DNA of 64,000 nucleotides from Sphingomonas aliaeris (GTDB lineage Bacteria; Pseudomonadota; Alphaproteobacteria; Sphingomonadales; Sphingomonadaceae), in the NCBI RefSeq assembly GCF_016743815.1, contig NZ_CP061035.1, positions 2,606,501 to 2,670,500 on the forward strand. The letters are read 5' to 3'. Below the pieces are notes generated by a model, which was given only the letters and a program-made list of their open reading frames with translations, ran no database searches and was not told the origin of the DNA. Below are positions 1 to 64,000 of the stretch, one piece after another. How positions within the stretch are numbered: position 1 is the first letter of the stretch; every line of letters starts with the position of its first letter. Both the position numbers and the translations under genes were made by a program.

Positions 1-1
1 T

Positions 2-628
2 CTCTCCCTCGCAACGCCAGCCATCGCACAGAAGAAGCCGTCCCGCCCCCCGGCGGGTCTCGTGCGGGTGCAGATCGTCACCGATCAGGGCCCGATCACG
101 CTCGCGCTGGAAACTCGCCGCGCGCCGGAAACGACCAAGAACTTTCTCGCCTATGTCGATGACGGGCGCTTCGACGGCGCGGTGATCTATCGATCGGCGA
201 AGACGAAGAACGCGACCCAATACGGCTTCATCCAGGGCGGCATCCGCACAGACGCCCGCCGCATCCTTCCTCCGTTCAAGCATGAGCGGACCGACCAGAC
301 GGGCGTTCGCCATACCGATGGTACGATATCGATGGCGCGTCGTACGGAACCGAATTCGGCCGGTGGAAACTTCTTCATCACGCTGGGCGCGCTGCCGAGT
401 TTCGACGCGAAGGGCACGTTCCCCGGCTATGCCGCGTTCGGCCACGTCATCGGCGGCCTGGCGGTCGTGAAGAAGATCCACGATGGCGCGACCGGCGGAC
501 GGATGGGCGGGCAGATGCTGATCCGGCCGATCCGCATCCTCAGCGCGAAGCGGCTCGACGGTCCGGCAAAGCCGACTGGGCTGGTCAAGCCGTGGCTTAT
601 CAAGAAGCCGGAGCGCCGGTCGCGGTGA
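2..628 (+). CDS. Peptidylprolyl isomerase, cyclophilin type (5' end cut by window edge)
   Basis: Cyclophilin-type peptidyl-prolyl cis-trans isomerase, probably periplasmic. The reading frame is open from base 2 and begins with the end of a signal peptide (LSLATPAIAQ, cleavage after AQ), so the true start lies left of the window; the GTG at 62 is internal. Family landmarks visible are the FDGAVIYR stretch, YGFIQGG, GTISMAR, NSAGGNFFITLG and the late YAAFGHVIGG segment. The usual catalytic His-Arg pair (yHRv) is not seen: the site reads IYRSA, so activity may be weak, as in several divergent bacterial cyclophilins. The C-terminus is basic (KKPERRSR). No co-directional partner overlaps it; cobA starts about 100 bp downstream. 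Confidence 0.88.
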   Translation, partial: LSLATPAIAQKKPSRPPAGLVRVQIVTDQGPITLALETRRAPETTKNFLAYVDDGRFDGAVIYRSAKTKNATQYGFIQGGIRTDARRILPPFKHERTDQTGVRHTDGTISMARRTEPNSAGGNFFITLGALPSFDAKGTFPGYAAFGHVIGGLAVVKKIHDGATGGRMGGQMLIRPIRILSAKRLDGPAKPTGLVKPWLIKKPERRSR

Positions 629-725
629 GTTCGGGGCATCACATGCCCGACCAAAAAAGATTCGCTACCCACTGACAAAGCAAGCGTCCGTTGCGAAACC
701 GCGTGTCCGCGACCAGATCAATCAC

Positions 726-1514
726 ATGGCAAATCTCCTCGATCCCACCGCCCGCGGGCGCGTCATCCTCGTCGGCGCGGGACCGGGCGATCCCGGCCTT
801 CTCACCGTCCGCGCGGTGGAGGCGCTGAAACAGGCCGACATCGTCGTTCACGACGGGCTGATCGATCCACGTGTACTCGACATCGCACCGCCGTCCGCAC
901 AGCGGATATCGGTCGCCAAACAGCGCGCGCGCCACACGCTGTCGCAGGAAGCGATCAATGCGTTGATCGTCGCGCATGTGAAGACCGGCGCGATCGTCAT
1001 CCGTCTGAAGGGCGGCGACCCGTTCATCTTCGGGCGCGGTGGCGAAGAGGTCGAGGCCGTCCGGGCCGCCGGGCTGCCGGTCGAGGTGATTCCCGGCGTA
1101 TCGGCCGCACTCGGCTGCGCAGCGGAGGCGATGCTCCCGCTCACGCACCGCGATCACAGCAGCGCGGTCAGTTTCGTTGCGGGGCAGTGCAAGGGACTGG
1201 CCGATCAGGACTGGTCGGGTCTCGCCGGACAGGGCCGGACGTTGGTCATCTATATGGGCGTCGCGACCGCGAACGATATCGCCGACAAGCTGATGGCGGA
1301 CGGCGTCGCACCCGACATGCCCGTCGCCGTGCTGGAACGAGGGACCCTCGCCGGGCACCGCGCGATCAAGACATTGCTCGCCGATCTCGGACAGATGGTC
1401 GCGCGCGAGAAGGTTGCCAGCCCGGCGATCATCGTCGTCGGAGAGGTTGTCGATCTCAGCGACGCCGAGGACAAGCTGGCCCGCTGGGCACGTATCGCGG
1501 AGGCTGCGGCATGA
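726..1514 (+). CDS. cobA: Uroporphyrinogen-III C-methyltransferase
   Basis: SAM-dependent uroporphyrinogen-III C-methyltransferase (SUMT), which makes precorrin-2, the first committed step to siroheme and cobalamin. The 262 residues match a stand-alone SUMT rather than the fused CysG. Signature motifs are VGAGPGDPGLLTVRA near the N-terminus and GGDPFIFGRGGEE around residue 97. The next genes encode a siroheme-dependent sulfite reductase and APS reductase, so the likely role is siroheme supply for sulfate assimilation. The stop overlaps the next start (ATGA), indicating translational coupling. The precorrin-2 dehydrogenase/ferrochelatase is not in this window. Confidence 0.95.
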   Translation: MANLLDPTARGRVILVGAGPGDPGLLTVRAVEALKQADIVVHDGLIDPRVLDIAPPSAQRISVAKQRARHTLSQEAINALIVAHVKTGAIVIRLKGGDPFIFGRGGEEVEAVRAAGLPVEVIPGVSAALGCAAEAMLPLTHRDHSSAVSFVAGQCKGLADQDWSGLAGQGRTLVIYMGVATANDIADKLMADGVAPDMPVAVLERGTLAGHRAIKTLLADLGQMVAREKVASPAIIVVGEVVDLSDAEDKLARWARIAEAAA

Positions 1515-1807
1515 AGCTGCTGACCGGAAACGATCTGCCAACCGGCGACGTCATCTGGTGGACCGGCAGCGGCTGGTCCCGCCATATTGAGGATGCGGGC
1601 GACGTCGCCGATCGTGGCGAGGCGATCGGTCGCGCGGAGGAAAGCGTTCAGCACGTCACCGGACCATATGTGATCGACGCGAAGATCACCGCCGACGGCC
1701 CCCGCCCCGCCCATATCAAAGACCGGATCCGCGCTCTCGGACCAACGGTGCGCCCCGATCTGACACTCAAGCCCGCCGATCCAGAGGCGGGAAGCTGGGT
1801 TATATGA
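1511..1807 (+). CDS. DUF2849 family protein of the sulfite reductase cluster
   Basis: Small protein of 98 residues resembling DUF2849, a family I know from genes next to cobA/cysI in alphaproteobacteria. It begins MKLLTGNDLPTGDVIWWTG and has no signal peptide, membrane segment or recognised catalytic motif. The ATG overlaps the cobA stop, which fixes the start. Its biochemical role is unknown. Position between the siroheme methyltransferase and the sulfite reductase hemoprotein suggests an accessory role in assembling or feeding that enzyme, but this is inference from context. Confidence 0.8.
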   Translation: MKLLTGNDLPTGDVIWWTGSGWSRHIEDAGDVADRGEAIGRAEESVQHVTGPYVIDAKITADGPRPAHIKDRIRALGPTVRPDLTLKPADPEAGSWVI

Positions 1808-1852
1808 GCGCCATGCCTATCCGTCGTCGTATGACGGGATCGAAAGAGTTTT

Positions 1853-3484
1853 ATGTATAAATACGATCAATACGACCAGCAGATGGTCGACAATCGCGTC
1901 GAGGAATTCCGTGACCAGGTGAAGCGCCGGCTATCCGGTCAGATCACGGAGGATCAGTTCAAGCCGCTGCGGCTGATGAACGGCCTCTACCTGCAGTTGC
2001 ACGCCTACATGCTGCGCGTGGCGATCCCCTACGGCACGCTCGACAGCCGCCAGATGCGGATGCTCGCCCATATCGCCCGCAAATACGACCGCGATTACGG
2101 CCACTTCACGACTCGCCAGAACCTGCAATTCAACTGGATCAAGCTGGAGGATACGCCGGACATCCTCGCCGAACTGGCGACGGTCGAGATGCACGCGATC
2201 CAGACGAGCGGAAACTGCATCCGGAATATTTCGTCCGATCAATATGCCGGTGCCGCCGCGGACGAGGTCGCCGATCCGCGCGTCTGGGCCGAATTGTTGC
2301 GTCAGTGGAGCACGTTCCACCCCGAATTCAGCTATCTTCCGCGCAAGTTCAAGATCGCCGTGATCGCCTCGGGCGAGGATCGCGCGGCGATGCGCCTACA
2401 TGACATTGGCATCCAGTTGGTCGAGCGCGACGGTGTGCTCGGCGGCAAGATCTTCGTCGGCGGCGGCATGGGCCGTACGCCGATGATCGCGCACGAGATC
2501 AGGGATTTCGTCACCGCCGACGATCTGCTCAGCTACGTCGAGGCGTGCCTGCGCGTCTACAATCGCTATGGCCGGCGCGACAATATCTACAAGGCGCGGA
2601 TCAAGATCCTGCTCCACGAGATCGGCGCGGATGCGTATCGCGAACAGGTCGAACAGGAGTTCGCGCATGTGAAGGCACTCGGCATCGATCCGCCAAAGGC
2701 CGAGTTCGACCGCATCGCCGCGATGTTCGCCCCGCCCGCGTTCGAGGCGGATGCACCCACCGAACTCGACCGCAGCGATCCGGATTTCGCGCTCTGGCTC
2801 GACCAGAACGTCAAGCCGCACAAGCAAGCCGGATATGCGATCGTCAACATCAGCCTGAAGCCCACCGGCGGCATTCCGGGCGACGCGACATCGGCACAGA
2901 TCGACCTGATGGCCGATCTTGCCGAACGATACAGCTTCGACGAGTTACGCATCACGCATGCGCAGAACGTCGTCCTGCCGCACGTGCGAAGCGCCGACCT
3001 GCACGCGATCTGGCAGCGGCTCGACGAGGCCGGTCTGGCGCCTGCCAATCTGGACCTGATCAGTGACATCATCGCCTGCCCCGGTCTCGATTATTGCAGC
3101 CTTGCCAATGCGCGCTCCATCCCGCTCGCGCAGAAGATAACTGAACGGTATTCGGATCCGGCGAAGCAGCGCGACATCGGCGAACTGAAGCTGAAGATCA
3201 GCGGGTGCATCAACGCATGTGGCCATCACCATGCAGGACATATCGGCATTCTTGGCGTTGATAAGAAAGGCACTGAGAATTACCAGCTGCTGCTCGGCGG
3301 ATCGGGCGCGGAGGATGTCAGCCTCGGCAAGATCACCGGCCCCGGCTTCGACGAGGACGGCGTGGTCGATGCGATCGAACGCGTGACGGACAAGTATCTG
3401 GTGGTACGGGAAGACGGCGAACGCTTCATCGACACCTATCGCCGCGTCGGCATGGCGCCGTTCAAGGAGGCGATCTATGGATAA
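1853..3484 (+). CDS. cysI: Nitrite/sulfite reductase hemoprotein (siroheme, 4Fe-4S)
   Basis: Hemoprotein subunit of assimilatory sulfite reductase, six-electron reduction of sulfite to sulfide, cytosolic. The 543 residues have the tandem ferredoxin-reductase-like and siroheme/4Fe-4S domain layout. The cluster-binding cysteines are visible as CPGLDYC (C-x5-C) and SGCINACGHHHAGHIG (C-x3-C) in the C-terminal third. FTTRQNLQFNW near residue 84 is the conserved siroheme-pocket region. A purine-rich GAAAGAG lies just before the ATG. Assignment to sulfite rather than nitrite rests on the neighbours cobA, DUF934 and cysH. No CysJ flavoprotein gene is present, so electrons probably come from another donor such as ferredoxin. 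The 3' end overlaps the next gene. Confidence 0.93.
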   Translation: MYKYDQYDQQMVDNRVEEFRDQVKRRLSGQITEDQFKPLRLMNGLYLQLHAYMLRVAIPYGTLDSRQMRMLAHIARKYDRDYGHFTTRQNLQFNWIKLEDTPDILAELATVEMHAIQTSGNCIRNISSDQYAGAAADEVADPRVWAELLRQWSTFHPEFSYLPRKFKIAVIASGEDRAAMRLHDIGIQLVERDGVLGGKIFVGGGMGRTPMIAHEIRDFVTADDLLSYVEACLRVYNRYGRRDNIYKARIKILLHEIGADAYREQVEQEFAHVKALGIDPPKAEFDRIAAMFAPPAFEADAPTELDRSDPDFALWLDQNVKPHKQAGYAIVNISLKPTGGIPGDATSAQIDLMADLAERYSFDELRITHAQNVVLPHVRSADLHAIWQRLDEAGLAPANLDLISDIIACPGLDYCSLANARSIPLAQKITERYSDPAKQRDIGELKLKISGCINACGHHHAGHIGILGVDKKGTENYQLLLGGSGAEDVSLGKITGPGFDEDGVVDAIERVTDKYLVVREDGERFIDTYRRVGMAPFKEAIYG

Positions 3485-3935
3485 GTCTCCGTCTGCTTCC
3501 TCCCAGGACCGGGAGGTAAAGCTGCGCTTCCGCGACGACGCGCCGCACGACGAACCCGCCGTGACGCTCGAGTCCTTTCTGGGCCAAAGCAACGCCACCG
3601 CCGTCCGGATCGAGGCGGGTGACGATGCGCGCGCACTGATCCCGCATCTCGAACAGATCGCTCTGGTCGAGGTCAGCTTCCCCAGCTTCCGCGACGGGCG
3701 AGGCTATTCCGTCGCGCGGATCCTGCGCGAGGCGGGCTATACCGGCGAATTGCGCGCGCAGGGCGACGTGCTGGTCGATCAGTTGCTGCCGATGCGCCGG
3801 TGCGGTTTCGACAGTTTCGCGCCCGAGGCGGAGATCGACGCCGCGACGGCCGAGGCCAGCCTGTCGCGGTACGAAAACTACTATCAGACCGCCGCCGACG
3901 GCGCCGTCCCGATCTGGAAGAAGCGTCATGGGTGA
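3477..3935 (+). CDS. DUF934 family protein
   Basis: Protein of 152 residues matching DUF934 (oxidoreductase-like, often annotated as associated with sulfite reductase). Diagnostic stretches are FPSFRDGRGYSVARILRE and LVDQLLPMRRCGFDSF, both typical of the family. It overlaps cysI by 8 bases and cysH by 8 bases, so the three are surely co-translated. No cofactor motif is evident. A role with CysI, for example in substrate or electron handling, is inferred from invariant gene neighbourhood, not from sequence chemistry. Confidence 0.9.
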   Translation: MDKSPSASSQDREVKLRFRDDAPHDEPAVTLESFLGQSNATAVRIEAGDDARALIPHLEQIALVEVSFPSFRDGRGYSVARILREAGYTGELRAQGDVLVDQLLPMRRCGFDSFAPEAEIDAATAEASLSRYENYYQTAADGAVPIWKKRHG

Positions 3936-4683
3936 GGCAGCGCGCGTACTCGACGAGATCAACGTCACGCCGTTCACGAAGGTCGATGCGGCGGAGATGA
4001 ATGCGCGGTTCGAGGGGGTGTCGACGCATGACATGCTCGCCGACCTGCTGGCCGGCGAATTGCGCGGCCGGATCGCCGCCGTATCCTCGTTCGGGGCGGA
4101 GAGCGCGGTGTTGCTGCACATGGTCGCGCAGATCGACAAGGACGTGCCGGTCATCTTCATCAACACGCAGAAGATCTTCGGACAGACGCTGCAATATCGC
4201 GACGAACTGTCGGAACGGCTGGGCCTGACCGACCTGCGCGTGTTCCGCCCCGATCCGCGTATCCTCGCCGCAAAGGACACGACCGGGCTGCGCTGGAACT
4301 ACGATCCCGACGGGTGCTGCGAGATGCGCAAGGTCGAACCGCTGCGCCGTGCGCTCGCGCCGTTCGACGCATGGATTTCGGGGCGCAAGGGCTTCCAGGC
4401 CGGTACACGCCAGTTGATGCCGCGTTTCGAGGAAGACGAGGGTCGTTTGAAGCTCAACCCGCTCGCGGATTGGGACAAGGAGCGGCTAAACACTTATTTC
4501 GCCGTCCACGAGCTGCCGCGTCATCCGTTGGAAGCGGAGGGCTATCCCTCGATCGGCTGCGCACCCTGCACGTCGAAGGTCCGTCCGGGCGAAGACCCGC
4601 GCGCTGGCCGCTGGCGCGGGTGGGACAAGGTGGAATGCGGCATCCACGTCGCCGAGAAACCGGGCGAAGAACCGGTTTTCTGA
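3928..4683 (+). CDS. cysH: Adenylylsulfate / phosphoadenylylsulfate reductase
   Basis: Thiol-dependent reductase releasing sulfite from an activated sulfate nucleotide. The 251-residue protein carries the PP-loop-type SSFGAESAVLLHM segment near residue 53, followed by two cysteine pairs: DPDGCCEMRK and IGCAPCTSK, with the catalytic Cys in VECGIH at the C-terminus. The CC...CxxC set binds a [4Fe-4S] cluster and marks the APS-reducing (plant/assimilatory bacterial) type rather than E. coli-type PAPS reductase. It overlaps DUF934 and closes the sulfate reduction run. Two palindromic repeats follow immediately, a plausible transcript end. Confidence 0.93.
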   Translation: MGEAARVLDEINVTPFTKVDAAEMNARFEGVSTHDMLADLLAGELRGRIAAVSSFGAESAVLLHMVAQIDKDVPVIFINTQKIFGQTLQYRDELSERLGLTDLRVFRPDPRILAAKDTTGLRWNYDPDGCCEMRKVEPLRRALAPFDAWISGRKGFQAGTRQLMPRFEEDEGRLKLNPLADWDKERLNTYFAVHELPRHPLEAEGYPSIGCAPCTSKVRPGEDPRAGRWRGWDKVECGIHVAEKPGEEPVF

Positions 4684-4750
4684 AGGTGAAAGCGCAATTG
4701 AGGTAGTGGGGTGCTGCCGGCGCTACGTGATATGGCACCGTCCCTTCCCT

Positions 4751-4829
4751 CCGTTCGTTTCGAGCGAAGTCGAGAAACCCTTCGGACAGTCCCCCAGGCC
4801 TGTTTCTCGACTTCGCTCGAAACGAACGG
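4751..4829. repeat. Inverted repeat, TTTCGAGCGAAGTCGAGAAAC family
   Basis: Perfect 28-bp arms (4751-4778 and 4802-4829), containing TTTCGAGCGAAGTCGAG and its complement, separated by 23 bases. The same arm occurs again at 37200-37227 and, with one mismatch, 37251-37278. It lies in the 312-bp gap between cysH and the RNB gene; that gap holds only this element and the next one. REP-like dispersed palindrome. Confidence 0.85.
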
Positions 4830-4903
4830 GGTATAGGGCAGGCAAGTAGCATAACCGAGCCCCAGGGCGCTCGAGCAGGATGACATAAGGTCGGTCCACC
4901 TCT

Positions 4904-4974
4904 ACCGTTCGTCCGAGATTGTCGAAGGGCAGGCAGCCCGGGACAGGTGCTTCGACAGGCTCAGCACGAACGGG
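4904..4974. repeat. Inverted repeat, GTGCTTCGACAGGCTCAGC family
   Basis: Imperfect arms around 4904-4931 and 4947-4974 of the CTTCGACAGGCTCAGCACG kind. Further copies are at 9852-9922, 37053-37151, 37304-37330 and 54671-54754. The gap is between convergent genes (cysH + and RNB -), a usual position for REP-like elements. Confidence 0.8.
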
Positions 4975-4995
4975 TCCTTTGAACGTCATCGCACG

Positions 4996-6375
4996 CTACG
5001 CCGCCTCGAAACCGAGCGTCCGCGCTTCCACATCCGCCTTCACCAGCCGCACGTCCACCACATCGCCCGGTCGTCCGGTCACCTTCGCGCTCGCCAATAC
5101 AGCAAGGTCGCGCAACTGGATGTGCGCGCCGCGGTCGTCGGCATCGACGATCACCGCCGGGAAGACCTCCCCTTCCCGACCGTGCAGCATCACCGCCTCG
5201 GCAAGGTCGATCACCGCACGGTCGATCCGGCCGCCGATCGCATCCGCGCGTGCCATGACCGGCGGCAGCGTCTCGAACGCCTGCGTCACCACATCCGGCA
5301 CCGCCTGCCCGTTGGCGATCGCCAGCGCCGCCTGTACGACATAGCGATCGGCGAGCCGGCGGAGCGGCGCGGTGGCGTGCGCATAGGTCGCCGCCATCGC
5401 CGCGTGCCACGGCACGACGCGCTCGTGATACGGCATGTACGAAGCGCCGCTGCCTGCCCGGCGCAGCGCGACCATGAACGCCGCCTGCGCCGGGTCCGCC
5501 GCATCGAGCGTCGGTTCGAATGCGGTAAGCGCCAGTGCGTCCGGCCAGGTCAGTCCGAGGCCGCGCGCCATCTGACGCAGCCGCGCCACCGCGCGATCGT
5601 CCGGCCCGGCCATCACCCGGAACAGTCCCGTATGATGCTCCTGCAAGGCCGTCGCGACCGCCAGGTTGGTGGCCAGCGACAAGGCGGCGTTGCTGTCCTC
5701 CGACGCAAGCCGGGGTGCGAACGTCAGGCGATACCCGCCGCCCGCCACCGCCTCGACCTCCTGTTGCGGCGGATCGACGCGGCTCGCCCCGCGGCGCGCC
5801 TCCGCCTCGGCCATACGCACGGAGAATGCGGCGAAATCAGGCGGCAGATCGGCAGCCTGTACGCTGTCATAGGCGAGTTTAGCCCGGTTGCGGATCACGG
5901 CCCGTTCGGCGCCGTCCAGCAGACTCGTGCCGTCCGGTCCGACGCGCACGGTGAAGATCACCGCGGCGCGTGGCCCCTTGGGCAACAGGCTTGCCGCTTT
6001 CTCGGATAGAACCGGCGGGTACAGGCTGGCCTTGCCGTCCGGCAGGTACAGCGTCGTGCCGCGCTTCCAAGCCTCGATATCGATCGCGCCGCCATCGTCG
6101 ACGAACCACGCGACATCCGCGATCGCATAGCGCAACACCAGGTCGTTGCCGCTCCGCTCGATCGTGAACGCCTGATCCAGGTCGGTCGAACTCGCCGGGT
6201 CCAGCGTGACGAACGGCATGTCGGTGCGATCGGCATGTTCGCTCAGCGGTCGCGCCGCCGCCGCTTCCGCCGCCGCCAGCACTTCGGGCGAAAAGCCGGT
6301 GGGGACGGAAAATTGCGCACGGATCGCCGCCAGCCCAGGGGCCAGCGCCAGATCGGGATCGATCAGCGTCTTCAT
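4996..6375 (-). CDS. RNB-domain (RNase II family) ribonuclease, short form
   Basis: Protein of 459 residues consisting of little more than an RNB exoribonuclease domain; the N-terminal cold-shock domains and clear S1 domain of RNase R are missing, so it is not rnr itself. The Asp cluster reads DPASSTDLDQA: the first three acidic positions are kept but the fourth (Asp210 in E. coli RNase II) is Gln. From memory DLDQA also occurs in actinobacterial RNB proteins. YHERVVPWHAAMAATYAHATAPLRRLADRY is the conserved second half of the active region. The chosen ATG (MKTLIDPDL) lies 16 bp after the dnaB stop; a start 30 bp further up would overlap dnaB. Confidence 0.85.
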   Translation of the reverse strand: MKTLIDPDLALAPGLAAIRAQFSVPTGFSPEVLAAAEAAAARPLSEHADRTDMPFVTLDPASSTDLDQAFTIERSGNDLVLRYAIADVAWFVDDGGAIDIEAWKRGTTLYLPDGKASLYPPVLSEKAASLLPKGPRAAVIFTVRVGPDGTSLLDGAERAVIRNRAKLAYDSVQAADLPPDFAAFSVRMAEAEARRGASRVDPPQQEVEAVAGGGYRLTFAPRLASEDSNAALSLATNLAVATALQEHHTGLFRVMAGPDDRAVARLRQMARGLGLTWPDALALTAFEPTLDAADPAQAAFMVALRRAGSGASYMPYHERVVPWHAAMAATYAHATAPLRRLADRYVVQAALAIANGQAVPDVVTQAFETLPPVMARADAIGGRIDRAVIDLAEAVMLHGREGEVFPAVIVDADDRGAHIQLRDLAVLASAKVTGRPGDVVDVRLVKADVEARTLGFEAA

Positions 6376-6391
6376 GTGCAAGGGTGTGCGA

Positions 6392-7885
6392 TCAATACCC
6401 CGCAACGTCCAGATCGGAGAAGCGCGTCACGCTCGGCTCGAACTTGAGCAGCACCTTGCCGGTCGCGCCGTGACGCTGCTTGGCGATGATCAGTTCGGCC
6501 AGACCGAAGACGCGCTCCATGTCCGTCGCCCATTGTGCGTGATCCTCGAACGTCTTGGCATTGTCGCCCTCGGTCGGGCGCTTCGGCTCCTTCGCCGCGA
6601 CGTAATAATCCTCGCGGAACACGAACATCACGATATCCGCGTCCTGCTCGATCGATCCCGATTCACGCAGATCCGACAGCTGCGGACGCTTGTCCTCGCG
6701 GCTTTCGACCTGACGGCTGAGCTGCGACAGTGCCATCACGGGCACGTTCATGTCCTTGGCCAGCGTCTTCAACCCGCGGGAAATCTCGGAGATTTCCTGC
6801 ACGCGTCCGTCGCCCGACGCCTTGGCCGACCCGGTCAGCAGCTGGAGGTAATCGATGATCACCAGCCCGATCTCGTTATTATGCCGCCGCTGCAGACGAC
6901 GCATGCGGGTGTGCAGGCCGCCGATCGTCAGGCCGGCCGTGTCGTCGATGAACAGGGGCAAATTTTCGAGGTCCGCCGCCGCCGCCGCCAGCTGGTTGAA
7001 TTCCGCGCGGCTGATCTTGCCCATGCGCAGCGCCTCGGAACTGATCCGCGCCTGCTCGGCCAGGATACGCGTCGCGAGCTGGTCGGCGGACATTTCGAGG
7101 CTGAAGAACGCGACCTTCGCGCCCATCGACGCGCTGTGCTCGATGCCGTCCGCCCGATCCCGCATGTAGCGCTGCGCCGCGTTGAACGCGATGTTGGTGG
7201 CAAGCGACGTCTTCCCCATGCCCGGACGTCCGGCGAGGATCATAAGATCCGAATTGTGCATGCCACCGATCTTGGAATTGACGCTGTCCAGACCGGTCGT
7301 GATGCCGGACAGATGACCGCCGGAATTGAGCGCACGCTGCGCCATCTTCACGGCCATCGTCGTCGCCTGGGCGAAGGTCTTGACCGCGCTTTCGGTGCCG
7401 CCATCCGCCGCGACCTTGAACAATTCCTCTTCCGCCGCCTCGATCTGAGCACGCGGATTGACCTCCTCGGACGTGTCCATCGCACGTTCGACCAGCCCGC
7501 GGCCGACCGTCACCAGCGTGCGCAGCATGGCGAGGTCGTAGATCTGCTGCGCGAACTGGCGCGCACCGATCAGGCCCGCGCCGCTGCCGGTCAATTGCGC
7601 GAGATAGGCCGGCCCGCCCAGCTCGCGCATCCCCGCGTCGCTTTCGAACATCGGGCGCAGCGTCACCGGGGTGGCCAGCATGTCGGCGGCACGCGCGGTC
7701 TTGATCGCGGCGAAGATGCGGCCGTGCAACGGCTCGAAGAAATGCTCCGGTTCCAGCTTGTCGATCAGATCGTCCGCCAGCCGGTTGTCGATCATCATCG
7801 CGCCGAGCATCGCCGCCTCGGCCTCCACGTTCTGCGGCAGGCTGGTCGATTCGGTGACGGGCGAAATGGGGATGATAGTGGCCAT
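6392..7885 (-). CDS. dnaB: Replicative DNA helicase
   Basis: Hexameric 5'-3' replication fork helicase. N-terminal DnaB domain (LPQNVEAEAAMLGAMM, residues about 18-120), linker, then the RecA-like C-terminal domain with Walker A GRPGMGKTS, the EISRGLKTLAKDMNVPV segment and the terminal KQRHGATG region. Length of 497 residues is normal. MATIIPISPV is chosen as start because upstream codons look unconserved. The RNB ribonuclease gene follows after 16 bp, so both may share a transcript. Confidence 0.96.
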   Translation of the reverse strand: MATIIPISPVTESTSLPQNVEAEAAMLGAMMIDNRLADDLIDKLEPEHFFEPLHGRIFAAIKTARAADMLATPVTLRPMFESDAGMRELGGPAYLAQLTGSGAGLIGARQFAQQIYDLAMLRTLVTVGRGLVERAMDTSEEVNPRAQIEAAEEELFKVAADGGTESAVKTFAQATTMAVKMAQRALNSGGHLSGITTGLDSVNSKIGGMHNSDLMILAGRPGMGKTSLATNIAFNAAQRYMRDRADGIEHSASMGAKVAFFSLEMSADQLATRILAEQARISSEALRMGKISRAEFNQLAAAAADLENLPLFIDDTAGLTIGGLHTRMRRLQRRHNNEIGLVIIDYLQLLTGSAKASGDGRVQEISEISRGLKTLAKDMNVPVMALSQLSRQVESREDKRPQLSDLRESGSIEQDADIVMFVFREDYYVAAKEPKRPTEGDNAKTFEDHAQWATDMERVFGLAELIIAKQRHGATGKVLLKFEPSVTRFSDLDVAGY

Positions 7886-8021
7886 GCCCCGCTCATAACC
7901 CTGCCGGTCCATCCCTCAACCCGTTTGCGCCGAACGGGCTGTGGATTGCGGGGACGGACCACATGACGAAAAGCCGTCAGCCCATCGGCCAGCGGCTTCC
8001 CGTCGGTCAGGGTCGAACCGC

Positions 8022-8696
8022 TCAGGCGTAGGCGACGGCGGTCGAAACCTTCGCGCGGCGACGCATGGCGAAGCCGACCATCCCGAAGCCGGCGATCATC
8101 ATCGCCCAGGTTGCCGGTTCCGGCACCGCTGCGACGTTGCCGTTCAATTGAAACGAATGATCGAACGAGTAGCCGTTGAACGAGCCGGCCGCGCCGGTCG
8201 TGCTGATCCAGCTATTTCCATCGAGCGTCGGCGTGTTCGGAATCGACCAGTGCATGTCATACTGCGATGGCTGGACGTTCAGTGCCAGATAATAGGCCCC
8301 CGCGCCCAGGTTCCAGTTCGGCAAGTCTGCCGTAAAGTCGCGTAAAGTGTAGCCCCATTGCATGTCGGTGTCGGCGGTCGATGCGACCCCGAAGGACCCC
8401 GAATACAGCATCGCGCCGGGTCCGCTATTGCCGCCTTCATAGATGTTCAGGCGGATTGCCGACGTTGGCACCGTCGTTTGCCTTGTGAAAGCGTTGAACG
8501 TGAAGCTGGTCAGCGCCGTCGCTTCACTCAGCACGAAATCCTGGGCAACCCAATTATCCAGAGCTTGAGGGTTATTACCGCCCGCGACGTTCGATCCGAC
8601 CTGGTTGTCGAAAACCACCGAGGCCATCGCAGGTGCGGCGCCGAATGCGGTTGCGGACAGAAGCGTAGCGGCGAGCAGGCTGTTGAACTTCTTCAT
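8022..8696 (-). CDS. PEPxxWA-CTERM sorting domain protein
   Basis: Exported protein of 224 residues. It begins with a signal peptide (MKKFNSLLAATLLSATAFGAAPAMA). It ends with VPEPATWAMMIAGFGMVGFAMRRR, the PEPxxWA-CTERM signal: motif, hydrophobic helix and basic tail, the proposed target of an exosortase-type enzyme. The middle part is rich in aromatic and Asn residues and looks like a secreted beta-rich domain, otherwise unrecognised. No exosortase or polysaccharide export genes occur in the window. Transcribed away from the PAP2 gene. Confidence 0.88.
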   Translation of the reverse strand: MKKFNSLLAATLLSATAFGAAPAMASVVFDNQVGSNVAGGNNPQALDNWVAQDFVLSEATALTSFTFNAFTRQTTVPTSAIRLNIYEGGNSGPGAMLYSGSFGVASTADTDMQWGYTLRDFTADLPNWNLGAGAYYLALNVQPSQYDMHWSIPNTPTLDGNSWISTTGAAGSFNGYSFDHSFQLNGNVAAVPEPATWAMMIAGFGMVGFAMRRRAKVSTAVAYA

Positions 8697-9029
8697 GGCA
8701 AAAATCCTGTGTCTCGATGATGGCGATGTGCCTACGGGGACATCAGAGCAATTGCCGTGCCAATGGCGGCTTTCGTGCCATCGCGATGGTAAACACGCTT
8801 GGAGGCGATAGTTAATGTAAGTTTCTCTTACACCCCTATACGTGTGCTCTCTAGCCGGTGCCCTCGATTAACTTTCAAGTTCTGAAAGATCCTGGATTTC
8901 ATATTAAGTATTAAATTATTTCAACCGGATCGCTGCATCGCCCCACGACAGGCAGGCGCGTGGTTGCTTCATGTCATTGCGCAAAGTGAAGGATCGGGCC
9001 ACCAAGGCGGAAATCGTGCGGGATCACCT
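8697..9029. other. Divergent intergenic region, no gene
   Basis: A 333-bp divergent spacer between the PEPxxWA gene (-) and the PAP2 gene (+). It is clearly more AT-rich than its surroundings, especially 8760-8940, as expected for two promoters. I see no convincing ORF, palindrome or tRNA-like fold. Confidence 0.5.
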
Positions 9030-9581
9030 ATGCATACCCCTTCTTCTTCCCGTCGCCTGATCTTGGTCGGAACGATCGCGCTTACGGCGGCGATGCCCGG
9101 TGCGGCGCATGCGGAAGGCTGGGATATGGCGGGGGATATCGGGCGCAACGTGCTGGTCGGGGCGGCGCTCGGGATACCCGTGATCAAGGGCGACTGGCAG
9201 GGCGGCTTGCAGGCCGGGGGCAGCATCCTGGTCGGCAGCGGGATCACTTACGGCCTCAAGCGGATCATCCCGTCCGGGCGCCCGGACGGAAGCGATTCGC
9301 GCAGCTTTCCATCGGGTCATGCGACGACCGCGTTTGCCGCCGCCGCGACGCTCGACAATCGCTATGGCTGGAAAGTCGGCGTTCCGGCTTTCGCCGTCGC
9401 GACCTTCGTCGGCGCCAGCCGCCTGACCGCGCGCAAGCATCGCTGGTATGACGTCGTTGCCGGTGCGGCGATCGGAACGGGAAGCGGGTTGCTGCTGACA
9501 CGGAAGCGGAATTCTTCCGTTCGGTTGCTACCCTTTGGCGACAGCAAGGGCGGCGGCGTGTCGTTCGCGATGCGGTTCTGA
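9030..9581 (+). CDS. PAP2-superfamily phosphatase, exported
   Basis: Phosphatidic acid phosphatase type 2 / vanadium haloperoxidase fold enzyme of 183 residues. The three phosphatase motifs are present: KRIIPSGRP (KxxxxxxRP), SFPSGH, and SRLTARKHRWYD (SRxxxxxHxxxD). A signal peptide or N-terminal membrane anchor (LILVGTIALTAAMPGAAHA) precedes the domain, placing the active site on the periplasmic side. MHTPSSSRR at 9030 is chosen since it gives a normal signal peptide. Substrate unknown; lipid phosphates or undecaprenyl pyrophosphate are family possibilities. Confidence 0.88.
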   Translation: MHTPSSSRRLILVGTIALTAAMPGAAHAEGWDMAGDIGRNVLVGAALGIPVIKGDWQGGLQAGGSILVGSGITYGLKRIIPSGRPDGSDSRSFPSGHATTAFAAAATLDNRYGWKVGVPAFAVATFVGASRLTARKHRWYDVVAGAAIGTGSGLLLTRKRNSSVRLLPFGDSKGGGVSFAMRF

Positions 9582-9621
9582 CCGGCGCCGAGCCGGGAAG
9601 AGCGGGACGAAAAATCGCATT

Positions 9622-9686
9622 AGGGTCACATCAGGGTCACACTATCGCGGCCGATCGTGTATGCCGAAGTTCACACAAGTTCACAC
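9622..9686. repeat. Two short tandem repeat pairs in a spacer
   Basis: AGGGTCACA occurs at 9622 and 9633 (11-bp period), and AAGTTCACAC is exactly duplicated head-to-tail at 9667-9676 and 9677-9686. They share a GTTCACA/GGTCACA-like core. This lies in the 409-bp gap (9582-9990) that also holds a palindrome at 9852-9922 and no gene. Could be a protein-binding array; function unknown. Confidence 0.5.
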
Positions 9687-9851
9687 GATATCGGGTCCTG
9701 CACGGCGCGCGATTGGCTGGGCAAAGGATCATTGTTGGGCGACGATTTGAAAGAGCGGGATTAGTAGCGGCAAGGAAGATAGTCGGCAGCGTCCGTGTAG
9801 GACAGCCTGCGTCGGGCCGGGTTCTCGAAGGCCAACAGGGTTTCCAATCCC

Positions 9852-9922
9852 ACCGTTCGTGCCGAGCTTGTCGAAGCACCTGTGCGTGGCGCACGCCCTT
9901 CGACGGGCTCAGGACGAACGGT
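9852..9922. repeat. Inverted repeat, GTGCTTCGACAGGCTCAGC family
   Basis: Arms at about 9852-9879 (ACCGTTCGTGCCGAGCTTG start) and 9894-9922, facing each other, between the convergent PAP2 and chemoreceptor genes. Confidence 0.8.
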
Positions 9923-9990
9923 GGGGGCGGCGGTGCTGCTTCGAGGCTCGGGGTCGCGTCGCTCCCACGTGCCGGATGATCGGGTATCGC

Positions 9991-11805
9991 TCAGCAGGCC
10001 TCGGCGAGATCGAAGTGCGCCGCCGACGCCCGCCGCCCCGAGCCGGTCCCGGAACCAGCCCCAGCCCCGGCCCCACCCCCGTCCCTGCCCAGCTTGAACC
10101 GGCTCGCCTGCTGCGTCAGGCCGCCGACCTCGTTCGCCAGATTGCGCGCGGCGGCGGATGTCTGTTCGACCATCGCCGCATTCTGCTGCGTCGACCGGTC
10201 CATCAGGCCGACCGCCGCGGCGATCTCGGATATCGCGGCGGACTGTATCCGGTTGTCGCTTGCCATCGTCGCCAGCAATTGATGCACGTGCCCGACGTCC
10301 GAGGATATGTCCGATAGCGCCTCGTCCACCAGCGTCACCGCATCTACGGCGGTGATGATGTCCGCCTGCGTCACGGTCAACTGGTCGCGGGCGCGCTTCG
10401 CTTCCTCTTCCGCGCGCATCGCCAGTGCGGAGACGAGATCCGCGACCACAGCGAAGCCGCGTCCGGCATCGCCTGCGCGCCCCGCCTCGACCGCGGCGTT
10501 CATCGCCAGAACGCGCGTCTGGAAGGCGATCTTGTCGAGCCCTTCGATGACGTCGTCGATACCCCGCGCGCTGCCGCTGACGCGGTCCATCGCCTGCCGC
10601 GCCTCGCTCGCCTTCGATCGTCCGCCGCCGACCGTGGCGATCGCCTGATCCGCGCGCGCGACGGTTTGCGAGGCGACGTCCGCCGACGCCTTGATGCGAT
10701 CGTCCACCGCGGACAGCGAGCCTGCCGCCTGTTCCAGCGACGCGGCGCTGCCTTCCGTACGGCGTGCCAGATCCTCCGATGCCTGCGCGATCTCGCCCGA
10801 TCCCAGCCGGATCGCCGCCGCACTGTCGCCGACCGATCCGATCAGGGTGCGCAACTTGTCCAAGGCGTCGTTGAAATTGGATCGCAGGACCGAATAGTCC
10901 GGCGGAAACTGTTCGTGGATCGTCGCGGTCATGTCGCCCCCGGCCAGATCCGCCAGATGGCGAGACACGGTATCGACGACGTGTTTCTGTTCGCGATCGG
11001 CACTGATCTTGGCATTCTCCGCGTCTCGCTTGGCGATTGCGGCAAGGCGGAAGGTCTCCAGACCCGCATTCAGCGCGCCGATCTCGTCCCGCCGCGTGCC
11101 CACCGATGTCGCCGCCGTGTAGTCGCCCGCCGACAGACGCTGCATGTTCGATGCCGCCACGCTCAGCGGTGCGATCGCCCGCCGGTTGATCATCCACAGG
11201 AAGCCGACCAGGCCCGCGAGCAGAGCGATCGCCGCCCCCGCCGCGGCGATTTGCGCGTTACGGACCGACCGCGCGGAACTGGCCTTCAGCGCCGTCTGGA
11301 ATTCGGTAGCGGACGTCACGGCAACGTCGATCGCCGCACGGTGGCGATCATAGGCCGAGGCGAGGCGGCGATAGCTTGCCCCCGCCTCCTCCGTCCGCCC
11401 CGCCTTGATCGCGGGTAGGAAGCGCGTTTCCAGTTCCTTCCAGAATTGCTGTGCCGGGGCGTTCGTGGTGATGGTCAGTTGATCGCGCAGCTTCGCGTCC
11501 ATCGTCGTGACGAGCCAATATTCGTGGCGTTCGTCATAGCTGCGATGCAGTGCCGCGAGCCGCTCGCTCCGCGCCGCGACCTCCGCCGGATGCGCCAGGA
11601 CCAGTGTCGCTTCCAGATACGGTTCGATGATATATTCGGGCGGCGGCAGGATGTCGGCGATGTAATCGGACGCGTGTTGCGACTGCACCTGTAGCGGGCC
11701 ACCCATCTTGATCTGCTCGACCACCAGCCACACCGTCGCCGCCGCCACGATGAGCAGGACGACCAACGCTGCGGCCGCGCCTGCAATGAGGCTGCGTATT
11801 TTCAT
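9991..11805 (-). CDS. Methyl-accepting chemotaxis protein
   Basis: Transmembrane chemoreceptor of 604 residues. Membrane helices lie at about residues 5-29 and 185-207, enclosing a roughly 155-residue helical periplasmic sensor. A HAMP segment (RRAIAPLSVAASNMQRLSAGDY) and the coiled-coil signalling domain follow. The hairpin tip reads IAFQTRVLAMNAAVEAGRAG, close to the canonical sequence but with Arg where Asn is usual. It ends in a Gly/Ala-rich tail (GAGAGSGTGSGRR) and FDLAEAC; no CheR-binding pentapeptide is seen. MKIRSL is chosen as start because the membrane helix follows directly. Ligand unknown; no che genes nearby. Confidence 0.92.
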   Translation of the reverse strand: MKIRSLIAGAAAALVVLLIVAAATVWLVVEQIKMGGPLQVQSQHASDYIADILPPPEYIIEPYLEATLVLAHPAEVAARSERLAALHRSYDERHEYWLVTTMDAKLRDQLTITTNAPAQQFWKELETRFLPAIKAGRTEEAGASYRRLASAYDRHRAAIDVAVTSATEFQTALKASSARSVRNAQIAAAGAAIALLAGLVGFLWMINRRAIAPLSVAASNMQRLSAGDYTAATSVGTRRDEIGALNAGLETFRLAAIAKRDAENAKISADREQKHVVDTVSRHLADLAGGDMTATIHEQFPPDYSVLRSNFNDALDKLRTLIGSVGDSAAAIRLGSGEIAQASEDLARRTEGSAASLEQAAGSLSAVDDRIKASADVASQTVARADQAIATVGGGRSKASEARQAMDRVSGSARGIDDVIEGLDKIAFQTRVLAMNAAVEAGRAGDAGRGFAVVADLVSALAMRAEEEAKRARDQLTVTQADIITAVDAVTLVDEALSDISSDVGHVHQLLATMASDNRIQSAAISEIAAAVGLMDRSTQQNAAMVEQTSAAARNLANEVGGLTQQASRFKLGRDGGGAGAGAGSGTGSGRRASAAHFDLAEAC

Positions 11806-11969
11806 CCCGGACGTACCTTTCACCTGCCGCTCAAGCGGATCACGAGCGACCATGCCGAGGCATCATAGGAGGGAACCAGCGCCGGCGGGCGGGCGGCACG
11901 TGCAATCTGCGCGACCGTATTGCAGATCGATGCATTGTCCCGGCTTCGCATCCCTTATAGGGCGTGACG

Positions 11970-12452
11970 ATGGCCGACCCCCGGATCATCGATGTCACGC
12001 TGGACGAGCGCACCATCCTGTGGCGCTCGGCGGATATCGAACAGGAACGGCGGATCGCGATCTTCGATCTGATCGAGGGCAATCACTTCGCGCCGCAACG
12101 CGTGCATCCCGACGGCTATGCCGGGCCGTACAAGATCGCGCTGAGCGTCGAGGAAGGGCGGCTGGGCATCGCGATCAACCGCGCGGACGATACGCATCTG
12201 GAGACCTATGTCCTCGGGCTGGGGCGCTTCCGGCGGCCGATCAAGGACTATTTCGCGATCTGCGACAGCTATTACGCCGCCATCCGCAACGCGACGCCGG
12301 CGCAGATCGAGACGGTCGACATGGCGCGGCGCGGCATCCACAACGAGGCGGCGGAACTGCTGAAGGAACGGCTGGAGGGCAAGATCGAGATCGATTTCGA
12401 CACCGCCCGCCGCCTGTTCACGCTGATCTGCGTGTTGCACATCAAGGGTTGA
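11970..12452 (+). CDS. UPF0262 family protein
   Basis: Cytosolic protein of 160 residues matching UPF0262, a mainly alphaproteobacterial family of unknown function. Recognisable stretches are DERTILWRSADIEQERRIAIFDLIE and the terminal FDTARRLFTLICVLHIKG. ATG at 11970 is preferred to the in-frame GTG at 11964, since MADPRIIDVTLD is the usual family beginning. The GH25-like gene starts 4 bp after the stop. Confidence 0.9.
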   Translation: MADPRIIDVTLDERTILWRSADIEQERRIAIFDLIEGNHFAPQRVHPDGYAGPYKIALSVEEGRLGIAINRADDTHLETYVLGLGRFRRPIKDYFAICDSYYAAIRNATPAQIETVDMARRGIHNEAAELLKERLEGKIEIDFDTARRLFTLICVLHIKG

Positions 12453-12456
12453 GGCG

Positions 12457-13149
12457 GTGAGTTTGCGGTTTCTTGCCAGCGGCACCGGGCGTGTCGCGAT
12501 CGGCGCGGTGATCCTCGCGCTGATCGGCGTGCTCGGCTGGTGGGTCGTCACCGGGTGGCACCCGTCGCGCAAGACCTATGTCTTCCAGGGGATCGACGTT
12601 TCGGACGAGCAAGGCGCGATCCGCTGGCCGACGATCGCCGCGGGGGGCGCCGATTTCGCCTATGTCCGCGCGACGATGGGCGCCGATGGCCGCGATTCGC
12701 GCTTCGCGACGAACTGGGCGGACGTGCATGCCGCCGGGATGCGGCGGGGCGCGTTGCACATCTGGTCCTTCTGCAAGCCGGCCGCAGATCAGGCGAACAA
12801 TTTCAATACCACCGTGCCGCGCGTCGACGACGCCCTGCCCGCCGCCGTCCTGATCCAGGTCTCGCCGGGATGCACCGTCCAGCCGGACCGCGCTGCGCTG
12901 ATCGCGGAGATCGACCGGTTCGCGTCGATGGTCGAGGCGCATACGGGCACGCCGATCCTGTTGAAGATCGCCGCGCCGGTCGAGACGCAGTACGAACTTT
13001 CCGCCGCGATCCAGCGCCCGTTGTGGAGCATGCGCAACTTCATTCCACCGAACTACGCCGCCCGCCCGTGGCGCATGTGGCAGGCCAGCGACATTCGGCA
13101 TATCGATGGCGTGAACGGTCCAGTGCGCTGGAACGTGGTGGCCCCGTGA
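12457..13149 (+). CDS. GH25-fold lysozyme-like protein, membrane anchored
   Basis: Protein of 230 residues with an N-terminal membrane anchor (residues about 12-32) followed by a GH25 (Chalaropsis-type muramidase) fold: FQGIDVSDEQGAIRWPTIA, DFAYVRATMG, HIWSF and the late WRMWQASD strand. In active GH25 enzymes the ATEG motif carries Glu and a DxE pair closes strand 4. Here ATEG reads ATMG and the DxE position appears as IQVSPGC, so the catalytic acids seem lost. It may bind rather than cut peptidoglycan, or use other residues. GTG start 4 bp after UPF0262; its stop overlaps an alternative start of cdd. Confidence 0.8.
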   Translation: MSLRFLASGTGRVAIGAVILALIGVLGWWVVTGWHPSRKTYVFQGIDVSDEQGAIRWPTIAAGGADFAYVRATMGADGRDSRFATNWADVHAAGMRRGALHIWSFCKPAADQANNFNTTVPRVDDALPAAVLIQVSPGCTVQPDRAALIAEIDRFASMVEAHTGTPILLKIAAPVETQYELSAAIQRPLWSMRNFIPPNYAARPWRMWQASDIRHIDGVNGPVRWNVVAP

Positions 13150-13166
13150 CGTATCTGGAGATTGTG

Positions 13167-13643
13167 ATGCCTGACTTCACGCTGGACGACACCGTGCGCG
13201 ACACGCTGATCGCCGCCGCGCGCGACGCCGCCACCCGCGCGCATGCCCCCTATTCGAACTTCGGCGTCGGCGCGGCCTTGCTGCTGACCGATGGCAGCAT
13301 CGTGACCGGGGCCAATTTCGAGAATGCCAGTTACGGCCTGTCGCTCTGTGCGGAAACCGTCGCGCTCGCCACCGCCAACAGCGCGGGCCGATTGGCGGAC
13401 GTCGTCGCGGTCGGTGTGATCGGCGGCGCGATCCGTGACGGCGCAGTGACCGGGGACACGCCGGTCGGCCCGTGCGGCCGGTGTCGCCAAGTGATCAACG
13501 AAGCCGCGCAGATCGGCGGACGCGACATCGTCGTCTGGTGCGGCAGCGCGACCGGCGCGCAGGTCGACCGGCACATGCTGTCGGAACTGCTTCCGCACGC
13601 TTTCGGCCCGGCGGATCTGGGGATCAGCACGCCCCCGCGTTGA
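13167..13643 (+). CDS. cdd: Cytidine deaminase
   Basis: Zinc-dependent tetrameric cytidine deaminase of pyrimidine salvage, 158 residues. The zinc site is seen as CAETVAL (Cys ligand and the catalytic Glu) plus PCGRCRQV (two further Cys ligands). YSNFGVGAALL and FENASYGLSLCAE are family hallmarks. The ATG at 13167 has a GGAG six bases upstream; the in-frame GTG at 13146 overlapping the preceding stop is a weaker alternative. Confidence 0.94.
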   Translation: MPDFTLDDTVRDTLIAAARDAATRAHAPYSNFGVGAALLLTDGSIVTGANFENASYGLSLCAETVALATANSAGRLADVVAVGVIGGAIRDGAVTGDTPVGPCGRCRQVINEAAQIGGRDIVVWCGSATGAQVDRHMLSELLPHAFGPADLGISTPPR

Positions 13644-13655
13644 CGGGTCGCGATA

Positions 13656-13680
13656 CGGATCGTATACGTTTCGTATATCG
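13656..13680 (+). promoter_or_regulatory. Putative operator/promoter of the ParD-like gene
   Basis: TCGTATA is repeated at 13660-13666 and 13671-13677 (11-bp period) inside GGATCGTATACGTTTCGTAT, about 20-40 bp before the ParD-like start. Antitoxin genes usually repress themselves through such repeats, and the AT-rich TATACG/TATATC could double as -10 elements. Confidence 0.45.
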
Positions 13681-13700
13681 ACCGCATTGCGAGACGTATT

Positions 13701-13919
13701 TTGGGCATCGTGAAGATCGACGACGAACTGCATGCCGACGTGCGCCGGGCGAGCGGCGCGATGTGCCGCTCGATCAATGCGCAGGCCGAATACTGGATCA
13801 GGATCGGCATGCTGGCGGAGGCGAATCCGGCGCTGTCGTTCGCCCAGATCATGCGGATGCAGCTTGCCGCCGCCAACGTCCGCCTGCCGGAACTCGGCCC
13901 CGAACTCGCAGCCGCCTGA
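13701..13919 (+). CDS. ParD-like antitoxin family protein, no toxin partner
   Basis: Protein of 72 residues resembling the ParD_like family (ribbon-helix-helix type antitoxin): MGIVKIDDELHADVRRASG, then RSINAQAEYWIRIGMLAE. Start is TTG at 13701, matching the family beginning MGIVKI; GTG at 13710 is the alternative. No ParE/RelE-type gene is adjacent: map starts one base after the stop. It is therefore an orphan, or regulates map with which it is apparently co-transcribed. Confidence 0.75.
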   Translation: MGIVKIDDELHADVRRASGAMCRSINAQAEYWIRIGMLAEANPALSFAQIMRMQLAAANVRLPELGPELAAA

Positions 13920-13920
13920 C

Positions 13921-14698
13921 ATGGTCAAGACGCCCGACGAACTGGCGCTGATGCGCGTATCGGGCAAACTGCTCGCGTCCGTGTTCGAGATGCTGGATCG
14001 GCAGCAACTGGCGGGCCTGTCCACGTTGGAGATCAACGATCTGGTCGACCGGTTCATCACCGTCGATCTCGCCGCGCGCCCGGCAAGCAAGGGGCAGTAT
14101 GATTACGGCTTCGTGCTGAACTGTTCGATCAACAATGTCGTCTGCCACGGCGTGCCCGACGCGAACCGGATCGTCCGCGACGGCGACATCATCAACCTGG
14201 ATATCACGCTGGAAAAGAACGGCTTCATCGCCGATTCGAGCAAGACCTATCTGGTCGGCGAGGCGACGCCCGCCGCGCGGCGCCCTCGTCCGCGTGGCGC
14301 AGGAGGCGATGTGGAAGGGCATCGGCCAGGTCCGGGCGGGCGCGCATCTGGGCGATATCGGCTTCGCGATCGACAAGCATGCGAAACGCCACGGCTATTC
14401 GGTGGTGCGCGAATATTGCGGCCACGGCATCGGCCGCGAGATGCACGAGGAACCGGCGGTGCTGAATTTCGGGCGTGCCGGATCCGGCCTGAAATTACGC
14501 GAAGGCATGGTCTTCACGATCGAACCGATGGTCAATCAGGGCACGCGCCGCGTCTCGACCGAGGCGGATGGCTGGACCGTGGTGACCGACGACGGCAAGC
14601 TTTCCGCGCAGTTCGAACATACCGTCGCGGTGACTCGGCACGGTGTCGAGGTGCTGACGCTCCGCAGTGACGAGAAGCACGCTTTGCCTCGGGCCTGA
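13921..14698 (+). pseudogene. map: Type I methionine aminopeptidase, frameshifted
   Basis: N-terminal Met excision enzyme, a binuclear metallopeptidase. The first part (MVKTPDELALMRVSGKL...SSKTYLVGEATPAAR) reads in one frame and the rest (ALVRVAQEAMWKGIG...) in the next. The join is at 14278-14282, where CGGCGCC contains one base too many: dropping it restores 258 residues. All metal ligands are intact across both halves: Asp in NLDITLEKNGFIADSS (two), His in CGHGIGREMHEEP, Glu in FTIEPM and Glu in QFEHTVAVT. Since Map is normally essential and the rest is undamaged, a sequencing error is more likely than real inactivation. Starts one base after the ParD-like gene. Confidence 0.85.
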
Positions 14699-14775
14699 GC
14701 CCGCGACGCCCCGAGTGGAACGCGCGCTTGCCTCCTTGGCCCGATCCCGCGAAGACACGGAAAAGGGGAATCGCC

Positions 14776-15330
14776 ATGTCTATCCTGTCCGACCGCTGGA
14801 TCCGCGAGCAGGCGCTCGCCACCGGTATGATCGAGCCGTTCGTCGATAGGCAGCAACGCGACGGCTGCATCAGCTATGGCCTGTCCTCCTATGGCTATGA
14901 CGCGCGGGTGTCGGACGAATTCAAGATCTTCACCAATATAGACAGCGCGATGGTCGATCCGAAGGACTTTGCCGCCAACAGCTTCGTCGATCGCAAGACC
15001 GATGTCTGCATCATCCCGCCGAACAGCTTCGCGCTGGCCCGCACGGTCGAATATTTCCGCGTGCCCCGCGACGTGCTGGTCATCTGCCTCGGCAAATCGA
15101 CCTATGCGCGCTGCGGGATCATCGTGAACGTCACGCCGCTGGAACCCGGTTGGGAGGGGCATGTTACGCTGGAATTCTCGAACACCACGCCCCTGCCCGC
15201 GAAGATCTACGCCAATGAAGGCGCGTGCCAGTTCCTGTTCCTGCAAGGGAACGAGCCGTGCGAGGTCAGCTATGCCGACCGGGCGGGCAAATATATGGGC
15301 CAGCGCGGGGTGACCTTGCCGAAGCTTTGA
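14776..15330 (+). CDS. dcd: dCTP deaminase
   Basis: Homotrimeric dCTP deaminase giving dUTP for thymidylate synthesis; 184 residues, normal length. Conserved blocks include [13 protein letters not shown], the [31 protein letters not shown] region holding the catalytic Glu, and the C-terminal [11 protein letters not shown]. The ATG at 14776 has AAAAGGGGA upstream as ribosome binding site. Confidence 0.96.
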
Positions 15331-15364
15331 GCGGTCGTCCGGGGATATGGAGTGGCGGGGCGGA

Positions 15365-15724
15365 ATGAGCGAACCTATCGATAGCTGGGATGGCGGGCGA
15401 GTCCGCACATGGCTCGATCGCCGGATCGAGGCATCGCTCGCCGAACAGGCCCGTGCAGACAGGAACGGGCGCGGTCACGAAGATGATTACGACAAGGCCG
15501 CGGCCGAGGAATGGGTCTGCCGCGCGGCCGGCCGGGGCGACGCTGCTGACGATCCTAAGCGGTTCGAGGCGCTGCTGAAGACGCTGTTGGCGCAGGATGA
15601 ATATCGCCGGCCGGGCATCCATGACGACCGCCGCTTCGAACGCGAAGTCCGAGCCTGCCTGCGCAAGGTGATCAAGATGACGAAGACCAATACCGGCTTC
15701 GAGAAACTATCGCGCTTTCAATAG
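15365..15724 (+). CDS. Hypothetical protein
   Basis: Highly charged protein of 119 residues (MSEPIDSWDGG...). No signal peptide, membrane segment or known motif; helical and rich in Arg, Asp, Glu and Ala. Start at 15365 (MSEP) or 15347 (MEWRGG). It lies 34 bp after dcd and may ride on that transcript. Downstream the frame +1 relative to it stays open and protein-like up to 15924, so the gene may once have been longer or be frameshifted. Confidence 0.55.
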   Translation: MSEPIDSWDGGRVRTWLDRRIEASLAEQARADRNGRGHEDDYDKAAAEEWVCRAAGRGDAADDPKRFEALLKTLLAQDEYRRPGIHDDRRFEREVRACLRKVIKMTKTNTGFEKLSRFQ

Positions 15725-16426
15725 AGTCGGATTGGGCAGGCTTTGCCCGTATCGAGCGGGCGTCCGATGACGGCAATCCGATCGTGCTTGCTGGACCGCC
15801 GCTCCCGTCAGCGCGGGATTCGGGTGAGTATAGTCCCCGGAACAGATCGTGGCTGACGGACCATGCGGTGTTCGAACGGGAATTCCGTGCGAAATGCGCT
15901 TGCCGGACCGGAACGTCATACTGACGACGGTCGAGGCTTGAAACCGGCGGCATCGCGATCCTGAGCCAGCCACTCTCTTCCCCCCTCCCGCTTGCGGTAG
16001 GAGTCGGGGGAGGGTCTGGGGGTTCAGGCAATTCGCCAGAACAGCCCCTACCCAGCCCCTCCCGCAAGCGGGAGGGAGTTAAGAGGGCCTCGCGAAAAGA
16101 TCGTGAAGCCGGAAGCCATTATCGCCCGTGGCTCTTTCCGGGGTGGCGGGATCGCTGGAGCAATTCAGTCCGAGGACCGGCAGGTCGGTTGGTTCCAGCA
16201 ACACGGTGGCACACCCGCCGCGATGCTGAGCGAACCGCCGGGGACGTCCTGCCTGCCCTTGCGGTATTCGGTGCGAACGGCCTGGACGGCGCGACGCCAG
16301 ATTACCCGAAAGCGCCCAGGAACGAAACCGTGCAGGACTGGCTCACGTTGAGGCCCAGCCGTGTAGGCCCGCGCCGTTATTGCAGGGACCAGAACCCAAG
16401 CGGCCGTGCGACAGGACGAGTTCCGG
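15725..16426. other. Gene-poor region with palindromic repeat
   Basis: About 700 bp without a supportable gene. A startless open stretch runs to 15924. CCCTCCCGCTTGCGG (15983-15997) and CCCCTCCCGCAAGCGGGAGG (16056-16075) form a dispersed palindrome. The rest (16080-16426) has mixed reading frames with many stops and looks like decayed sequence. Confidence 0.5.
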
Positions 16427-16780
16427 TCAGCGCGACGAAAGCTGGACGCCAACCAATTTCCCGAGGCCGGCACGCGCCAAATTGTGGGACCAGGCAGTCT
16501 TCTCGCCCGACAGGTCCATCAGCACGTTCGGCTGCGCCAGGACGGCTTCATAAGCCGCGCGTGCCTGCTGCTGCCGATCCGTGTGGCGATAGACGGCTGC
16601 GAGGTTAAGCATCAGTTCGGGACGTTCCGGATAGGCTTTGAGCTGCGATGCCAGCGACCGCTCGGCACGGGCATAGTCACCGGTCGCGATCTGGCGATAG
16701 CCGGTATGATCCTGCGCGAGCGCCGTCGCCGGTAGCGCCATAGCGCCCAGAACGACCAGGGTGGCAGCAAACGTCCGCAT
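16427..16780 (-). CDS. Exported tetratricopeptide-repeat protein, small
   Basis: Protein of 117 residues with a signal peptide (MRTFAATLVVLGAMALPATALAQ) and roughly two TPR units: GDYARAERSLASQLKAYPERPELMLNLAAVY and RQQQARAAYEAVLAQP. Likely periplasmic scaffold protein. It is 165 bp downstream of the exbD genes on the same strand, beyond a terminator-like hairpin, so probably a separate unit. Confidence 0.75.
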   Translation of the reverse strand: MRTFAATLVVLGAMALPATALAQDHTGYRQIATGDYARAERSLASQLKAYPERPELMLNLAAVYRHTDRQQQARAAYEAVLAQPNVLMDLSGEKTAWSHNLARAGLGKLVGVQLSSR

Positions 16781-16888
16781 GCTCGATCTCCCGTTACCGC
16801 CTTCGCTTATCCGAAGGTTTCAGTTTTGTGACATCCTTGTGTCACTTTTGTGTAACGGAAGCAAGAGCAGATGAATTGGCCCCAACGC

Positions 16889-16919
16889 AAAAGGGCGGCC
16901 CCTTTTGGGACCGCCCTTA
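16889..16919 (-). terminator. Terminator of the tonB-exbBD operon
   Basis: Hairpin AAGGGCGG(T)CCC-AAAA-GGG(G)CCGCCCTT read on the minus strand and followed by TTTTGCG, starting 27 bp after the last exbD stop. Confidence 0.7.
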
Positions 16920-16945
16920 TCGGCGTCAACGACGATGATCCGGGA

Positions 16946-17374
16946 TCAGAAGTCGTTGCGGTATTGCTCGTTGCCGATGAAGCCCAGCTTCGTCACGCCC
17001 GAACGCTTGATCACGGCCAGCACCTCGTCGACGCGGGCATACCGCGCCTGCGGATCGGGCTGGAAGTGCAGCTCGGGCTCAGGCTTGATCTGCGTGGTCT
17101 GCTCCAGATACTGCTGAAGCGTCACGCCGTCGACTGGTGCACCATTCCACGAGATCGTGCCCGCAGGATCGATGACGACCTTGTTCTTCTGCGGATCGAT
17201 GACCTGCGTCTTGTTGTTCGGGTCGTTGACCGGAAGATCGACCTTCACCGCGTGAGTCTGGATCGGGATGGTGATGATGAACATGATGAGGAGAACGAGC
17301 AGGACGTCGATCAACGGCGTCATGTTCATTTCCATCATCGGTTCACCGTCGTCGGAACCGCCAGCCATTGCCAT
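16946..17374 (-). CDS. exbD: Biopolymer transport protein ExbD (second copy)
   Basis: ExbD/TolR family subunit of the proton-driven TonB motor, 142 residues: short cytoplasmic N-terminus, one membrane helix (PLIDVLLVLLIMFIITIPI) carrying the conserved Asp, and a periplasmic domain. It follows another exbD copy after 30 bp. The periplasmic parts of the two differ greatly, so they are not recent duplicates; this one has a helical DEVLAVIKRSGVTKLGFIG end. Confidence 0.93.
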   Translation of the reverse strand: MAMAGGSDDGEPMMEMNMTPLIDVLLVLLIMFIITIPIQTHAVKVDLPVNDPNNKTQVIDPQKNKVVIDPAGTISWNGAPVDGVTLQQYLEQTTQIKPEPELHFQPDPQARYARVDEVLAVIKRSGVTKLGFIGNEQYRNDF

Positions 17375-17404
17375 ATCAATTACTCCTGAGTCTTGCGCGG
17401 TTCG

Positions 17405-17884
17405 TTACAGACGGGCAGTCGCTTCGCCCGGAGGTGGTTCGGAAATGAACCCGACCTTCGCGAAACCTGCCATCTGCATCGTGTAGATCGCGCCACCGAT
17501 ACACTGGTAGGGCGTCGCTACGTCACCGCGGATATGCGCTTCCGGCAGTTCGAGCGCAGGATTGCCTACGCCGCCCTGCCGATCGATTTCCGCCTTCAGC
17601 TTCGTTACGGCGCGATCCAGCAGTTCCTGATGCGTCACCCGCGTCATGTTCCAGTAGATTGCGCACTTGCCTTCTTTATCGGTCGTGATCGACAGCGACA
17701 CGTTTTCCGGCTTGGTCGTCGTCGGATCGTACTTCACGCTGGGAAGCTTGACCTTGACGGCCTGGATCGCGACCGGAACCGCGATCAGGAAGATGATCAG
17801 CAGGACGAGCATAACATCGACCAACGGGGTCGTGTTGATGTCCGACATTGGTTTTTCGGTATCACCGCCAGCACTTATTGCCAT
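17405..17884 (-). CDS. exbD: Biopolymer transport protein ExbD (first copy)
   Basis: ExbD/TolR family protein, 159 residues, with TTPLVDVMLVLLIIFLIAVPVAIQAV as the Asp-bearing membrane helix and a periplasmic domain containing two cysteines. Downstream of exbB by 97 bp. Twin ExbD subunits are common in TonB operons of sphingomonads and xanthomonads. Confidence 0.93.
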   Translation of the reverse strand: MAISAGGDTEKPMSDINTTPLVDVMLVLLIIFLIAVPVAIQAVKVKLPSVKYDPTTTKPENVSLSITTDKEGKCAIYWNMTRVTHQELLDRAVTKLKAEIDRQGGVGNPALELPEAHIRGDVATPYQCIGGAIYTMQMAGFAKVGFISEPPPGEATARL

Positions 17885-17981
17885 TGAGGGCTATCCCTAT
17901 GTGTTCAATCGCGCTGCCGGACCGGGTCCTGCAGCGGGGGACCGGGATGCGGGCGGACGCCCGCAACCCCGTGTCCTTCAA

Positions 17982-18764
17982 TTATGCGCGCGGCGTGGTG
18001 CCGGCGGTCGTGGTCGTCGCAGCAGGCTTCACCGCAGCGGCAGGAGCCGCCTTGCGAGCCGTCGGACGAACCGCACCGTTCGATGCCAGGAAGCCGAGCA
18101 CGTCGTTCGAGAAGGCGGCGAGGTCTTCCGCGATCGACTTGTTGCGACGCTGCAGCCAGTTATAGGCAAGCACGGCCGGAACGGCGACGGCGAGGCCGAG
18201 TGCGGTCATGATCAGTGCTTCACCGACCGGGCCGGCAACGGCGTCGATCGATGCCTGACCAGCCGCACCGATCTTGATCAGTGCGCGGTAGATGCCGATA
18301 ACCGTACCGAACAGACCGACGAACGGAGCGACCGAACCCACCGTCGCGAGGAAGGCGAGACCGCCACCCAGCTTCGAGTTGATCGTTGCTTCCGAACGCG
18401 CGAGCGAACCGTGCAGCCAGTCATGCGCTTCGACCGGATCGGTCAGCTGCGTGTGCTGTTCCTGAGCGGCGAGGCCGTCGTCGACGATCTGGCGATAGGC
18501 CGAGTTCTTCTCGAGCTTGGCAGCGCCTTCCTTCAGGTTAGGCGAGCTCCAGAACGTCTGACGCACGCGCTTGGCCTGGTTCATCACCTTCTGCTGTTCG
18601 AACAACTTGGTGAACATGATGTAGAACGACACGATCGACATGAACGCCAGGATGCAGAACACGGTCCAGGCGATAACGCCGCCCTGTTCGAGTGCTTCCC
18701 AGAAACCGTACGGGTTCGAGCCGGCGGCGGGTGCCGCACCGGCGGCGAGAATGGTGGTCATCAT
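17982..18764 (-). CDS. exbB: MotA/TolQ/ExbB proton channel protein
   Basis: Inner membrane stator of the TonB energising complex, 260 residues, three membrane helices: about residues 30-52 (VIAWTVFCILAFMSIVSFYIMF), 135-160 (FLATVGSVAPFVGLFGTVIGIY) and 180-200. The conserved GLFGTVIGIY block is the ExbB/TolQ signature. The C-terminus is an Ala/Lys/Pro-rich tail. Sits between tonB and the exbD pair. Confidence 0.93.
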   Translation of the reverse strand: MMTTILAAGAAPAAGSNPYGFWEALEQGGVIAWTVFCILAFMSIVSFYIMFTKLFEQQKVMNQAKRVRQTFWSSPNLKEGAAKLEKNSAYRQIVDDGLAAQEQHTQLTDPVEAHDWLHGSLARSEATINSKLGGGLAFLATVGSVAPFVGLFGTVIGIYRALIKIGAAGQASIDAVAGPVGEALIMTALGLAVAVPAVLAYNWLQRRNKSIAEDLAAFSNDVLGFLASNGAVRPTARKAAPAAAVKPAATTTTAGTTPRA

Positions 18765-18831
18765 TGCGGTAAATCCCTCTTAGATAGCAGCATATGGATG
18801 GCTGGAGCCCGGCGGGCTCCGGCTGAATTCG

Positions 18832-19501
18832 TCATTCCGGAAGCTTCCAGGTGAAGCGCAGCGTCTTCGTACCACCCGGAACCGGCTGGCCCGCGGCGTT
18901 CAATGCCGGGGTGTACCGACCACGACGCGTCACGAGCGAGCATGCCGTACGGTCGAGCGTCGACGAACCGGAACTGGAGCTGACGCGACAATTCTCGATA
19001 CGACCCTGTGCGTTGACCTCGAAGGTCAGGCCGCTGACGCCCTGTTCCTGATCACGCACGGACGACGGCGGATAGTCGTCATCCGTAATCCACGACTGCG
19101 GATTACCCTTGATACCAGCCGCCTTGCTGATGACCGTCGGCGGAGCCGGCGGTGCTGGCGGAGCCGGCGGCGCCGCGATCGGCACCATCGGCGCAGCCGG
19201 CGGCGGCGTCGTAACCGTCTGCATCACGACCGGCGGACGCGGCGTGTTCACGATCGGCGGCGGGGAAACCACCGGCGGCGGAGGCAGCGGCTGGTCTGGC
19301 GGCGGCGGGGGTGGGGGTTCATCCGGCGGCGGGGGGAGGTGGCTCCTCCACGTCGAACACATCCATCTTCTCCGTCGCCTTCTTCACGTACTTGTACGCG
19401 AGCCCGGTGACGAAGGCATATCCAATAACGGCGTGGATGAGCGCGACGATAACGATCGCGACCACCTTACCACCGCTCATCTTTTGGTCAGCGTAAGCCA
19501 T
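18832..19501 (-). pseudogene. tonB: Energy transducer TonB, frameshifted in a C run
   Basis: TonB links the inner-membrane motor to outer-membrane receptors. The N-terminal part (MAYADQKMSGGKVVAIVIVALIHAVIGYAFV, membrane helix, then DVFDVEEPPPP) is in one frame; the Pro-rich linker and C-terminal domain (GNPQSWITDDDYPPSSVRDQEQGVSGLTFEV...GRYTPALNAAGQPV...FTWKLPE) are in another. The switch is at a run of six G (coding strand C) at 19331-19336: with five, the frame runs through as EEPPPPPPDEPPPPPPP. Reconstructed length is about 222 residues with all expected parts. First gene of the exb operon. Confidence 0.85.
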
Positions 19502-19716
19502 TCAGAAACGACACTCCTCAATCACGGCAACCCCGGCACCGGCCTATTGACCATGATTCCGCCTGCCATGGGCTAGTGTATCCTCGGACAGAGCCCAAAC
19601 CTCTATCGCGGCGTAAACTACGACGCAAACGCTTTGTCGGACGCAACAAACGTACAATCGCGAGGTGGCAGAATTATTTCTGTTTAACCCTGGCACGATC
19701 GCGTAACCTGCGGGGC

Positions 19717-20568
19717 ATGCAGTCGATCCGAAAAATGCTGGCCGTTGCAACCGCCACGCTGGCCTTTGCAACACCAATTGGTGCGCAACCGGCGGTGCAG
19801 TCGCAGGCCCAATCCGGTCCGCAGCTCGCCGCCCCCCTGCCCCCGCCGCCATATGCACCGTTCGCCGATCTGGTGCTCGACGCGCCGGTCATCGTCGATG
19901 CGGCGATTCGCAGCACCACGCGAATCAAGGGTCCCGAGGCCGCGAACGTCCCCCCCGGCCTGGCGCGTCTGTATGTCGAGGCCGATATCCAGTCGCTGAT
20001 TCGTGGCCCCGCCGCGATGCCGCTGCGCATCGGTTATCTGCTCGACGTCCGCCCCGATGCGCGCGGGCGGCTGCCCAATCTCCGCAAGCTGCGCGTGCTG
20101 CTGTTCGCCCGCCCGGTGGCGGGGAACGATGCGCAGATCCAGTTGATCCGCCCGGATGCGCAGCGCGACTGGACCCCCGCCGCGGACGCGCTCACCCGCC
20201 GGATCACGACCGAAGTGCTGGCGGCCGACGCGCCGCCAAGCATCACAGGGCTTGGCAACAGCTTCCACACGCCCGGCGCGCTGCCCGGCGAAGGCGAGAC
20301 GCAGATCTTCCTGATCACGGCCGATGCGCGCCCGGTTTCGCTCAGCATCGTCACGCAACCCGCGGGAACGAAGCGCTGGGTCGTCTCGCTCAGCGACGTG
20401 GTGGACCAGGCGGCGCGGCCACCGGAACGCGACACCTTGTTATGGTATCGCCTCGCCTGCTTCCTGCCGCCCGCTTTGCCCGGCACGGCGGAACCGCAGG
20501 CGGCGGAGGATTATCGCTTCGTGCTCGACTCGCTCGGCTCCTGCGACCGGGGAAGCCCCCCGGCCTGA
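19717..20568 (+). CDS. Hypothetical exported protein
   Basis: Protein of 283 residues with a signal peptide ending TPIGAQP and a Pro-rich segment (APLPPPPYAPFADLVLDAPV). No family recognised. The mature part looks like a mixed alpha/beta domain with two late cysteines. ATG at 19717 gives a proper signal peptide. Its last 58 bases overlap the convergent gene at 20511-20903. Confidence 0.7.
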   Translation: MQSIRKMLAVATATLAFATPIGAQPAVQSQAQSGPQLAAPLPPPPYAPFADLVLDAPVIVDAAIRSTTRIKGPEAANVPPGLARLYVEADIQSLIRGPAAMPLRIGYLLDVRPDARGRLPNLRKLRVLLFARPVAGNDAQIQLIRPDAQRDWTPAADALTRRITTEVLAADAPPSITGLGNSFHTPGALPGEGETQIFLITADARPVSLSIVTQPAGTKRWVVSLSDVVDQAARPPERDTLLWYRLACFLPPALPGTAEPQAAEDYRFVLDSLGSCDRGSPPA

Positions 20569-20903
20569 CCGTTCGCGGTCAGCGCCAGGATCTGGCCAGT
20601 GGTCGATCCGGCGCCAGCGAGGAACCGCGCGGCCGATACACTGTCTGCTGGCGCACCATCGATACCCACGTCCAGCGCCCCGATTCGCCGCTCCGGCCCG
20701 AGTTCGATCGCGAGCGCACCGATTGCGGCGAGCATCATCGCCCGGTCGACGGATGCGGAGGTGCTATCCACGACCACCAGCGTAAACGCCTTCGTTCCCT
20801 CGCGGACTCGGTCGATCGCGGATGCCGGCCCGTCCGTCATGTAAACGATCGCCACGCCTTCATCGCGCGCGAACGCCTCGGCCATCAGGTCCGCCAGCGT
20901 CAT
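20511..20903 (-). CDS. Hypothetical protein, Rossmann-like fragment, coupled to folB
   Basis: Protein of 130 residues starting MTLADLMAEAFARDEGVAIVYMTDG and rich in Ala/Gly/Val, resembling the C-terminal part of a nucleotide-binding fold (ARFLAGAGSTTGQILALTANGQ) but with no full motif. The ATG overlaps the folB stop (ATGA), so it is translated with folB. Possibly a pterin-related partner; function not known. Confidence 0.6.
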   Translation of the reverse strand: MTLADLMAEAFARDEGVAIVYMTDGPASAIDRVREGTKAFTLVVVDSTSASVDRAMMLAAIGALAIELGPERRIGALDVGIDGAPADSVSAARFLAGAGSTTGQILALTANGQAGGLPRSQEPSESSTKR

Positions 20904-21292
20904 CGCCGGTGGCGGCGCAACGTCATTCCGATCGCCTCGCCCGCTTCGGAAATGGCCAGCTTGACGATCTTCACCTCGACCCACGTCACGCGATCGTCCT
21001 GCAGGAACAACGTCTCGCAGATATGATCGGCGACGCCCTCGATCAGCGTGAAATGCACGCCCTCGGGAAGCGCGGTCGTCGCCGAGTGTTTCAGATCGAG
21101 ATAGTTTTTCGACGCGGACAGCGGCGTATCCGGCGCGAATCGGTCCGGGCAGGTCATCCCCAGCGTGATCGATATGCGCAACGGCTGCGGCAGATGCGTT
21201 TCCTCGGAATAAATTCCGGTGAGCACCTGGACTTCGAGATCGTGCACTTCGAGCGTGAGACTGTCGTCCAAACCCGGATATTCCTTTCGCAA
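20900..21292 (-). CDS. folB: Dihydroneopterin aldolase
   Basis: Folate-pathway enzyme converting dihydroneopterin to 6-hydroxymethyl-dihydropterin, 130 residues, normal length. Seen are LEVHDLEVQVLTGIYSEET, KNYLDLKHS and FTLIEGVADHICETLF, the standard FolB core including the conserved Glu of the pterin pocket. Operon with the following hypothetical gene. Confidence 0.9.
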   Translation of the reverse strand: MRKEYPGLDDSLTLEVHDLEVQVLTGIYSEETHLPQPLRISITLGMTCPDRFAPDTPLSASKNYLDLKHSATTALPEGVHFTLIEGVADHICETLFLQDDRVTWVEVKIVKLAISEAGEAIGMTLRRHRR

Positions 21293-21475
21293 TCGCCCCG
21301 CCCGCGCCGCCTGTGCGGGCCGGGACCGTCAAAGCCGCGCCATAGCAGAAGCGCGGCCGCGGGAAAGGCGCACCGCGGGCCTGCGGGTGCCATTCCGCTT
21401 GGCCTCTCCCCCCACACCCTCCTAAATCGCGCATCCCGCGCGGCGTTCGGCTGTGCGGAACGCGAAGGGTTTGCC

Positions 21476-21985
21476 GTGCAGATCGTGCCGATTGCCGATG
21501 TGTCCGCGGATGCGGTCGAACAGTTGCTGGATCGCGCCTTCGGTTCCGCCCGCCGCGCCCGCACCGCGTATCGCATCCGCGAGGGCATGGACGCGCTGCC
21601 GGCGTTCAGCTTTGCCGGGGTCGAGGACGGAACGCTGATCGGGACGATCCAATGCTGGCCGATCGCGCTCGATACGGATGACGGACGAAGCCTTCCGCTG
21701 ATCATGCTCGGCCCGGTGGCGATCGAGCCGCTGCGTCAACAGGGTGGGCTTGGCCGGTCGTTGACCGCGCATGCGCTCGCCGCGATCGATGCGGACAGCG
21801 CCGCGCCCGCGGTCATGCTGATCGGCGATCCCGAATATTACGGACGCTTCTTCGGTTTCACGGCGACGGCGACCGCCGCGTGGCGCGTTCCCGGCCCGGT
21901 CGAACGCCACCGCTTGCTCGCGCGCGGAGCGGATGTGCCCGATGCCGCCGGTATGCTGGGGCCACGCGTTCCGGCCTGTACCTGA
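21476..21985 (+). CDS. GNAT family N-acetyltransferase
   Basis: Acetyl-CoA-dependent acyltransferase of the COG3153 type, 169 residues. The acetyl-CoA binding segment is PLRQQGGLGRSLTAHAL, preceded by LIMLGPVAIEP; GDPEYYGRFFGFTA is typical of this subgroup. GTG at 21476 is preceded by AAGGG at good distance. Substrate unknown. Confidence 0.82.
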   Translation: MQIVPIADVSADAVEQLLDRAFGSARRARTAYRIREGMDALPAFSFAGVEDGTLIGTIQCWPIALDTDDGRSLPLIMLGPVAIEPLRQQGGLGRSLTAHALAAIDADSAAPAVMLIGDPEYYGRFFGFTATATAAWRVPGPVERHRLLARGADVPDAAGMLGPRVPACT

Positions 21986-22053
21986 CACGCCGCGACCGTC
22001 GTCACCCTTTGGCGACTCTTGCGGCCTGGCGGCACCGCGCCTACCGGTTCGAT

Positions 22054-22620
22054 ATGCCGATGCCCCCCCTTCCCGATCTGTCCTCCCTTTCGCTCGCCGA
22101 CATTGCCCGGCTGGCGGAGGAGAATCGCCTACCGCCGGTAGAACGCTGGAATCCCACGCATTGCGGTGACAGCGAAATGCGGATCGCGCGCGACGGCACA
22201 TGGTTTCACCAGGGATCGCCGATCGGGCGCCCGGCGATGGTCCGATTGTTCTCGACGATCCTGCGGCGCGAACCCGATGGCGGCTACGTGCTCGTCACGC
22301 CGGTCGAGAAACTGGATATCGCCGTCGAGGATGCGCCGTTTCAGGCCGTCGAGGTGAAGATCGAGGGCGAGGGCCAAGGCACCACGCTCGCCTTCCGCCT
22401 GAACACCGGCGACATCGTGACCGCCGGCGCCGAGCATCCGCTGCGCTTCGAATCGACCGACGAAGGCCCCCGCCCCTATCTGCACGTCCGCGGCGGGCTG
22501 GAGGCATTGGTCGCGCGGCCGGTCTATTACGAACTCGCCACGCTGGCGCTGGCCGGCGACGATCAACCGCCCGGCATCTGGAGTGCGGGCGCCTTCTTCC
22601 CGCTGGAAAATAAGGCGTGA
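22054..22620 (+). CDS. DUF1285 domain protein
   Basis: Protein of 188 residues matching DUF1285: NRLPPVERWNPTHCGDSEMRIARDGTWFHQGSPIGRPAMVRLFSTILRR is the family core. Cytosolic, function unknown. Its stop overlaps the Nudix start (GTGA-type overlap), and the CCA-adding enzyme follows, so these three form an operon. Confidence 0.88.
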   Translation: MPMPPLPDLSSLSLADIARLAEENRLPPVERWNPTHCGDSEMRIARDGTWFHQGSPIGRPAMVRLFSTILRREPDGGYVLVTPVEKLDIAVEDAPFQAVEVKIEGEGQGTTLAFRLNTGDIVTAGAEHPLRFESTDEGPRPYLHVRGGLEALVARPVYYELATLALAGDDQPPGIWSAGAFFPLENKA

Positions 22621-23216
22621 CGCTGGCCGAACGGCTGTTTCACGCACTGGAAACCGGGAATGCTGCCGACCCCGTTCTGCTTACCGGCGATCATGTCGAC
22701 GGGGATGCGGTGATGGACGCGCCGATGCAGGCCGCCGTGCTGATCGCGGTGACGGATCGCGCCAATCCGGGTGTCCTTCTGACACGGCGTACCGATACGC
22801 TGAGCAAGCATCCCGGACAGGTCGCCTTTCCGGGCGGGCGGATCGACCCCGGCGATAGCGGACCGGTCGCCGCCGCGCTGCGCGAGGCGGAGGAGGAGAT
22901 CGCACTCCCGGTCGAAGCGGTGACGGTCGTCGGCATCGCGGATCGCTATCGCACGATCACCGGGTTCGAGGTGACGCCCGTTGTCGGCGTGATCCCGCCC
23001 GATCTGGTGCTGACGCCAAGCGAGGCCGAGGTGGCGGCGGTGTTCGAAGTGCCGCTGGACTTCATCCTCGACGGCGCGAATCATCTCGAGGCTTCGGTGG
23101 AGTTTCAGGGCCGTAACCGGCACTATTACGAGATACTATGGGGCGGGCACCGCATCTGGGGCGCGACTGCAGCGATGATCGTCAACCTTTCGCGGCGGCT
23201 ACGATGGACCAGTTGA
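22617..23216 (+). CDS. CoA pyrophosphatase, Nudix family
   Basis: Nudix hydrolase of 199 residues, CoA pyrophosphatase type. The Nudix box reads FPGGRIDPGDSGPVAAALREAEEEIAL, containing the REAEEE metal site, and HPGQVAFPGG just before is characteristic of the CoA-cleaving subgroup. Starts in overlap with DUF1285 and overlaps the next gene by 13 bp. Confidence 0.88.
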   Translation: MTLAERLFHALETGNAADPVLLTGDHVDGDAVMDAPMQAAVLIAVTDRANPGVLLTRRTDTLSKHPGQVAFPGGRIDPGDSGPVAAALREAEEEIALPVEAVTVVGIADRYRTITGFEVTPVVGVIPPDLVLTPSEAEVAAVFEVPLDFILDGANHLEASVEFQGRNRHYYEILWGGHRIWGATAAMIVNLSRRLRWTS

Positions 23217-24403
23217 TTTCCGCCGATGCCGCATTCCTGCACCGCGATGGCCTTTCCGCGCTGACCGAGGCGCTCGGCGCGGCGCGTGGCGAGGTGCGGT
23301 TCGTCGGCGGAATCGTGCGCGATACGCTGATCGGGATCGACGCGGCGGATGTCGATCTGGCGACGGTGCATCAGCCGGAGGACGTGATCCACGCGGTGAA
23401 GCGCGCCGGGATCAAGGTCGTGCCGACCGGCCTCGCGCACGGCACGGTGACCGCGATCCTGCCGTCCGGCCCGGTCGAGGTGACGACGCTGCGCCGCGAC
23501 GTATCGACCGATGGCCGTCATGCGATCGTCGCCTTCACCGACGACTGGCGCGAGGATGCCGCACGGCGGGATTTCACGATCAACGCGCTATACGCCGATC
23601 CGGTATCGCTGAAAGTGATCGATTATTTCGGCGGCCTGGACGACCTCGCGGCGGGCCGGGTGCGTTTCATCGGCGATCCCTTACAGCGTATCGCGGAGGA
23701 TCATCTGCGCATCCTGCGCTTCTTCCGCTTCCATGCGCGTTTCGGCGACGTGCCCGATGCCGAGGGTCTGGCCGCCTGTCGGGACCGCGCCAACGATCTG
23801 ATGGCACTGTCGCGCGAACGGATCGCGGCCGAACTGCTGAAACTGCTCGTCGCGAAACATGCGCCGCGCGTCGTGGCGCTGATGATCGATTCCGGCATCT
23901 TCCGCCCCGTATTGCCCGAGATCGACACAGCCGATCGTCTGGTCGCGCTGGCAGCGCGGGAGGCGGAGGCCGGGATCGCGCCCGATCCGATCCGCCGCCT
24001 CGCCGCGTTGCTGCCGCGCGATGCCGCTCTGGCGGAGGATGTCGGTGCGCGGCTGCGGCTGTCGAACGTGGACCGTCGTCGCTTGATCGCCGCTACCGAA
24101 CCGGATGCGGGGGACGAGGCCCGCGCGCTGCACTATCGGCTGGGCGAGACGTTGGCGGCGGATCGTCTGCTGCTGTCCGATCGCCCGATCGACGACGCCC
24201 GCGCGCTGACCGGGTTCACCACGCAGAACTTCCCGATCAAGGGCGGCGACCTCGTCGCGCGCGGGGTCGGCAAGGGGCCGGACGTGGCGCGCCTGTTGCG
24301 CGTGGTGGAAAGCCAGTGGGTTGCCGAGGGCTTTCCCGATGCCGAACGGACCAACGCGATTGCCGACGCGGCGGTCGCTCAGTGGTTGGTGGCGAGCAGG
24401 TAG
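23204..24403 (+). CDS. cca: CCA tRNA nucleotidyltransferase / poly(A) polymerase family
   Basis: Template-independent nucleotidyltransferase adding or repairing the tRNA 3' CCA, 399 residues. Motifs: FVGGIVRD, DAADVDLAT (metal Asp pair), ARRDFTINALY and LRILRFFRFHARFG. No HD domain is seen. Length and order fit class II CCA enzymes of alphaproteobacteria. Terminal 25 bp overlap the convergent GGDEF/EAL gene. Confidence 0.9.
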   Translation: MDQLISADAAFLHRDGLSALTEALGAARGEVRFVGGIVRDTLIGIDAADVDLATVHQPEDVIHAVKRAGIKVVPTGLAHGTVTAILPSGPVEVTTLRRDVSTDGRHAIVAFTDDWREDAARRDFTINALYADPVSLKVIDYFGGLDDLAAGRVRFIGDPLQRIAEDHLRILRFFRFHARFGDVPDAEGLAACRDRANDLMALSRERIAAELLKLLVAKHAPRVVALMIDSGIFRPVLPEIDTADRLVALAAREAEAGIAPDPIRRLAALLPRDAALAEDVGARLRLSNVDRRRLIAATEPDAGDEARALHYRLGETLAADRLLLSDRPIDDARALTGFTTQNFPIKGGDLVARGVGKGPDVARLLRVVESQWVAEGFPDAERTNAIADAAVAQWLVASR

Positions 24404-26094
24404 GTGTAGGCAGCGTCCGCCTCCAGCGGTCGCGCGAAACTATAGCCCTGTCCGTAGGTGCAGCCGAGCGCGGCGAGCGTCTGGGCGAGTTCGTTCGTCT
24501 CGATCCCCTCCGCCGTGGTCTTCATGCCCAGGGCGGATGCGAGGCTCAGGATCGCGCGGACGATCGACACCTTGTCGCGATCGGCCAGCATGCCGGTGAT
24601 GAAGCTGCGATCGATCTTCAGCACGTCGATCGGCAGCTTCTGGAGATAGGCGAGGTTCGAATAACCGGTGCCGAAATCGTCCATCGCGATCGTCGTGCCC
24701 AGCCCCTTCAGCGCATGCATGATCGCCGCGATGCGATCCGGGTCAGTCACCAGCGCGCTTTCGGTCAGTTCCAGCGTGAAGCGCCGCCCGTCGAGACCGT
24801 TCGCGCTCAGCGCACGCTCAACCAGGATCGGAATGCGATCACGCTGCAACTGGATCGCGGACAAATTGACGGCCAGCTTCACGCCGCAATCGCCGCCGAA
24901 TCTGGTATCCCAACCAGCCAGCGTCGTCGCCGCCTCGTCGATCGCCCAGCGCCCGAGCGGTACGATCAGCCCCGATTCTTCGGCCACGGGAATGAAATCG
25001 TTCGGGGAATGCGCGCGTCCATCCTCGTCGGTCCAGCGCGCGAGCGATTCGAATGCGACGATTCGCCCCGTCGCGAGATCGCAGATCGGCTGGTAGGTCA
25101 GCCGCATCATCCCGTTCTCGATCGCGCGGCGCAGCGCGGTTTCCATGCCGAACTGTTCGCGCGCGATATCGAATTGCTGGATCTGATAGGCTTCGGGGCG
25201 ACCGCTGATCTTCGAGCGTTTCACTGCAAACTGCGCGTGCCGGATCAATTCCTCAGCATCGTCCATCTCGGTCGATCCGAACGCGATCCCGATCGAACAG
25301 GACACCTTGATCTCGAAATCCGTCAGGCGGAAGGGCGTGGCCAGCGCGCCTTCGATCCGCTTGGCGACATGCTGCGCATCGCCCGGCCCGTCCTCCAGCG
25401 TCAGCAGGATGCCGAATTCATCGCCCCCCGTCCGCGCCAGCACATCGTGGGCGCGCAAGGCCCCCTTCAGCCGGCGCGCGAGCGTGATGAGCAATTCGTC
25501 CCCCGCCATCGACCCCAGGCACGCATTGACGCGGCTGAAGCGATCGAGATCCAGCACCATCACCGCATAGGAGGCACGTTCGGCCGGAACCGCCATCAGC
25601 CCCTCGAGCCGATCGGAGAACCCGGCGCGGTTCGGCAGCCCGGTCAGGCTGTCCGTCATCATCTCGCGGCGAAGATTGTGTTCGGTGCGCAGTTCGGACG
25701 TGTGATCGACGAAGGTCACCAGGCACCGGCGCAGCTCGTTCCGCTGCACCCGCGCGATCGTGACGCGGTAATGCCGGCAGTCGATACTCTCGCCGAACGC
25801 CCAGTCGCATTCCCGTTGCAGCGAGTCGCTGTCCAGGAAGTCGGCGATCTCGGCCCCGAAAATCTCGATGAACGGCGACTGATCCGAAGACACGCCAAGT
25901 CCCGCCAGCCGGAACCGGTCGTTATGCGCGTGCAGGACAAAGACCTGATCGACATGGGTAATGATCGCCGCGGGGATCGGCAGCAAGTTGATCGTCGCCG
26001 TGGAGATCGCCTGATCGGGCGCATAGGGCGCCGGGCCGTCCACGGGCGTGGGCAGCTTCTTGCGGAACAGGTTCAGTGGCCTTGGCGTCACCAT
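24379..26094 (-). CDS. PAS-like/GGDEF/EAL protein (c-di-GMP turnover)
   Basis: Bifunctional-type diguanylate cyclase/phosphodiesterase of 571 residues, no membrane segment. Order: PAS-like sensor (about 30-140), GGDEF domain with TGGDEFGIL and an I-site RAHD five residues before it, then an EAL domain with AFESLARW (ESL variant of EAL), NLSAIQLQ, DDFGTGYSNL, KIDRSFI, TAEGIET and QGYSFARPL. Both catalytic sites look complete, so net activity cannot be predicted. Controls motility/biofilm switching in most bacteria. Confidence 0.93.
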   Translation of the reverse strand: MVTPRPLNLFRKKLPTPVDGPAPYAPDQAISTATINLLPIPAAIITHVDQVFVLHAHNDRFRLAGLGVSSDQSPFIEIFGAEIADFLDSDSLQRECDWAFGESIDCRHYRVTIARVQRNELRRCLVTFVDHTSELRTEHNLRREMMTDSLTGLPNRAGFSDRLEGLMAVPAERASYAVMVLDLDRFSRVNACLGSMAGDELLITLARRLKGALRAHDVLARTGGDEFGILLTLEDGPGDAQHVAKRIEGALATPFRLTDFEIKVSCSIGIAFGSTEMDDAEELIRHAQFAVKRSKISGRPEAYQIQQFDIAREQFGMETALRRAIENGMMRLTYQPICDLATGRIVAFESLARWTDEDGRAHSPNDFIPVAEESGLIVPLGRWAIDEAATTLAGWDTRFGGDCGVKLAVNLSAIQLQRDRIPILVERALSANGLDGRRFTLELTESALVTDPDRIAAIMHALKGLGTTIAMDDFGTGYSNLAYLQKLPIDVLKIDRSFITGMLADRDKVSIVRAILSLASALGMKTTAEGIETNELAQTLAALGCTYGQGYSFARPLEADAAYTYLLATNH

Positions 26095-26150
26095 TACACT
26101 TGAGCGGTAAGCTAACTTAGTTAAGGCCCGCTAAAGCCCGGTTCATTCCG

Positions 26151-28427
26151 CTATCCCAACGACCGGTACCGATCAGAACTTGTTATCGCGCGGGAATCCG
26201 GTCGGCGGCATCCGCCCCGCCGCACCCCGCGCAACTCGCCACTGCGACAGATCGGATTCGGTCCGCGTCCGCCCGGTTTCGCCGCCCATCCGCCAGCTGA
26301 GACCGTCGGCGTAGACGAACGTGATCGCATCCGACAGGCCGCCATCGCCATAGCGTTGCAGCTGCACCCCTGCCCTTTCGACAGTTCCGCCAGTTCGGAC
26401 AAAGGGAAGACGAGCAACCGGCGATTGTCGCCGATCGCCGCGACGTAATCCGCATTCGGCTCCACCGGCTTGACCAGTTTCAGCTTCGCCCCGATCCGCG
26501 GCGTGACCACCGTCTTGCCCTTGCGCGTCTCCGCGATCGTATCGGCGGTCTGCACGATGAAGCCGCGCCCGTCCGATGCTGCGACGAGCAGCTTCTTCGC
26601 GCGGCTGGCGGGAAGCAAGGCGACGATCCCGACCTCGCCGTCCAGATCGATCAACAGGCGCACCGGCTCGCCGAACCCGCGCCCTCCAGGCAATTTGTCC
26701 GCCGCGAGCGTGAAGAAGCGCCCGTTCTCCGCCGCCAGCAGGATCTTGTCCGTCGTCTGCGCGGTGAAGGCGAAGGCCGGCCCGTCACCTTCCTTGAACT
26801 TCAGTGCGGCGATCGCGGCATCGTCGGCATGCCCCTTCATCGCGCGGATCCAGCCGCGTTCGGACAGGATCACGGTGATGGGCTCGCGCTCGATCATCAG
26901 TTCCAGCGGAATTTCCCGCGCCGGTGCAGCCTCCGCCACGGTCGTCCGCCGCTTGCCCAGCGGCGTTTCGGGGCCGTAGCGATCGCGCAGCTTCGCCATG
27001 TCGCGCTTCAACCGGGTCCGCTGCCGCGCGTCGCTGCCCAGCAGCGCCTCCAGCGAGGACTTCTCCGCCTCCAGACCCTCACGCTCCTTGCGGATCTGCA
27101 TCTCCTCCAGCTTCCGCAACCGCCGCAGCCGCATGTCGAGGATCGCTTCCGCCTGCCGGTCGGTCAGGCCGAATTCGGCGATCATGATCGGCTTCGGCTC
27201 ATCCTCGCTGCGGATGATCTCGATCACACGGTCGAGATTGAGATAGGCGATCAGATAACCGTCGAGCAGCTCGACCCGGTCGGCGATCTTGTCGAGCCGG
27301 TATTGCGACCGCCGCTGCAACACGACGAACTGGTGATCGACCCAGCCCTTCAACGCATCGCGCAAGCTCATCACGCGCGGCGTCCGCGTCTTGTCGAGCA
27401 CGTTGAGGTTCAGACTGACCCGATTTTCCAGATCGGTCATCCGGAACAGGCTTTCCATCAGCATGTCCGCATCCACACTGCGGCTGCGCGGTTCGATGAC
27501 GATGCGGATTTCGCTGTCGGATTCGTCGCGCACATCGGCCAGGATCGGCAGCTTCTTGTCGTTGATCAGCCCGGCGATCTGCTCGATCAGCTTGCCCTTC
27601 TGCACGCCGTACGGAATTTCGGTGATCACCGCATTCCAGGTGCCGCCCTTCTCCCGCTCGACCGACCAGCGCGCACGCACGCGAAAGCCGCCGCGCCCGG
27701 TGGCATAGGCCTCGGCGATCGCGGCCGGCGAATCCACCACCAGCCCGCCGGTCGGGAAATCCGGCCCCTTGATGAACTCGAGCATCTGCGCATCGCCGGC
27801 ATCCGGCTGCTCGATCAGCAGGATCGCGGCGTCGAACAGTTCGGCGGCGTTGTGCGGCGGAATGCTCGTCGCCATGCCGACCGCGATCCCCGCCGCGCCA
27901 TTGGCCAGCAGGTTGGGGAAGAGGCCGGGAAACAGTTCCGGCTCGTGATCCTCGTTATTGTAGGTCGGGCGATAATCGACGGCGTCCTCGTCCAGCCCGT
28001 CCATCATATCGATCGCGACCTGCGTCAGCCGCGCCTCGGTATAGCGATAGGCGGCGGCATTATCGCCGTCGATATTCCCGAAATTCCCCTGACCGTCGAC
28101 CAGGGGATATCGCATCGCGAACCCCTGCGCCAACCGCACCATCGCGTCGTAGACCGACTGGTCGCCATGCGGATGGTATTTGCCGATCACGTCGCCGACG
28201 ACGCGCGCGCATTTCTTGTAGCCCTGCGCCGGATCCAGCTTGAGCAGCCGCATCGCCCAGAGCAGCCGGCGATGGACCGGTTTCAACCCGTCGCGAAGGT
28301 CGGGTAGCGACCGCGCCGTGATCGTCGACAGCGCATAGACCAGATACCGGTCGCTCAACGCGCTGTCGAACGGCGCGTCCACGATGGCGTTGAAGGGATC
28401 TTCCGGGTCTTTGACGTCTGTCGGCAT
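26151..28427 (-). CDS. parC: DNA topoisomerase IV subunit A (C-terminus frameshifted)
   Basis: Decatenating type II topoisomerase subunit. Catalytic Tyr in [12 protein letters not shown]; GyrA/ParC core about residues 25-470, then a short beta-pinwheel. The last part is out of frame as written: after SELSKGQG the sequence turns to [11 protein letters not shown], whereas the neighbouring frame continues [17 protein letters not shown]...GFPRDNKF, a normal ParC end, with a stop at 26173. Restoring one C in the CCCC at 26367-26370 (GGGG to GGGGG in the gene) joins them. At the quinolone site the motif is [10 protein letters not shown], with Gln at the Ser80 position. Confidence 0.92.
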
Positions 28428-28637
28428 GAAGACTGCCTAGCAGGCGTGCGGGCGCCGATCAAAGGGCGACGACGGGGCGGCGTGGTGTGGTTCGTTCGCT
28501 CGTGGCGCCAACCGCCCCGGTCCTCGATCACGGACGTACATTCCCCACCCGCCCCGTCATCCGGAACACTTAATGCAAATTTAGCCGCCTTTGTCGTAAA
28601 CCCTTCAGGCTATGCCGCGCACCGGGACCGAACGACG

Positions 28638-29801
28638 TTGAAAATCCTGGTCCTCTCCAGCCTGTTCCCAAACGACGTACAGCCGCGCCACGGGATCTTC
28701 ATCGAACATCGCGTCGCGCATCTCGCGCGCGCCGGTGACGAGATCCAGGTCGTCGCACCGGTCCCGTGGTTCCCGAGCAGCAACCCCCGGTTCGGCCACT
28801 ACGCCGCCCTGACGCGCATCCCGAAGGCGACGACGCGCCGCGGCGTTGCGGTCATCTATCCGCGCTATCCCGTCATCCCGAAAGTGGGGATGACGCTGGC
28901 ACCGATGCTGATGGCGGCGGCGCTGTATCCCGTGCTGGCGAAGCTGCGCCGGAGGTTCGAATTCGACGTGATCGATTCATATTATCTCTATCCCGACGGG
29001 GTCGCGGCGGCGTTGCTCGCCAAATGGTTGGACGTGCCGTTCACGATGACGGCGCTGGGCAGCGACGTGACGCAGATTCCGGAATCGGCCTCCGCCCGGC
29101 ACATGATCCTGTCCGCGACGCGGCGGGCGGCGGCGGTCACGACCGTCGCGGGCGCGCTGCGCGATCAACTGCTCACGCTCGGCGCACGGCCGGACAATAT
29201 CAGCGTGGTGCTGCACGGCGTGGATCTCGACCTGTTCAGTCCGCCGCCCGACCGCGCCGCACTACGCGCACGGCTCGGTATGGCCGGACCGACCGTGATG
29301 TGCGTCGGCTATCTGGTCGAAAACAAGGGTATCGATCTGGCGATCCGCGCGATCGCCCTCCTGTCCGGCGTCCGGCTGATGATCGCGGGGACCGGCCCCT
29401 GTGCCACCGCGCTGACGGCGCTGGCAGAGTCGCTAGGCGTGCGCGATCGGGTCAATTTCCTCGGCCATGTCGATCAGCAATCGCTGCCCGAATTGTACGG
29501 CGCGGCCGACATCGTCGCGAATTGCTCCGCGCGCGAAGGGATTTCAAACGTCCTGCTGGAAGCGCTGGCGTGCGGAACCCCTTTGGTCGCGACGCCCGTC
29601 TGGGGATCGCCGGAGGTCGTATCGTGCGCCGAGGCCGGAATGCTGGCGCGCGACCGTTCGGACACCGCGATCGCGGATGCCATCGCCCACCTCATTGCCG
29701 ATCCGCCCGATCGGGCGAAGACCCGCGCCTATGCCGAGACGTTCAACTGGCGGGAAACGGGGCGACTGCATCATGCGCTGCTGACCGAAGCGACGACATA
29801 G
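28638..29801 (+). CDS. Glycosyltransferase family 4 protein
   Basis: GT-B fold retaining glycosyltransferase, 387 residues. KILVLSSLFPND opens the N-terminal Rossmann domain; CVGYLVENKGIDLAIRAI and the EGISNVLLEALACGTP (E-x7-E) motif mark the nucleotide-sugar domain. TTG at 28638 is taken as start because the usual family N-terminus begins with KILVLSS; earlier in-frame codons look unconserved. Product unknown, probably a surface polysaccharide. No other sugar genes adjoin. Confidence 0.85.
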   Translation: MKILVLSSLFPNDVQPRHGIFIEHRVAHLARAGDEIQVVAPVPWFPSSNPRFGHYAALTRIPKATTRRGVAVIYPRYPVIPKVGMTLAPMLMAAALYPVLAKLRRRFEFDVIDSYYLYPDGVAAALLAKWLDVPFTMTALGSDVTQIPESASARHMILSATRRAAAVTTVAGALRDQLLTLGARPDNISVVLHGVDLDLFSPPPDRAALRARLGMAGPTVMCVGYLVENKGIDLAIRAIALLSGVRLMIAGTGPCATALTALAESLGVRDRVNFLGHVDQQSLPELYGAADIVANCSAREGISNVLLEALACGTPLVATPVWGSPEVVSCAEAGMLARDRSDTAIADAIAHLIADPPDRAKTRAYAETFNWRETGRLHHALLTEATT

Positions 29802-29855
29802 CCGGTCGCGCACTTCCACGGCGTGATCAGGCAAAATGAGAAACCCGATCTCCGA

Positions 29856-31244
29856 TCAGTCGCCAGCGAAAGTGAAGGCGCTCAGCCCGCGCTCCCGATC
29901 GTTGATCGACAGCACCCGACCCGCAGGCGGCATCGATCGCTGTGGACAGTCGCTGCGCAGGCAGGCGCGGCACCCCAGACCGATCGGAGTCGCTTCCCCG
30001 CGAAGATCGATCCCGCGCGCCGCGGCCAGCGTGCCGGCATGCTCGCTCGCCACGCCAAGGCCGACCGCGAATTCCGCCCGGACCGCGCCGTATCGCCGCC
30101 CTTGCGGGGCCACCGTCCGGGCCAACGTCAGCCAGCGTGTCTCGTCCTCCAGTTCAACCAGTTGCACGGCAAGCGCACCCGGCCGGTCGAACGCGTGGTG
30201 GATGCGCCATAACGGGCAGCGCCGCTCCGCCTCCGCCAAGGCAGCGCCACTCGCGCCCGAAAAGCGCTTCGATGCCTGACCCGCCCGGTCGATCCGCACC
30301 ATGAAAAACGGAAGGCCGCGCGCGCCGACGCGTTGCAGCGTGGTCAGGCGATGCGCGACCTGTTCGAAGCCCGCGCCGAAGCGACGCTGCAACAGTTCGA
30401 GATCGTATCCCGTCGCCTCGCAGCCGCGCAGGAAGCGGGCGTACGGCATCATCACGGCAGCCGCGAAATAGCTGGCAAGGTGGCGCCGGTACATCCGCTC
30501 CGCCGCGCGATCGGCGAAACCCGCCCCCTTTGCCAGCGCCTCGATCTCGCCTCGCGCCTCGATCTGCGCCAGCTGGAATGCCGCGGCGAACGTCCGCGAC
30601 GCGGGGTCCAGCGTCTCGCTCAACTGCAACTGCCGCGCATGCAGATCGGTGCGGCGCAACAGATCGGGCATGACATCGACCGGCAGCACACGGATCGTCA
30701 GTTGATGCTTGACCCGCAACCGCTCAGCGATCGCGCCGTACAGGTCGCCCGCGCCAAGTCGCAATTCATCGGCCAGCGCCTCCGCCATCGTGTCCAGATC
30801 GGCGAAGTGCCCGCGCCATCGCTCGATCTCGCGCCGCACCTCCGCGACCGGATCGGCTACTCCCTCCGTCGTATCGCCGCCACCCGCGCCTGCCCGGTCA
30901 TATGCCCGCGCGAACGCCTCCGCGCCGCCGGGCGCGCCGGCCAGCCATTCCTCGATCTCGTTCCGGTCGATTTCCAGATCGGCGAAGAGCGGATCGGCAA
31001 GCCGCCGCCGGATCGCCGCCTCGCCCCCGCCCGGCTCCCCGGCCGCCAATGACCGCGGATCGAAATCGAACGATTCCGCCAGCTTGACCAGCAACGCCGC
31101 CGATAATGGCCGCTGGTTCTTCTCCACCAAGTTGAGGTAGCTGGGCGAGATGGTCAGCGCTTCGGCCATCGCCGCCTGCGTCAGCCCCACCTGACGCCGC
31201 AACCGCCGCACCGCATGCCCCGCGAACAATTTGCGATCGGCCAT
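29856..31244 (-). CDS. XRE-family regulator with IrrE/DUF2083 region (RamB-like)
   Basis: Transcription regulator of 462 residues. N-terminal HTH (RRLRRQVGLTQAAMAEALTISPSYLNLVEKNQRPLS), a middle ImmA/IrrE-like region with AAFQLAQIEARGEIEALAK, and a C-terminal DUF2083-type domain ending with a Cys cluster GLGCRACLRSDCPQRS. This architecture is that of short-chain acyl-CoA regulators of the RamB/MccR/ScfR kind controlling acetate, propionate or glyoxylate genes. No such target operon is adjacent. Confidence 0.88.
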   Translation of the reverse strand: MADRKLFAGHAVRRLRRQVGLTQAAMAEALTISPSYLNLVEKNQRPLSAALLVKLAESFDFDPRSLAAGEPGGGEAAIRRRLADPLFADLEIDRNEIEEWLAGAPGGAEAFARAYDRAGAGGGDTTEGVADPVAEVRREIERWRGHFADLDTMAEALADELRLGAGDLYGAIAERLRVKHQLTIRVLPVDVMPDLLRRTDLHARQLQLSETLDPASRTFAAAFQLAQIEARGEIEALAKGAGFADRAAERMYRRHLASYFAAAVMMPYARFLRGCEATGYDLELLQRRFGAGFEQVAHRLTTLQRVGARGLPFFMVRIDRAGQASKRFSGASGAALAEAERRCPLWRIHHAFDRPGALAVQLVELEDETRWLTLARTVAPQGRRYGAVRAEFAVGLGVASEHAGTLAAARGIDLRGEATPIGLGCRACLRSDCPQRSMPPAGRVLSINDRERGLSAFTFAGD

Positions 31245-31301
31245 GATCCTGATCCCCCGTGGCGTTACTGGTTCGGATAACGCCCCGCCCCATGACCTAA
31301 T

Positions 31302-31330
31302 TTGTCATCTATTTACAACAGGACAATGAT
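31302..31330 (+). promoter_or_regulatory. Candidate sigma70-type promoter
   Basis: TTGTCA (31302-31307), 17-bp spacer, AATGAT (31325-31330), in an AT-rich patch between the XRE gene (-) and a hairpin terminator 170 bp downstream. No plus-strand ORF follows, so it would drive a non-coding transcript. Confidence 0.35.
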
Positions 31331-31336
31331 GCCCGG

Positions 31337-31536
31337 CATGTCCGACGACATCTTGACCGCGACCGGCCAAGGCGGAAGCTGGCGGAACACAACGATATCG
31401 TGGCTTTACACCGTCAGCGAAGCGCGGCGCGACGCGACGCGACGCAGGAACCTGTAAAGGGTTTGCACCGCCGCCCCGCACACGTTCCTGGGGAGGAAAG
31501 GATGCCCGCCGAGCACGTCTCGGCGGGCATTTTCTT
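31337..31536 (+). ncRNA. Candidate small RNA with intrinsic terminator
   Basis: About 200 nt between a possible promoter and a perfect 12-bp terminator hairpin, without a plausible reading frame. An internal stem CAGGAAC (31445-31451) / GTTCCTG (31484-31490) precedes the terminator. GACGCGACGCGACGC repeats occur at 31430-31445. No known RNA family is recognised; SRP RNA, 6S and tmRNA signatures are not evident. The terminator might instead simply serve the toxin gene on the other strand. Confidence 0.3.
31502..31536 (+). terminator. Rho-independent terminator, possibly bidirectional
   Basis: Perfect 12-bp stem ATGCCCGCCGAG/CTCGGCGGGCAT with loop CACGT, followed on the plus strand by TTTCTTGTG. 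On the minus strand it lies 5 bp after the Doc gene stop but has a poorer U tract (CCTTTCC). Confidence 0.75.
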
Positions 31537-31540
31537 GTGT

Positions 31541-31879
31541 CTAAACGATCTTTGATCCGAACCATTCGGTTAGTCGCTCCTCCGGCAATTGGCCGGCGGC
31601 AAGTGCGAGCACCGTCTCGATCGCGTCCGTCTTTTCGAACGCAATGGACACGTCGTTCAACCGCAGAAACAATCGCGCGATTACCCACGCAGTGCGCTTG
31701 TTCCCATCGTTGAACGGATGGTTGCGCGCGATGCCAAAGGCATAGGCAGCAGCAAGCGCGCACAGGTCCGTCTCGCCGTAAGAATGCTTGTTGAGCGGGC
31801 GGCCCATCGCAGATTCCAGCAGGCCGATATCCTTCGTCCCGCTCAGTCCGCCATGCTCCGCCAATTGCCGTTCATGCAC
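31541..31879 (-). CDS. Doc/Fic family (death-on-curing) toxin
   Basis: Fic-fold toxin of 112 residues as called. The active loop is HPFNDGNKRT, the Doc-type Fic motif; Doc toxins phosphorylate EF-Tu, other Fic proteins AMPylate. LSGTKDIGLLESAMGRP and ALAAAYAFGIARN are typical of death-on-curing toxins. The first available start is GTG at 31879, but family-like sequence (DIRFIETEIAVAV) continues 13 codons upstream to the antitoxin stop with no ATG/GTG/TTG. The true start may be rare (ATC/ATT) or the region damaged. Downstream of its AbrB-type antitoxin. Confidence 0.85.
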   Translation of the reverse strand: MHERQLAEHGGLSGTKDIGLLESAMGRPLNKHSYGETDLCALAAAYAFGIARNHPFNDGNKRTAWVIARLFLRLNDVSIAFEKTDAIETVLALAAGQLPEERLTEWFGSKIV

Positions 31880-31924
31880 GGCGACGGCAATCTCGGTCTC
31901 GATGAAGCGGATGTCGTTCGCTCG

Positions 31925-32170
31925 CTATTTCGCAAGCACGGCAAGGATGTCGCGATCCTCCCGCATGATCTCCTCCGCCTTTTTCATCGCATCGACGAAC
32001 TCGGGATTGGTCGCGGACAATGTGTAGCCGGTCGGCGTTTCGCTCAGGTACAATGTTTCGCCCTGCGAAACGCGCAACTTGGCCAGCACGTCCTTGGAAA
32101 GGATTACGCCGACCGAGTTACCGATCTTAATGAGCTTCAACGGTTTGAAGATACGCGACAACATGTTCAT
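31925..32170 (-). CDS. AbrB/MazE-type antitoxin
   Basis: Antitoxin of 81 residues. The swapped-hairpin AbrB fold is seen in LKLIKIGNSVGVILSKDVLAKLRVSQGETLYL; a charged helical tail (DAMKKAEEIMREDRDILAVLAK) would bind and neutralise the toxin. It precedes the Doc gene in the same frame, only its stop separating them. Autoregulation is expected for the family. Confidence 0.88.
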   Translation of the reverse strand: MNMLSRIFKPLKLIKIGNSVGVILSKDVLAKLRVSQGETLYLSETPTGYTLSATNPEFVDAMKKAEEIMREDRDILAVLAK

Positions 32171-32271
32171 ACAGACGTTATAACACGAAACGCCTTCATA
32201 TCACAACCGCGCTGGACGCGACCTGCACGCAGCCATAAGCCGCAGGAGCATGCATTTGGGATGTTTGGATA

Positions 32272-33231
32272 ATGGCGGCATCGAAACACGACGGATCGAA
32301 CCTCGTCATCTTCGCCGCGCTGGCGGCCAATCTCGGTATCGCCGTGGCGAAGTTCATCGCCGCCGGGATTTCGGGATCGTCCTCGATGCTGACCGAGGGG
32401 TTCCACTCGGTCGTCGACAGCCTCAACCAGGTGCTGCTGCTGTACGGCCAGCATCGCGGAAAGCGCGCGCCCGATGAGGCGCATCCGTTCGGTTATGGCC
32501 GCGAACTGTATTTCTGGGCGTTCGTCGTCGCGATCCTGATCTTTGCGGTCGGCGCGGGCGTGTCGATCTACGAAGGCTATACCCACATCCTCGAACCCGA
32601 ACCGCTGCGCGATCCGCTGATCAACTATATCGTCCTTGGCGTCGCGTTCGCGATGGAGGGCACGTCCTGGGTATTGGCGATGCGCGAATTCGCACGCGCC
32701 AAGGGCGATGACGGATGGTGGCAGGCCGTTCGCCGGTCGAAGGACCCGGCCGGCTTCATCGTCCTGTTCGAGGATAGCGCCGCGCTCGGCGGGCTCGTCA
32801 TCGCCGCGATCGGCGTGTGGGCGAGCCACGCTTACGCCGACGCGCGGATCGACGGCGTCGCCTCGATCGCGATCGGCCTGATCCTGGCTCTGGTCGCGAT
32901 GCTGCTTGCGCGGGAGGCGAAGGGCTTGCTGATCGGCGAAGGCGCGGACCCGAAGGTCGTCGCCAAGGTCCGCGCCGTGGTCGATCGCCACGCCGCGATC
33001 ACGTCCGTCAATCACGTCCGCACGATCCACACCGCGCCCGACAGCATCTTCGTCGCGATCAGCGCGGATTTCGATGACTTGCTGACGATGGGCGAGGCGG
33101 AAAGCCTGATCGAACGCATTGAGGACGATCTGCGCGTCGCCGAACCAATGCTGTCCTCGATCTACATCCGCCCCGAAAAGCGCGAGAATGCCGCTGTCTT
33201 CAAACCGGCGGCGATACCCCCCGTCACTTGA
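32272..33231 (+). CDS. Cation diffusion facilitator transporter
   Basis: Inner-membrane divalent cation efflux protein (CDF), 319 residues, about six membrane helices and a cytoplasmic C-terminal domain. ISGSSSMLTEGFHSVVDSLNQVLLL contains the TM2 metal-site region (His and Asp), and FEDSAALGGLVIAAIGVW the TM5 site (EDSAA, with the Asp kept). AHPFGYGRELYFW is a hallmark of this subgroup. Likely Zn/Fe/Mn export. Ends in an 8-bp overlap with the convergent lipoprotein gene. Confidence 0.9.
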   Translation: MAASKHDGSNLVIFAALAANLGIAVAKFIAAGISGSSSMLTEGFHSVVDSLNQVLLLYGQHRGKRAPDEAHPFGYGRELYFWAFVVAILIFAVGAGVSIYEGYTHILEPEPLRDPLINYIVLGVAFAMEGTSWVLAMREFARAKGDDGWWQAVRRSKDPAGFIVLFEDSAALGGLVIAAIGVWASHAYADARIDGVASIAIGLILALVAMLLAREAKGLLIGEGADPKVVAKVRAVVDRHAAITSVNHVRTIHTAPDSIFVAISADFDDLLTMGEAESLIERIEDDLRVAEPMLSSIYIRPEKRENAAVFKPAAIPPVT

Positions 33232-33865
33232 CCGGCACGATCTCCACCACGTCCAGCATCGATTCGAACCGCGGCTGCGGCAAGGCGATCCGCCACACCT
33301 TCTCGTCCACGCGCTGCACAATCCCGGCCATGTCGCGTTCGGCGTCGCGGCCATATTGCAGCGCCGCCTTCTCGTCCCCGATCATCATCGTACCGAGGAA
33401 CACCGCGCGCGTGTCGCTGTCCGGAAAGGCAAGGCCGACCGGGCGCTGCGATCCGCCCGTCTTGAAGAAACTGGAAACGTCCCCCTCCGCCTCTATCCGG
33501 CAGTCGAAATACGGATAGGCGGTGAAATCGCGCGCCGCCGTCCCGTTCGCGCCGATCTTGAACACGCGGCAGCGATACGCCCCCGGCGGGGGCACCGCGC
33601 CGGACAGCGCGCGATCGGGTTCGAACAGCTTGCTTTCCGCCGCCAGCGCCGCGCCGTTGCCAGACGCGCGCGCCTTGTCGATCGCGGCTACCCAGGATGT
33701 CCGCCAGTTGCGCAACCGGTCGCGATCAGCGCGCGTCGCCACCTGCCGCCAGTCCAGCGCGGCGCTCGTCCCGGCCTTGACGGAGGCCCGCGCGGGGCGG
33801 TCGCCACCCCCGCATGCCGCCAGCGCCGCACAGGCGGCGAGCGCGAATCCCGACATCGATTTCAT
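33224..33865 (-). CDS. DUF4893 lipoprotein
   Basis: Protein of 213 residues with a lipoprotein signal (MKSMSGFALAACAALAACGGG; lipobox LAAC). The body matches DUF4893: WRQVATRADRDRLRNWRTSWVAAI, PPPGAYRCRVFKIG and DFTAYPYFDCRIEAEGD. Function unknown; probably tethered at the inner face of the outer membrane. Confidence 0.85.
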   Translation of the reverse strand: MKSMSGFALAACAALAACGGGDRPARASVKAGTSAALDWRQVATRADRDRLRNWRTSWVAAIDKARASGNGAALAAESKLFEPDRALSGAVPPPGAYRCRVFKIGANGTAARDFTAYPYFDCRIEAEGDVSSFFKTGGSQRPVGLAFPDSDTRAVFLGTMMIGDEKAALQYGRDAERDMAGIVQRVDEKVWRIALPQPRFESMLDVVEIVPVK

Positions 33866-33957
33866 GTGCGACCAATTCCGATTATGGACATGGGTTTAAC
33901 CATGCCCGTAAAGGGTTGCCAACCCGTTGCGGGAAAGCCCCCTTGGTCGCCGCCGGA

Positions 33958-34743
33958 TCAGGCCGCCGTCCAGCCCCCGTCCATCGACAGGTTCGCGCCG
34001 GTAATCGATTTCGCCGCATCGCCGCACAGATACACCGCCATCGCCGCGACCTGTTCCGCCGTGACGAATTCCTTGGTCGGCTGCGCGGACAGGAGAACGT
34101 CGTTGACGACCTGCTCGCGCGTCAGCCCGCGCGCCTTCATCGTGTCCGGAATCTGCCCCTCGACCAACGGCGTCCAGACATAGCCCGGCGAAATGCAATT
34201 CACCGTGATCCGGAACGTCGCCGTTTCCAGCGCGATGGTCTTGGTCAGCCCGGCGATCCCGTGCTTCGCCATCACGTACGCCGACTTGTTCGGGCTGGCG
34301 ACGAGCGAATGCGCCGACGCGGTGGAGATGATCCGCCCCCATTTCGCCGCCTTCATCAATGGCACCGCCGCCTGCATCAGATACCAGGCGGAGGTCAGGT
34401 TGATCTTCATGATCGCTTCGAACTTGTCCGCCGGAAAGTCCTCAATCGGCGCGACATGCTGGATACCGGCATTGTTGACGATGATGTCCGGCCCGCCCAG
34501 CTCGGCATGGCACCGCGCGACCATCGCCGCGATCTCGCCCGGCTTGGTCATGTCCGCCGCATCGTATAGCGCCTTCGCCCCGCTCGTCTCGGCGAGCGCG
34601 GCCCGCTCCTTCTCGATCCCGGCCGCATCGCCGAACCCGTTGATCACCACGCTGGCGCCTTCGGCCGCGAACGCCTTGGCATAAGCCAGCCCGATGCCCG
34701 ACGTCGATCCCGTGACGATCGCGCTCTTGCCCTTCAGGAACAT
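33958..34743 (-). CDS. 3-hydroxybutyrate dehydrogenase (SDR family)
   Basis: NAD-dependent D-3-hydroxybutyrate dehydrogenase, which feeds polyhydroxybutyrate monomers to acetoacetate; 261 residues. Classic SDR: GSTSGIG nucleotide motif, NNAG, catalytic Ser in SAHSLVASP and YVMAK (Y-x3-K). The substrate loop TPLVEGQIPDTMKARGLTREQVVNDVLLSAQPTKEFV closely fits known 3HB dehydrogenases. Lies 12 bp after a patatin gene, a pairing often seen in PHB metabolism. Confidence 0.9.
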   Translation of the reverse strand: MFLKGKSAIVTGSTSGIGLAYAKAFAAEGASVVINGFGDAAGIEKERAALAETSGAKALYDAADMTKPGEIAAMVARCHAELGGPDIIVNNAGIQHVAPIEDFPADKFEAIMKINLTSAWYLMQAAVPLMKAAKWGRIISTASAHSLVASPNKSAYVMAKHGIAGLTKTIALETATFRITVNCISPGYVWTPLVEGQIPDTMKARGLTREQVVNDVLLSAQPTKEFVTAEQVAAMAVYLCGDAAKSITGANLSMDGGWTAA

Positions 34744-34755
34744 CGCTGAAACTCC

Positions 34756-35931
34756 TTATACCTGCTGTTCGATTGATACCGGCTTGCGCACCAGATCGAA
34801 GGCGGCGCTCTTGCCCGTCTCGATATTGGCCGCCACCACTTGCGCATTGGCCATCGTCTCGGCAACCGCTTCCAGCCCTGCCGCCCAATGCTCGCGCATC
34901 GTTCGCGTGGAGAATTCGAAGTCGCGACTGCCGCCTTCCCACGCATTGGCGCGGTAGACGAGCTGGACGAGGTTGACCGCATCCTCCGCCGATCGTGCGG
35001 CGAGCGCCTGCACGTCGGGATCGTCCAGCATCGCCGCCGGCAGTTTGTCGAGCACGCGGCGCATCGCTTCGCGGTCCTGCCGTACGCGCATCACCTGATC
35101 CGACACCTGGCGCGTCCTGCTGGAGAACAGGATTTCCTTCTGCCGCGCCGCGACGTCCATGATCGTGCGTGGGCGATCCGCCGCCGCTGCAAACAGATCG
35201 ACTTGGAACGCCAGCAGATCGCCCTGCTGATGATCCAGCACATGCGTCAGCGGCGTGTTCGATACCAGCCCGCCGTCCCAATACAGCCGCCCGTCGATCT
35301 CCACCGGCGGCAATCCCGGCGGCAACGCGCCCGACGCCATGATGTGCCGCGCGTCGATCCGCGTCTCGGTCGTATCGAAATAGCGGAAGTTCCCGTTCTC
35401 GACATCCACCGCGCCGACCGACAACCGCACGTCGCCATTGTTCAGCCGGTCCCAGTCGACCAGTTCGTCCAACGTCGCCTGTAACGGCGCGGAATCGTAG
35501 AAGCTCATCGCCTCCATCGATCCAGGCGCGGCGAAGACGGGCGGCACCATGCGCGGCGAGAAGAAGCCCGGGACGCCTGCCATCATCACGAAGCCCGCCG
35601 ACCATTCGTGGACGAATTCGCGCACCATGTCGTTGGGAAAGATCGGAAAACTCGGAAGCGCACCCGTCACCTTGTTCCAGAAGGCGTGCAGCCGTTCGAC
35701 GCGCAAGTCTGCCGGATTGCCAGCATACAGCGCCGCATTCACCGCCCCGATCGAGATGCCCGCCACCCAGTCGACATCGATCCCGCTGCCCGCCAGCCCC
35801 TCGATCACGCCCGCCTGATAACTGCCCAGCGCGCCACCGCCTTGCAGGACGAGCGCCACGCAATCGGGGAGCGGAAGCGATTTCGCGCGGCGGCGGCGCC
35901 CGGATCGGGGCTGGGGTTCGACATCGGCCAT
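34756..35931 (-). CDS. Patatin-like phospholipase with DUF3734 region
   Basis: Ser-Asp dyad lipid hydrolase of 391 residues. GGGALGSYQAGV is the oxyanion loop, GISIGAVNA carries the nucleophile Ser (GxSxG) and DGGLVSNTPL the Asp. The C-terminal about 140 residues look like DUF3734. N-terminus is basic without signal peptide. Shared transcript with 3-hydroxybutyrate dehydrogenase suggests a role with PHB granules or membrane lipid turnover; this is inference. Confidence 0.9.
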   Translation of the reverse strand: MADVEPQPRSGRRRRAKSLPLPDCVALVLQGGGALGSYQAGVIEGLAGSGIDVDWVAGISIGAVNAALYAGNPADLRVERLHAFWNKVTGALPSFPIFPNDMVREFVHEWSAGFVMMAGVPGFFSPRMVPPVFAAPGSMEAMSFYDSAPLQATLDELVDWDRLNNGDVRLSVGAVDVENGNFRYFDTTETRIDARHIMASGALPPGLPPVEIDGRLYWDGGLVSNTPLTHVLDHQQGDLLAFQVDLFAAAADRPRTIMDVAARQKEILFSSRTRQVSDQVMRVRQDREAMRRVLDKLPAAMLDDPDVQALAARSAEDAVNLVQLVYRANAWEGGSRDFEFSTRTMREHWAAGLEAVAETMANAQVVAANIETGKSAAFDLVRKPVSIEQQV

Positions 35932-36074
35932 TGATATGGGTCATGGGCCAGCCGCGCGCCGGGATCAACGGCCACGTCGATCGCCGCGCGTTCCGACAAA
36001 TTCAACCGCCGCTTGCAACAACACCGCCGACTGATCATTCATACCGCAACGACAACGATTTAAGGCGCCCGGCA

Positions 36075-36980
36075 ATGCGGCTCGACGATTTCGATCCCAA
36101 TATCAATGTCGAGGACCAGCGCGGTGCCAGCGGCGGCGGGTTTGGCGGCGGGGGCGGCGGCATGTTGCTCGGGCTGCTGCCGATGGTCTTCAGCCGCTTC
36201 GGCTGCGGCGGAGTCGCCATCCTGCTGATCGGTCTGGCGGTGTTCGGCGGGTTCGGATCGATCCTGGGCGGCGGCGGCGGCCCCGCCCCTACGTCGCGCG
36301 TCGGCCAATCGAGCGAACGGCAGGCGGGCACCGACACCGCGAGCAGCTGCACCCTGAATGACGAAAGCAAGGCGGCGTGCAACGCCTTCAGTTCGGCAGA
36401 CAAGACGTGGAAGCAATTGCTCGGGTCCGAATTCCGCGCGCCAAAACTCGTTTTCTTCGGCTCGCAGGGCGGACAATCCGGCTGCGGTGCGGCGCAAAGC
36501 GCGATGGGGCCATTCTATTGCCCGAGCGATCAGGGCATCTATCTCGACACCAACTTCTTCAACGAACTCGCCACCCGCTTCGGCGCGAAAGGCGATTTCG
36601 CGCAGGACTATGTGATCGCGCACGAATTCGGCCATCACGTTCAGAACCTGCTCGGCACGTCGACACAGGTCCAGCAGCAACAGGCGCAATCGAGCCGCAC
36701 GGAGGGCAACGCACTATCCGTCCGCCTCGAACTGCAGGCGGATTGCTTCGCCGGCGTCTGGGCCGCGCAGAACCGCGACCGGATGGAACCCGGCGATCTG
36801 GAAGAAGGCATGACCGCCGCCCACGCGATCGGCGACGACACGCTGCAACAGAAATCGCAGGGCCGCGTCGTCCCCGACAGCTTCACGCACGGATCTTCGC
36901 AACAGCGCCAGGCCTGGCTCAAGCGCGGTCTCGACAGCGGCGACCCGCGCCAGTGCGATACGTTCAGCGGCGCGATCTGA
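36075..36980 (+). CDS. Neutral zinc metallopeptidase (YpfJ family)
   Basis: Membrane-anchored putative metallopeptidase of 301 residues. Order: MRLDDFDPNINVEDQRG start, Gly-rich stretch, one membrane helix (GVAILLIGLAVFGGFGSIL), then a zincin domain with HEFGHHVQN and the distal Glu region RLELQADCFAGVWA. MRLDDF is the family's usual start, favouring ATG 36075. Substrate unknown. Confidence 0.9.
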   Translation: MRLDDFDPNINVEDQRGASGGGFGGGGGGMLLGLLPMVFSRFGCGGVAILLIGLAVFGGFGSILGGGGGPAPTSRVGQSSERQAGTDTASSCTLNDESKAACNAFSSADKTWKQLLGSEFRAPKLVFFGSQGGQSGCGAAQSAMGPFYCPSDQGIYLDTNFFNELATRFGAKGDFAQDYVIAHEFGHHVQNLLGTSTQVQQQQAQSSRTEGNALSVRLELQADCFAGVWAAQNRDRMEPGDLEEGMTAAHAIGDDTLQQKSQGRVVPDSFTHGSSQQRQAWLKRGLDSGDPRQCDTFSGAI

Positions 36981-37052
36981 CGGGGCGGGGAAGCCGCGAA
37001 TTTTATGTGACCTTCGCGCGGTCGAAACGAGACGGGCGGGCTTGAGGGACAG

Positions 37053-37151
37053 GTGCTTCGACAGGCTCAGCACGAACGGGAATATGGGGTCCAGCGCGAA
37101 AAAGCGTAGGGACCTTATTCCAAACCGTTCGTGCTGAGCTTGTCGAAGCAC
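37053..37151. repeat. Inverted repeat, GTGCTTCGACAGGCTCAGC family
   Basis: Arms 37053-37080 and 37125-37151 facing each other. First of a cluster of dispersed palindromes filling the 386-bp gap 36981-37366 between convergent genes; I see nothing else in that gap. Confidence 0.85.
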
Positions 37152-37199
37152 CTCCCTACCCGGTCGCTCCCCCAACCGCTCACCCCAACCTCTCACCCC

Positions 37200-37330
37200 C
37201 CGTTCGTTTCGAGCGAAGTCGAGAAACAAACCCCGCGCTCCGTCGCAAAGGTTTCTCGACTACGCTCGAAACGAACGGAAAATGAGGGATTCCCATCAAC
37301 CCCCCGTTCGTGCTGAGCCTGTCGAAGCAC
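37200..37330. repeat. Palindrome pair plus solitary arm
   Basis: TTTCGAGCGAAGTCGAG-type arms at 37200-37227 and 37251-37278 (one mismatch), followed by a solitary CCGTTCGTGCTGAGCCTG arm at 37304-37330 with no facing partner. Confidence 0.85.
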
Positions 37331-37366
37331 CTGCCTCCCGGACCCAACCACCCTAACAACGCAGCC

Positions 37367-38524
37367 TCAAAACCCCTCGGGCAGATCCACCGGGCCGATC
37401 GCCTCGCAATAGCGCGTCACCGCATATCGGTCCGTCATCCCTGCGATGAAATCCGCGATATGCCGGCTCCGCCCCGGCTCACCCGCCGGTAGCCGCCGCG
37501 ACCATTCGCCCGGCATCAACCCCGGATCGGCATGATAGGCCGCGAACAACCCCGCGACGACGCCGTGCGCCGCCTCCGCCGCCGCCAGTTGGCGCGGATG
37601 ATGATACAGGTTCGCGTACATGAAGCGTTTCAACTCACGCTCGTCCTCGCGCATCCCGTCCGAAAATCCGACCAGCTGCCCCGCCGCGCGAACGTCTTCC
37701 GCGGTCTCGATCCGCGCCTCGGCCAGCCGTCGCCAGGTTTCGGCGATCACGTCGTTGACCATCGCGCCGATCTGCGCGCGGATCAGCTCGCCGACCAGCC
37801 GTTCGGGCCGGATATCGTCATTGTCGGAACAAGTCTGGTGCCAGCCGCGCGCGACGAAACCGACCGCCATCATCTGATCGACCGTCAACAGCCCGGCACG
37901 CAACCCGTCGTCGATATCGTGATTGTCGTATGCGATATCGTCCGCGATCGCCGCGACTTGAGCCTCCAGGCTGGGCCAGCGCCCCAGATCCAGCGGGAAC
38001 GCCGCATCCGCCTCGGCCAGCGCCCAGCCCGGTGCCGCGATCGGGCCGTTATGCTTCGCCAATCCCTCCAGCGTTTCCCAGGTCAGGTTCAACCCGGGCC
38101 AGCGCGGATAGGGGGAATCGATCGTCATCAGAGCGCGCAGCGTGTTGCCGTTATGGTCGAAGCCGCCCCGCCCGGCCAGCGCCGCCTGCAACGCATCCTC
38201 GCCCGCATGGCCGAACGGAGGATGGCCGATATCGTGCGCCAGGCACAATGCCTCGGTCAGATCCTCGTTCAGCCCCAGCGCGCGCGCGATCGTCCGTCCG
38301 ATCTGCGCGACCTCCAGACTGTGCGTCAGTCGAACGCGGAAATGGTCGCCGTCCGGCGCCAGGAACACCTGCGTCTTGTGCCGCAACCGGCGAAAACTGA
38401 TCGAGTGGATGATCCGGTCGCGGTCGCGCTGAAACGCGTCGCGCGGCCCGCGCACCGAGCCCGTGCGTTCGGCATGCAGCCGGCCCCGGCTATGATCCGG
38501 GTCGGAGGCCCAGCGCGCAGGCAT
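37367..38524 (-). CDS. dgt: Deoxyguanosinetriphosphate triphosphohydrolase-like protein
   Basis: HD-domain dNTP triphosphohydrolase, 385 residues, hydrolysing dNTPs to nucleoside and triphosphate. Metal-site motif [13 protein letters not shown], upstream [12 protein letters not shown] and [31 protein letters not shown] at 38524 is chosen since it is the standard beginning. Lies 34 bp after the TPR/SPOR gene on the same strand. Confidence 0.92.
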
Positions 38525-38558
38525 GATCACGCGCGCGGCGCGCTCGCGGTCAGGGCCC

Positions 38559-40721
38559 TCACTTGCCGGCCAACCGGGTGACCTTCTGCCCCGCCTCGCT
38601 GGTGAACGCGAATCCGGACACACCTTCCTTCGCCAGCGTGTTGACGAACGAGCGTGCCTCCGCATCGGTCTTGAATGGCCCGGTCAGCACGCGGTTGGTC
38701 GCGCGCAACGGCGTCATCCAGCCGCTCTTGCCCTTGAACGCAGCGGGCGCCTTCTCACGCACCTTCGACCATTCCTTCGGCAGGTCGCCCTCGTTCGCGC
38801 CGCCCGCCACCTGCACCCAGATACGCGACGGCTCCAGCAGCTTGGGATCGTTTTTCTTCTTCAGGTCCTCCGCCGCCTTCTTGGCATCGGCAAGCTTCTT
38901 CGCATCGGCGATCTTCTTGTCGGCCAATTTCTTGTCGGCCAGCTTTTTATCCGCGAGCTTCTTGTCGGCAAGCCTCTTATCCGCTGCTGCCTTATCGGCA
39001 GCCGTCTTGTCAGCCAGCGCCTTTGCCTGAAGCGCCGCCGTGTCCGGTTCGGTACGGACCGGAGCACGTGCGATCGGCCGGATCGGCCTTGCCTCGGCAA
39101 TCCGCACCGGCTCGGGTTCGGATGCCGGCTGCGACACTTCCAGTTCCGATCCCGGCACCGTGATGTTGGCGATGATCGCCGCCAGGATCGGATCCTCGCC
39201 CTTCACCGGGCCGGGGACGGGCGGAAGCGGCTTGATCGTGCTGGCGGTCGGCGCTGCCGCGGTCACGACCGGCGACGGATAAGCCCCCTCTCCGCTTAGT
39301 CGCGACGAACTGATCGTCGGGGCGGCTGCCACCGTTGCCGGGGAAGTAATCGGGGCCGGGGCCGGGGCCATCGTGGCAGGCGTGGTCGTAGCGTTAGGCG
39401 CCGTCGCGACCGTGGCAGACGGTGAGGACGCCACCACCTGCCGGCCGATCGGCTCATACGGGCCAGCCGCTTCCTCCAGCACCTGCGGCCGCGCGGACGG
39501 CGCGACCGTGCGACCCGCCGCGACGCGAACATCCGTCTCCGCCGCCGCGCGATTGGGTTGCACCTCGCGACGTGGAACCGGCAATGCACTCGGCAGGCTG
39601 CCCCGGTTCGACGCCAGCGCAACCGACGGATTCGTCCGTGCGGGCGCGACTTGCGTCGGGGCGGAATAGGACGGCGCCGTATTCACGGGCGCGGAATAGG
39701 TCGGGCGGTTGGGCAAGGGCTGCACCATCGCCACCGCCGCCCCCTGATAGGCGGGCGGCGGCGGCAGCGGAACGGGTGCCGCCTGCGCTACCGCGACGTT
39801 CACCTTGTCCCGCTTGTTCCGCTTGCGATCGCGCTTGTTGTTCCTGCCGGACGTATCCGCCGCCGGCTGCGGCGTCACCGAAGCGAGCGCGACGGGCTTG
39901 TCCGGATCCGGCGGCAACACGCCGAGCGCAGGCGCCATCCGCGCATCCGCCAGCCGCATCGGCGTCGTCCGGACCTCGCCGAAATGCACCGCGAACGCGC
40001 GATCGGCCGGGCGCAACGTCGGCAGCTTCTCGAAGAACGGTTGCAGCCCCTGGCTCAGCCCGCCCGGCATCATGCTCTGCGCGATCTTCTCCGCCCCGCG
40101 CCCGTCGCCGGTCATCGCCAGGATGAAGGCGCGCGCGCGCCACGCACCCCGGTCGCTGCGCCGCAGCAGCGGATCGATCTGCGCCAGCGCCTGGTCCTTC
40201 TTGCCCGAAATTCCCAGCGACAGCGCGTAGCGGCGCGTCGTCTCGTCGATCCCCACCGCACTCAGACTGCCCGATTTCAGCGCCAGCCTATAATCACGCT
40301 GCGCCCGCTCCTGCTCGCCGATCAGATCGTAGGCGAGACCGCGGTCCGCCGCGAAAGTCCGCACGTCGCCGCGCAGCTGTTCCGCCTCGACGAACCGGCG
40401 CAGCGCCTCGCCCGGACGCCCGGCGCGGAGCAGTATAACCCCCTTGCCCGCCTTGATCCGCGCATTGTTCGGATCGATCCGTTCCGCCCGCGCGAAGAAG
40501 CCCGCCGCCGCCGTCGTATCGTCCAGCTTCAGCGTCAGTTCGCCCGCGCGCACCATCGCCAGCACGTCCGTCGGGTTCGCCGCGAGCGAGCGCATTTCGC
40601 TGGCCAGCTGATCCGCCGGCGAAATCTGCTGGACGTACGGCACTTGCGCGTCGGCGGCGGGAATGGATACGACCATGCCGATGGCGATCGCGGCGGCAGA
40701 CGTCAGGACTTTCTGTTTCAT
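38559..40721 (-). CDS. TPR and SPOR domain protein, exported
   Basis: Large exported protein of 720 residues: signal peptide (ending PAADAQ), TPR-like helices (about 35-220), a long Pro/Ala/Thr-rich low-complexity region (280-560), a Lys-rich stretch with tandem KLADK pentapeptides (about 580-635), and a C-terminal SPOR domain ([12 protein letters not shown]... [11 protein letters not shown]). SPOR domains bind denuded septal peptidoglycan, so with ftsZ upstream a division role is likely. The KLADK block probably forms a charged helix. About 240 bp of hairpin-containing spacer separates it from ftsZ. Confidence 0.88.
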
Positions 40722-40959
40722 GAGCGGTAAAGCCTAGACGCCAGCTTGGCTGAACCGGCAATGTCCGACGCGATCCCTGCGCGACCAGACGACGTACATC
40801 GGCGACAAACAGGCGCCGCAACGGGCGTAGCGGTCAAGCAACCAATCCTCGCACAGTTCGGGTCGGGCGACAGCGGCGCAGCACGACGCCCGCGTCCCGC
40901 AAACCTTGCCCATTCAACCGCGACCGATCTCGACCGCGAAACCCCGGCGCGATCGCGAA

Positions 40960-40986
40960 GGGATCGGCGGAAATCCCGCCGATCCC
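40960..40986 (-). terminator. Stem-loop after ftsZ
   Basis: Perfect 11-bp stem GGGATCGGCGG/CCGCCGATCCC with 5-base loop, starting 8 bp after the ftsZ stop on the minus strand. No U tract follows, so it may be a transcript-stabilising hairpin rather than a strong terminator. Confidence 0.5.
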
Positions 40987-40993
40987 ACTCGAA

Positions 40994-42493
40994 TCACTGA
41001 TTGTTCTGGCGATGCAGGAAACGCGGGATATCCAGGGCACCCTTGTCGCCCTGCTCGCCCTCGTCATCGCGTGCGGCGCCGCGCGTCGCACCCGACATGC
41101 GTTCGAACAACGTCCCGCCCAGCTTGACGCGCGGTGCGGGCGCGACCGGCTCGGCCGGCGCTTCCGGCGTCGCGGCATCGGCGGCGGCACCCGGCGACAA
41201 CCAGCGGCGACGCGCACCGCCATCACCCACGTCCTGCGCAGGCGCAGCAGGTTCGTCCCCGAACGTGATCGGCGTCTTCATCGCGGGCGCAGGTGCGGTC
41301 GTGACTGGCGGTGCCTCGACATCGCTGCCCAGCACCAGCTCGTCCGTATCGTCCTGCATCGCCGGCTGCGCGACGGTTTCCGGCTCGGGCGCGGAACCCG
41401 ACGCATCTTCCATTGTCGGCGCGGGCTCGACCAAAGGCGCAACCGCGACGGGTGCCGGCTCTTCGGGCTTGCGCGGCGAACCGAAGCTGAACGCGCGCGA
41501 CGACGGCATCGCTTCCGGCGGACGCGCCGTAGCCTCTATACCGGTCGCGACGACCGACACGCGGATCTTGCCTTCCAGCTCAGGATTGAACGCCGAACCC
41601 CAGATGATGTTCGCATCTTCGTCGACCAGCTCACGGATGTGGTTCGCGGCCTCGTCGACTTCCAGCAGGCGCATATCGTCGCCGCCGGTGATCGAGACGA
41701 TGACGCCCTTCGCACCCTTCATCGACACGCCGTCGAGCAGCGGGTTGGCGATCGCCTTCGACGCCGCCTCGATCGCGCGATTGTCGCCGGTCGCTTCGCC
41801 GGTGCCCATCATCGCCTTGCCCATTTCCTGCATCACGGAACGGACGTCGGCGAAATCCAGGTTGATCAGGCCGGGCATGACCATCAGGTCGGTGATGCCG
41901 CGCACGCCCTGCTGCAGCACCTCGTCCGCCATCTGGAACGCCTCCTTGAAGGTAGTGTTCGCATTGGCGACCAGGAACAGGTTCTGGTTCGGAATGACGA
42001 TCAGCGTGTCGACGAACTTCTGCAGTTCCTCGATGCCCGCCTCTGCGCTCTTGGCGCGGCGGCTGCCCTCGAACGCGAACGGCTTGGTCACCACGCCGAC
42101 GGTCAGGATGCCCATGTCGCGCGCGGCCTTGGCGATGACCGGAGCGGCGCCCGTGCCCGTACCGCCACCCATGCCGGCGGCGATGAAGACCATGTGGCTG
42201 CCCTCCAGCGTCTTGGCGAGCTGGTCGATCGTTTCCTCGGCGGCGGCGCGGCCGATCTCGGGCCGACTACCGGCGCCAAGCCCCTGCGTGATCTTCGCGC
42301 CAAGCTGGATGCGCTGCGACGCGCTCGACTGCTTCAACGCCTGCGCGTCGGTGTTCGCGACAAGGAAATCGACACCCTGAACCTCGGCGCGGATCATGTT
42401 GGCGATCGCGTTGCCGCCCGCGCCGCCCACGCCGATCACCGCGATGCGCGGGGTCAATTCGTCGACTTCCGGGGCGAGAAATTCGATGCTCAT
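40994..42493 (-). CDS. ftsZ: Cell division protein FtsZ
   Basis: Tubulin-like GTPase forming the Z ring, 499 residues. [14 protein letters not shown] and [14 protein letters not shown] are the nucleotide motifs; the polymerising core spans about 1-320, followed by a long acidic/Pro-rich linker and the C-terminal peptide [11 protein letters not shown] that binds FtsA. Long linkers are usual in alphaproteobacteria. ATG at 42493 has GGAG upstream. Last gene of the dcw cluster. Confidence 0.97.
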
Positions 42494-42605
42494 GCTAAGG
42501 TCTCCAACGCGCGCCCACACCCCGGCGCGATAGGTTTCATGATAGTCGTTCTGCACCAACACTCATGCACGTGCCAGCGCGAAAGCAACGGGATGTCGTA
42601 ATTCT

Positions 42606-43865
42606 TCAATAATTCGCCCGTGCCATCGCGATCAGCCGGCGGATCGCACCCAGGCCCTTCGGCCGATGCACCGTCTGATGCTTGGTCGACAGCGAGCGGA
42701 GATCGACCGGATCGGACGCGGCATAGAAAGCCAGTCCTGCCAGCGTCGCGAAGGCGGGGCCCGAATGCGCATCCGGCAGGGCGGTCAGCCCGCGCGGACG
42801 CCCGACGCGCACCGACCGGCCGAGCGCCTGTTGCGCATAATCCGCCACGCCCTTCAATTCCGCGCCGCCACCGGTCAGCACCACCTGACGCCCGACCGGC
42901 CCGGAAAACTTCAACTCCGTCAGCGCCTTCTGCACTTCGCCGATCAGATGATCGAGCCGCTGGCGGATCACCGCGATCAATTGCGCGCGCGTGATGCGGC
43001 TACCCTCGGCCTGGCCGTCCTCGCTTATCGGCGCGACATCGATCATGTCGTGATTGTCGCGTGGCGATGCGTTGGCGGAACCGTAGAAGCATTTCAGCCG
43101 CTCCGCCTGCGCGCGGCTCGTGCCGAATGCGCTGGCGATATCGTCGGTAATGTCCTGCGCGCCGTACGGGATCGAGGTCAGCCCGACCAGCATGCCACCG
43201 GCGAACAGCGAAACGTTGGTGATCCCCGCGCCCATCTCGATCAGCGCGACGCCCAGTTCGCGTTCCTCGTCGCTCAGGCATGCCATGCCGGTCGCGACCG
43301 GTGCGGCGATGATCGACTTCACTTCCAGATGCGCATTGGCGACGCACAGCCCCAGGTTGCGCACCGGCGATCCGTCCGCCGCGACGACGTGGATGTGCAC
43401 GCCCAGCCGGTCGGCATGCAGGCCCAGCGGCTTCTTCACCCCCGTCAGCCCGTCCAGCGTGTACAAGGCCGGCTGCGCGTGCAGCACCATCCGGCCCGCG
43501 GGATCGATCGATTCCCGCCCGGCATGCAGCAACGCGTCGATATCGGATTGCTCGACGCGGTGACCGCCCAGTTCGAACTCGATCGACGCGACGTCGCTCA
43601 CCAACCCGCCAGCGGAAAAGCTGACCCACACGTTCTGGATGTTGACGCCCGCGATCCGTTCCGCCTGCTCGACCGCCTCGCGCACCGCCGCCTCGGTCGC
43701 GTCCGCATCGGCGATATAGCCGCGCTTGACGCCCCGGCTCTCGCGCTGCCCCGTGCCGAGCACGATCAATTCGCCGCCATCGCCCTTTTGCGCGATCATC
43801 GCCGAAACCTTGGACGACCCGATGTCGAGCGCCGTGATCAGCCCCTCTGGTGCTACCTTCGCCAT
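42606..43865 (-). CDS. ftsA: Cell division protein FtsA
   Basis: Actin-like membrane tether for FtsZ, 419 residues. LITALDIGSSKVSAMIA (phosphate 1), the 1C domain after residue 90, GAGITNVSLFAGG (phosphate 2) and VVLTGGGAELKG (adenosine motif). Terminal RLIAMARANY may be the amphipathic membrane helix. 112 bp before ftsZ, 5 bp after ftsQ. Confidence 0.96.
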   Translation of the reverse strand: MAKVAPEGLITALDIGSSKVSAMIAQKGDGGELIVLGTGQRESRGVKRGYIADADATEAAVREAVEQAERIAGVNIQNVWVSFSAGGLVSDVASIEFELGGHRVEQSDIDALLHAGRESIDPAGRMVLHAQPALYTLDGLTGVKKPLGLHADRLGVHIHVVAADGSPVRNLGLCVANAHLEVKSIIAAPVATGMACLSDEERELGVALIEMGAGITNVSLFAGGMLVGLTSIPYGAQDITDDIASAFGTSRAQAERLKCFYGSANASPRDNHDMIDVAPISEDGQAEGSRITRAQLIAVIRQRLDHLIGEVQKALTELKFSGPVGRQVVLTGGGAELKGVADYAQQALGRSVRVGRPRGLTALPDAHSGPAFATLAGLAFYAASDPVDLRSLSTKHQTVHRPKGLGAIRRLIAMARANY

Positions 43866-43870
43866 GCCTG

Positions 43871-44824
43871 TTACCCCTGCCCCGAAGCGCCACTACGGAC
43901 GATCGTCTTCTTCGCCTCTATCACAGCCGGTTTCGTAGCGGAATCCTTGTCGTTCGGGTCCGTTATCGCGCGTCCTTCCGCTTCGCCCGGGCGCCGCGCG
44001 ACCAACCGGCTCGGGTCGCGCATGTCGAACCGCAGCCAGCCTTTGCCCAGCAACGGCTTCACGCCGTCCAGTTCGGCGAACTTCACCAGTGCCCGCGCCG
44101 CCGCACCTTCGCCCTCCGGCAGGGCCAAAGTCTCGCCGCTTTCGAACGTCAGGTTCCAGCGCCGGTTGCCGACCCAGGTCGCCGCCTTGACGCTCGGCCG
44201 CAGTGCGGGAGCCGCAGTCAGCAGCTTCTGGTACGCCGCTTCCTGCGTATTCGCACCCGGCCCGATAACCAGCGGCAGATCGGGCATCGCATCCGCGCTG
44301 ACGCGTTCCAGCCACACGCCGTTCGACCCGATCAGCGACAATTGCCCATGATCCTGCCACACCGCCGTCGGCTTCCGCTCGACGATGTGCACCAGCAGAG
44401 TGTCGGGCAGCCGGCGCGAGACGTGCGCGTCTTCGATCCAGCCATATTGCAGCAGCTTGGCGCGCGTGTCCTGCAAGCTGACCAACGGCATCGCACGCGA
44501 TTTCTGGTCCAGCGCGACGGCATAGACCGACATCCGGTCCATCCGGCTCAGCCCCGTCACCTCGATCTGCTCGACACGGAAACCCGCGCGTCCGACGCCT
44601 TCGGCCAGCGCCGTGCCGATCGCGGCGGGAACCCCCGCCCATACCGCCAGCGTTCCGAGGCCAGCGATCACCGCGCCGGTAATCGTCCAGGTCGCGATCC
44701 GGTGCAAAGCGACTTCGCTGATCGGCAGGGCGGCGATGATCCGGTCGATCATCGACACGCGCGCCGCCTTGCGCTTCTGCACCGGCCGTCCCGGCGTGCT
44801 CCGCTTGAGCGTACGGCTGCTCAT
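43871..44824 (-). CDS. ftsQ: Cell division protein FtsQ
   Basis: Bitopic divisome protein of 317 residues: basic cytoplasmic tail, membrane helix (WTITGAVIAGLGTLAVWA, about 45-62), POTRA domain (FRVEQIEVTGLSRMDRMSVY) and the FtsQ/DivIB beta domain. C-terminal tail is charged. A 148-bp spacer with a palindrome separates it from ddl. Confidence 0.92.
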   Translation of the reverse strand: MSSRTLKRSTPGRPVQKRKAARVSMIDRIIAALPISEVALHRIATWTITGAVIAGLGTLAVWAGVPAAIGTALAEGVGRAGFRVEQIEVTGLSRMDRMSVYAVALDQKSRAMPLVSLQDTRAKLLQYGWIEDAHVSRRLPDTLLVHIVERKPTAVWQDHGQLSLIGSNGVWLERVSADAMPDLPLVIGPGANTQEAAYQKLLTAAPALRPSVKAATWVGNRRWNLTFESGETLALPEGEGAAARALVKFAELDGVKPLLGKGWLRFDMRDPSRLVARRPGEAEGRAITDPNDKDSATKPAVIEAKKTIVRSGASGQG

Positions 44825-44850
44825 CGCTCGCGCACTCCGCCCCGAACGCC

Positions 44851-44948
44851 GTCGTCCCCGCGAAGGCGGGGATCCATAAGCCCCGCCAGTCGTGATCGAC
44901 CACCAACGCCAGCCACTATGGATCCCCGCCTGCGCGGGGATGACGACA
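44851..44948. repeat. Inverted repeat, CCCGCGAAGGCGGGGATCC family, between ddl and ftsQ
   Basis: GTCGTCCCCGCGAAGGCGGG arm at 44851-44878 and TATGGATCCCCGCCTGCGCG arm at 44918-44948; each arm is itself a small hairpin and the two are mutually complementary. Related copies at 62726-62753 and split by the IS30 element at 62798/63855. Confidence 0.85.
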
Positions 44949-44972
44949 ACCGAAGGAGTGCAATCACCCCCA

Positions 44973-45893
44973 TCACGCCAGAGCCTCGTCCACGATCCGC
45001 TGCACCAGTTCGGGATAGCTCATTCCGTTGTGCCGCGCCTGTTCCGGCACCAGGCTCAGCGCCGTCATGCCCGGCTGCGTGTTCACCTCCAGCAGGAACA
45101 ATCCGTCCACACCGCGCTCGTCATCCCACCGGAAATCCGCCCGCGAACATCCCTTGCACCCCAGCAACCGGTGCGCTTCCACCGCCAGCGCCTTGCACGC
45201 TTCGGTAATCTCGTCCGGCACGTCGGCGGGATAGATATGTTCGGTCAGGCCGTCGGTATATTTGGATTCATAATCGTAAAAGCCGCTCTTGGGCTTCAAC
45301 TCGGTCACGCCCAGCGCTTCGTTGCCCAGCACCGCCGTGGTCAGTTCGCGCCCCCGGATGAAGGGTTCGGCCAGCAGTTCGTCGAATTCCTGCCACGGCC
45401 CCACCGATGCTGCGGCGATCGGATTGCCATAGTTCCCCTGATCCGTGACGATCGCGACGCCGACCGACGATCCTTCGTTGACCGGCTTCAGCACATACGG
45501 GCGCGGCAGCGGATCGGCCTCGAACAGCGTTTCGGTCTTCACGATCCGCCCGCCGGGCATCGGGATGCCGTGCGGCACCAGCGCCTGTTTCGTCAGCACC
45601 TTGTCGATCGCGATGACCGAGGTCGCGAGGCCGCTATGCGTGTATTTCAGACCCATCAGGTCGAGCAGACCCTGCACCGACCCGTCCTCGCCCGGCGTAC
45701 CGTGCAGCGCGTTGAAGACGATATCCGGCGCGATCTCCTTCAGCCGCGTGGCGACGTCGCGGTCCATGTCGACGCGCGTCACCCGGTGGTCGAGCGATTC
45801 CAGCGCATCCGCGACGCCCGCGCCCGACAGCAGCGAAACCTCACGCTCGGCGGACCAGCCCCCCATCAGCACGGCGATATGCAGCTTGCTCAC
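44973..45893 (-). CDS. ddl: D-alanine-D-alanine ligase
   Basis: ATP-grasp ligase producing D-Ala-D-Ala for the peptidoglycan stem, 306 residues. MGGWSAEREVSLLSG, LHGTPGEDGSVQGLLDLMGLKYT, PVNEGSSVGV and LLEVNTQPGMT are the standard motifs. ATGA overlap with the murB stop. Confidence 0.96.
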   Translation of the reverse strand: MSKLHIAVLMGGWSAEREVSLLSGAGVADALESLDHRVTRVDMDRDVATRLKEIAPDIVFNALHGTPGEDGSVQGLLDLMGLKYTHSGLATSVIAIDKVLTKQALVPHGIPMPGGRIVKTETLFEADPLPRPYVLKPVNEGSSVGVAIVTDQGNYGNPIAAASVGPWQEFDELLAEPFIRGRELTTAVLGNEALGVTELKPKSGFYDYESKYTDGLTEHIYPADVPDEITEACKALAVEAHRLLGCKGCSRADFRWDDERGVDGLFLLEVNTQPGMTALSLVPEQARHNGMSYPELVQRIVDEALA

Positions 45894-46798
45894 GTCTTCA
45901 CCTCGATATGGTCGGGGGCCGCATCATCGGCCGCCCGGCCGACGCGCTGGATTTCCCATTCCAGTTCCACCCCGGATTGCGCCCGCACCCGCGCCCGGAC
46001 GTCCTCGCCCAGCGCCTCGATCTCGGCACTCGTCGCCGATCCAAGGTTGAGCAAAAAGTTACAATGTTTCTCCGATACCTGCGCATCGCCACGCGTCAGC
46101 CCCCGGCATCCCGCCGCATCGACCAAGGCCCAGGCCTTGTGCCCGTCCGGATTCTTGAACGTCGATCCGCCGGTGCGCGACCGCAACGGTTGCGACGCTT
46201 CGCGCTCGGACGAGATTCGATCCATCTCCGCCTGGATCGTCGCCGGGTCCTCGGCATGCCCCCGGAACGTCGCGCAGACCACGATCGCGCCGTCGGGCAG
46301 CGCACTGTGGCGATACGTGTAGCCGAGCGCCCCGACGTCCAACGTGACACAGTCGCCCGATCGCAACACGACGTCGCACTCGACCAGAACGTCCTTCACC
46401 TCGCGCCCATACGCGCCGCCGTTCATCCGCACGAAACCGCCGACCGTGCCGGGGATCGATCGCAGGAATTCGAACGCGCCAATGCCCGCGTCCCGCGCCT
46501 TGGACGATACCAGTATTCCTGATGCCCCGCCGCCGCAGCGCAAGGTCACTTCGTCCAGCCGATCGACCTGTGCGAACGCCTTGCCCAGCCGCACGACCAC
46601 GCCCGGCACCCCGCCGTCGCGCACGATCAGGTTCGATCCCAGCCCCAGCGCCATGACCGGCACGGCCGGATCCAGACCGCGTAGGAACGCGCTAAGGTCG
46701 TCCTCGTCCTTCGGTTCGAATAACCACTCCGCCGCCCCGCCCGATTTGAACCAGACGAGCGGCGCCAGCGGCGCATTCGCCGTTAACCGGCCACGCAC
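45890..46798 (-). CDS. murB: UDP-N-acetylenolpyruvoylglucosamine reductase
   Basis: FAD/NADPH-dependent reductase giving UDP-MurNAc, 302 residues. GLGSNLIVRDGGVPGVVVRL, IPGTVGGFVRMNGGAYG, and the catalytic-region SRTGGSTFKNPDGHKAW. GTG start at 46798 is the first in-frame start after a palindromic region; the family often has a few more N-terminal residues. Overlaps ddl. Confidence 0.95.
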   Translation of the reverse strand: MRGRLTANAPLAPLVWFKSGGAAEWLFEPKDEDDLSAFLRGLDPAVPVMALGLGSNLIVRDGGVPGVVVRLGKAFAQVDRLDEVTLRCGGGASGILVSSKARDAGIGAFEFLRSIPGTVGGFVRMNGGAYGREVKDVLVECDVVLRSGDCVTLDVGALGYTYRHSALPDGAIVVCATFRGHAEDPATIQAEMDRISSEREASQPLRSRTGGSTFKNPDGHKAWALVDAAGCRGLTRGDAQVSEKHCNFLLNLGSATSAEIEALGEDVRARVRAQSGVELEWEIQRVGRAADDAAPDHIEVKT

Positions 46799-46807
46799 CT
46801 CTCTAAG

Positions 46808-46973
46808 CCCCTCCCCTTTAGGAGTGCCGGGTGAATAGCCCCCGGGCTATTCAGGTCAGGCTGGGAGCCTGACCGACCCGGCACTGGGTTGGGGTGGGGC
46901 CGTTCCGCAGATGCCGACGCAGCAGAATGAGGCAAGCCCCCCACCCCCGGCCCCTCCCCTTAAGGGGAGGGGG
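46808..46973. repeat. Three-way-junction palindromic element between murC and murB
   Basis: Nested inverted repeats fill most of the murC-murB spacer. Outer CCCCTCCCC (46808-46816) can pair with GGGGAGGGG (46965-46973). A 10-bp stem AGTGCCGGGT (46823-46832)/ACCCGGCACT (46876-46885) encloses two perfect 9-bp hairpins: GAATAGCCC/GGGCTATTC (46833-46852) and GGTCAGGCT/AGCCTGACC (46854-46874). CCCCTCCCCTTAAGGGGAGG at 46952-46971 forms another palindrome. Confidence 0.85.
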
Positions 46974-46994
46974 AAGAAGAAGGCGCGCCGTCGT

Positions 46995-48413
46995 TCACCG
47001 CGCGGCCTCGATCGCATCAGCCAGGCCCGCGGCCCATTTCGTGATGTCGCCCGCGCCCAGGCACACGACCATGTCGCCCGACTGCACCACGCCCGCCAGC
47101 GTTTCGGCCAGCGCGCCCGCATCCGCCACCGTCATCGCCGACCGGTGCCCGCGCCGCTTCAATCCCTCGACCAGAGCCTCCGCAGAAACGCCCTCGATCG
47201 GCTGTTCACCCGCGGCATAGACCGGCGTCACCAGCACCATGTCGGCGTCGTTGAACGCCTGCTGGAATTCCTCCATCAGATTGCCCAGCCGGGTAAAACG
47301 ATGCGGCTGCACCACCGCGATCACGCGGTTCTCCACGCCCTCGCGCGCCGCCGCCAGCACTGCCTTGATCTCGACCGGGTGGTGTCCGTAATCGTCGATG
47401 ATCGTCGCGCGCCCCCCATTTTCGAGGGCCACTTCACCCACCTTGGTGAAGCGCCGCTTCACGCCGCCGAACTTGGCGAAACCGGTGCGGATCGTGTCGT
47501 CGGGAATCCCCATCTCCAGCGCGACGCCGATCGCCGACAGCGCGTTCTGCACGTTGTGCCGGCCGGGCATCGGCAATTCGATCCCCTCGATCGAGCGGAC
47601 CGTGCCGTCGCGGCTGCGCACCAAGCACTCGAACCGGTTGCCGCCCGGGATCGGCGTCACGTTCACGCCGCGCACGTCCGCCTGCGCGGCGAACCCGTAC
47701 GTCACGACGCGTCGGTCGCGCACGCGCGGAATGATCGCCTGCACCTCGGGATGATCGAGGCACAGCAACGCCGCGCCGTAAAAGGGCACGTTCTCGACGA
47801 ACTCGACGAACGCATCCTTCACCGCATCGAACGATCCGTAATGGTCCAGATGCTCGGGGTCGATATTCGTGACGACCGCGATCGTCCCGTCCAGCCGCAG
47901 GAAGCTGCCATCGCTTTCGTCCGCCTCGACCACCATCCAGTCGCTCGCGCCCAGCCGCGCGTTGGAGCCGTAGCTGTTGATAATCCCGCCGTTGATGACG
48001 GTCGGATCCACCCCGCCCGCGTCCAGCAGCGCCGCGATCATGCTCGTCGTCGTCGTCTTGCCGTGCGTCCCCGCCACCGCGACGGTCGATTTCAGCCGCA
48101 TCAGTTCGGCCAGCATCTCCGCGCGCCGCACCACCGGGATGCGCCGCTCCAGCGCGATCTCGACTTCCGGATTGGAGCGCACGATCGCGGTCGAGGTGAC
48201 CACCACCGCCGCATCGCCGACATTCTCCGCAGCATGGCCGATCGCGACGCGGATGCCCTTGTCGCGCAATCCCTGCACGACATAGCCCTCCGCTACGTCC
48301 GACCCCTGCACGTCATAGCCGAGGTTCTTCATCACCTCAGCGATGCCGGACATGCCGATCCCGCCGATGCCGACGAAATGGATCGTCCCGATATCGGTTG
48401 CGACACCCCTCAT
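46995..48413 (-). CDS. murC: UDP-N-acetylmuramate-L-alanine ligase
   Basis: ATP-dependent ligase adding L-Ala to UDP-MurNAc, 472 residues. [32 protein letters not shown] (P-loop), [20 protein letters not shown] and [13 protein letters not shown] at 48413 chosen; earlier codons belong to the murG 3' end. 13 bp after murG. Confidence 0.97.
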
Positions 48414-48426
48414 CTGTTCAGTCCCG

Positions 48427-49578
48427 TCATGCGAAGCTCGGCTTTCTATTGGGCAGCGACACGCCGATCGGCATGTCGCCCAGCGGCGCGTCCAGGTTTT
48501 CCACCAGATCCGCCAGATCGCGCGCCGCATCCGGCCGTCCGCAACTGCGCGCGCGCCCCGCGGCATTCTGCAGCGCCGCCGGGTCGAGCCCCAGCCGCTG
48601 CATCTGCTTGGCGAGTTCGACCGGCGTGAAGGCGGTTTGCGCGATCGTCCGCGCGCCGCCCGCGTCGGTCATCTCCTTCGCGTTCGCCGTCTGGTGATCG
48701 TCGGTCGCGGATGGCAGCGGCACCAGGATCGCGGGCCGTCCGGCACAGGTCAGTTCCGCCAGCGTCGACGCCCCCGCCCGCGCGATCACCAGATGCGCCC
48801 AGGCCAATTGCTCCGGCATATCCGGCAGATAGGTCGCCAGTTCCGCCGCGATCGACAGGTCGGCATATTTGGCCCGCGCCGCATCGATATCCTCGATCCG
48901 CGCCTGATGAGTCACCTGCAACCGCCGCCGGAACGCGATCGGCAACAGCGACAGGCCATCCGGCACGACCTGGCTCAGCACGCTCGCGCCCTGGCTGCCG
49001 CCCGTGACCAGCACGCGAAAGATCCCGTCTTCCTCCAGCAGCGGATAGGGCTGCGATCGCAGCGCCAGCACCGCATCCCGCACCGGATTGCCGACCAGAT
49101 GCGCCTTGCCGCGATACTTCTCCTTTAGTCGCGCGACATTGGCATAGGAGGTCGCGATCGCATCCACCCGCCCAGCGACGAGCCGGTTGACCCGCCCCAG
49201 CACCGCATTCTGTTCGTGCACGGCGGTCGGTATGCCCGCCTTGAACGCCGCCAGCAGCGCGGGCAGCGCGGGATATCCGCCGAAGCCGATCACCGCCGCA
49301 GGCTTCTGGTGACGATACAGCTCGATCGCCTGCGCGCGCCCCGCGATCATCGCGCGTGCCGCCTTCGCCCAGCCGATCGGCCCGCCCGCCAGCCGCCCGG
49401 CCGGCAGAACATGGGTCTGCACCTTGTCGAACAGCCCCGGAAACCGCACGCCGCGATCGTCGCTGATCAGCGATACATGATGACCGCGCCGCCCCAGCTC
49501 CGCTGCCAGCGACGCCGCCGGCACCATGTGCCCGCCGGTGCCGCCCGCCGCGAGTACGTAATGCTTCTGTCCACTCAT
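48427..49578 (-). CDS. murG: UDP-N-acetylglucosamine-N-acetylmuramyl transferase
   Basis: Peripheral membrane GT28 glycosyltransferase making lipid II, 383 residues. [38 protein letters not shown] and [27 protein letters not shown] at 49578 lies 10 bp after ftsW. Confidence 0.96.
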
Positions 49579-49588
49579 CGAACGAACC

Positions 49589-50812
49589 TCATTCGCCGCT
49601 CCACCGCGCGATATAGGGGGAGCGCGATACGAACGGGTTCCGCCGCGTGAATGCAAGCAGCAATCCCATCCCGATCGACAGCGCGATCAACGAAGATCCG
49701 CCGTAAGAAATGAACGGCAACGTCATGCCCTTGCTCGGCGCCATGCCCGTATTTACCGCCATGCTGATCAGCGCCTGTGCCCCGAATTGGGTCGCCAGCC
49801 CCGCCGCCGCGTACAGACGGAACTCGTCCTGCTCGTCCAGCAGCTTCACGAACACGCGCACCACCACCGCCAGGAACAGGATGGCGATCACCGCGCACGC
49901 GATCAGCCCGAACTCCTCGCCGATCACCGAATAGATGTAATCGGTATGGCCCTCCGGTAGGCGGAACTTCATCGTCCCGCCGCCCGGCCCGGTCCCGCGC
50001 CATCCGCCCGCGGTGATCGCATTGTGCGCCGCATTGGTCTGGAAATTGTCCGACGCCCCCTCGCCCACGCCCGGGAACAGGAACGCATCGATGCGCACCC
50101 GCGCCGTGTCGTAGAACAGATACGCCGCGACCAGCCCGATCGGCACGCACCCGATCAGCGCCGCCATGATCTTCACCGGCGTGCCCGATATCATCAGCAA
50201 CGCGATCCACACCGAACAGAACACCACCGTCTGGCCGAAATCGGGTTGCAGCATCAGCAGCATCGCGACGAACGCGGTCAAGGCACCGGTGATGACGACG
50301 ACGGGCAGTTCACTGTCCTGCGCGCGCAAGGACAACAGCCACGCGGTCGTGACAATGAAACACGGTTTCAGGAATTCGGACGGCTGCAACAGCGACAGGC
50401 CGAAATCCAGCCAGCGCGTCGCACCGTTGCGCGTCACGCCGATGAACGGCACCGCGATCAGCATCGCCAGGCAGACCGCCGTTCCGATCAACGCCATCCG
50501 CCGCGCCATCGGCACCGGCAACATCGACGTCACGAACAGGACGGGCAGCGACACGCCGACCCAGCCCAGCTGCCACCACAGATAATACAAAGCAGGGATA
50601 TGATGCTTGTCGTCCGAATAACGCTGCGCCGCCGATGGGCTCGCCGCGCCGACCGCGACCAGCCCGACCGCGATCAGCAACATCGTCAGCAACAGCAGAA
50701 CGCGGTCGATATCCCAGAACCACATGCCGAGCGCGGATCGGTCGCCCCGCCCACCGCGATTCTTCATCCGGCTGATCAGGCCGGCTTTCTGGGGCGCGCG
50801 AACATCGGTCAT
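49589..50812 (-). CDS. ftsW: Peptidoglycan polymerase FtsW (SEDS family)
   Basis: SEDS-family glycosyltransferase of septal peptidoglycan, 407 residues, about ten membrane helices. [55 protein letters not shown] and [31 protein letters not shown] at 50812 is the start, overlapping the murD stop (ATGA). The apparent fusion of murD and ftsW in one frame is caused by an indel in murD. Confidence 0.95.
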
Positions 50813-52191
50813 GCCAAGGCCTCCACCGCCTGCCGGAACTGGTCGCCGCGATCCTCGAAATCGCGAAACTGGTCGAACGACGCGCAGGCCGGCGACAGCA
50901 GCACCGTCTCGCCCGGCTGCGCCTGCGCCCGCGGCGCTGGTGACCGCCGCGGACAGCGTGCCGCTCTGCTCGACCGGCATATGATCCTTGAGGATGTCGG
51001 CGAACTTCGCCCCCGAAGACCCGATCGTATAGGCGCGCACGACATGCCCGAAACTCGGCGCGCAGGCGTCGAGATCGTCGCTCTTCGATTGCCCGCCAAG
51101 GATCCAGTGGACCCGGTCGAACGCCGCCAGCGCCGGCGCGACGGCTTCCGGATTGGTCGCCTTGCTGTCGTTGACGAACGCGACATTGTTCCTGGTCGCG
51201 ACCAGTTCCATCCGGTGCGGCAAACCGGTGAAGGTGCGCAACGCCGCTGCGATCACGTCCTCCGCAACGCCCAGCCGACGCGCCACCGCAACCGCCGCCT
51301 GCACGTTCGACCGGTTATGCGGTCCCTGCAAGTTCGGCCACTCGCTTTGATCGCCGACCGCCACGTCGCCGATGATCTCGACCGTCGGGCTTTCCCAATC
51401 GTCCAGAATGGCGAACTCCGCCAGCGCGGCGCCATCCAGCACGGCAAGCATCTCGGCCGACTGCATCGCGATCAGCCGCGCCTTCGACGCCGCATAATCC
51501 GCCAGCCCGTCATACCGGTCGAGATGATCCGGCGTCACGTTCAGCAACACCGCGACATCGCAATCCAACGTCTGCGTCAGGTCGATCTGATAGCTCGACA
51601 GTTCCAGCACATAGACGCCACCCTCCGGCAGCGGCTCCTGCTCCAGGATCGGCAACCCGATATTCCCGCCCAGCCGCGACGGCACCTCCGCGGTGCGCAG
51701 GATATGGTGGATCAACGACACCGTCGTCGACTTACCGTTCGTCCCCGTGACGCCGACCACCTTGTGCGCAGGCAATCCGGTCTGCGCCTGCGCGAACAGT
51801 TCGATATCCCCAATGATCGGCACCCCCGCCGCCCGAGCCTTCGCCGCCACCGGATGCCGGTTCAACGGCACCCCCGGCGACACGACCAGCGCGTGGAAGC
51901 CAGCGAGGTCGATCACTTCCGGATCACCAACTTCTAAAGCCCTCTCCCCGCTTGCGGGGAGAGGGTTGGTAGAGGGGCAGTGTCGAGCGAAGGGACTTCC
52001 GACTGCCCCTCTCCCCAACCCTCTCCCCGCTTGCGGGGAGAGGGAGCTAAAGCATCCCGCCGTCCCGCATCCGAATCCCACGCCACTACGCTCGCCCCGC
52101 CGGCCACCAGCGCACGCACAGTCGCCGCACCGGACCGCGCCAGCCCCAGCACCGCAAAGCGCTTGCCTGCCCAGGCATCGGAAGAAATCAC
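50809..52191 (-). pseudogene. murD: UDP-N-acetylmuramoylalanine-D-glutamate ligase, two disruptions
   Basis: ATP-dependent D-Glu-adding ligase. GTG start at 52191 overlaps the mraY stop. First 49 or so residues ([25 protein letters not shown]...DSDAGRRDAL) are in one frame, then a 113-bp palindromic insert (flanking 7-bp duplication CTAAAGC at 51934-51940 and 52047-52053) throws the frame off. The rest reads ALEVGDPEVIDLAGFHALVVSPGVPLNRHP, VGVTGTNGKSTT, DHLDRYDG in the next frame. A second switch is at the CCC of 50928-50930: one base fewer restores [21 protein letters not shown]...EALA. Without both lesions MurD is 422 residues and complete. One extra base within the insert would leave an in-frame 38-residue insertion. 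Confidence 0.88.
51934..52053. repeat. Palindromic element inserted in murD
   Basis: Arms CCTCTCCCCGCTTGCGGGGA (start 51941) and CCCTCTCCCCGCTTGCGGGG (start about 52018) with CAGTGTCGAGCGAAGGGACT between. Flanked by direct repeats CTAAAGC (51934-51940, 52047-52053). Removing one copy plus the element restores an uninterrupted murD codon order. Confidence 0.85.
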
Positions 52192-53258
52192 CGCAGCTTC
52201 AACGTAGACAGACCAGCCAGCGCCAGCACGAACGCGATGATCCAGAACCGGATCACGACCGTCGCCTCGGCCCAGCCCAATTGTTCGAAATGGTGGTGGA
52301 TCGGCGCCATGCGGAACACGCGCTTGCCGGTGCGCTTGTAGAAGAACACCTGGATGATGACGCTCAGCGCCTCCATCACGAACAGGCCGCCGATGATGCC
52401 CAGCACGATCTCGTGATGCGCGACGACAGAGATCGCGCCCAGCGCGCCGCCAAGCGCGAGGCTGCCCGTATCGCCCATGAAGACCGCAGCAGGTGGTGCG
52501 TTGAACCACAGGAACGCCAGCCCCGCGCCTACGATCGCGCCGCAGAAGATCGCCAGTTCGCCCGCGCCCGGCACATGCGGAATCCCCAGATACGCTGCGA
52601 ACTTCACGTTACCGGCCAGATAGACGATGATCATGAAGGCGACCGACGCGATGATCACCGGCATCGTCGCCAGCCCGTCCAGCCCGTCCGTTAGGTTCAC
52701 GGCATTGCCGAACGACACGATCGTGAAGGCCGCGAACAGGATGTAGAAATAGCCGAGGTCGATCGACACGCTGCTGAAGAACGGCAGATACAGGTGCGTT
52801 CCATTTTCCCCGACGATGATCCAGCTTGCGACGCCTGCGATCAAGAATTCCAGGATCAGCCGGGTCCGGCCGGAAACACCCGCCGTGCTCGCTTTCCGCA
52901 CCTTGTCGTAATCGTCCATGAAGCCGATCGCACCGAAGCCGAGCGTCACGCACAGACATGCCCAGACGAACGGGTTGCGCATGTCCATGAAGATCAGGAT
53001 CGACAAGCTCATGCTCGTCAGGATCATCAGCCCGCCCATCGTCGGCGTGCCGCGCTTGGCAAGGTGGGTCTGCGGGCCGTCGGCGCGGATCGGCTGGCCC
53101 TTGCCCTGCCGCACGCGCAGCCATCCGATGAAGCGCGGCCCGATGATCAGCCCGATGACCAGCGCCATCGTCACCGCACCGCCGGTCCGCACCGACTGGT
53201 ATCGAATCAGGTTCAGCAGTCCGGGGAAACCCAGATGTTCGGCGATCACATAGAGCAT
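52188..53258 (-). CDS. mraY: Phospho-N-acetylmuramoyl-pentapeptide transferase
   Basis: Integral membrane enzyme forming lipid I, 356 residues, ten predicted helices. [45 protein letters not shown] and APIHHHFE motifs all present. Start ATG overlaps the end of murF by 13 bp. Confidence 0.97.
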
Positions 53259-54652
53259 GAAGCTGTCCCGTTCCCGGTCGCGGGGGTCTTTAGGCGGGCG
53301 ACCAGCGTGGACAGCCCCACGCCGTTCGACCCCTTGATGAGCACCGCATCGCCCGGGGCCAGTATCTCGGCCAGACGTTCACCGGCGGTCGCGGCGTCGG
53401 CCACATGGACGAATTGCACGCGACCCTCAAGCGCTTCCGCCAGATGCAGCATCTCGGTGCCGACAAGGACGAGTTGCGATACCCCTGCCGCCGCGATCGG
53501 CTCCGCCAGCGCCGCGTGATACGCGCCGCTCGCGTCACCCAGTTCGCGCATCTCGCCCAGCACGGCGATCTTGCGCGTGGCATCCTCGGCGCCCAGCACC
53601 GCCAGCGTCGCGCGCATCGATGCGGGATTCGCATTATAGCTTTCGTCGATGACCAAGGCTTCACCGCCACCAACAGGCGCCATGAAGCGCGCGCCGCGCC
53701 CCTGAAGCCCGCCCATCTCGGCGAGCGCAAGGCCCGCCATGCCCAGATCGCCGCCGACCGCATCCACCGCCGCCAGCACCGCCAGGGCATTGGACACCCA
53801 GTGCATGCCCGGCTGCGCCATCGTGAAACTCAATTCGCGCTCGCCGAGCCGCGCGGTGACGAACGTCGCTCCCGTCGCCAGCCGCATCGATTCGATCGCG
53901 CGAACATCCGCCCCGGCTTGCAGGCCGAACGTCACGATCTCGGACGCATGGGGCCGCGCCGCCGCGATCAGCCGGTCCCGATGCGGGCTGTCGAAGGGTA
54001 CGATCGCCACGCCGCCCGGCTCGAGCCCCGCGAAGATCTCGCCCTTGGCGTCCGCGATCGCCGACTCGTCGGGGAAGAACGCCGTATGTGCGGGCGCGAT
54101 CGCGGTCACCAATGCGACATGCGGCCGCACCAATGTCGTCAGATGCGCCAGTTCGCCGGCATGGTTCATGCCCATTTCCAGCACGCCATATTTCGACCCG
54201 GCGGGCATCCGCGCGAGGCTCAGCGGAACGCCGGTATGATTGTTATAGCTTTTGACCGACCGGTGCGCCGAACCAGGATCGGGCCGATCCAGCGCCGCGA
54301 ACAGTGCCTCTTTGGTGCTCGTCTTGCCGACCGATCCGGTCACGCCGATGATCCGCGCCGCCGTCCGCTCGCGCGACGCTACAGCCAGCGCCTCCAGCGC
54401 CGCCATCGTATCGCCGACGCGAACCTGCGGATTCCCGCTATCCTCGCTCACGACCGCCCCCGCCGCGCCGCGCTCGAACGCCTGCGTCAGGAACCGGTGG
54501 CCGTCCGTCGCTTCGCCCGTCAGCGCGATGAACAGGTCGCCCGGCCCGACCTCGCGCGAATCGAACGTCACGCCGTCCGCCTCGAACGCAGCGGACGCCG
54601 CCCCGCCCGTCGCCGCTGCGATAGCGTCGGAGGTCCAGAGAGCGTCAGTCAT
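53246..54652 (-). CDS. murF: UDP-N-acetylmuramoyl-tripeptide-D-alanyl-D-alanine ligase
   Basis: Adds D-Ala-D-Ala to the UDP-MurNAc-tripeptide, 468 residues. [29 protein letters not shown] (P-loop), [21 protein letters not shown] and [23 protein letters not shown] at 54652 is the start; upstream in-frame codons come from a palindromic repeat. Confidence 0.96.
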
Positions 54653-54670
54653 TGCCGCAGCACCCCAAAT

Positions 54671-54754
54671 CCGTTCGTCCTGAGCCTGTCGAAGGGCGTG
54701 CCCCAAGGACCGACGTACCCGGCTCACGTGCTTCGACAAGCTCAGCACGAACGG
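54671..54754. repeat. Inverted repeat between murE and murF
   Basis: GTGCTTCGACAGGCTCAGC-family arms at 54671-54697 and 54728-54754. It fills the murE-murF spacer; read through, it would add LSLSKHV...LRQAQDER-type residues to MurF. Confidence 0.85.
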
Positions 54755-54778
54755 CGTAGTTGGCGATCGGAAAACTCG

Positions 54779-56194
54779 TCATGCCGCCATCTCACGCGTG
54801 ACCGATACGTCGTCGAACGGCAGCACCAGATCGCCCACAATCTGCCCCTGTTCGTGTCCCTTGCCCGCGATCAGAACGATGTCGGTCGGCCCCGCCATCG
54901 CGATCGCCGCGCCGATCGCCTCGCGCCGCGATGCGATCTCGGTCGCGCCGGGCGCACCTTCCATCACCATCGCGCGGATCGCGGCGGCATCTTCCCCGCG
55001 CGGATTGTCGTCGGTGACGATCACGACGTCGGCCATCGCAGCGGCGATCGCGCCCATCGGTGCGCGCTTGCCCTGATCGCGATCGCCGCCTGCGCCGATG
55101 ATGACGATCAACTTTCCCGACGCATGCGCCTGTAACGCCGATATTGCCGCCTCTAACGCATCCGGAGTGTGCGCATAATCGACGTAGACGGGCGCTCCCG
55201 ACCGGCAGATGACCGCCCGCTCCAGCCGCCCGCGTACTGGCTGCAACCGCGCCAGCGCCGCCAGCGTCGCCGCGACCTCGCCGCCCGTCGCAATCACGAG
55301 TCCCGCGGAAACCAGTGCGTTCGCAGCCTGATATGCCCCGATCAGCGGCAGGTTAACCGTGTGGGACTTGCCCTCCGCCTCGATCACCAGCCCCTGCCCC
55401 AGCAAGGTCGGCTCACGCGATACCAGCCTTAAAGCCTCCCCCCGCGTTCCGACGCTCAACACCCGCAACCCCCGCTTTGCGGCGATCCCTTCAACGTCCG
55501 CCGCCAACGGATCATCCGCCCATATCACAGCGGCCCCACCGTCCACGACGACATCGGAAAACAACCGCATCTTGACGTCGAAATACGCCTCCATCGTGCC
55601 GTGATAATCCAGGTGATCGCGGCTGAGGTTCGTGAAGGCCGCCGCGACGACGGGCAAGCCTTCGGTCCGATATTGCGAAAGCCCATGCGACGACGCCTCG
55701 AACGCCAGATGTGTCACGCCCTCGCGCGCCAGACCGGCGGCGTTGGACAGGAACGTCACCACGTCCGGCGTCGTCAGCCCGGTCGACACGCGGTCATCCC
55801 CCGTCGTCACGCCGAGCGTACCGATCGACGCCGCGTGATGACCGGCCATCCGCCACAACTGACGCGTCATCTCGACCGTAGATGTTTTACCGTTCGTCCC
55901 CGTCACCGCCACCGCGACCTCGGGAAACGGCGCAAAGAACCGCGCGGCCAGTCGCGCGAACGCGGCGCGCGGGTTGGCGTCCGCGATATGCACCGCCCCG
56001 TCTACGACAGCCTCCGGGCGAGCGACGACTGCAACGGCGCCGGCGGCGATCGCAGCGGCGATATAATCCTCGCCATTCACCCTCGCACCTTCGAATGCGC
56101 CGAAAATGCATCCGTCCGCGACCTTGCGGTGATCGATCGCGAAGCCGCTGACCGTCGCCGTTTCTTGTCCTCCGGTCAGCGTACCCAATTTCAT
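54779..56194 (-). CDS. murE: UDP-MurNAc-L-Ala-D-Glu meso-diaminopimelate ligase
   Basis: Adds meso-diaminopimelate, 471 residues. AVTGTNGKTSTVEM (P-loop), EASSHGLSQYR, NLSRDHLDYHG, VYVDYAHTPDALE and DDNPRGED, where DNPR specifies meso-DAP over lysine. 10 bp after ftsI. Confidence 0.97.
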   Translation of the reverse strand: MKLGTLTGGQETATVSGFAIDHRKVADGCIFGAFEGARVNGEDYIAAAIAAGAVAVVARPEAVVDGAVHIADANPRAAFARLAARFFAPFPEVAVAVTGTNGKTSTVEMTRQLWRMAGHHAASIGTLGVTTGDDRVSTGLTTPDVVTFLSNAAGLAREGVTHLAFEASSHGLSQYRTEGLPVVAAAFTNLSRDHLDYHGTMEAYFDVKMRLFSDVVVDGGAAVIWADDPLAADVEGIAAKRGLRVLSVGTRGEALRLVSREPTLLGQGLVIEAEGKSHTVNLPLIGAYQAANALVSAGLVIATGGEVAATLAALARLQPVRGRLERAVICRSGAPVYVDYAHTPDALEAAISALQAHASGKLIVIIGAGGDRDQGKRAPMGAIAAAMADVVIVTDDNPRGEDAAAIRAMVMEGAPGATEIASRREAIGAAIAMAGPTDIVLIAGKGHEQGQIVGDLVLPFDDVSVTREMAA

Positions 56195-56204
56195 CGTATC
56201 GCCT

Positions 56205-57944
56205 TCATTCCGCGTCTGCCCGCGTCTCTCCGGGCGCCTGCCAAAGCAGCGGGAGGAGATCGGATTCGTCCACGTCCTTGCCGTTATCGGGCATCACGCC
56301 GAGCATCGCACCCACGCGGGTGACGACCCTGCTGACCACCGGCGCCGCCGTGTAAGCCGCCGTCGTCTGAAACTGGTTCTCCTTCACGCGCTTGGGGCTG
56401 TCCATCATCGTGACCACGACATAACGAGGATTATCCATTGGGAATGCGGCGGCGAAGGTCGAAACATTGGCCGTCTTGGAATAGCCGCCCGCACCCGGCA
56501 CTTCCGCCGTGCCGGTCTTCCCGCCCACGCGGTAGCCAGGGGCTTCGCCCTTACGGCCCGTACCGCGCAGCACGATCAGCCGCAAAAGCTGACGCATCCG
56601 CACGCTGGTCGCTTCCGACAGGACGCGCCGCCCGGCCGGTGCCTTGTCCGGCGCGACCTTCAGCAACGTCGTCGGCCGCCAGATCCCGCCGTTTACGAGG
56701 GTCGCGTAGGCATTGGCGAGCTGCAGCGGCGTAACCGCGATGCCGTGGCCATAGGCCGTGGTCATCACCGTGGTATCGCCCCAGTATTTCGGCCAGATCG
56801 GACGTCCTTTTTCGCGCAGTTCGATATCTGGCTTGGTGTCGAACCCGAGGCGACGGAACATCGCCTGCATCCGTGGCACGCCGATTTCCTTCGCGATCCG
56901 CGCAGTCGAGATGTTCGACGAATAGATCAGGGTTTCGGGGATGTTCAGCCAGCGATTCTGTTCGTGACCGCGATCGTCGTGGATCGTGAAGCGTCCGACT
57001 TTCATCGGCTTCGTCGCATCGAACCGTCGCGCCATCGACGTGACAGTGCCGCTCTCCATTGCAGCCGCCATCGTAATCGGTTTGAACGTAGAACCGAGCT
57101 CGTACACGCTTTGGGTCACGTTGTTGCGGAGAGACTCGCGATCCGCGCCCGCAACCTTGTTCGGATTGAACACCGGAAGCGACGCCATCGCGATCACCTC
57201 TCCAGTCGCGACATCCAGCACGACGCCGGTCGCACCCTTGGCCTGGAATGCCGTCATGGAAGCGCCGAGTTCGCTCTCCATTGCCGCCTGCACCCGATAA
57301 TCGAGCGACAGCGCGAGCGGCGTGCCGCGTTCGGCTGGATTGGTCAGGCGATCCTCGAACGCACGTTCGATACCGCCCTGGCCTTCAATGATCCGCGCGT
57401 CATTTTTATTATGGCCGAGAAAGCCGAGAACGTGGGCGGCCATCGTCGATTGCGGATACAGCCGCTCGGCCTCCTTCTCGAACGTCAGCGCAGGTTCGCC
57501 GATCGCGTGCACCTGCGTTACTAGCGACGGGGATGCGTGGTGTTCGAGGTACGTGAAATTCACGTCCATCGTCAGGCGCTGGTAGAAATACTCCGCGTCG
57601 TGTGCGGGCATCAATACGGCGAGACGGTTGGCGAGGTCGCGCTTGTCGCCGAGGATCTTGCCGGGGTGCACGCCGATGCCCCAAGCCTCGATCGTGCGGG
57701 CAAGCGGCTCTCCATTGCGATCGACGATATCCGCGCGCGACCAGTTCTCACCGATCATTGCCGTACGCGTGCTGCCCGTATCCGACGCAAAGGCCAGCGC
57801 GGCGAGCCGGATCAGCACGACCATGATCGCCGCCGTGAACAGCAGCAGCAGGATCATCAGGCGCATATGTGCCGTCTGGATCAGCGCATGTCGCTGACCC
57901 GCGGGCCGGCGCCCCGGCATCGGACGAGCGACGACGATGCTCAA
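56205..57944 (-). CDS. ftsI: Septal transpeptidase FtsI (PBP3)
   Basis: Class B penicillin-binding protein cross-linking septal peptidoglycan, 579 residues. One membrane helix (residues about 28-50), pedestal domain, then the transpeptidase with STFKPI (SxxK), YSSNIS (SxN) and VGGKTGTAEV (KTG). Partner of FtsW. Start overlaps ftsL. Confidence 0.96.
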   Translation of the reverse strand: MSIVVARPMPGRRPAGQRHALIQTAHMRLMILLLLFTAAIMVVLIRLAALAFASDTGSTRTAMIGENWSRADIVDRNGEPLARTIEAWGIGVHPGKILGDKRDLANRLAVLMPAHDAEYFYQRLTMDVNFTYLEHHASPSLVTQVHAIGEPALTFEKEAERLYPQSTMAAHVLGFLGHNKNDARIIEGQGGIERAFEDRLTNPAERGTPLALSLDYRVQAAMESELGASMTAFQAKGATGVVLDVATGEVIAMASLPVFNPNKVAGADRESLRNNVTQSVYELGSTFKPITMAAAMESGTVTSMARRFDATKPMKVGRFTIHDDRGHEQNRWLNIPETLIYSSNISTARIAKEIGVPRMQAMFRRLGFDTKPDIELREKGRPIWPKYWGDTTVMTTAYGHGIAVTPLQLANAYATLVNGGIWRPTTLLKVAPDKAPAGRRVLSEATSVRMRQLLRLIVLRGTGRKGEAPGYRVGGKTGTAEVPGAGGYSKTANVSTFAAAFPMDNPRYVVVTMMDSPKRVKENQFQTTAAYTAAPVVSRVVTRVGAMLGVMPDNGKDVDESDLLPLLWQAPGETRADAE

Positions 57945-58564
57945 CGCAGGCGCCTTGCTTCCGCGCTGGCGCCGCTGGTGAGATCGCCGAGCATCGTGTC
58001 GCTCAGCAGCTTGCGGTCGAGCATCGCGACGGCTTGCGCGCGGGGCCGCGCGACGACGGCGGCGGTGCGGACCGGGGCCGTGGCGCGGACGGCGGGGGCG
58101 TGGGTGATCGTTGCGGACGTTGGCGAAGGTGCCGCGGAAACGCTATTGTTGAGCGCGGCCATCGCGACCGGCGCTGTTGGATTCGCCGCCGGAGACGCTG
58201 TTGGAGCCACGGCCTGCTGCGGGACGATCGCCGCCGCCATCTGGACATCGGCACCGCCAGCACTCAGCGGCGCGTGGAAGTCGAGCGAAGCCAGGGCCGC
58301 TTCGTCACGCAGATACTGGCCCGCGACCGGTGCCGCGAGACGCAGCGTGTCGCCGTTCCACTTTTCCAGTTGCGCGATATTGGCGCGGGTCTCGAATTCG
58401 GTTTCCAACGCGCGGATATCCCGTTCGGCCTGGGCGACCTGAGTGGTCGTCGCATCCAGCTTCTTACGCTCGGCAGCGACATGCAGCGGTACGATCAGAA
58501 CGCCGAGCGCCAAGGCCACCCCGACTCCGAACCAGACCAGCATCTTCCACGCGAGCGCGATCAT
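57941..58564 (-). CDS. ftsL: Cell division protein FtsL-like
   Basis: Bitopic protein of 207 residues: membrane helix ([20 protein letters not shown]), coiled coil ([37 protein letters not shown]) and a long Ala/Pro/Thr-rich tail unlike E. coli FtsL. Sequence identity is low as usual; position between rsmH and ftsI supports the call. Both ends overlap neighbours. Confidence 0.85.
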
Positions 58565-59529
58565 TTCAATACTCCCTTACTGGTCCACGGTGCCGCCGAC
58601 GTCCGCTTCGCCACCCGAAGCGTCGCCGACCTAGCCCGTGGATTACGCGCGATTTCTTCTTCGCCCGCGCGCACCGCGCGAGCAACCTGTTCGAAACTTG
58701 GTGCGGCGACTGCCTTCACTTCCGGCATGTGCCGCGACCCCGAAGGCAAACCGCCGCTGCGCTCCTTCAGGAAACGCTTCACGAGACGGTCTTCTCCCGA
58801 ATGGAAGGTGATGACGGCCAGCGTTCCACCCGGTTTCAGCACCCGTTCGGCGGCCGCAAGACCATCGGCGAGTTCGCCGAGTTCGCGATTCACCTCGATC
58901 CGGAGCGCCTGGAAGGTCCGCGTCGCCGGGTCCTTCTTGTCGTGCGGCTTGTAGCCGAGCGCGCGGCGGACGACGTGCGCCAGCTCGGACGTGCGCGTGA
59001 TCGGGCGCGCCGCGACGATGAACTGCGCGACCCGGCGCGACCGCGGCTCGTCGCCATATTCGTACAGAACGTCGGCGATATCGCTTTCGTCCGCGGTGTT
59101 GACAAAATCCGCCGCGGTCGGCCCTTCCTGGCTCATCCGCATGTCGAGCGGGCCATCGGCCTGAAAGCTGAACCCGCGCTCCGCCTGGTCGAGCTGCATC
59201 GAGGATACGCCGATATCCATCGTCACGCCATCGACCGGCACCGCGTCGCGCGCGGCGAGCTCCGCCTCCATCGCCGAAAAGGTCGCGGGAACGAGGGTCA
59301 GCGCATCACAGTCCGCTTCCAGCGCGCGACCGGCCAAAATCGCGTCAGGATCGCGATCGAAGGCGAACACGCTGGCACCCGCGCCGAGCATCGCACGCGT
59401 ATAGCCGCCCGCACCGAACGTCGCGTCGACATGTACCGAGCCGGGGGCGATGGCCAGTGCGTCGAGGACTTCGGTGAGCAGCACCGGAACGTGCGGCGCG
59501 TCGGCAGTGGGCGCAGACGAAGGGATCAC
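58561..59529 (-). CDS. rsmH: 16S rRNA (cytosine1402-N4)-methyltransferase
   Basis: RsmH/MraW, SAM-dependent methyltransferase for C1402 in the ribosomal P site, 322 residues. [24 protein letters not shown] (SAM motif I), [25 protein letters not shown] and the [23 protein letters not shown] blocks. GTG at 59529 overlaps the mraZ stop (GTGA), preferred to an ATG 36 bp upstream inside mraZ. Confidence 0.95.
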
Positions 59530-60026
59530 AGGACGATCCCCTTCTGCTTGCAATGGTAGCGGCACGCCGCCTGCATCACCGGATCGACATCGGTCGCCGC
59601 CATCAGCGTCTTTGGATCCCAGATCTCGATCCAGTCCATCGTGCCCCAGAAGAACGCAGTCTCCTCGATCCCGGCATAATCGCGCGGAAATCCGGGCATG
59701 ATGAAACGGCCGCTGCCATCGAACGGCACGGCCTCGCCGCTCGCGCCGCGACGCTTGAAGTTATAATTCGGTTCGCCGTCCTCGCCCGTGTGCAGCGCCT
59801 CGCGCGCGTCGAGCTGCGCCTTCAGGATGGCGACATAAGCGGGGTCGTAGGCGCGAAGGCAGGTCTGCTTGGGGTGAACGCCGACGATGACGGTGCCGCC
59901 ATCCTTGCCGTCCGCACGGGGACTGTTCGCGGCAAGCGCTTGGCGAAGGGAAGCAGGAATAGCGCACCGGCCCTTGTCGTCGACAAGGCCAATGCCATCT
60001 CCCTGATAATCCACCCGTTCGGCCAC
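59526..60026 (-). CDS. mraZ: Transcriptional regulator MraZ
   Basis: First gene of the dcw cluster, 166 residues, with two SpoVT-AbrB-type halves ([14 protein letters not shown] and [17 protein letters not shown]) that build a DNA-binding ring. Known MraZ proteins repress their own operon at direct repeats upstream. Slightly longer than E. coli MraZ through a loop between the halves. Confidence 0.93.
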
Positions 60027-60143
60027 GCTTACCCCACATCAGACGGCATGACTCATCGTTCCCGAAAACGACCCTGAATCGCATTCCGGCTCCTGACTGG
60101 CGCAGGCGAAAGAGTATGCCCCTCTATGTAACTATGGTTACCT

Positions 60144-60188
60144 TGGGTGCGGCGGGGATACAAGGGGAATGCCGGGGAAAGCCGGGGA
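60144..60188. promoter_or_regulatory. Putative MraZ operator, five pentamers at 10-bp spacing
   Basis: TGGGT at 60144, then GGGGA at 60154, 60164, 60174 and 60184: exact 10-bp period, 118-162 bp before mraZ. Known MraZ boxes are short G-rich direct repeats at this spacing. Confidence 0.65.
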
Positions 60189-60267
60189 TTTCACCCTATC
60201 TGTTGCGCATTAAACGCTATTTTTCGAAACCGAAATGGGGCGTTCTACTTACGTTCCCAACATGGTT

Positions 60268-60292
60268 TGGGTTGGTCGGGGAAAGTCGGGGA
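60268..60292. promoter_or_regulatory. Second MraZ operator-like array
   Basis: TGGGT at 60268, GGGGA at 60278 and 60288, same order and period as the first array, about 240 bp before mraZ. Both lie in the 474-bp gap 60027-60500 that holds no gene and should carry the dcw promoter(s). Confidence 0.6.
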
Positions 60293-60500
60293 AATTGGCT
60301 TTTGGCTGGCGCGCATGGGGTCGCACGGGACCTATGATCGGTGGAAAAACTATCAGTTTCAAAAAGACATCGTATGCCCGAAGCTTATCATCCCTACTGC
60401 GCGGGCATGACGAACGCGGGGTTAAACCGATGCGCGCGATCAGCCAACGGCATGTTCTTGCCAATCACGGTTAAGGGGGCAGGTCGATCCGCCTGCCGAC

Positions 60501-60812
60501 TCACGGTCTTGCAGGCGTGTTCACATTCGACGCGACCGCGCCGGAATTGGTGATCGCGGTGCTGGGCGTCACGCCGAGATCGGCAAGGGGTTCGCTGCCG
60601 TCGCCGATCGCCGCCAGGTCGTTGCCGATCGTGAGATTGGCGACGACGTCAGGGTTCGCTCCACCGGCCACGGCGCGTTCGCGGCTCGCGGTCGAGAAGA
60701 TCGCCGCGGCCAGACCGATCAGCAGCAGCACGGCAGCGAGGCCGATCATTCCCACCTTCACGCGTTGCGTGGTCTGGGCTCGATCTAGGTTTGGGTCCTG
60801 AGATGTCATCAT
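60501..60812 (-). CDS. Hypothetical single-pass membrane protein
   Basis: Small protein of 103 residues: MMTSQDPNLDRAQTTQRVKVGMIG, one membrane helix (LAAVLLLIGLAAAIFSTA), then an outward Ala/Asn/Asp-rich domain. Not recognised. Start at the double ATG 60812/60809. Located upstream of the dcw promoter region and 50 bp after cysK. Confidence 0.65.
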   Translation of the reverse strand: MMTSQDPNLDRAQTTQRVKVGMIGLAAVLLLIGLAAAIFSTASRERAVAGGANPDVVANLTIGNDLAAIGDGSEPLADLGVTPSTAITNSGAVASNVNTPARP

Positions 60813-60862
60813 GCCTGTGGCATAAATGTAACGTAAACGGCTCGTCTTGTCGATGCCACCGC

Positions 60863-61879
60863 TCAACCCTGGGCCAACCAGGGCGGAATCGGCAGGCCCT
60901 TCGCCTTCAACCACTGCGAATTATACAGCGTTGAGAGATACCTGAAGCCGGTATCGCACAGGATCGTGACGATTCGCTTGCCCGGCCCGAGATGGCGACC
61001 GAGTTGCACAGCTCCCGCGACGTTGATGCCCGACGACAGGCCGAGGCACAGCCCCTCCTCCGCCAACAGACGCGTCACCCATTCCATGCCGTCCGCATCC
61101 GAAATGCGAAACTGCGTATCGATCGGTGCGCCTTCCAGATTGGCGGTGATCCGCCCCTGCCCGATCCCTTCGGCGACCGAGGAACCTTCCGACTTGAGTT
61201 CGCCATTGGCGTAATATTCGTACAGCGCGGCGCCGTGCGGATCGCTGAGCGCGATGCAGATCGATTCGTCCTTCGCCTTCAGGCCGAGCCCGACCCCGGC
61301 GATCGTCCCGCCCGTGCCCGCCGCGCAGGTGAAGCCATCGACCCGGCCATCGAGCTGGCGCCAGATCTCCTCCGCGGTGCCGGTGATGTGCGCGCGGCGA
61401 TTGGCGATATTGTCGAACTGGTTGGCCCAGATGGCGTTCGGCGTTTCCTCCGCGATGCGGCGCGAGGTGTGTACGAAATGGCCGGGATTGGAGTAGGCGG
61501 CGGCGGGGACCAATACGAGTTCCGCGCCGAGCGCGCGAAGCGTGTCCATCTTCTCGCGGCTCTGCGTCTCCGGCATGACGATGATCGTCTTGTAGCCCTT
61601 CGCATTGGCGACGAGCGCGAGACCGATGCCCGTGTTGCCCGCCGTGCCCTCGACGATCGTGCCGCCGGGCTGGATCGCACCACGCGCCTCCGCATCCTCG
61701 ACGATCGACAGCGCTGCGCGATCCTTCACCGAGGCACCGGGATTGGCGAATTCGCACTTGGCGAAGATGTCGCAGCCGCTGGCCTCGCTCGGCCCGGCAA
61801 GCCGTACGAGTGGGGTATTACCGATCAACGCGAGCGTATTGGGGATGACCGAAGGGGGCGTGTCGGAAGCTGTATGCAT
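60863..61879 (-). CDS. cysK: Cysteine synthase A
   Basis: PLP-dependent O-acetylserine sulfhydrylase, 338 residues, last step of cysteine synthesis. LIGNTPLVRL, the PLP Lys in GASVKDRAAL, phosphate loop GTAGNTGIGLAL and CAAGTGGTIAGVG. ATG at 61879 chosen. Completes the pathway begun by the cys genes at the left of the window, but is not linked to them. Confidence 0.93.
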   Translation of the reverse strand: MHTASDTPPSVIPNTLALIGNTPLVRLAGPSEASGCDIFAKCEFANPGASVKDRAALSIVEDAEARGAIQPGGTIVEGTAGNTGIGLALVANAKGYKTIIVMPETQSREKMDTLRALGAELVLVPAAAYSNPGHFVHTSRRIAEETPNAIWANQFDNIANRRAHITGTAEEIWRQLDGRVDGFTCAAGTGGTIAGVGLGLKAKDESICIALSDPHGAALYEYYANGELKSEGSSVAEGIGQGRITANLEGAPIDTQFRISDADGMEWVTRLLAEEGLCLGLSSGINVAGAVQLGRHLGPGKRIVTILCDTGFRYLSTLYNSQWLKAKGLPIPPWLAQG

Positions 61880-62011
61880 GCCCCCTAGATAGGGCGCGCG
61901 CGCGATCCGGCAATCCAAGGAATTTTGGGACGCCCGAGAAGAAGCTATCGGTCGAGGATGTTGGCAGGCGTTTTCGCGAGCGCGACGGCGATGGAAATTA
62001 CCAGCCTGCCA

Positions 62012-62164
62012 TCACCAGCTGAAGAGCGATCCGTTGCCCATGTGCAGCACGAAGCCGAACAATTGCTTGAGCACGCCGACGACTCCGTGGACATGTTCGC
62101 CACGCGTCACGCCGATATCGACCAGAGCGAGCATCAGGATCGAGGCGGCGAGGAATTTGAGCAT
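62012..62164 (-). CDS. Small hydrophobic protein, 50 residues
   Basis: Short ORF beginning MLKFLAASILMLALVDIGVTRG, a membrane or signal-like segment, and ending LFGFVLHMGNGSLFSW. Start ATG 62164, stop TGA 62012. Codon use is normal for the genome and it fills a strand-consistent gap upstream of cysK. Function unknown. Confidence 0.5.
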   Translation of the reverse strand: MLKFLAASILMLALVDIGVTRGEHVHGVVGVLKQLFGFVLHMGNGSLFSW

Positions 62165-62208
62165 GCTTCCGCATTAGCCCGCGACGCTTTAACGATCCGT
62201 GCGGCAAC

Positions 62209-62694
62209 ATGATTAAGCGAAGCTTTCCACCGATCGTCGATGCGGACACGCGACTGATGATACTCGGCAGCCTGCCGGGCGATCGGTCGCTGGCGGCAGC
62301 GCGCTATTATGCGCATCCGCAGAACCAGTTCTGGCGCCTGATCTCCGCGACGATCGGCCGGGATGTCGCATCGCTCGAGTATGACGCGCGGTTGGCGGTC
62401 TTGTCGAAGGCGGGCGTCGGGTTGTGGGATGTGGTGGCAAGCGCGACGCGGCCGGGCAGTACCGATGCGGCGATCCGGGATATGGCGGAGAACGATATTG
62501 CGGGTCTGGCGGCGACGCTGCCGCGGCTTCGCGCGATCGGGTTCAACGGGGCGACGGCGTATCGACATGGTAGCCGGCAGTTGGGCAGTGTCGGCATCGC
62601 TTTGGTGCCGCTGCCCTCGAGCAGCCCGCTGCATACTGTCGGGTTCGAGGCGAAGCGGCCCGCCTGGGCGGCGCTTGGCGAATATTTGCGGTAG
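62209..62694 (+). CDS. DNA-deoxyinosine glycosylase (UDG superfamily)
   Basis: Hypoxanthine-DNA glycosylase of the uracil-DNA glycosylase superfamily, 161 residues; excises deaminated adenine. ILGSLPGDRSL (motif 1), YAHPQNQFWRLIS, VGLWDVV and PSSSPLH (motif 2) match the family. Also known to be annotated as mismatch-specific glycosylase. Confidence 0.85.
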   Translation: MIKRSFPPIVDADTRLMILGSLPGDRSLAAARYYAHPQNQFWRLISATIGRDVASLEYDARLAVLSKAGVGLWDVVASATRPGSTDAAIRDMAENDIAGLAATLPRLRAIGFNGATAYRHGSRQLGSVGIALVPLPSSSPLHTVGFEAKRPAWAALGEYLR

Positions 62695-62725
62695 GGGGAG
62701 TGAGTCTTTCCCCCAGCCCGAACCC

Positions 62726-62753
62726 GTCATTCCCGCGCAGGCGGGAATCCATA
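62726..62753. repeat. CCCGCGCAGGCGGGAATCC palindrome
   Basis: Dispersed hairpin of the family seen at 44851-44948, between the glycosylase gene and the IS30 element. Confidence 0.75.
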
Positions 62754-62803
62754 CTGGCTGACGCCTGACGCTCTATTCCATACCGCCGTGATTATGGATC
62801 CCC

Positions 62804-63853
62804 TGGACTCACGAAAGAAGTGCACCACTGCTAGGGTGGTAGTGCGATGGGGCGAAGATACAGGCAGCTCAGCCTAGACGAGCGGATCGAGATTGCGCGG
62901 TTGCATGCCGCCGGGCTGTCGGATCGTGCGATAGCGGCGGCGATCGGCCGGGATCATACGACGATCGGTCGCGAGCGGCGGCGCAATAGCCAGCGGACGA
63001 AGGTCTGGGATGGGGGCTATGCCCCGGCGCGGGCGCATGCGCTGGCGGCACGGCGGCGGCGCTGGGACGGTCGCTTCAAGCTGGTACGCCAGCCGGACCT
63101 GCGAGAGATCGTGAGGAAAGGCCTTGCGATGGGACATTCCCCCGAACAGATCGCCGGCCGGCTGGCGCGTGATGCTGGTCGCACCGTGATCAGCCATGAG
63201 TCAATCTATCGCTACGTCTATCACCGCTCGGCGCAGAAAGACCATTGGCACCGCCTGCTGCCCCGCGCGAAGTTCAGGCGCGGGCGATATGCACGCCGCG
63301 GCGGCAGTCCGGCCAGCTTCATCCAGCACCGTATACCCCTGTCCGAACGGCCCGCAGAGGCCGACCGGCGCGACCAGCCGGGCCACTGGGAGGCCGACTA
63401 CATGCTGTTCGCCCGATACGGTCACAACATCCTCGTCCTGCACGAACGACAGACCCGCTTCACCATTCTCGACAAGCCACCGCACCGCAAAGCCGCCTTG
63501 ACCGCCAGCCGTATCGCAGCGCACCTGCGCGCCATCCCCCGCGACATGCGGCGCACCATCAGCTTCGATAACGGCACCGAGTTCGCCGAGCATTATCGCC
63601 TGCACGATCGTCTCGGCGTCGCCACCTTCTTCTGCGATGTCCGCAGCCCCTGGCAAAAAGGCGGGGTCGAAAATACCATCGGCCGGCTGCGCCGCGTCCT
63701 GCCCCGCAAGACCGACCTCGACACGATCACCCACCGGCAACTCCGTGCCTATGCCGAGCGCCTCAACAATACCCCCAGAAAATGCCTCGACTTCCAGACA
63801 CCCGCCGAGGCATTCATCGCTCTCTCAAACGGTGCACTTCAAACGTGAATCCA
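62804..63853 (+). mobile_element. IS30-family insertion sequence
   Basis: About 1050 bp with terminal inverted repeats 62804-62826 (TGGACTCACGAAAGAAGTGC start) and 63831-63853 (matching in 19 of 23 positions). One transposase gene fills it. Both flanks carry ATCCCC from one interrupted palindrome (TATGGATCCCC on the left, ATCCCCGCCTTCGCGGGGAT on the right). The element looks complete. Confidence 0.9.
62847..63848 (+). CDS. IS30-family transposase
   Basis: DDE transposase of 333 residues. N-terminal HTH (LSLDERIEIARLHAAGLSDRAIAAAIGRDHTTIGRE), then the catalytic core with Asp in HWEADYM, Asp in SFDNGTEF and Glu in WQKGGVENTIGRLRR. No frameshift; probably functional. Its end lies inside the right inverted repeat. 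Confidence 0.95.
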   Translation: MGRRYRQLSLDERIEIARLHAAGLSDRAIAAAIGRDHTTIGRERRRNSQRTKVWDGGYAPARAHALAARRRRWDGRFKLVRQPDLREIVRKGLAMGHSPEQIAGRLARDAGRTVISHESIYRYVYHRSAQKDHWHRLLPRAKFRRGRYARRGGSPASFIQHRIPLSERPAEADRRDQPGHWEADYMLFARYGHNILVLHERQTRFTILDKPPHRKAALTASRIAAHLRAIPRDMRRTISFDNGTEFAEHYRLHDRLGVATFFCDVRSPWQKGGVENTIGRLRRVLPRKTDLDTITHRQLRAYAERLNNTPRKCLDFQTPAEAFIALSNGALQT

Positions 63854-63919
63854 CATCCCCGCCTTCGCGGGGATGACGGCTGGCGTTGCTTTCGTTGCGC
63901 TCGGCGCGCCTCGTCGCGA

Positions 63920-64000
63920 TCAGTCCTTGTGGAAGAACAGGTCCGCTACGCTTTGCGCGATCCGGGCGGGGCGGTGCGTGACGGCGTCGACGCAGCACCA
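63920..64000 (-). CDS. Acyl-CoA thioesterase-like protein (C-terminus only)
   Basis: The last 26 codons of a gene that continues beyond the right edge: CCVDAVTHRPARIAQSVADLFFHKD. The CVDAVT.RPARI pattern resembles the end of hotdog-fold (4HBT/YbgC-type) thioesterases. Too short for certainty. Confidence 0.45.
   Translation of the reverse strand, partial: WCCVDAVTHRPARIAQSVADLFFHKD

Follow-up and report, generated by a model that had tools for sequence, protein, structure and literature searches.

The murD gene of Sphingomonas aliaeris lies on the minus strand of the window, by which we mean the whole stretch of 64,000 nt that was analysed (contig NZ_CP061035.1, positions 2,606,501 to 2,670,500), and the part encoding the N-terminal domain of MurD is interrupted by a palindromic repeat that belongs to the group called class A below. 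The host gene matches the curated murD model in pieces, its body scoring 291 bits against a cut-off of 212. The features of the locus, in window coordinates and with the strand given for the coding parts, are the following.

51940..52046: class A palindromic repeat inside murD, with two hairpins and a partly self-complementary middle
51940..51965: hairpin unit 1, 26 bp, perfect 12-bp arms and a 2-nt loop
52019..52044: hairpin unit 2, a 26-bp exact copy of unit 1
51934..51940: left CTAAAGC, a 7-mer that a further copy of the repeat in this genome also has at its left end
52047..52053: right CTAAAGC, within the murD codons that precede the repeat
52047..52191, minus strand: murD 5' part, with the GTG start at 52191 (placed by eye), overlapping the mraY stop
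50940..51939, minus strand: murD body, open, in a frame unlike that of the 5' part; 3' limit approximate
50809..50940, minus strand: murD C-terminal part beyond a second frame break; 5' limit approximate

The two copies of CTAAAGC reported in the first-pass annotation are present in the letters on both sides of the palindrome; the interval between them is 106 bp, and the element together with one 7-mer amounts to 113 bp. When these 113 bp are omitted, GRRDAL is fused to EVGDPEV in a single frame, so that the earlier reconstruction of the pre-insertion reading frame is borne out. The distance from LGLARSG to SPG is 269 nt in this allele, and subtraction of 113 leaves 156 nt instead of the 165 nt found in 29 of 53 insert-free loci (some genomes double-counted); the allele is thus not a clean addition to the usual empty form, as had been supposed. 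The murD element has an 84% match over 107 nt at another place in the same genome, where class A units, 11 in number, are spread over 8 places and class C units number 14. A lone class B hairpin (CCCCTCCCCTTAAGGGGAGGGG) is located at 46951-46972 of the window, directly behind murC.

As assembled, the gene is broken twice. The length of 113 bp is not divisible by three, and the 5' part reads across the repeat and runs into a stop codon just beyond it; near the C-terminus there is a second break (about 50,915-50,960), overlooked in the first-pass annotation, after which the C-terminus is back in the frame of the 5' part. A second intact murD was not found in this genome, where one place only scored above the cut-off of the murD model. 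Elsewhere in the window, an M24 peptidase gene (13918-14698, plus strand), flagged by a coding-potential map and then read by its domain positions, extends over two frames and is split near 14,270, with Peptidase_M24 positions 2-107 on one side and 109-207 on the other; a ParD-like antitoxin gene is found just ahead of it at 13701-13916. Conserved genes of the window are therefore broken in frame at three or more points, and one break coincides with a strong hairpin; this pattern indicates consensus indels, while a genome completeness score of 99.88% argues against very many of them. In the approximately 22 kb of the window covered by frames of two relatives, no split gene other than murD was judged to be present (16 of 131 frames matched the window in more than one frame; the non-murD ones were judged neighbour-spanning or antisense, one of them having been checked). 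A candidate frameshift at 60.8 kb was rejected since it consists of two adjacent genes.

The frame loss at the repeat and the second murD break are most likely consensus indel errors. It is improbable that the frameshifts in murD of this strain are genuine and that the function is provided by separate pieces, by translational frameshifting or through another ligase: both breaks do stand in the assembly of a nearly complete genome, but the gene is single-copy and expected to be essential, two breaks in murD are accompanied by one in the M24 peptidase gene, and the nearest MurD body among the best 120 of 7984 proteins listed (P0002, 94% identical) has an unbroken C-terminus. No same-species murD was found among these 120 proteins. 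One of the proteins, P0012, is a mosaic: its N-terminal part is near-identical to MurD of this strain, but it has a compound insert of class B, and the middle of its body contains a dissimilar stretch.

The repeat had been treated as an isolated, one-off event, and its occupied counterparts in many relatives had been missed. In a search of 61 genomes, a murD query made from the window was split into two pieces in many members of the genus. An even sample of 201 Sphingomonas genomes was then used, among which 200 matched, 89 with two or more matches; there was no split at the site in 112 of the 201. The inserts were read in 84 of the 89 split genomes (G078, G081, G108, G138 and G179 were left out, and single-match genomes were read in part), and classes were assigned by eye from the loop sequences. 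Class A (CCCTCTCCCC..GGGGAGAGGG) accounts for 32 of the 84, class C (CCTCCCCGG..CCGGGGAGG) for 29, class B (CCCCTCCCC..GGGGAGGGG) for 15 and class E, which comprises two other repeats, for 2; the remainder are five longer loops without a palindrome and one insert-free allele. A repeat of a palindromic class is thus present at the same point of the MurD N-terminal domain in at least 78 of 201 genomes of the genus, this strain included. In other genera of the family the query match was split in 7 of 58 cases, with repeat-like inserts kept in frame in six, and the seventh (L341) is garbled at the hairpin by long homopolymers and looks misassembled. The 47 read genomes that are insert-free mostly have the plain 165-nt spacing, and outside the genus the spacing is 162-171 nt.

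Several irregular loci were seen in this survey. The loops of L030 (G030), L042 (G026) and L185 (G121) are about 16 residues longer and have no palindrome (..QLK.DR..); each is either a decayed repeat or another kind of insert. Among draft assemblies, the contigs of G078, G138 and G179 start at the murD hairpin, and L196 and L211 hold N there. In L053 (G022), and also in L055, the murD start and the repeat occur twice in tandem, the upstream copy being out of frame with the body. G084 has two murD-region copies (L228 and L239) with identical MurD bodies near both ends of one contig, perhaps a redundant assembly.

The inserts preserve the reading frame. Among 82 alleles of classes A, B, C and E (four of them from outside the sample), 77 are open and a multiple of three in length; the five exceptions are this strain, two alleles with N in the hairpin (G227 and G190) and two with shortened inserts (G180 and G104). 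Chance would keep the frame in one third of the cases, which gives a binomial probability of 7e-31 when relatedness is ignored. The in-frame MurD insertion proposed earlier for this strain is supported by its relatives, while its own assembly is out of frame; the 77 alleles suggest that its true murD sequence is in frame as well.

Position and shape are similarly constrained. In alleles with both arms recognised (66 of the 80 A, B and C alleles, used for the arm-position and flank counts), the first arm begins 32 nt after a conserved Trp codon in all 26 measurable class C alleles, 36 nt after it in 22 of 27 class A alleles, and 34-46 nt after it in 13 class B alleles. Of the 83 loops of at least 205 nt, 68 show strong self-complementarity (z of 5 or more) and the other 15 are weaker; of 77 shorter loops only 5 reach that level, three of these five being shortened inserts and one a hairpin scar. 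In the MurD N-terminal domain the insert lies in the loop after beta strand 2 and a short helix, and in a structure prediction for one relative it was modelled as a disordered loop with most of the remaining MurD fold confident. It is very unlikely that the hairpin is kept for a function, such as adjusting the mraY-murD-ftsW messenger or mediating a protein contact. Such a role would fit a site frequently occupied by hairpins of differing sequence and similar shape, but the 112 sampled genomes with no split there speak against it, as do insert sequences that differ freely and the existence of collapsed and scarred forms.

The repeats are dispersed in these genomes, with 0-64 class A hairpins and 7-45 class C hairpins per genome in a set of 12 that includes two genomes with an unoccupied murD, G003 and G014, and two with a single match, G151 and G161. 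Under uniform scatter of the counted repeats, a given 10-bp interval is expected to be occupied in about 0.03 of 201 genomes. Other genes are entered too. When 42 class A places (25 in G021, 10 in G033 and 7 in G000) were checked for spanning ORFs and ten such ORFs were scanned, four had Pfam domains and six had none. Three genes of G021 carry in-frame repeats inside Pfam domains: a relative of the DNA polymerase III alpha subunit, which we take to be dnaE2-like, thiD and an RNase R-like gene. In the prmC-like gene of G021 (named by eye) the repeat is near the start, and in an acyl-CoA dehydrogenase gene of G000 it is ahead of the domains. The G021 loci with repeats in other genes are L274, L277, L283 and L278.

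Insertion at random, with murD offering the most tolerant loop and selection clearing the other sites, could account for the in-frame repeats in other conserved genes of G021 and would be eased by inserts that are mostly open in two or three gene-strand frames (63 of 77). We nevertheless regard it as improbable, the occupation of the murD site being more than a thousandfold above uniform scatter by a rough estimate that ignores selection elsewhere. The neighbouring mraY, the rest of murD and the start of ftsW are also free of class palindromes in nearly all of 137 loci. In these loci (73 with loop copies), such palindromes in the roughly 3 kb around the site are confined to the loop, the exceptions being G022 with its tandem murD start (three matches), G225 (two) and S. 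prati (one).

The occupant of the site changes among close relatives. On a MurD tree built without the insert (136 rows, made by a quick method, with low support in places and with gain and loss not distinguishable), the six labels require at least 61 changes, compared with a mean of 75 for shuffled labels; the second copy in G084 (G084b) was mislabelled "long" in this count, which may add one change. The starred branches alone force 13 changes for A, 9 for B, 14 for C and 13 for alleles with no insert. Class C clusters on the tree no more strongly than shuffled labels (254 of 500 shuffles were as low), and class B hardly clusters (62 of 500). Neighbours such as G034/G110 and G117/G190 differ in class, their flanks being similar to within a few codons. 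In addition, G105 carries a class C repeat whose outer hairpin survives as a scar in the empty allele of G090, and a second repeat seems to lie within the first in G020, G152, G225 and P0012, as judged by eye. Classes A, B and C have a CTCCCC..GGGGAG core in common, again by eye.

Part of this turnover is exchange of murD alleles, not new insertion, since same-class alleles are more alike near the site than downstream of it. In a clade comprising 14 rows, class was shared with the closest relative in 8 rows far upstream, in 10 and 11 near the site and in 3 far downstream (the upstream slices of G018 are misaligned, with values of 0.22 and 0.49 that lower the A-A means, and G227 and G180 were left out). 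Genus-wide, exchange explains little, because trees of 124 rows give 31 class changes among inserted rows when built upstream of the site, 32 when built near it and 32 when built downstream. These results bear on the proposal that one old insertion in a sphingomonad ancestor was inherited vertically, with classes replaced through gene conversion by dispersed repeats and through allele exchange, and with empty alleles arising by deletion, so that no site preference is needed. The very exact position, the core common to the classes, the hairpin scar in G090, the greater likeness of same-class alleles near the site in one clade and the availability of class A and C donors in most of the 12 genomes are all in keeping with such a history. 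We consider it unlikely, given the 47 insert-free genomes, mostly with the plain spacing that is seen outside the genus too, and the small contribution of exchange on the three trees.

The first-pass annotation had interpreted the flanking CTAAAGC as a 7-bp target duplication, and this could not be established. Across 66 murD alleles, the longest repeat common to both flanks has a mean length of 3.42 nt, compared with 3.41 nt for shuffled pairings (93 of 200 shuffles reach the observed value); the 7-nt repeat of this strain is the largest of the 66, the next being 6. In a further copy of the repeat in this genome (L006) the left end reads CTAAAGCCC and the right side lacks CTAAAGC, two more (L007 and L008) carry AAAGCCC, and by eye the class A ends of this genome read CCCTCTCC..GGGAG, often with AAAG ahead. 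The left CTAAAGC is probably part of the repeat's own end. The candidate of a REP driven by a RAYT was rejected as well: the genome has no Y1 (RAYT-type) transposase by a search for PF01797, which matched in one of ten genomes (G033). A structured RNA family was likewise rejected, the 53 Rfam matches being nearly all to microRNA models, all below gathering scores, and taken as chance hairpins.

We propose, with a probability of roughly 0.6, that a loop of the MurD N-terminal domain is a recurrent landing and turnover site of several palindromic classes in the Sphingomonadaceae, and that the class A copy of this strain is real and its frame losses most likely consensus indel errors. Observed directly are a position that varies by no more than a few codons, repeats of several classes, a preserved frame, close relatives that differ and at least one scarred empty allele. 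Short, gene-less, dispersed palindromic repeats would land recurrently at the loop, and those that arrive in frame would persist, since the added residues would make up a disordered loop at the surface. Pairing of the arms, perhaps mediated by the common CTCCCC..GGGGAG core, could later yield deletions, nested inserts and class switches. More tentatively, and with somewhat less than even confidence, we suggest that Sphingomonadaceae MurD offers a docking position which the repeats prefer, reached by some route other than the Y1/RAYT transposases for which genomes were searched, perhaps during hairpin replication or repair. If so, an essential enzyme would be a revolving door for selfish DNA: repeats would arrive, nest within one another, switch class and leave with a scar, in nearly every case in frame.

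The movement of palindromic repeats, and their entry into protein genes without lethal effect on the host, are still poorly understood. A single position in an essential and structurally well-known enzyme provides dozens of natural replicates, with different repeats in the same codon range and with empty and scarred controls, and makes insertion preference, tolerance and removal directly testable. Caution is also called for, as murD assemblies and annotations in the Sphingomonadaceae can fail at the hairpin.

The rhizobial intergenic mosaic elements (RIME) are about 100 bp long, have a palindrome at each end and are intergenic. In 104 plasmid records, nearly all rhizobial, there were partial matches to the class A element, two of them covering 80% or more of the query, and the name RIME was in no annotation among the 30 matches listed. 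With MITEs the repeats share a short, gene-less and dispersed nature and an inverted-repeat structure; they differ from them in having no excess of target site duplication in 66 alleles, that of this strain alone showing 7 nt. Palindromes in sphingomonad MurD were not reported in the open-licence literature searched, mostly at the level of titles and listings, nor was a family-wide, multi-class hotspot at a single site of an essential gene found there. The Rickettsia palindromic elements, described as palindromes of about 100-150 bp in frame inside unrelated protein genes (PMC10969869), are alike in being palindromic repeats within protein genes, in frame here in 77 of 82 alleles, and the earlier comparison of the murD repeat with them is supported in kind. 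The difference is that here repeats of several classes are found at a single site in one essential gene, in species across a family; the two systems are likened by description. The GTAG and CGTC REPs are dispersed hairpins, sometimes dimers, that occur in frame in proteins, DnaE2 included, and two Xanthomonas recB genes have a REP at about the same site, according to the parts of that report available to us (PMC3733652). They too decorate proteins in frame as dispersed hairpins; a GTAG or CGTC end tag is absent from classes A-C by eye, murD is not named in the main text of that report, and a comparable scale or multi-class turnover at one site is not described in the parts available. What is new relative to known intragenic palindromes is that one site within an essential gene takes several classes, on this scale and with turnover that can be seen.
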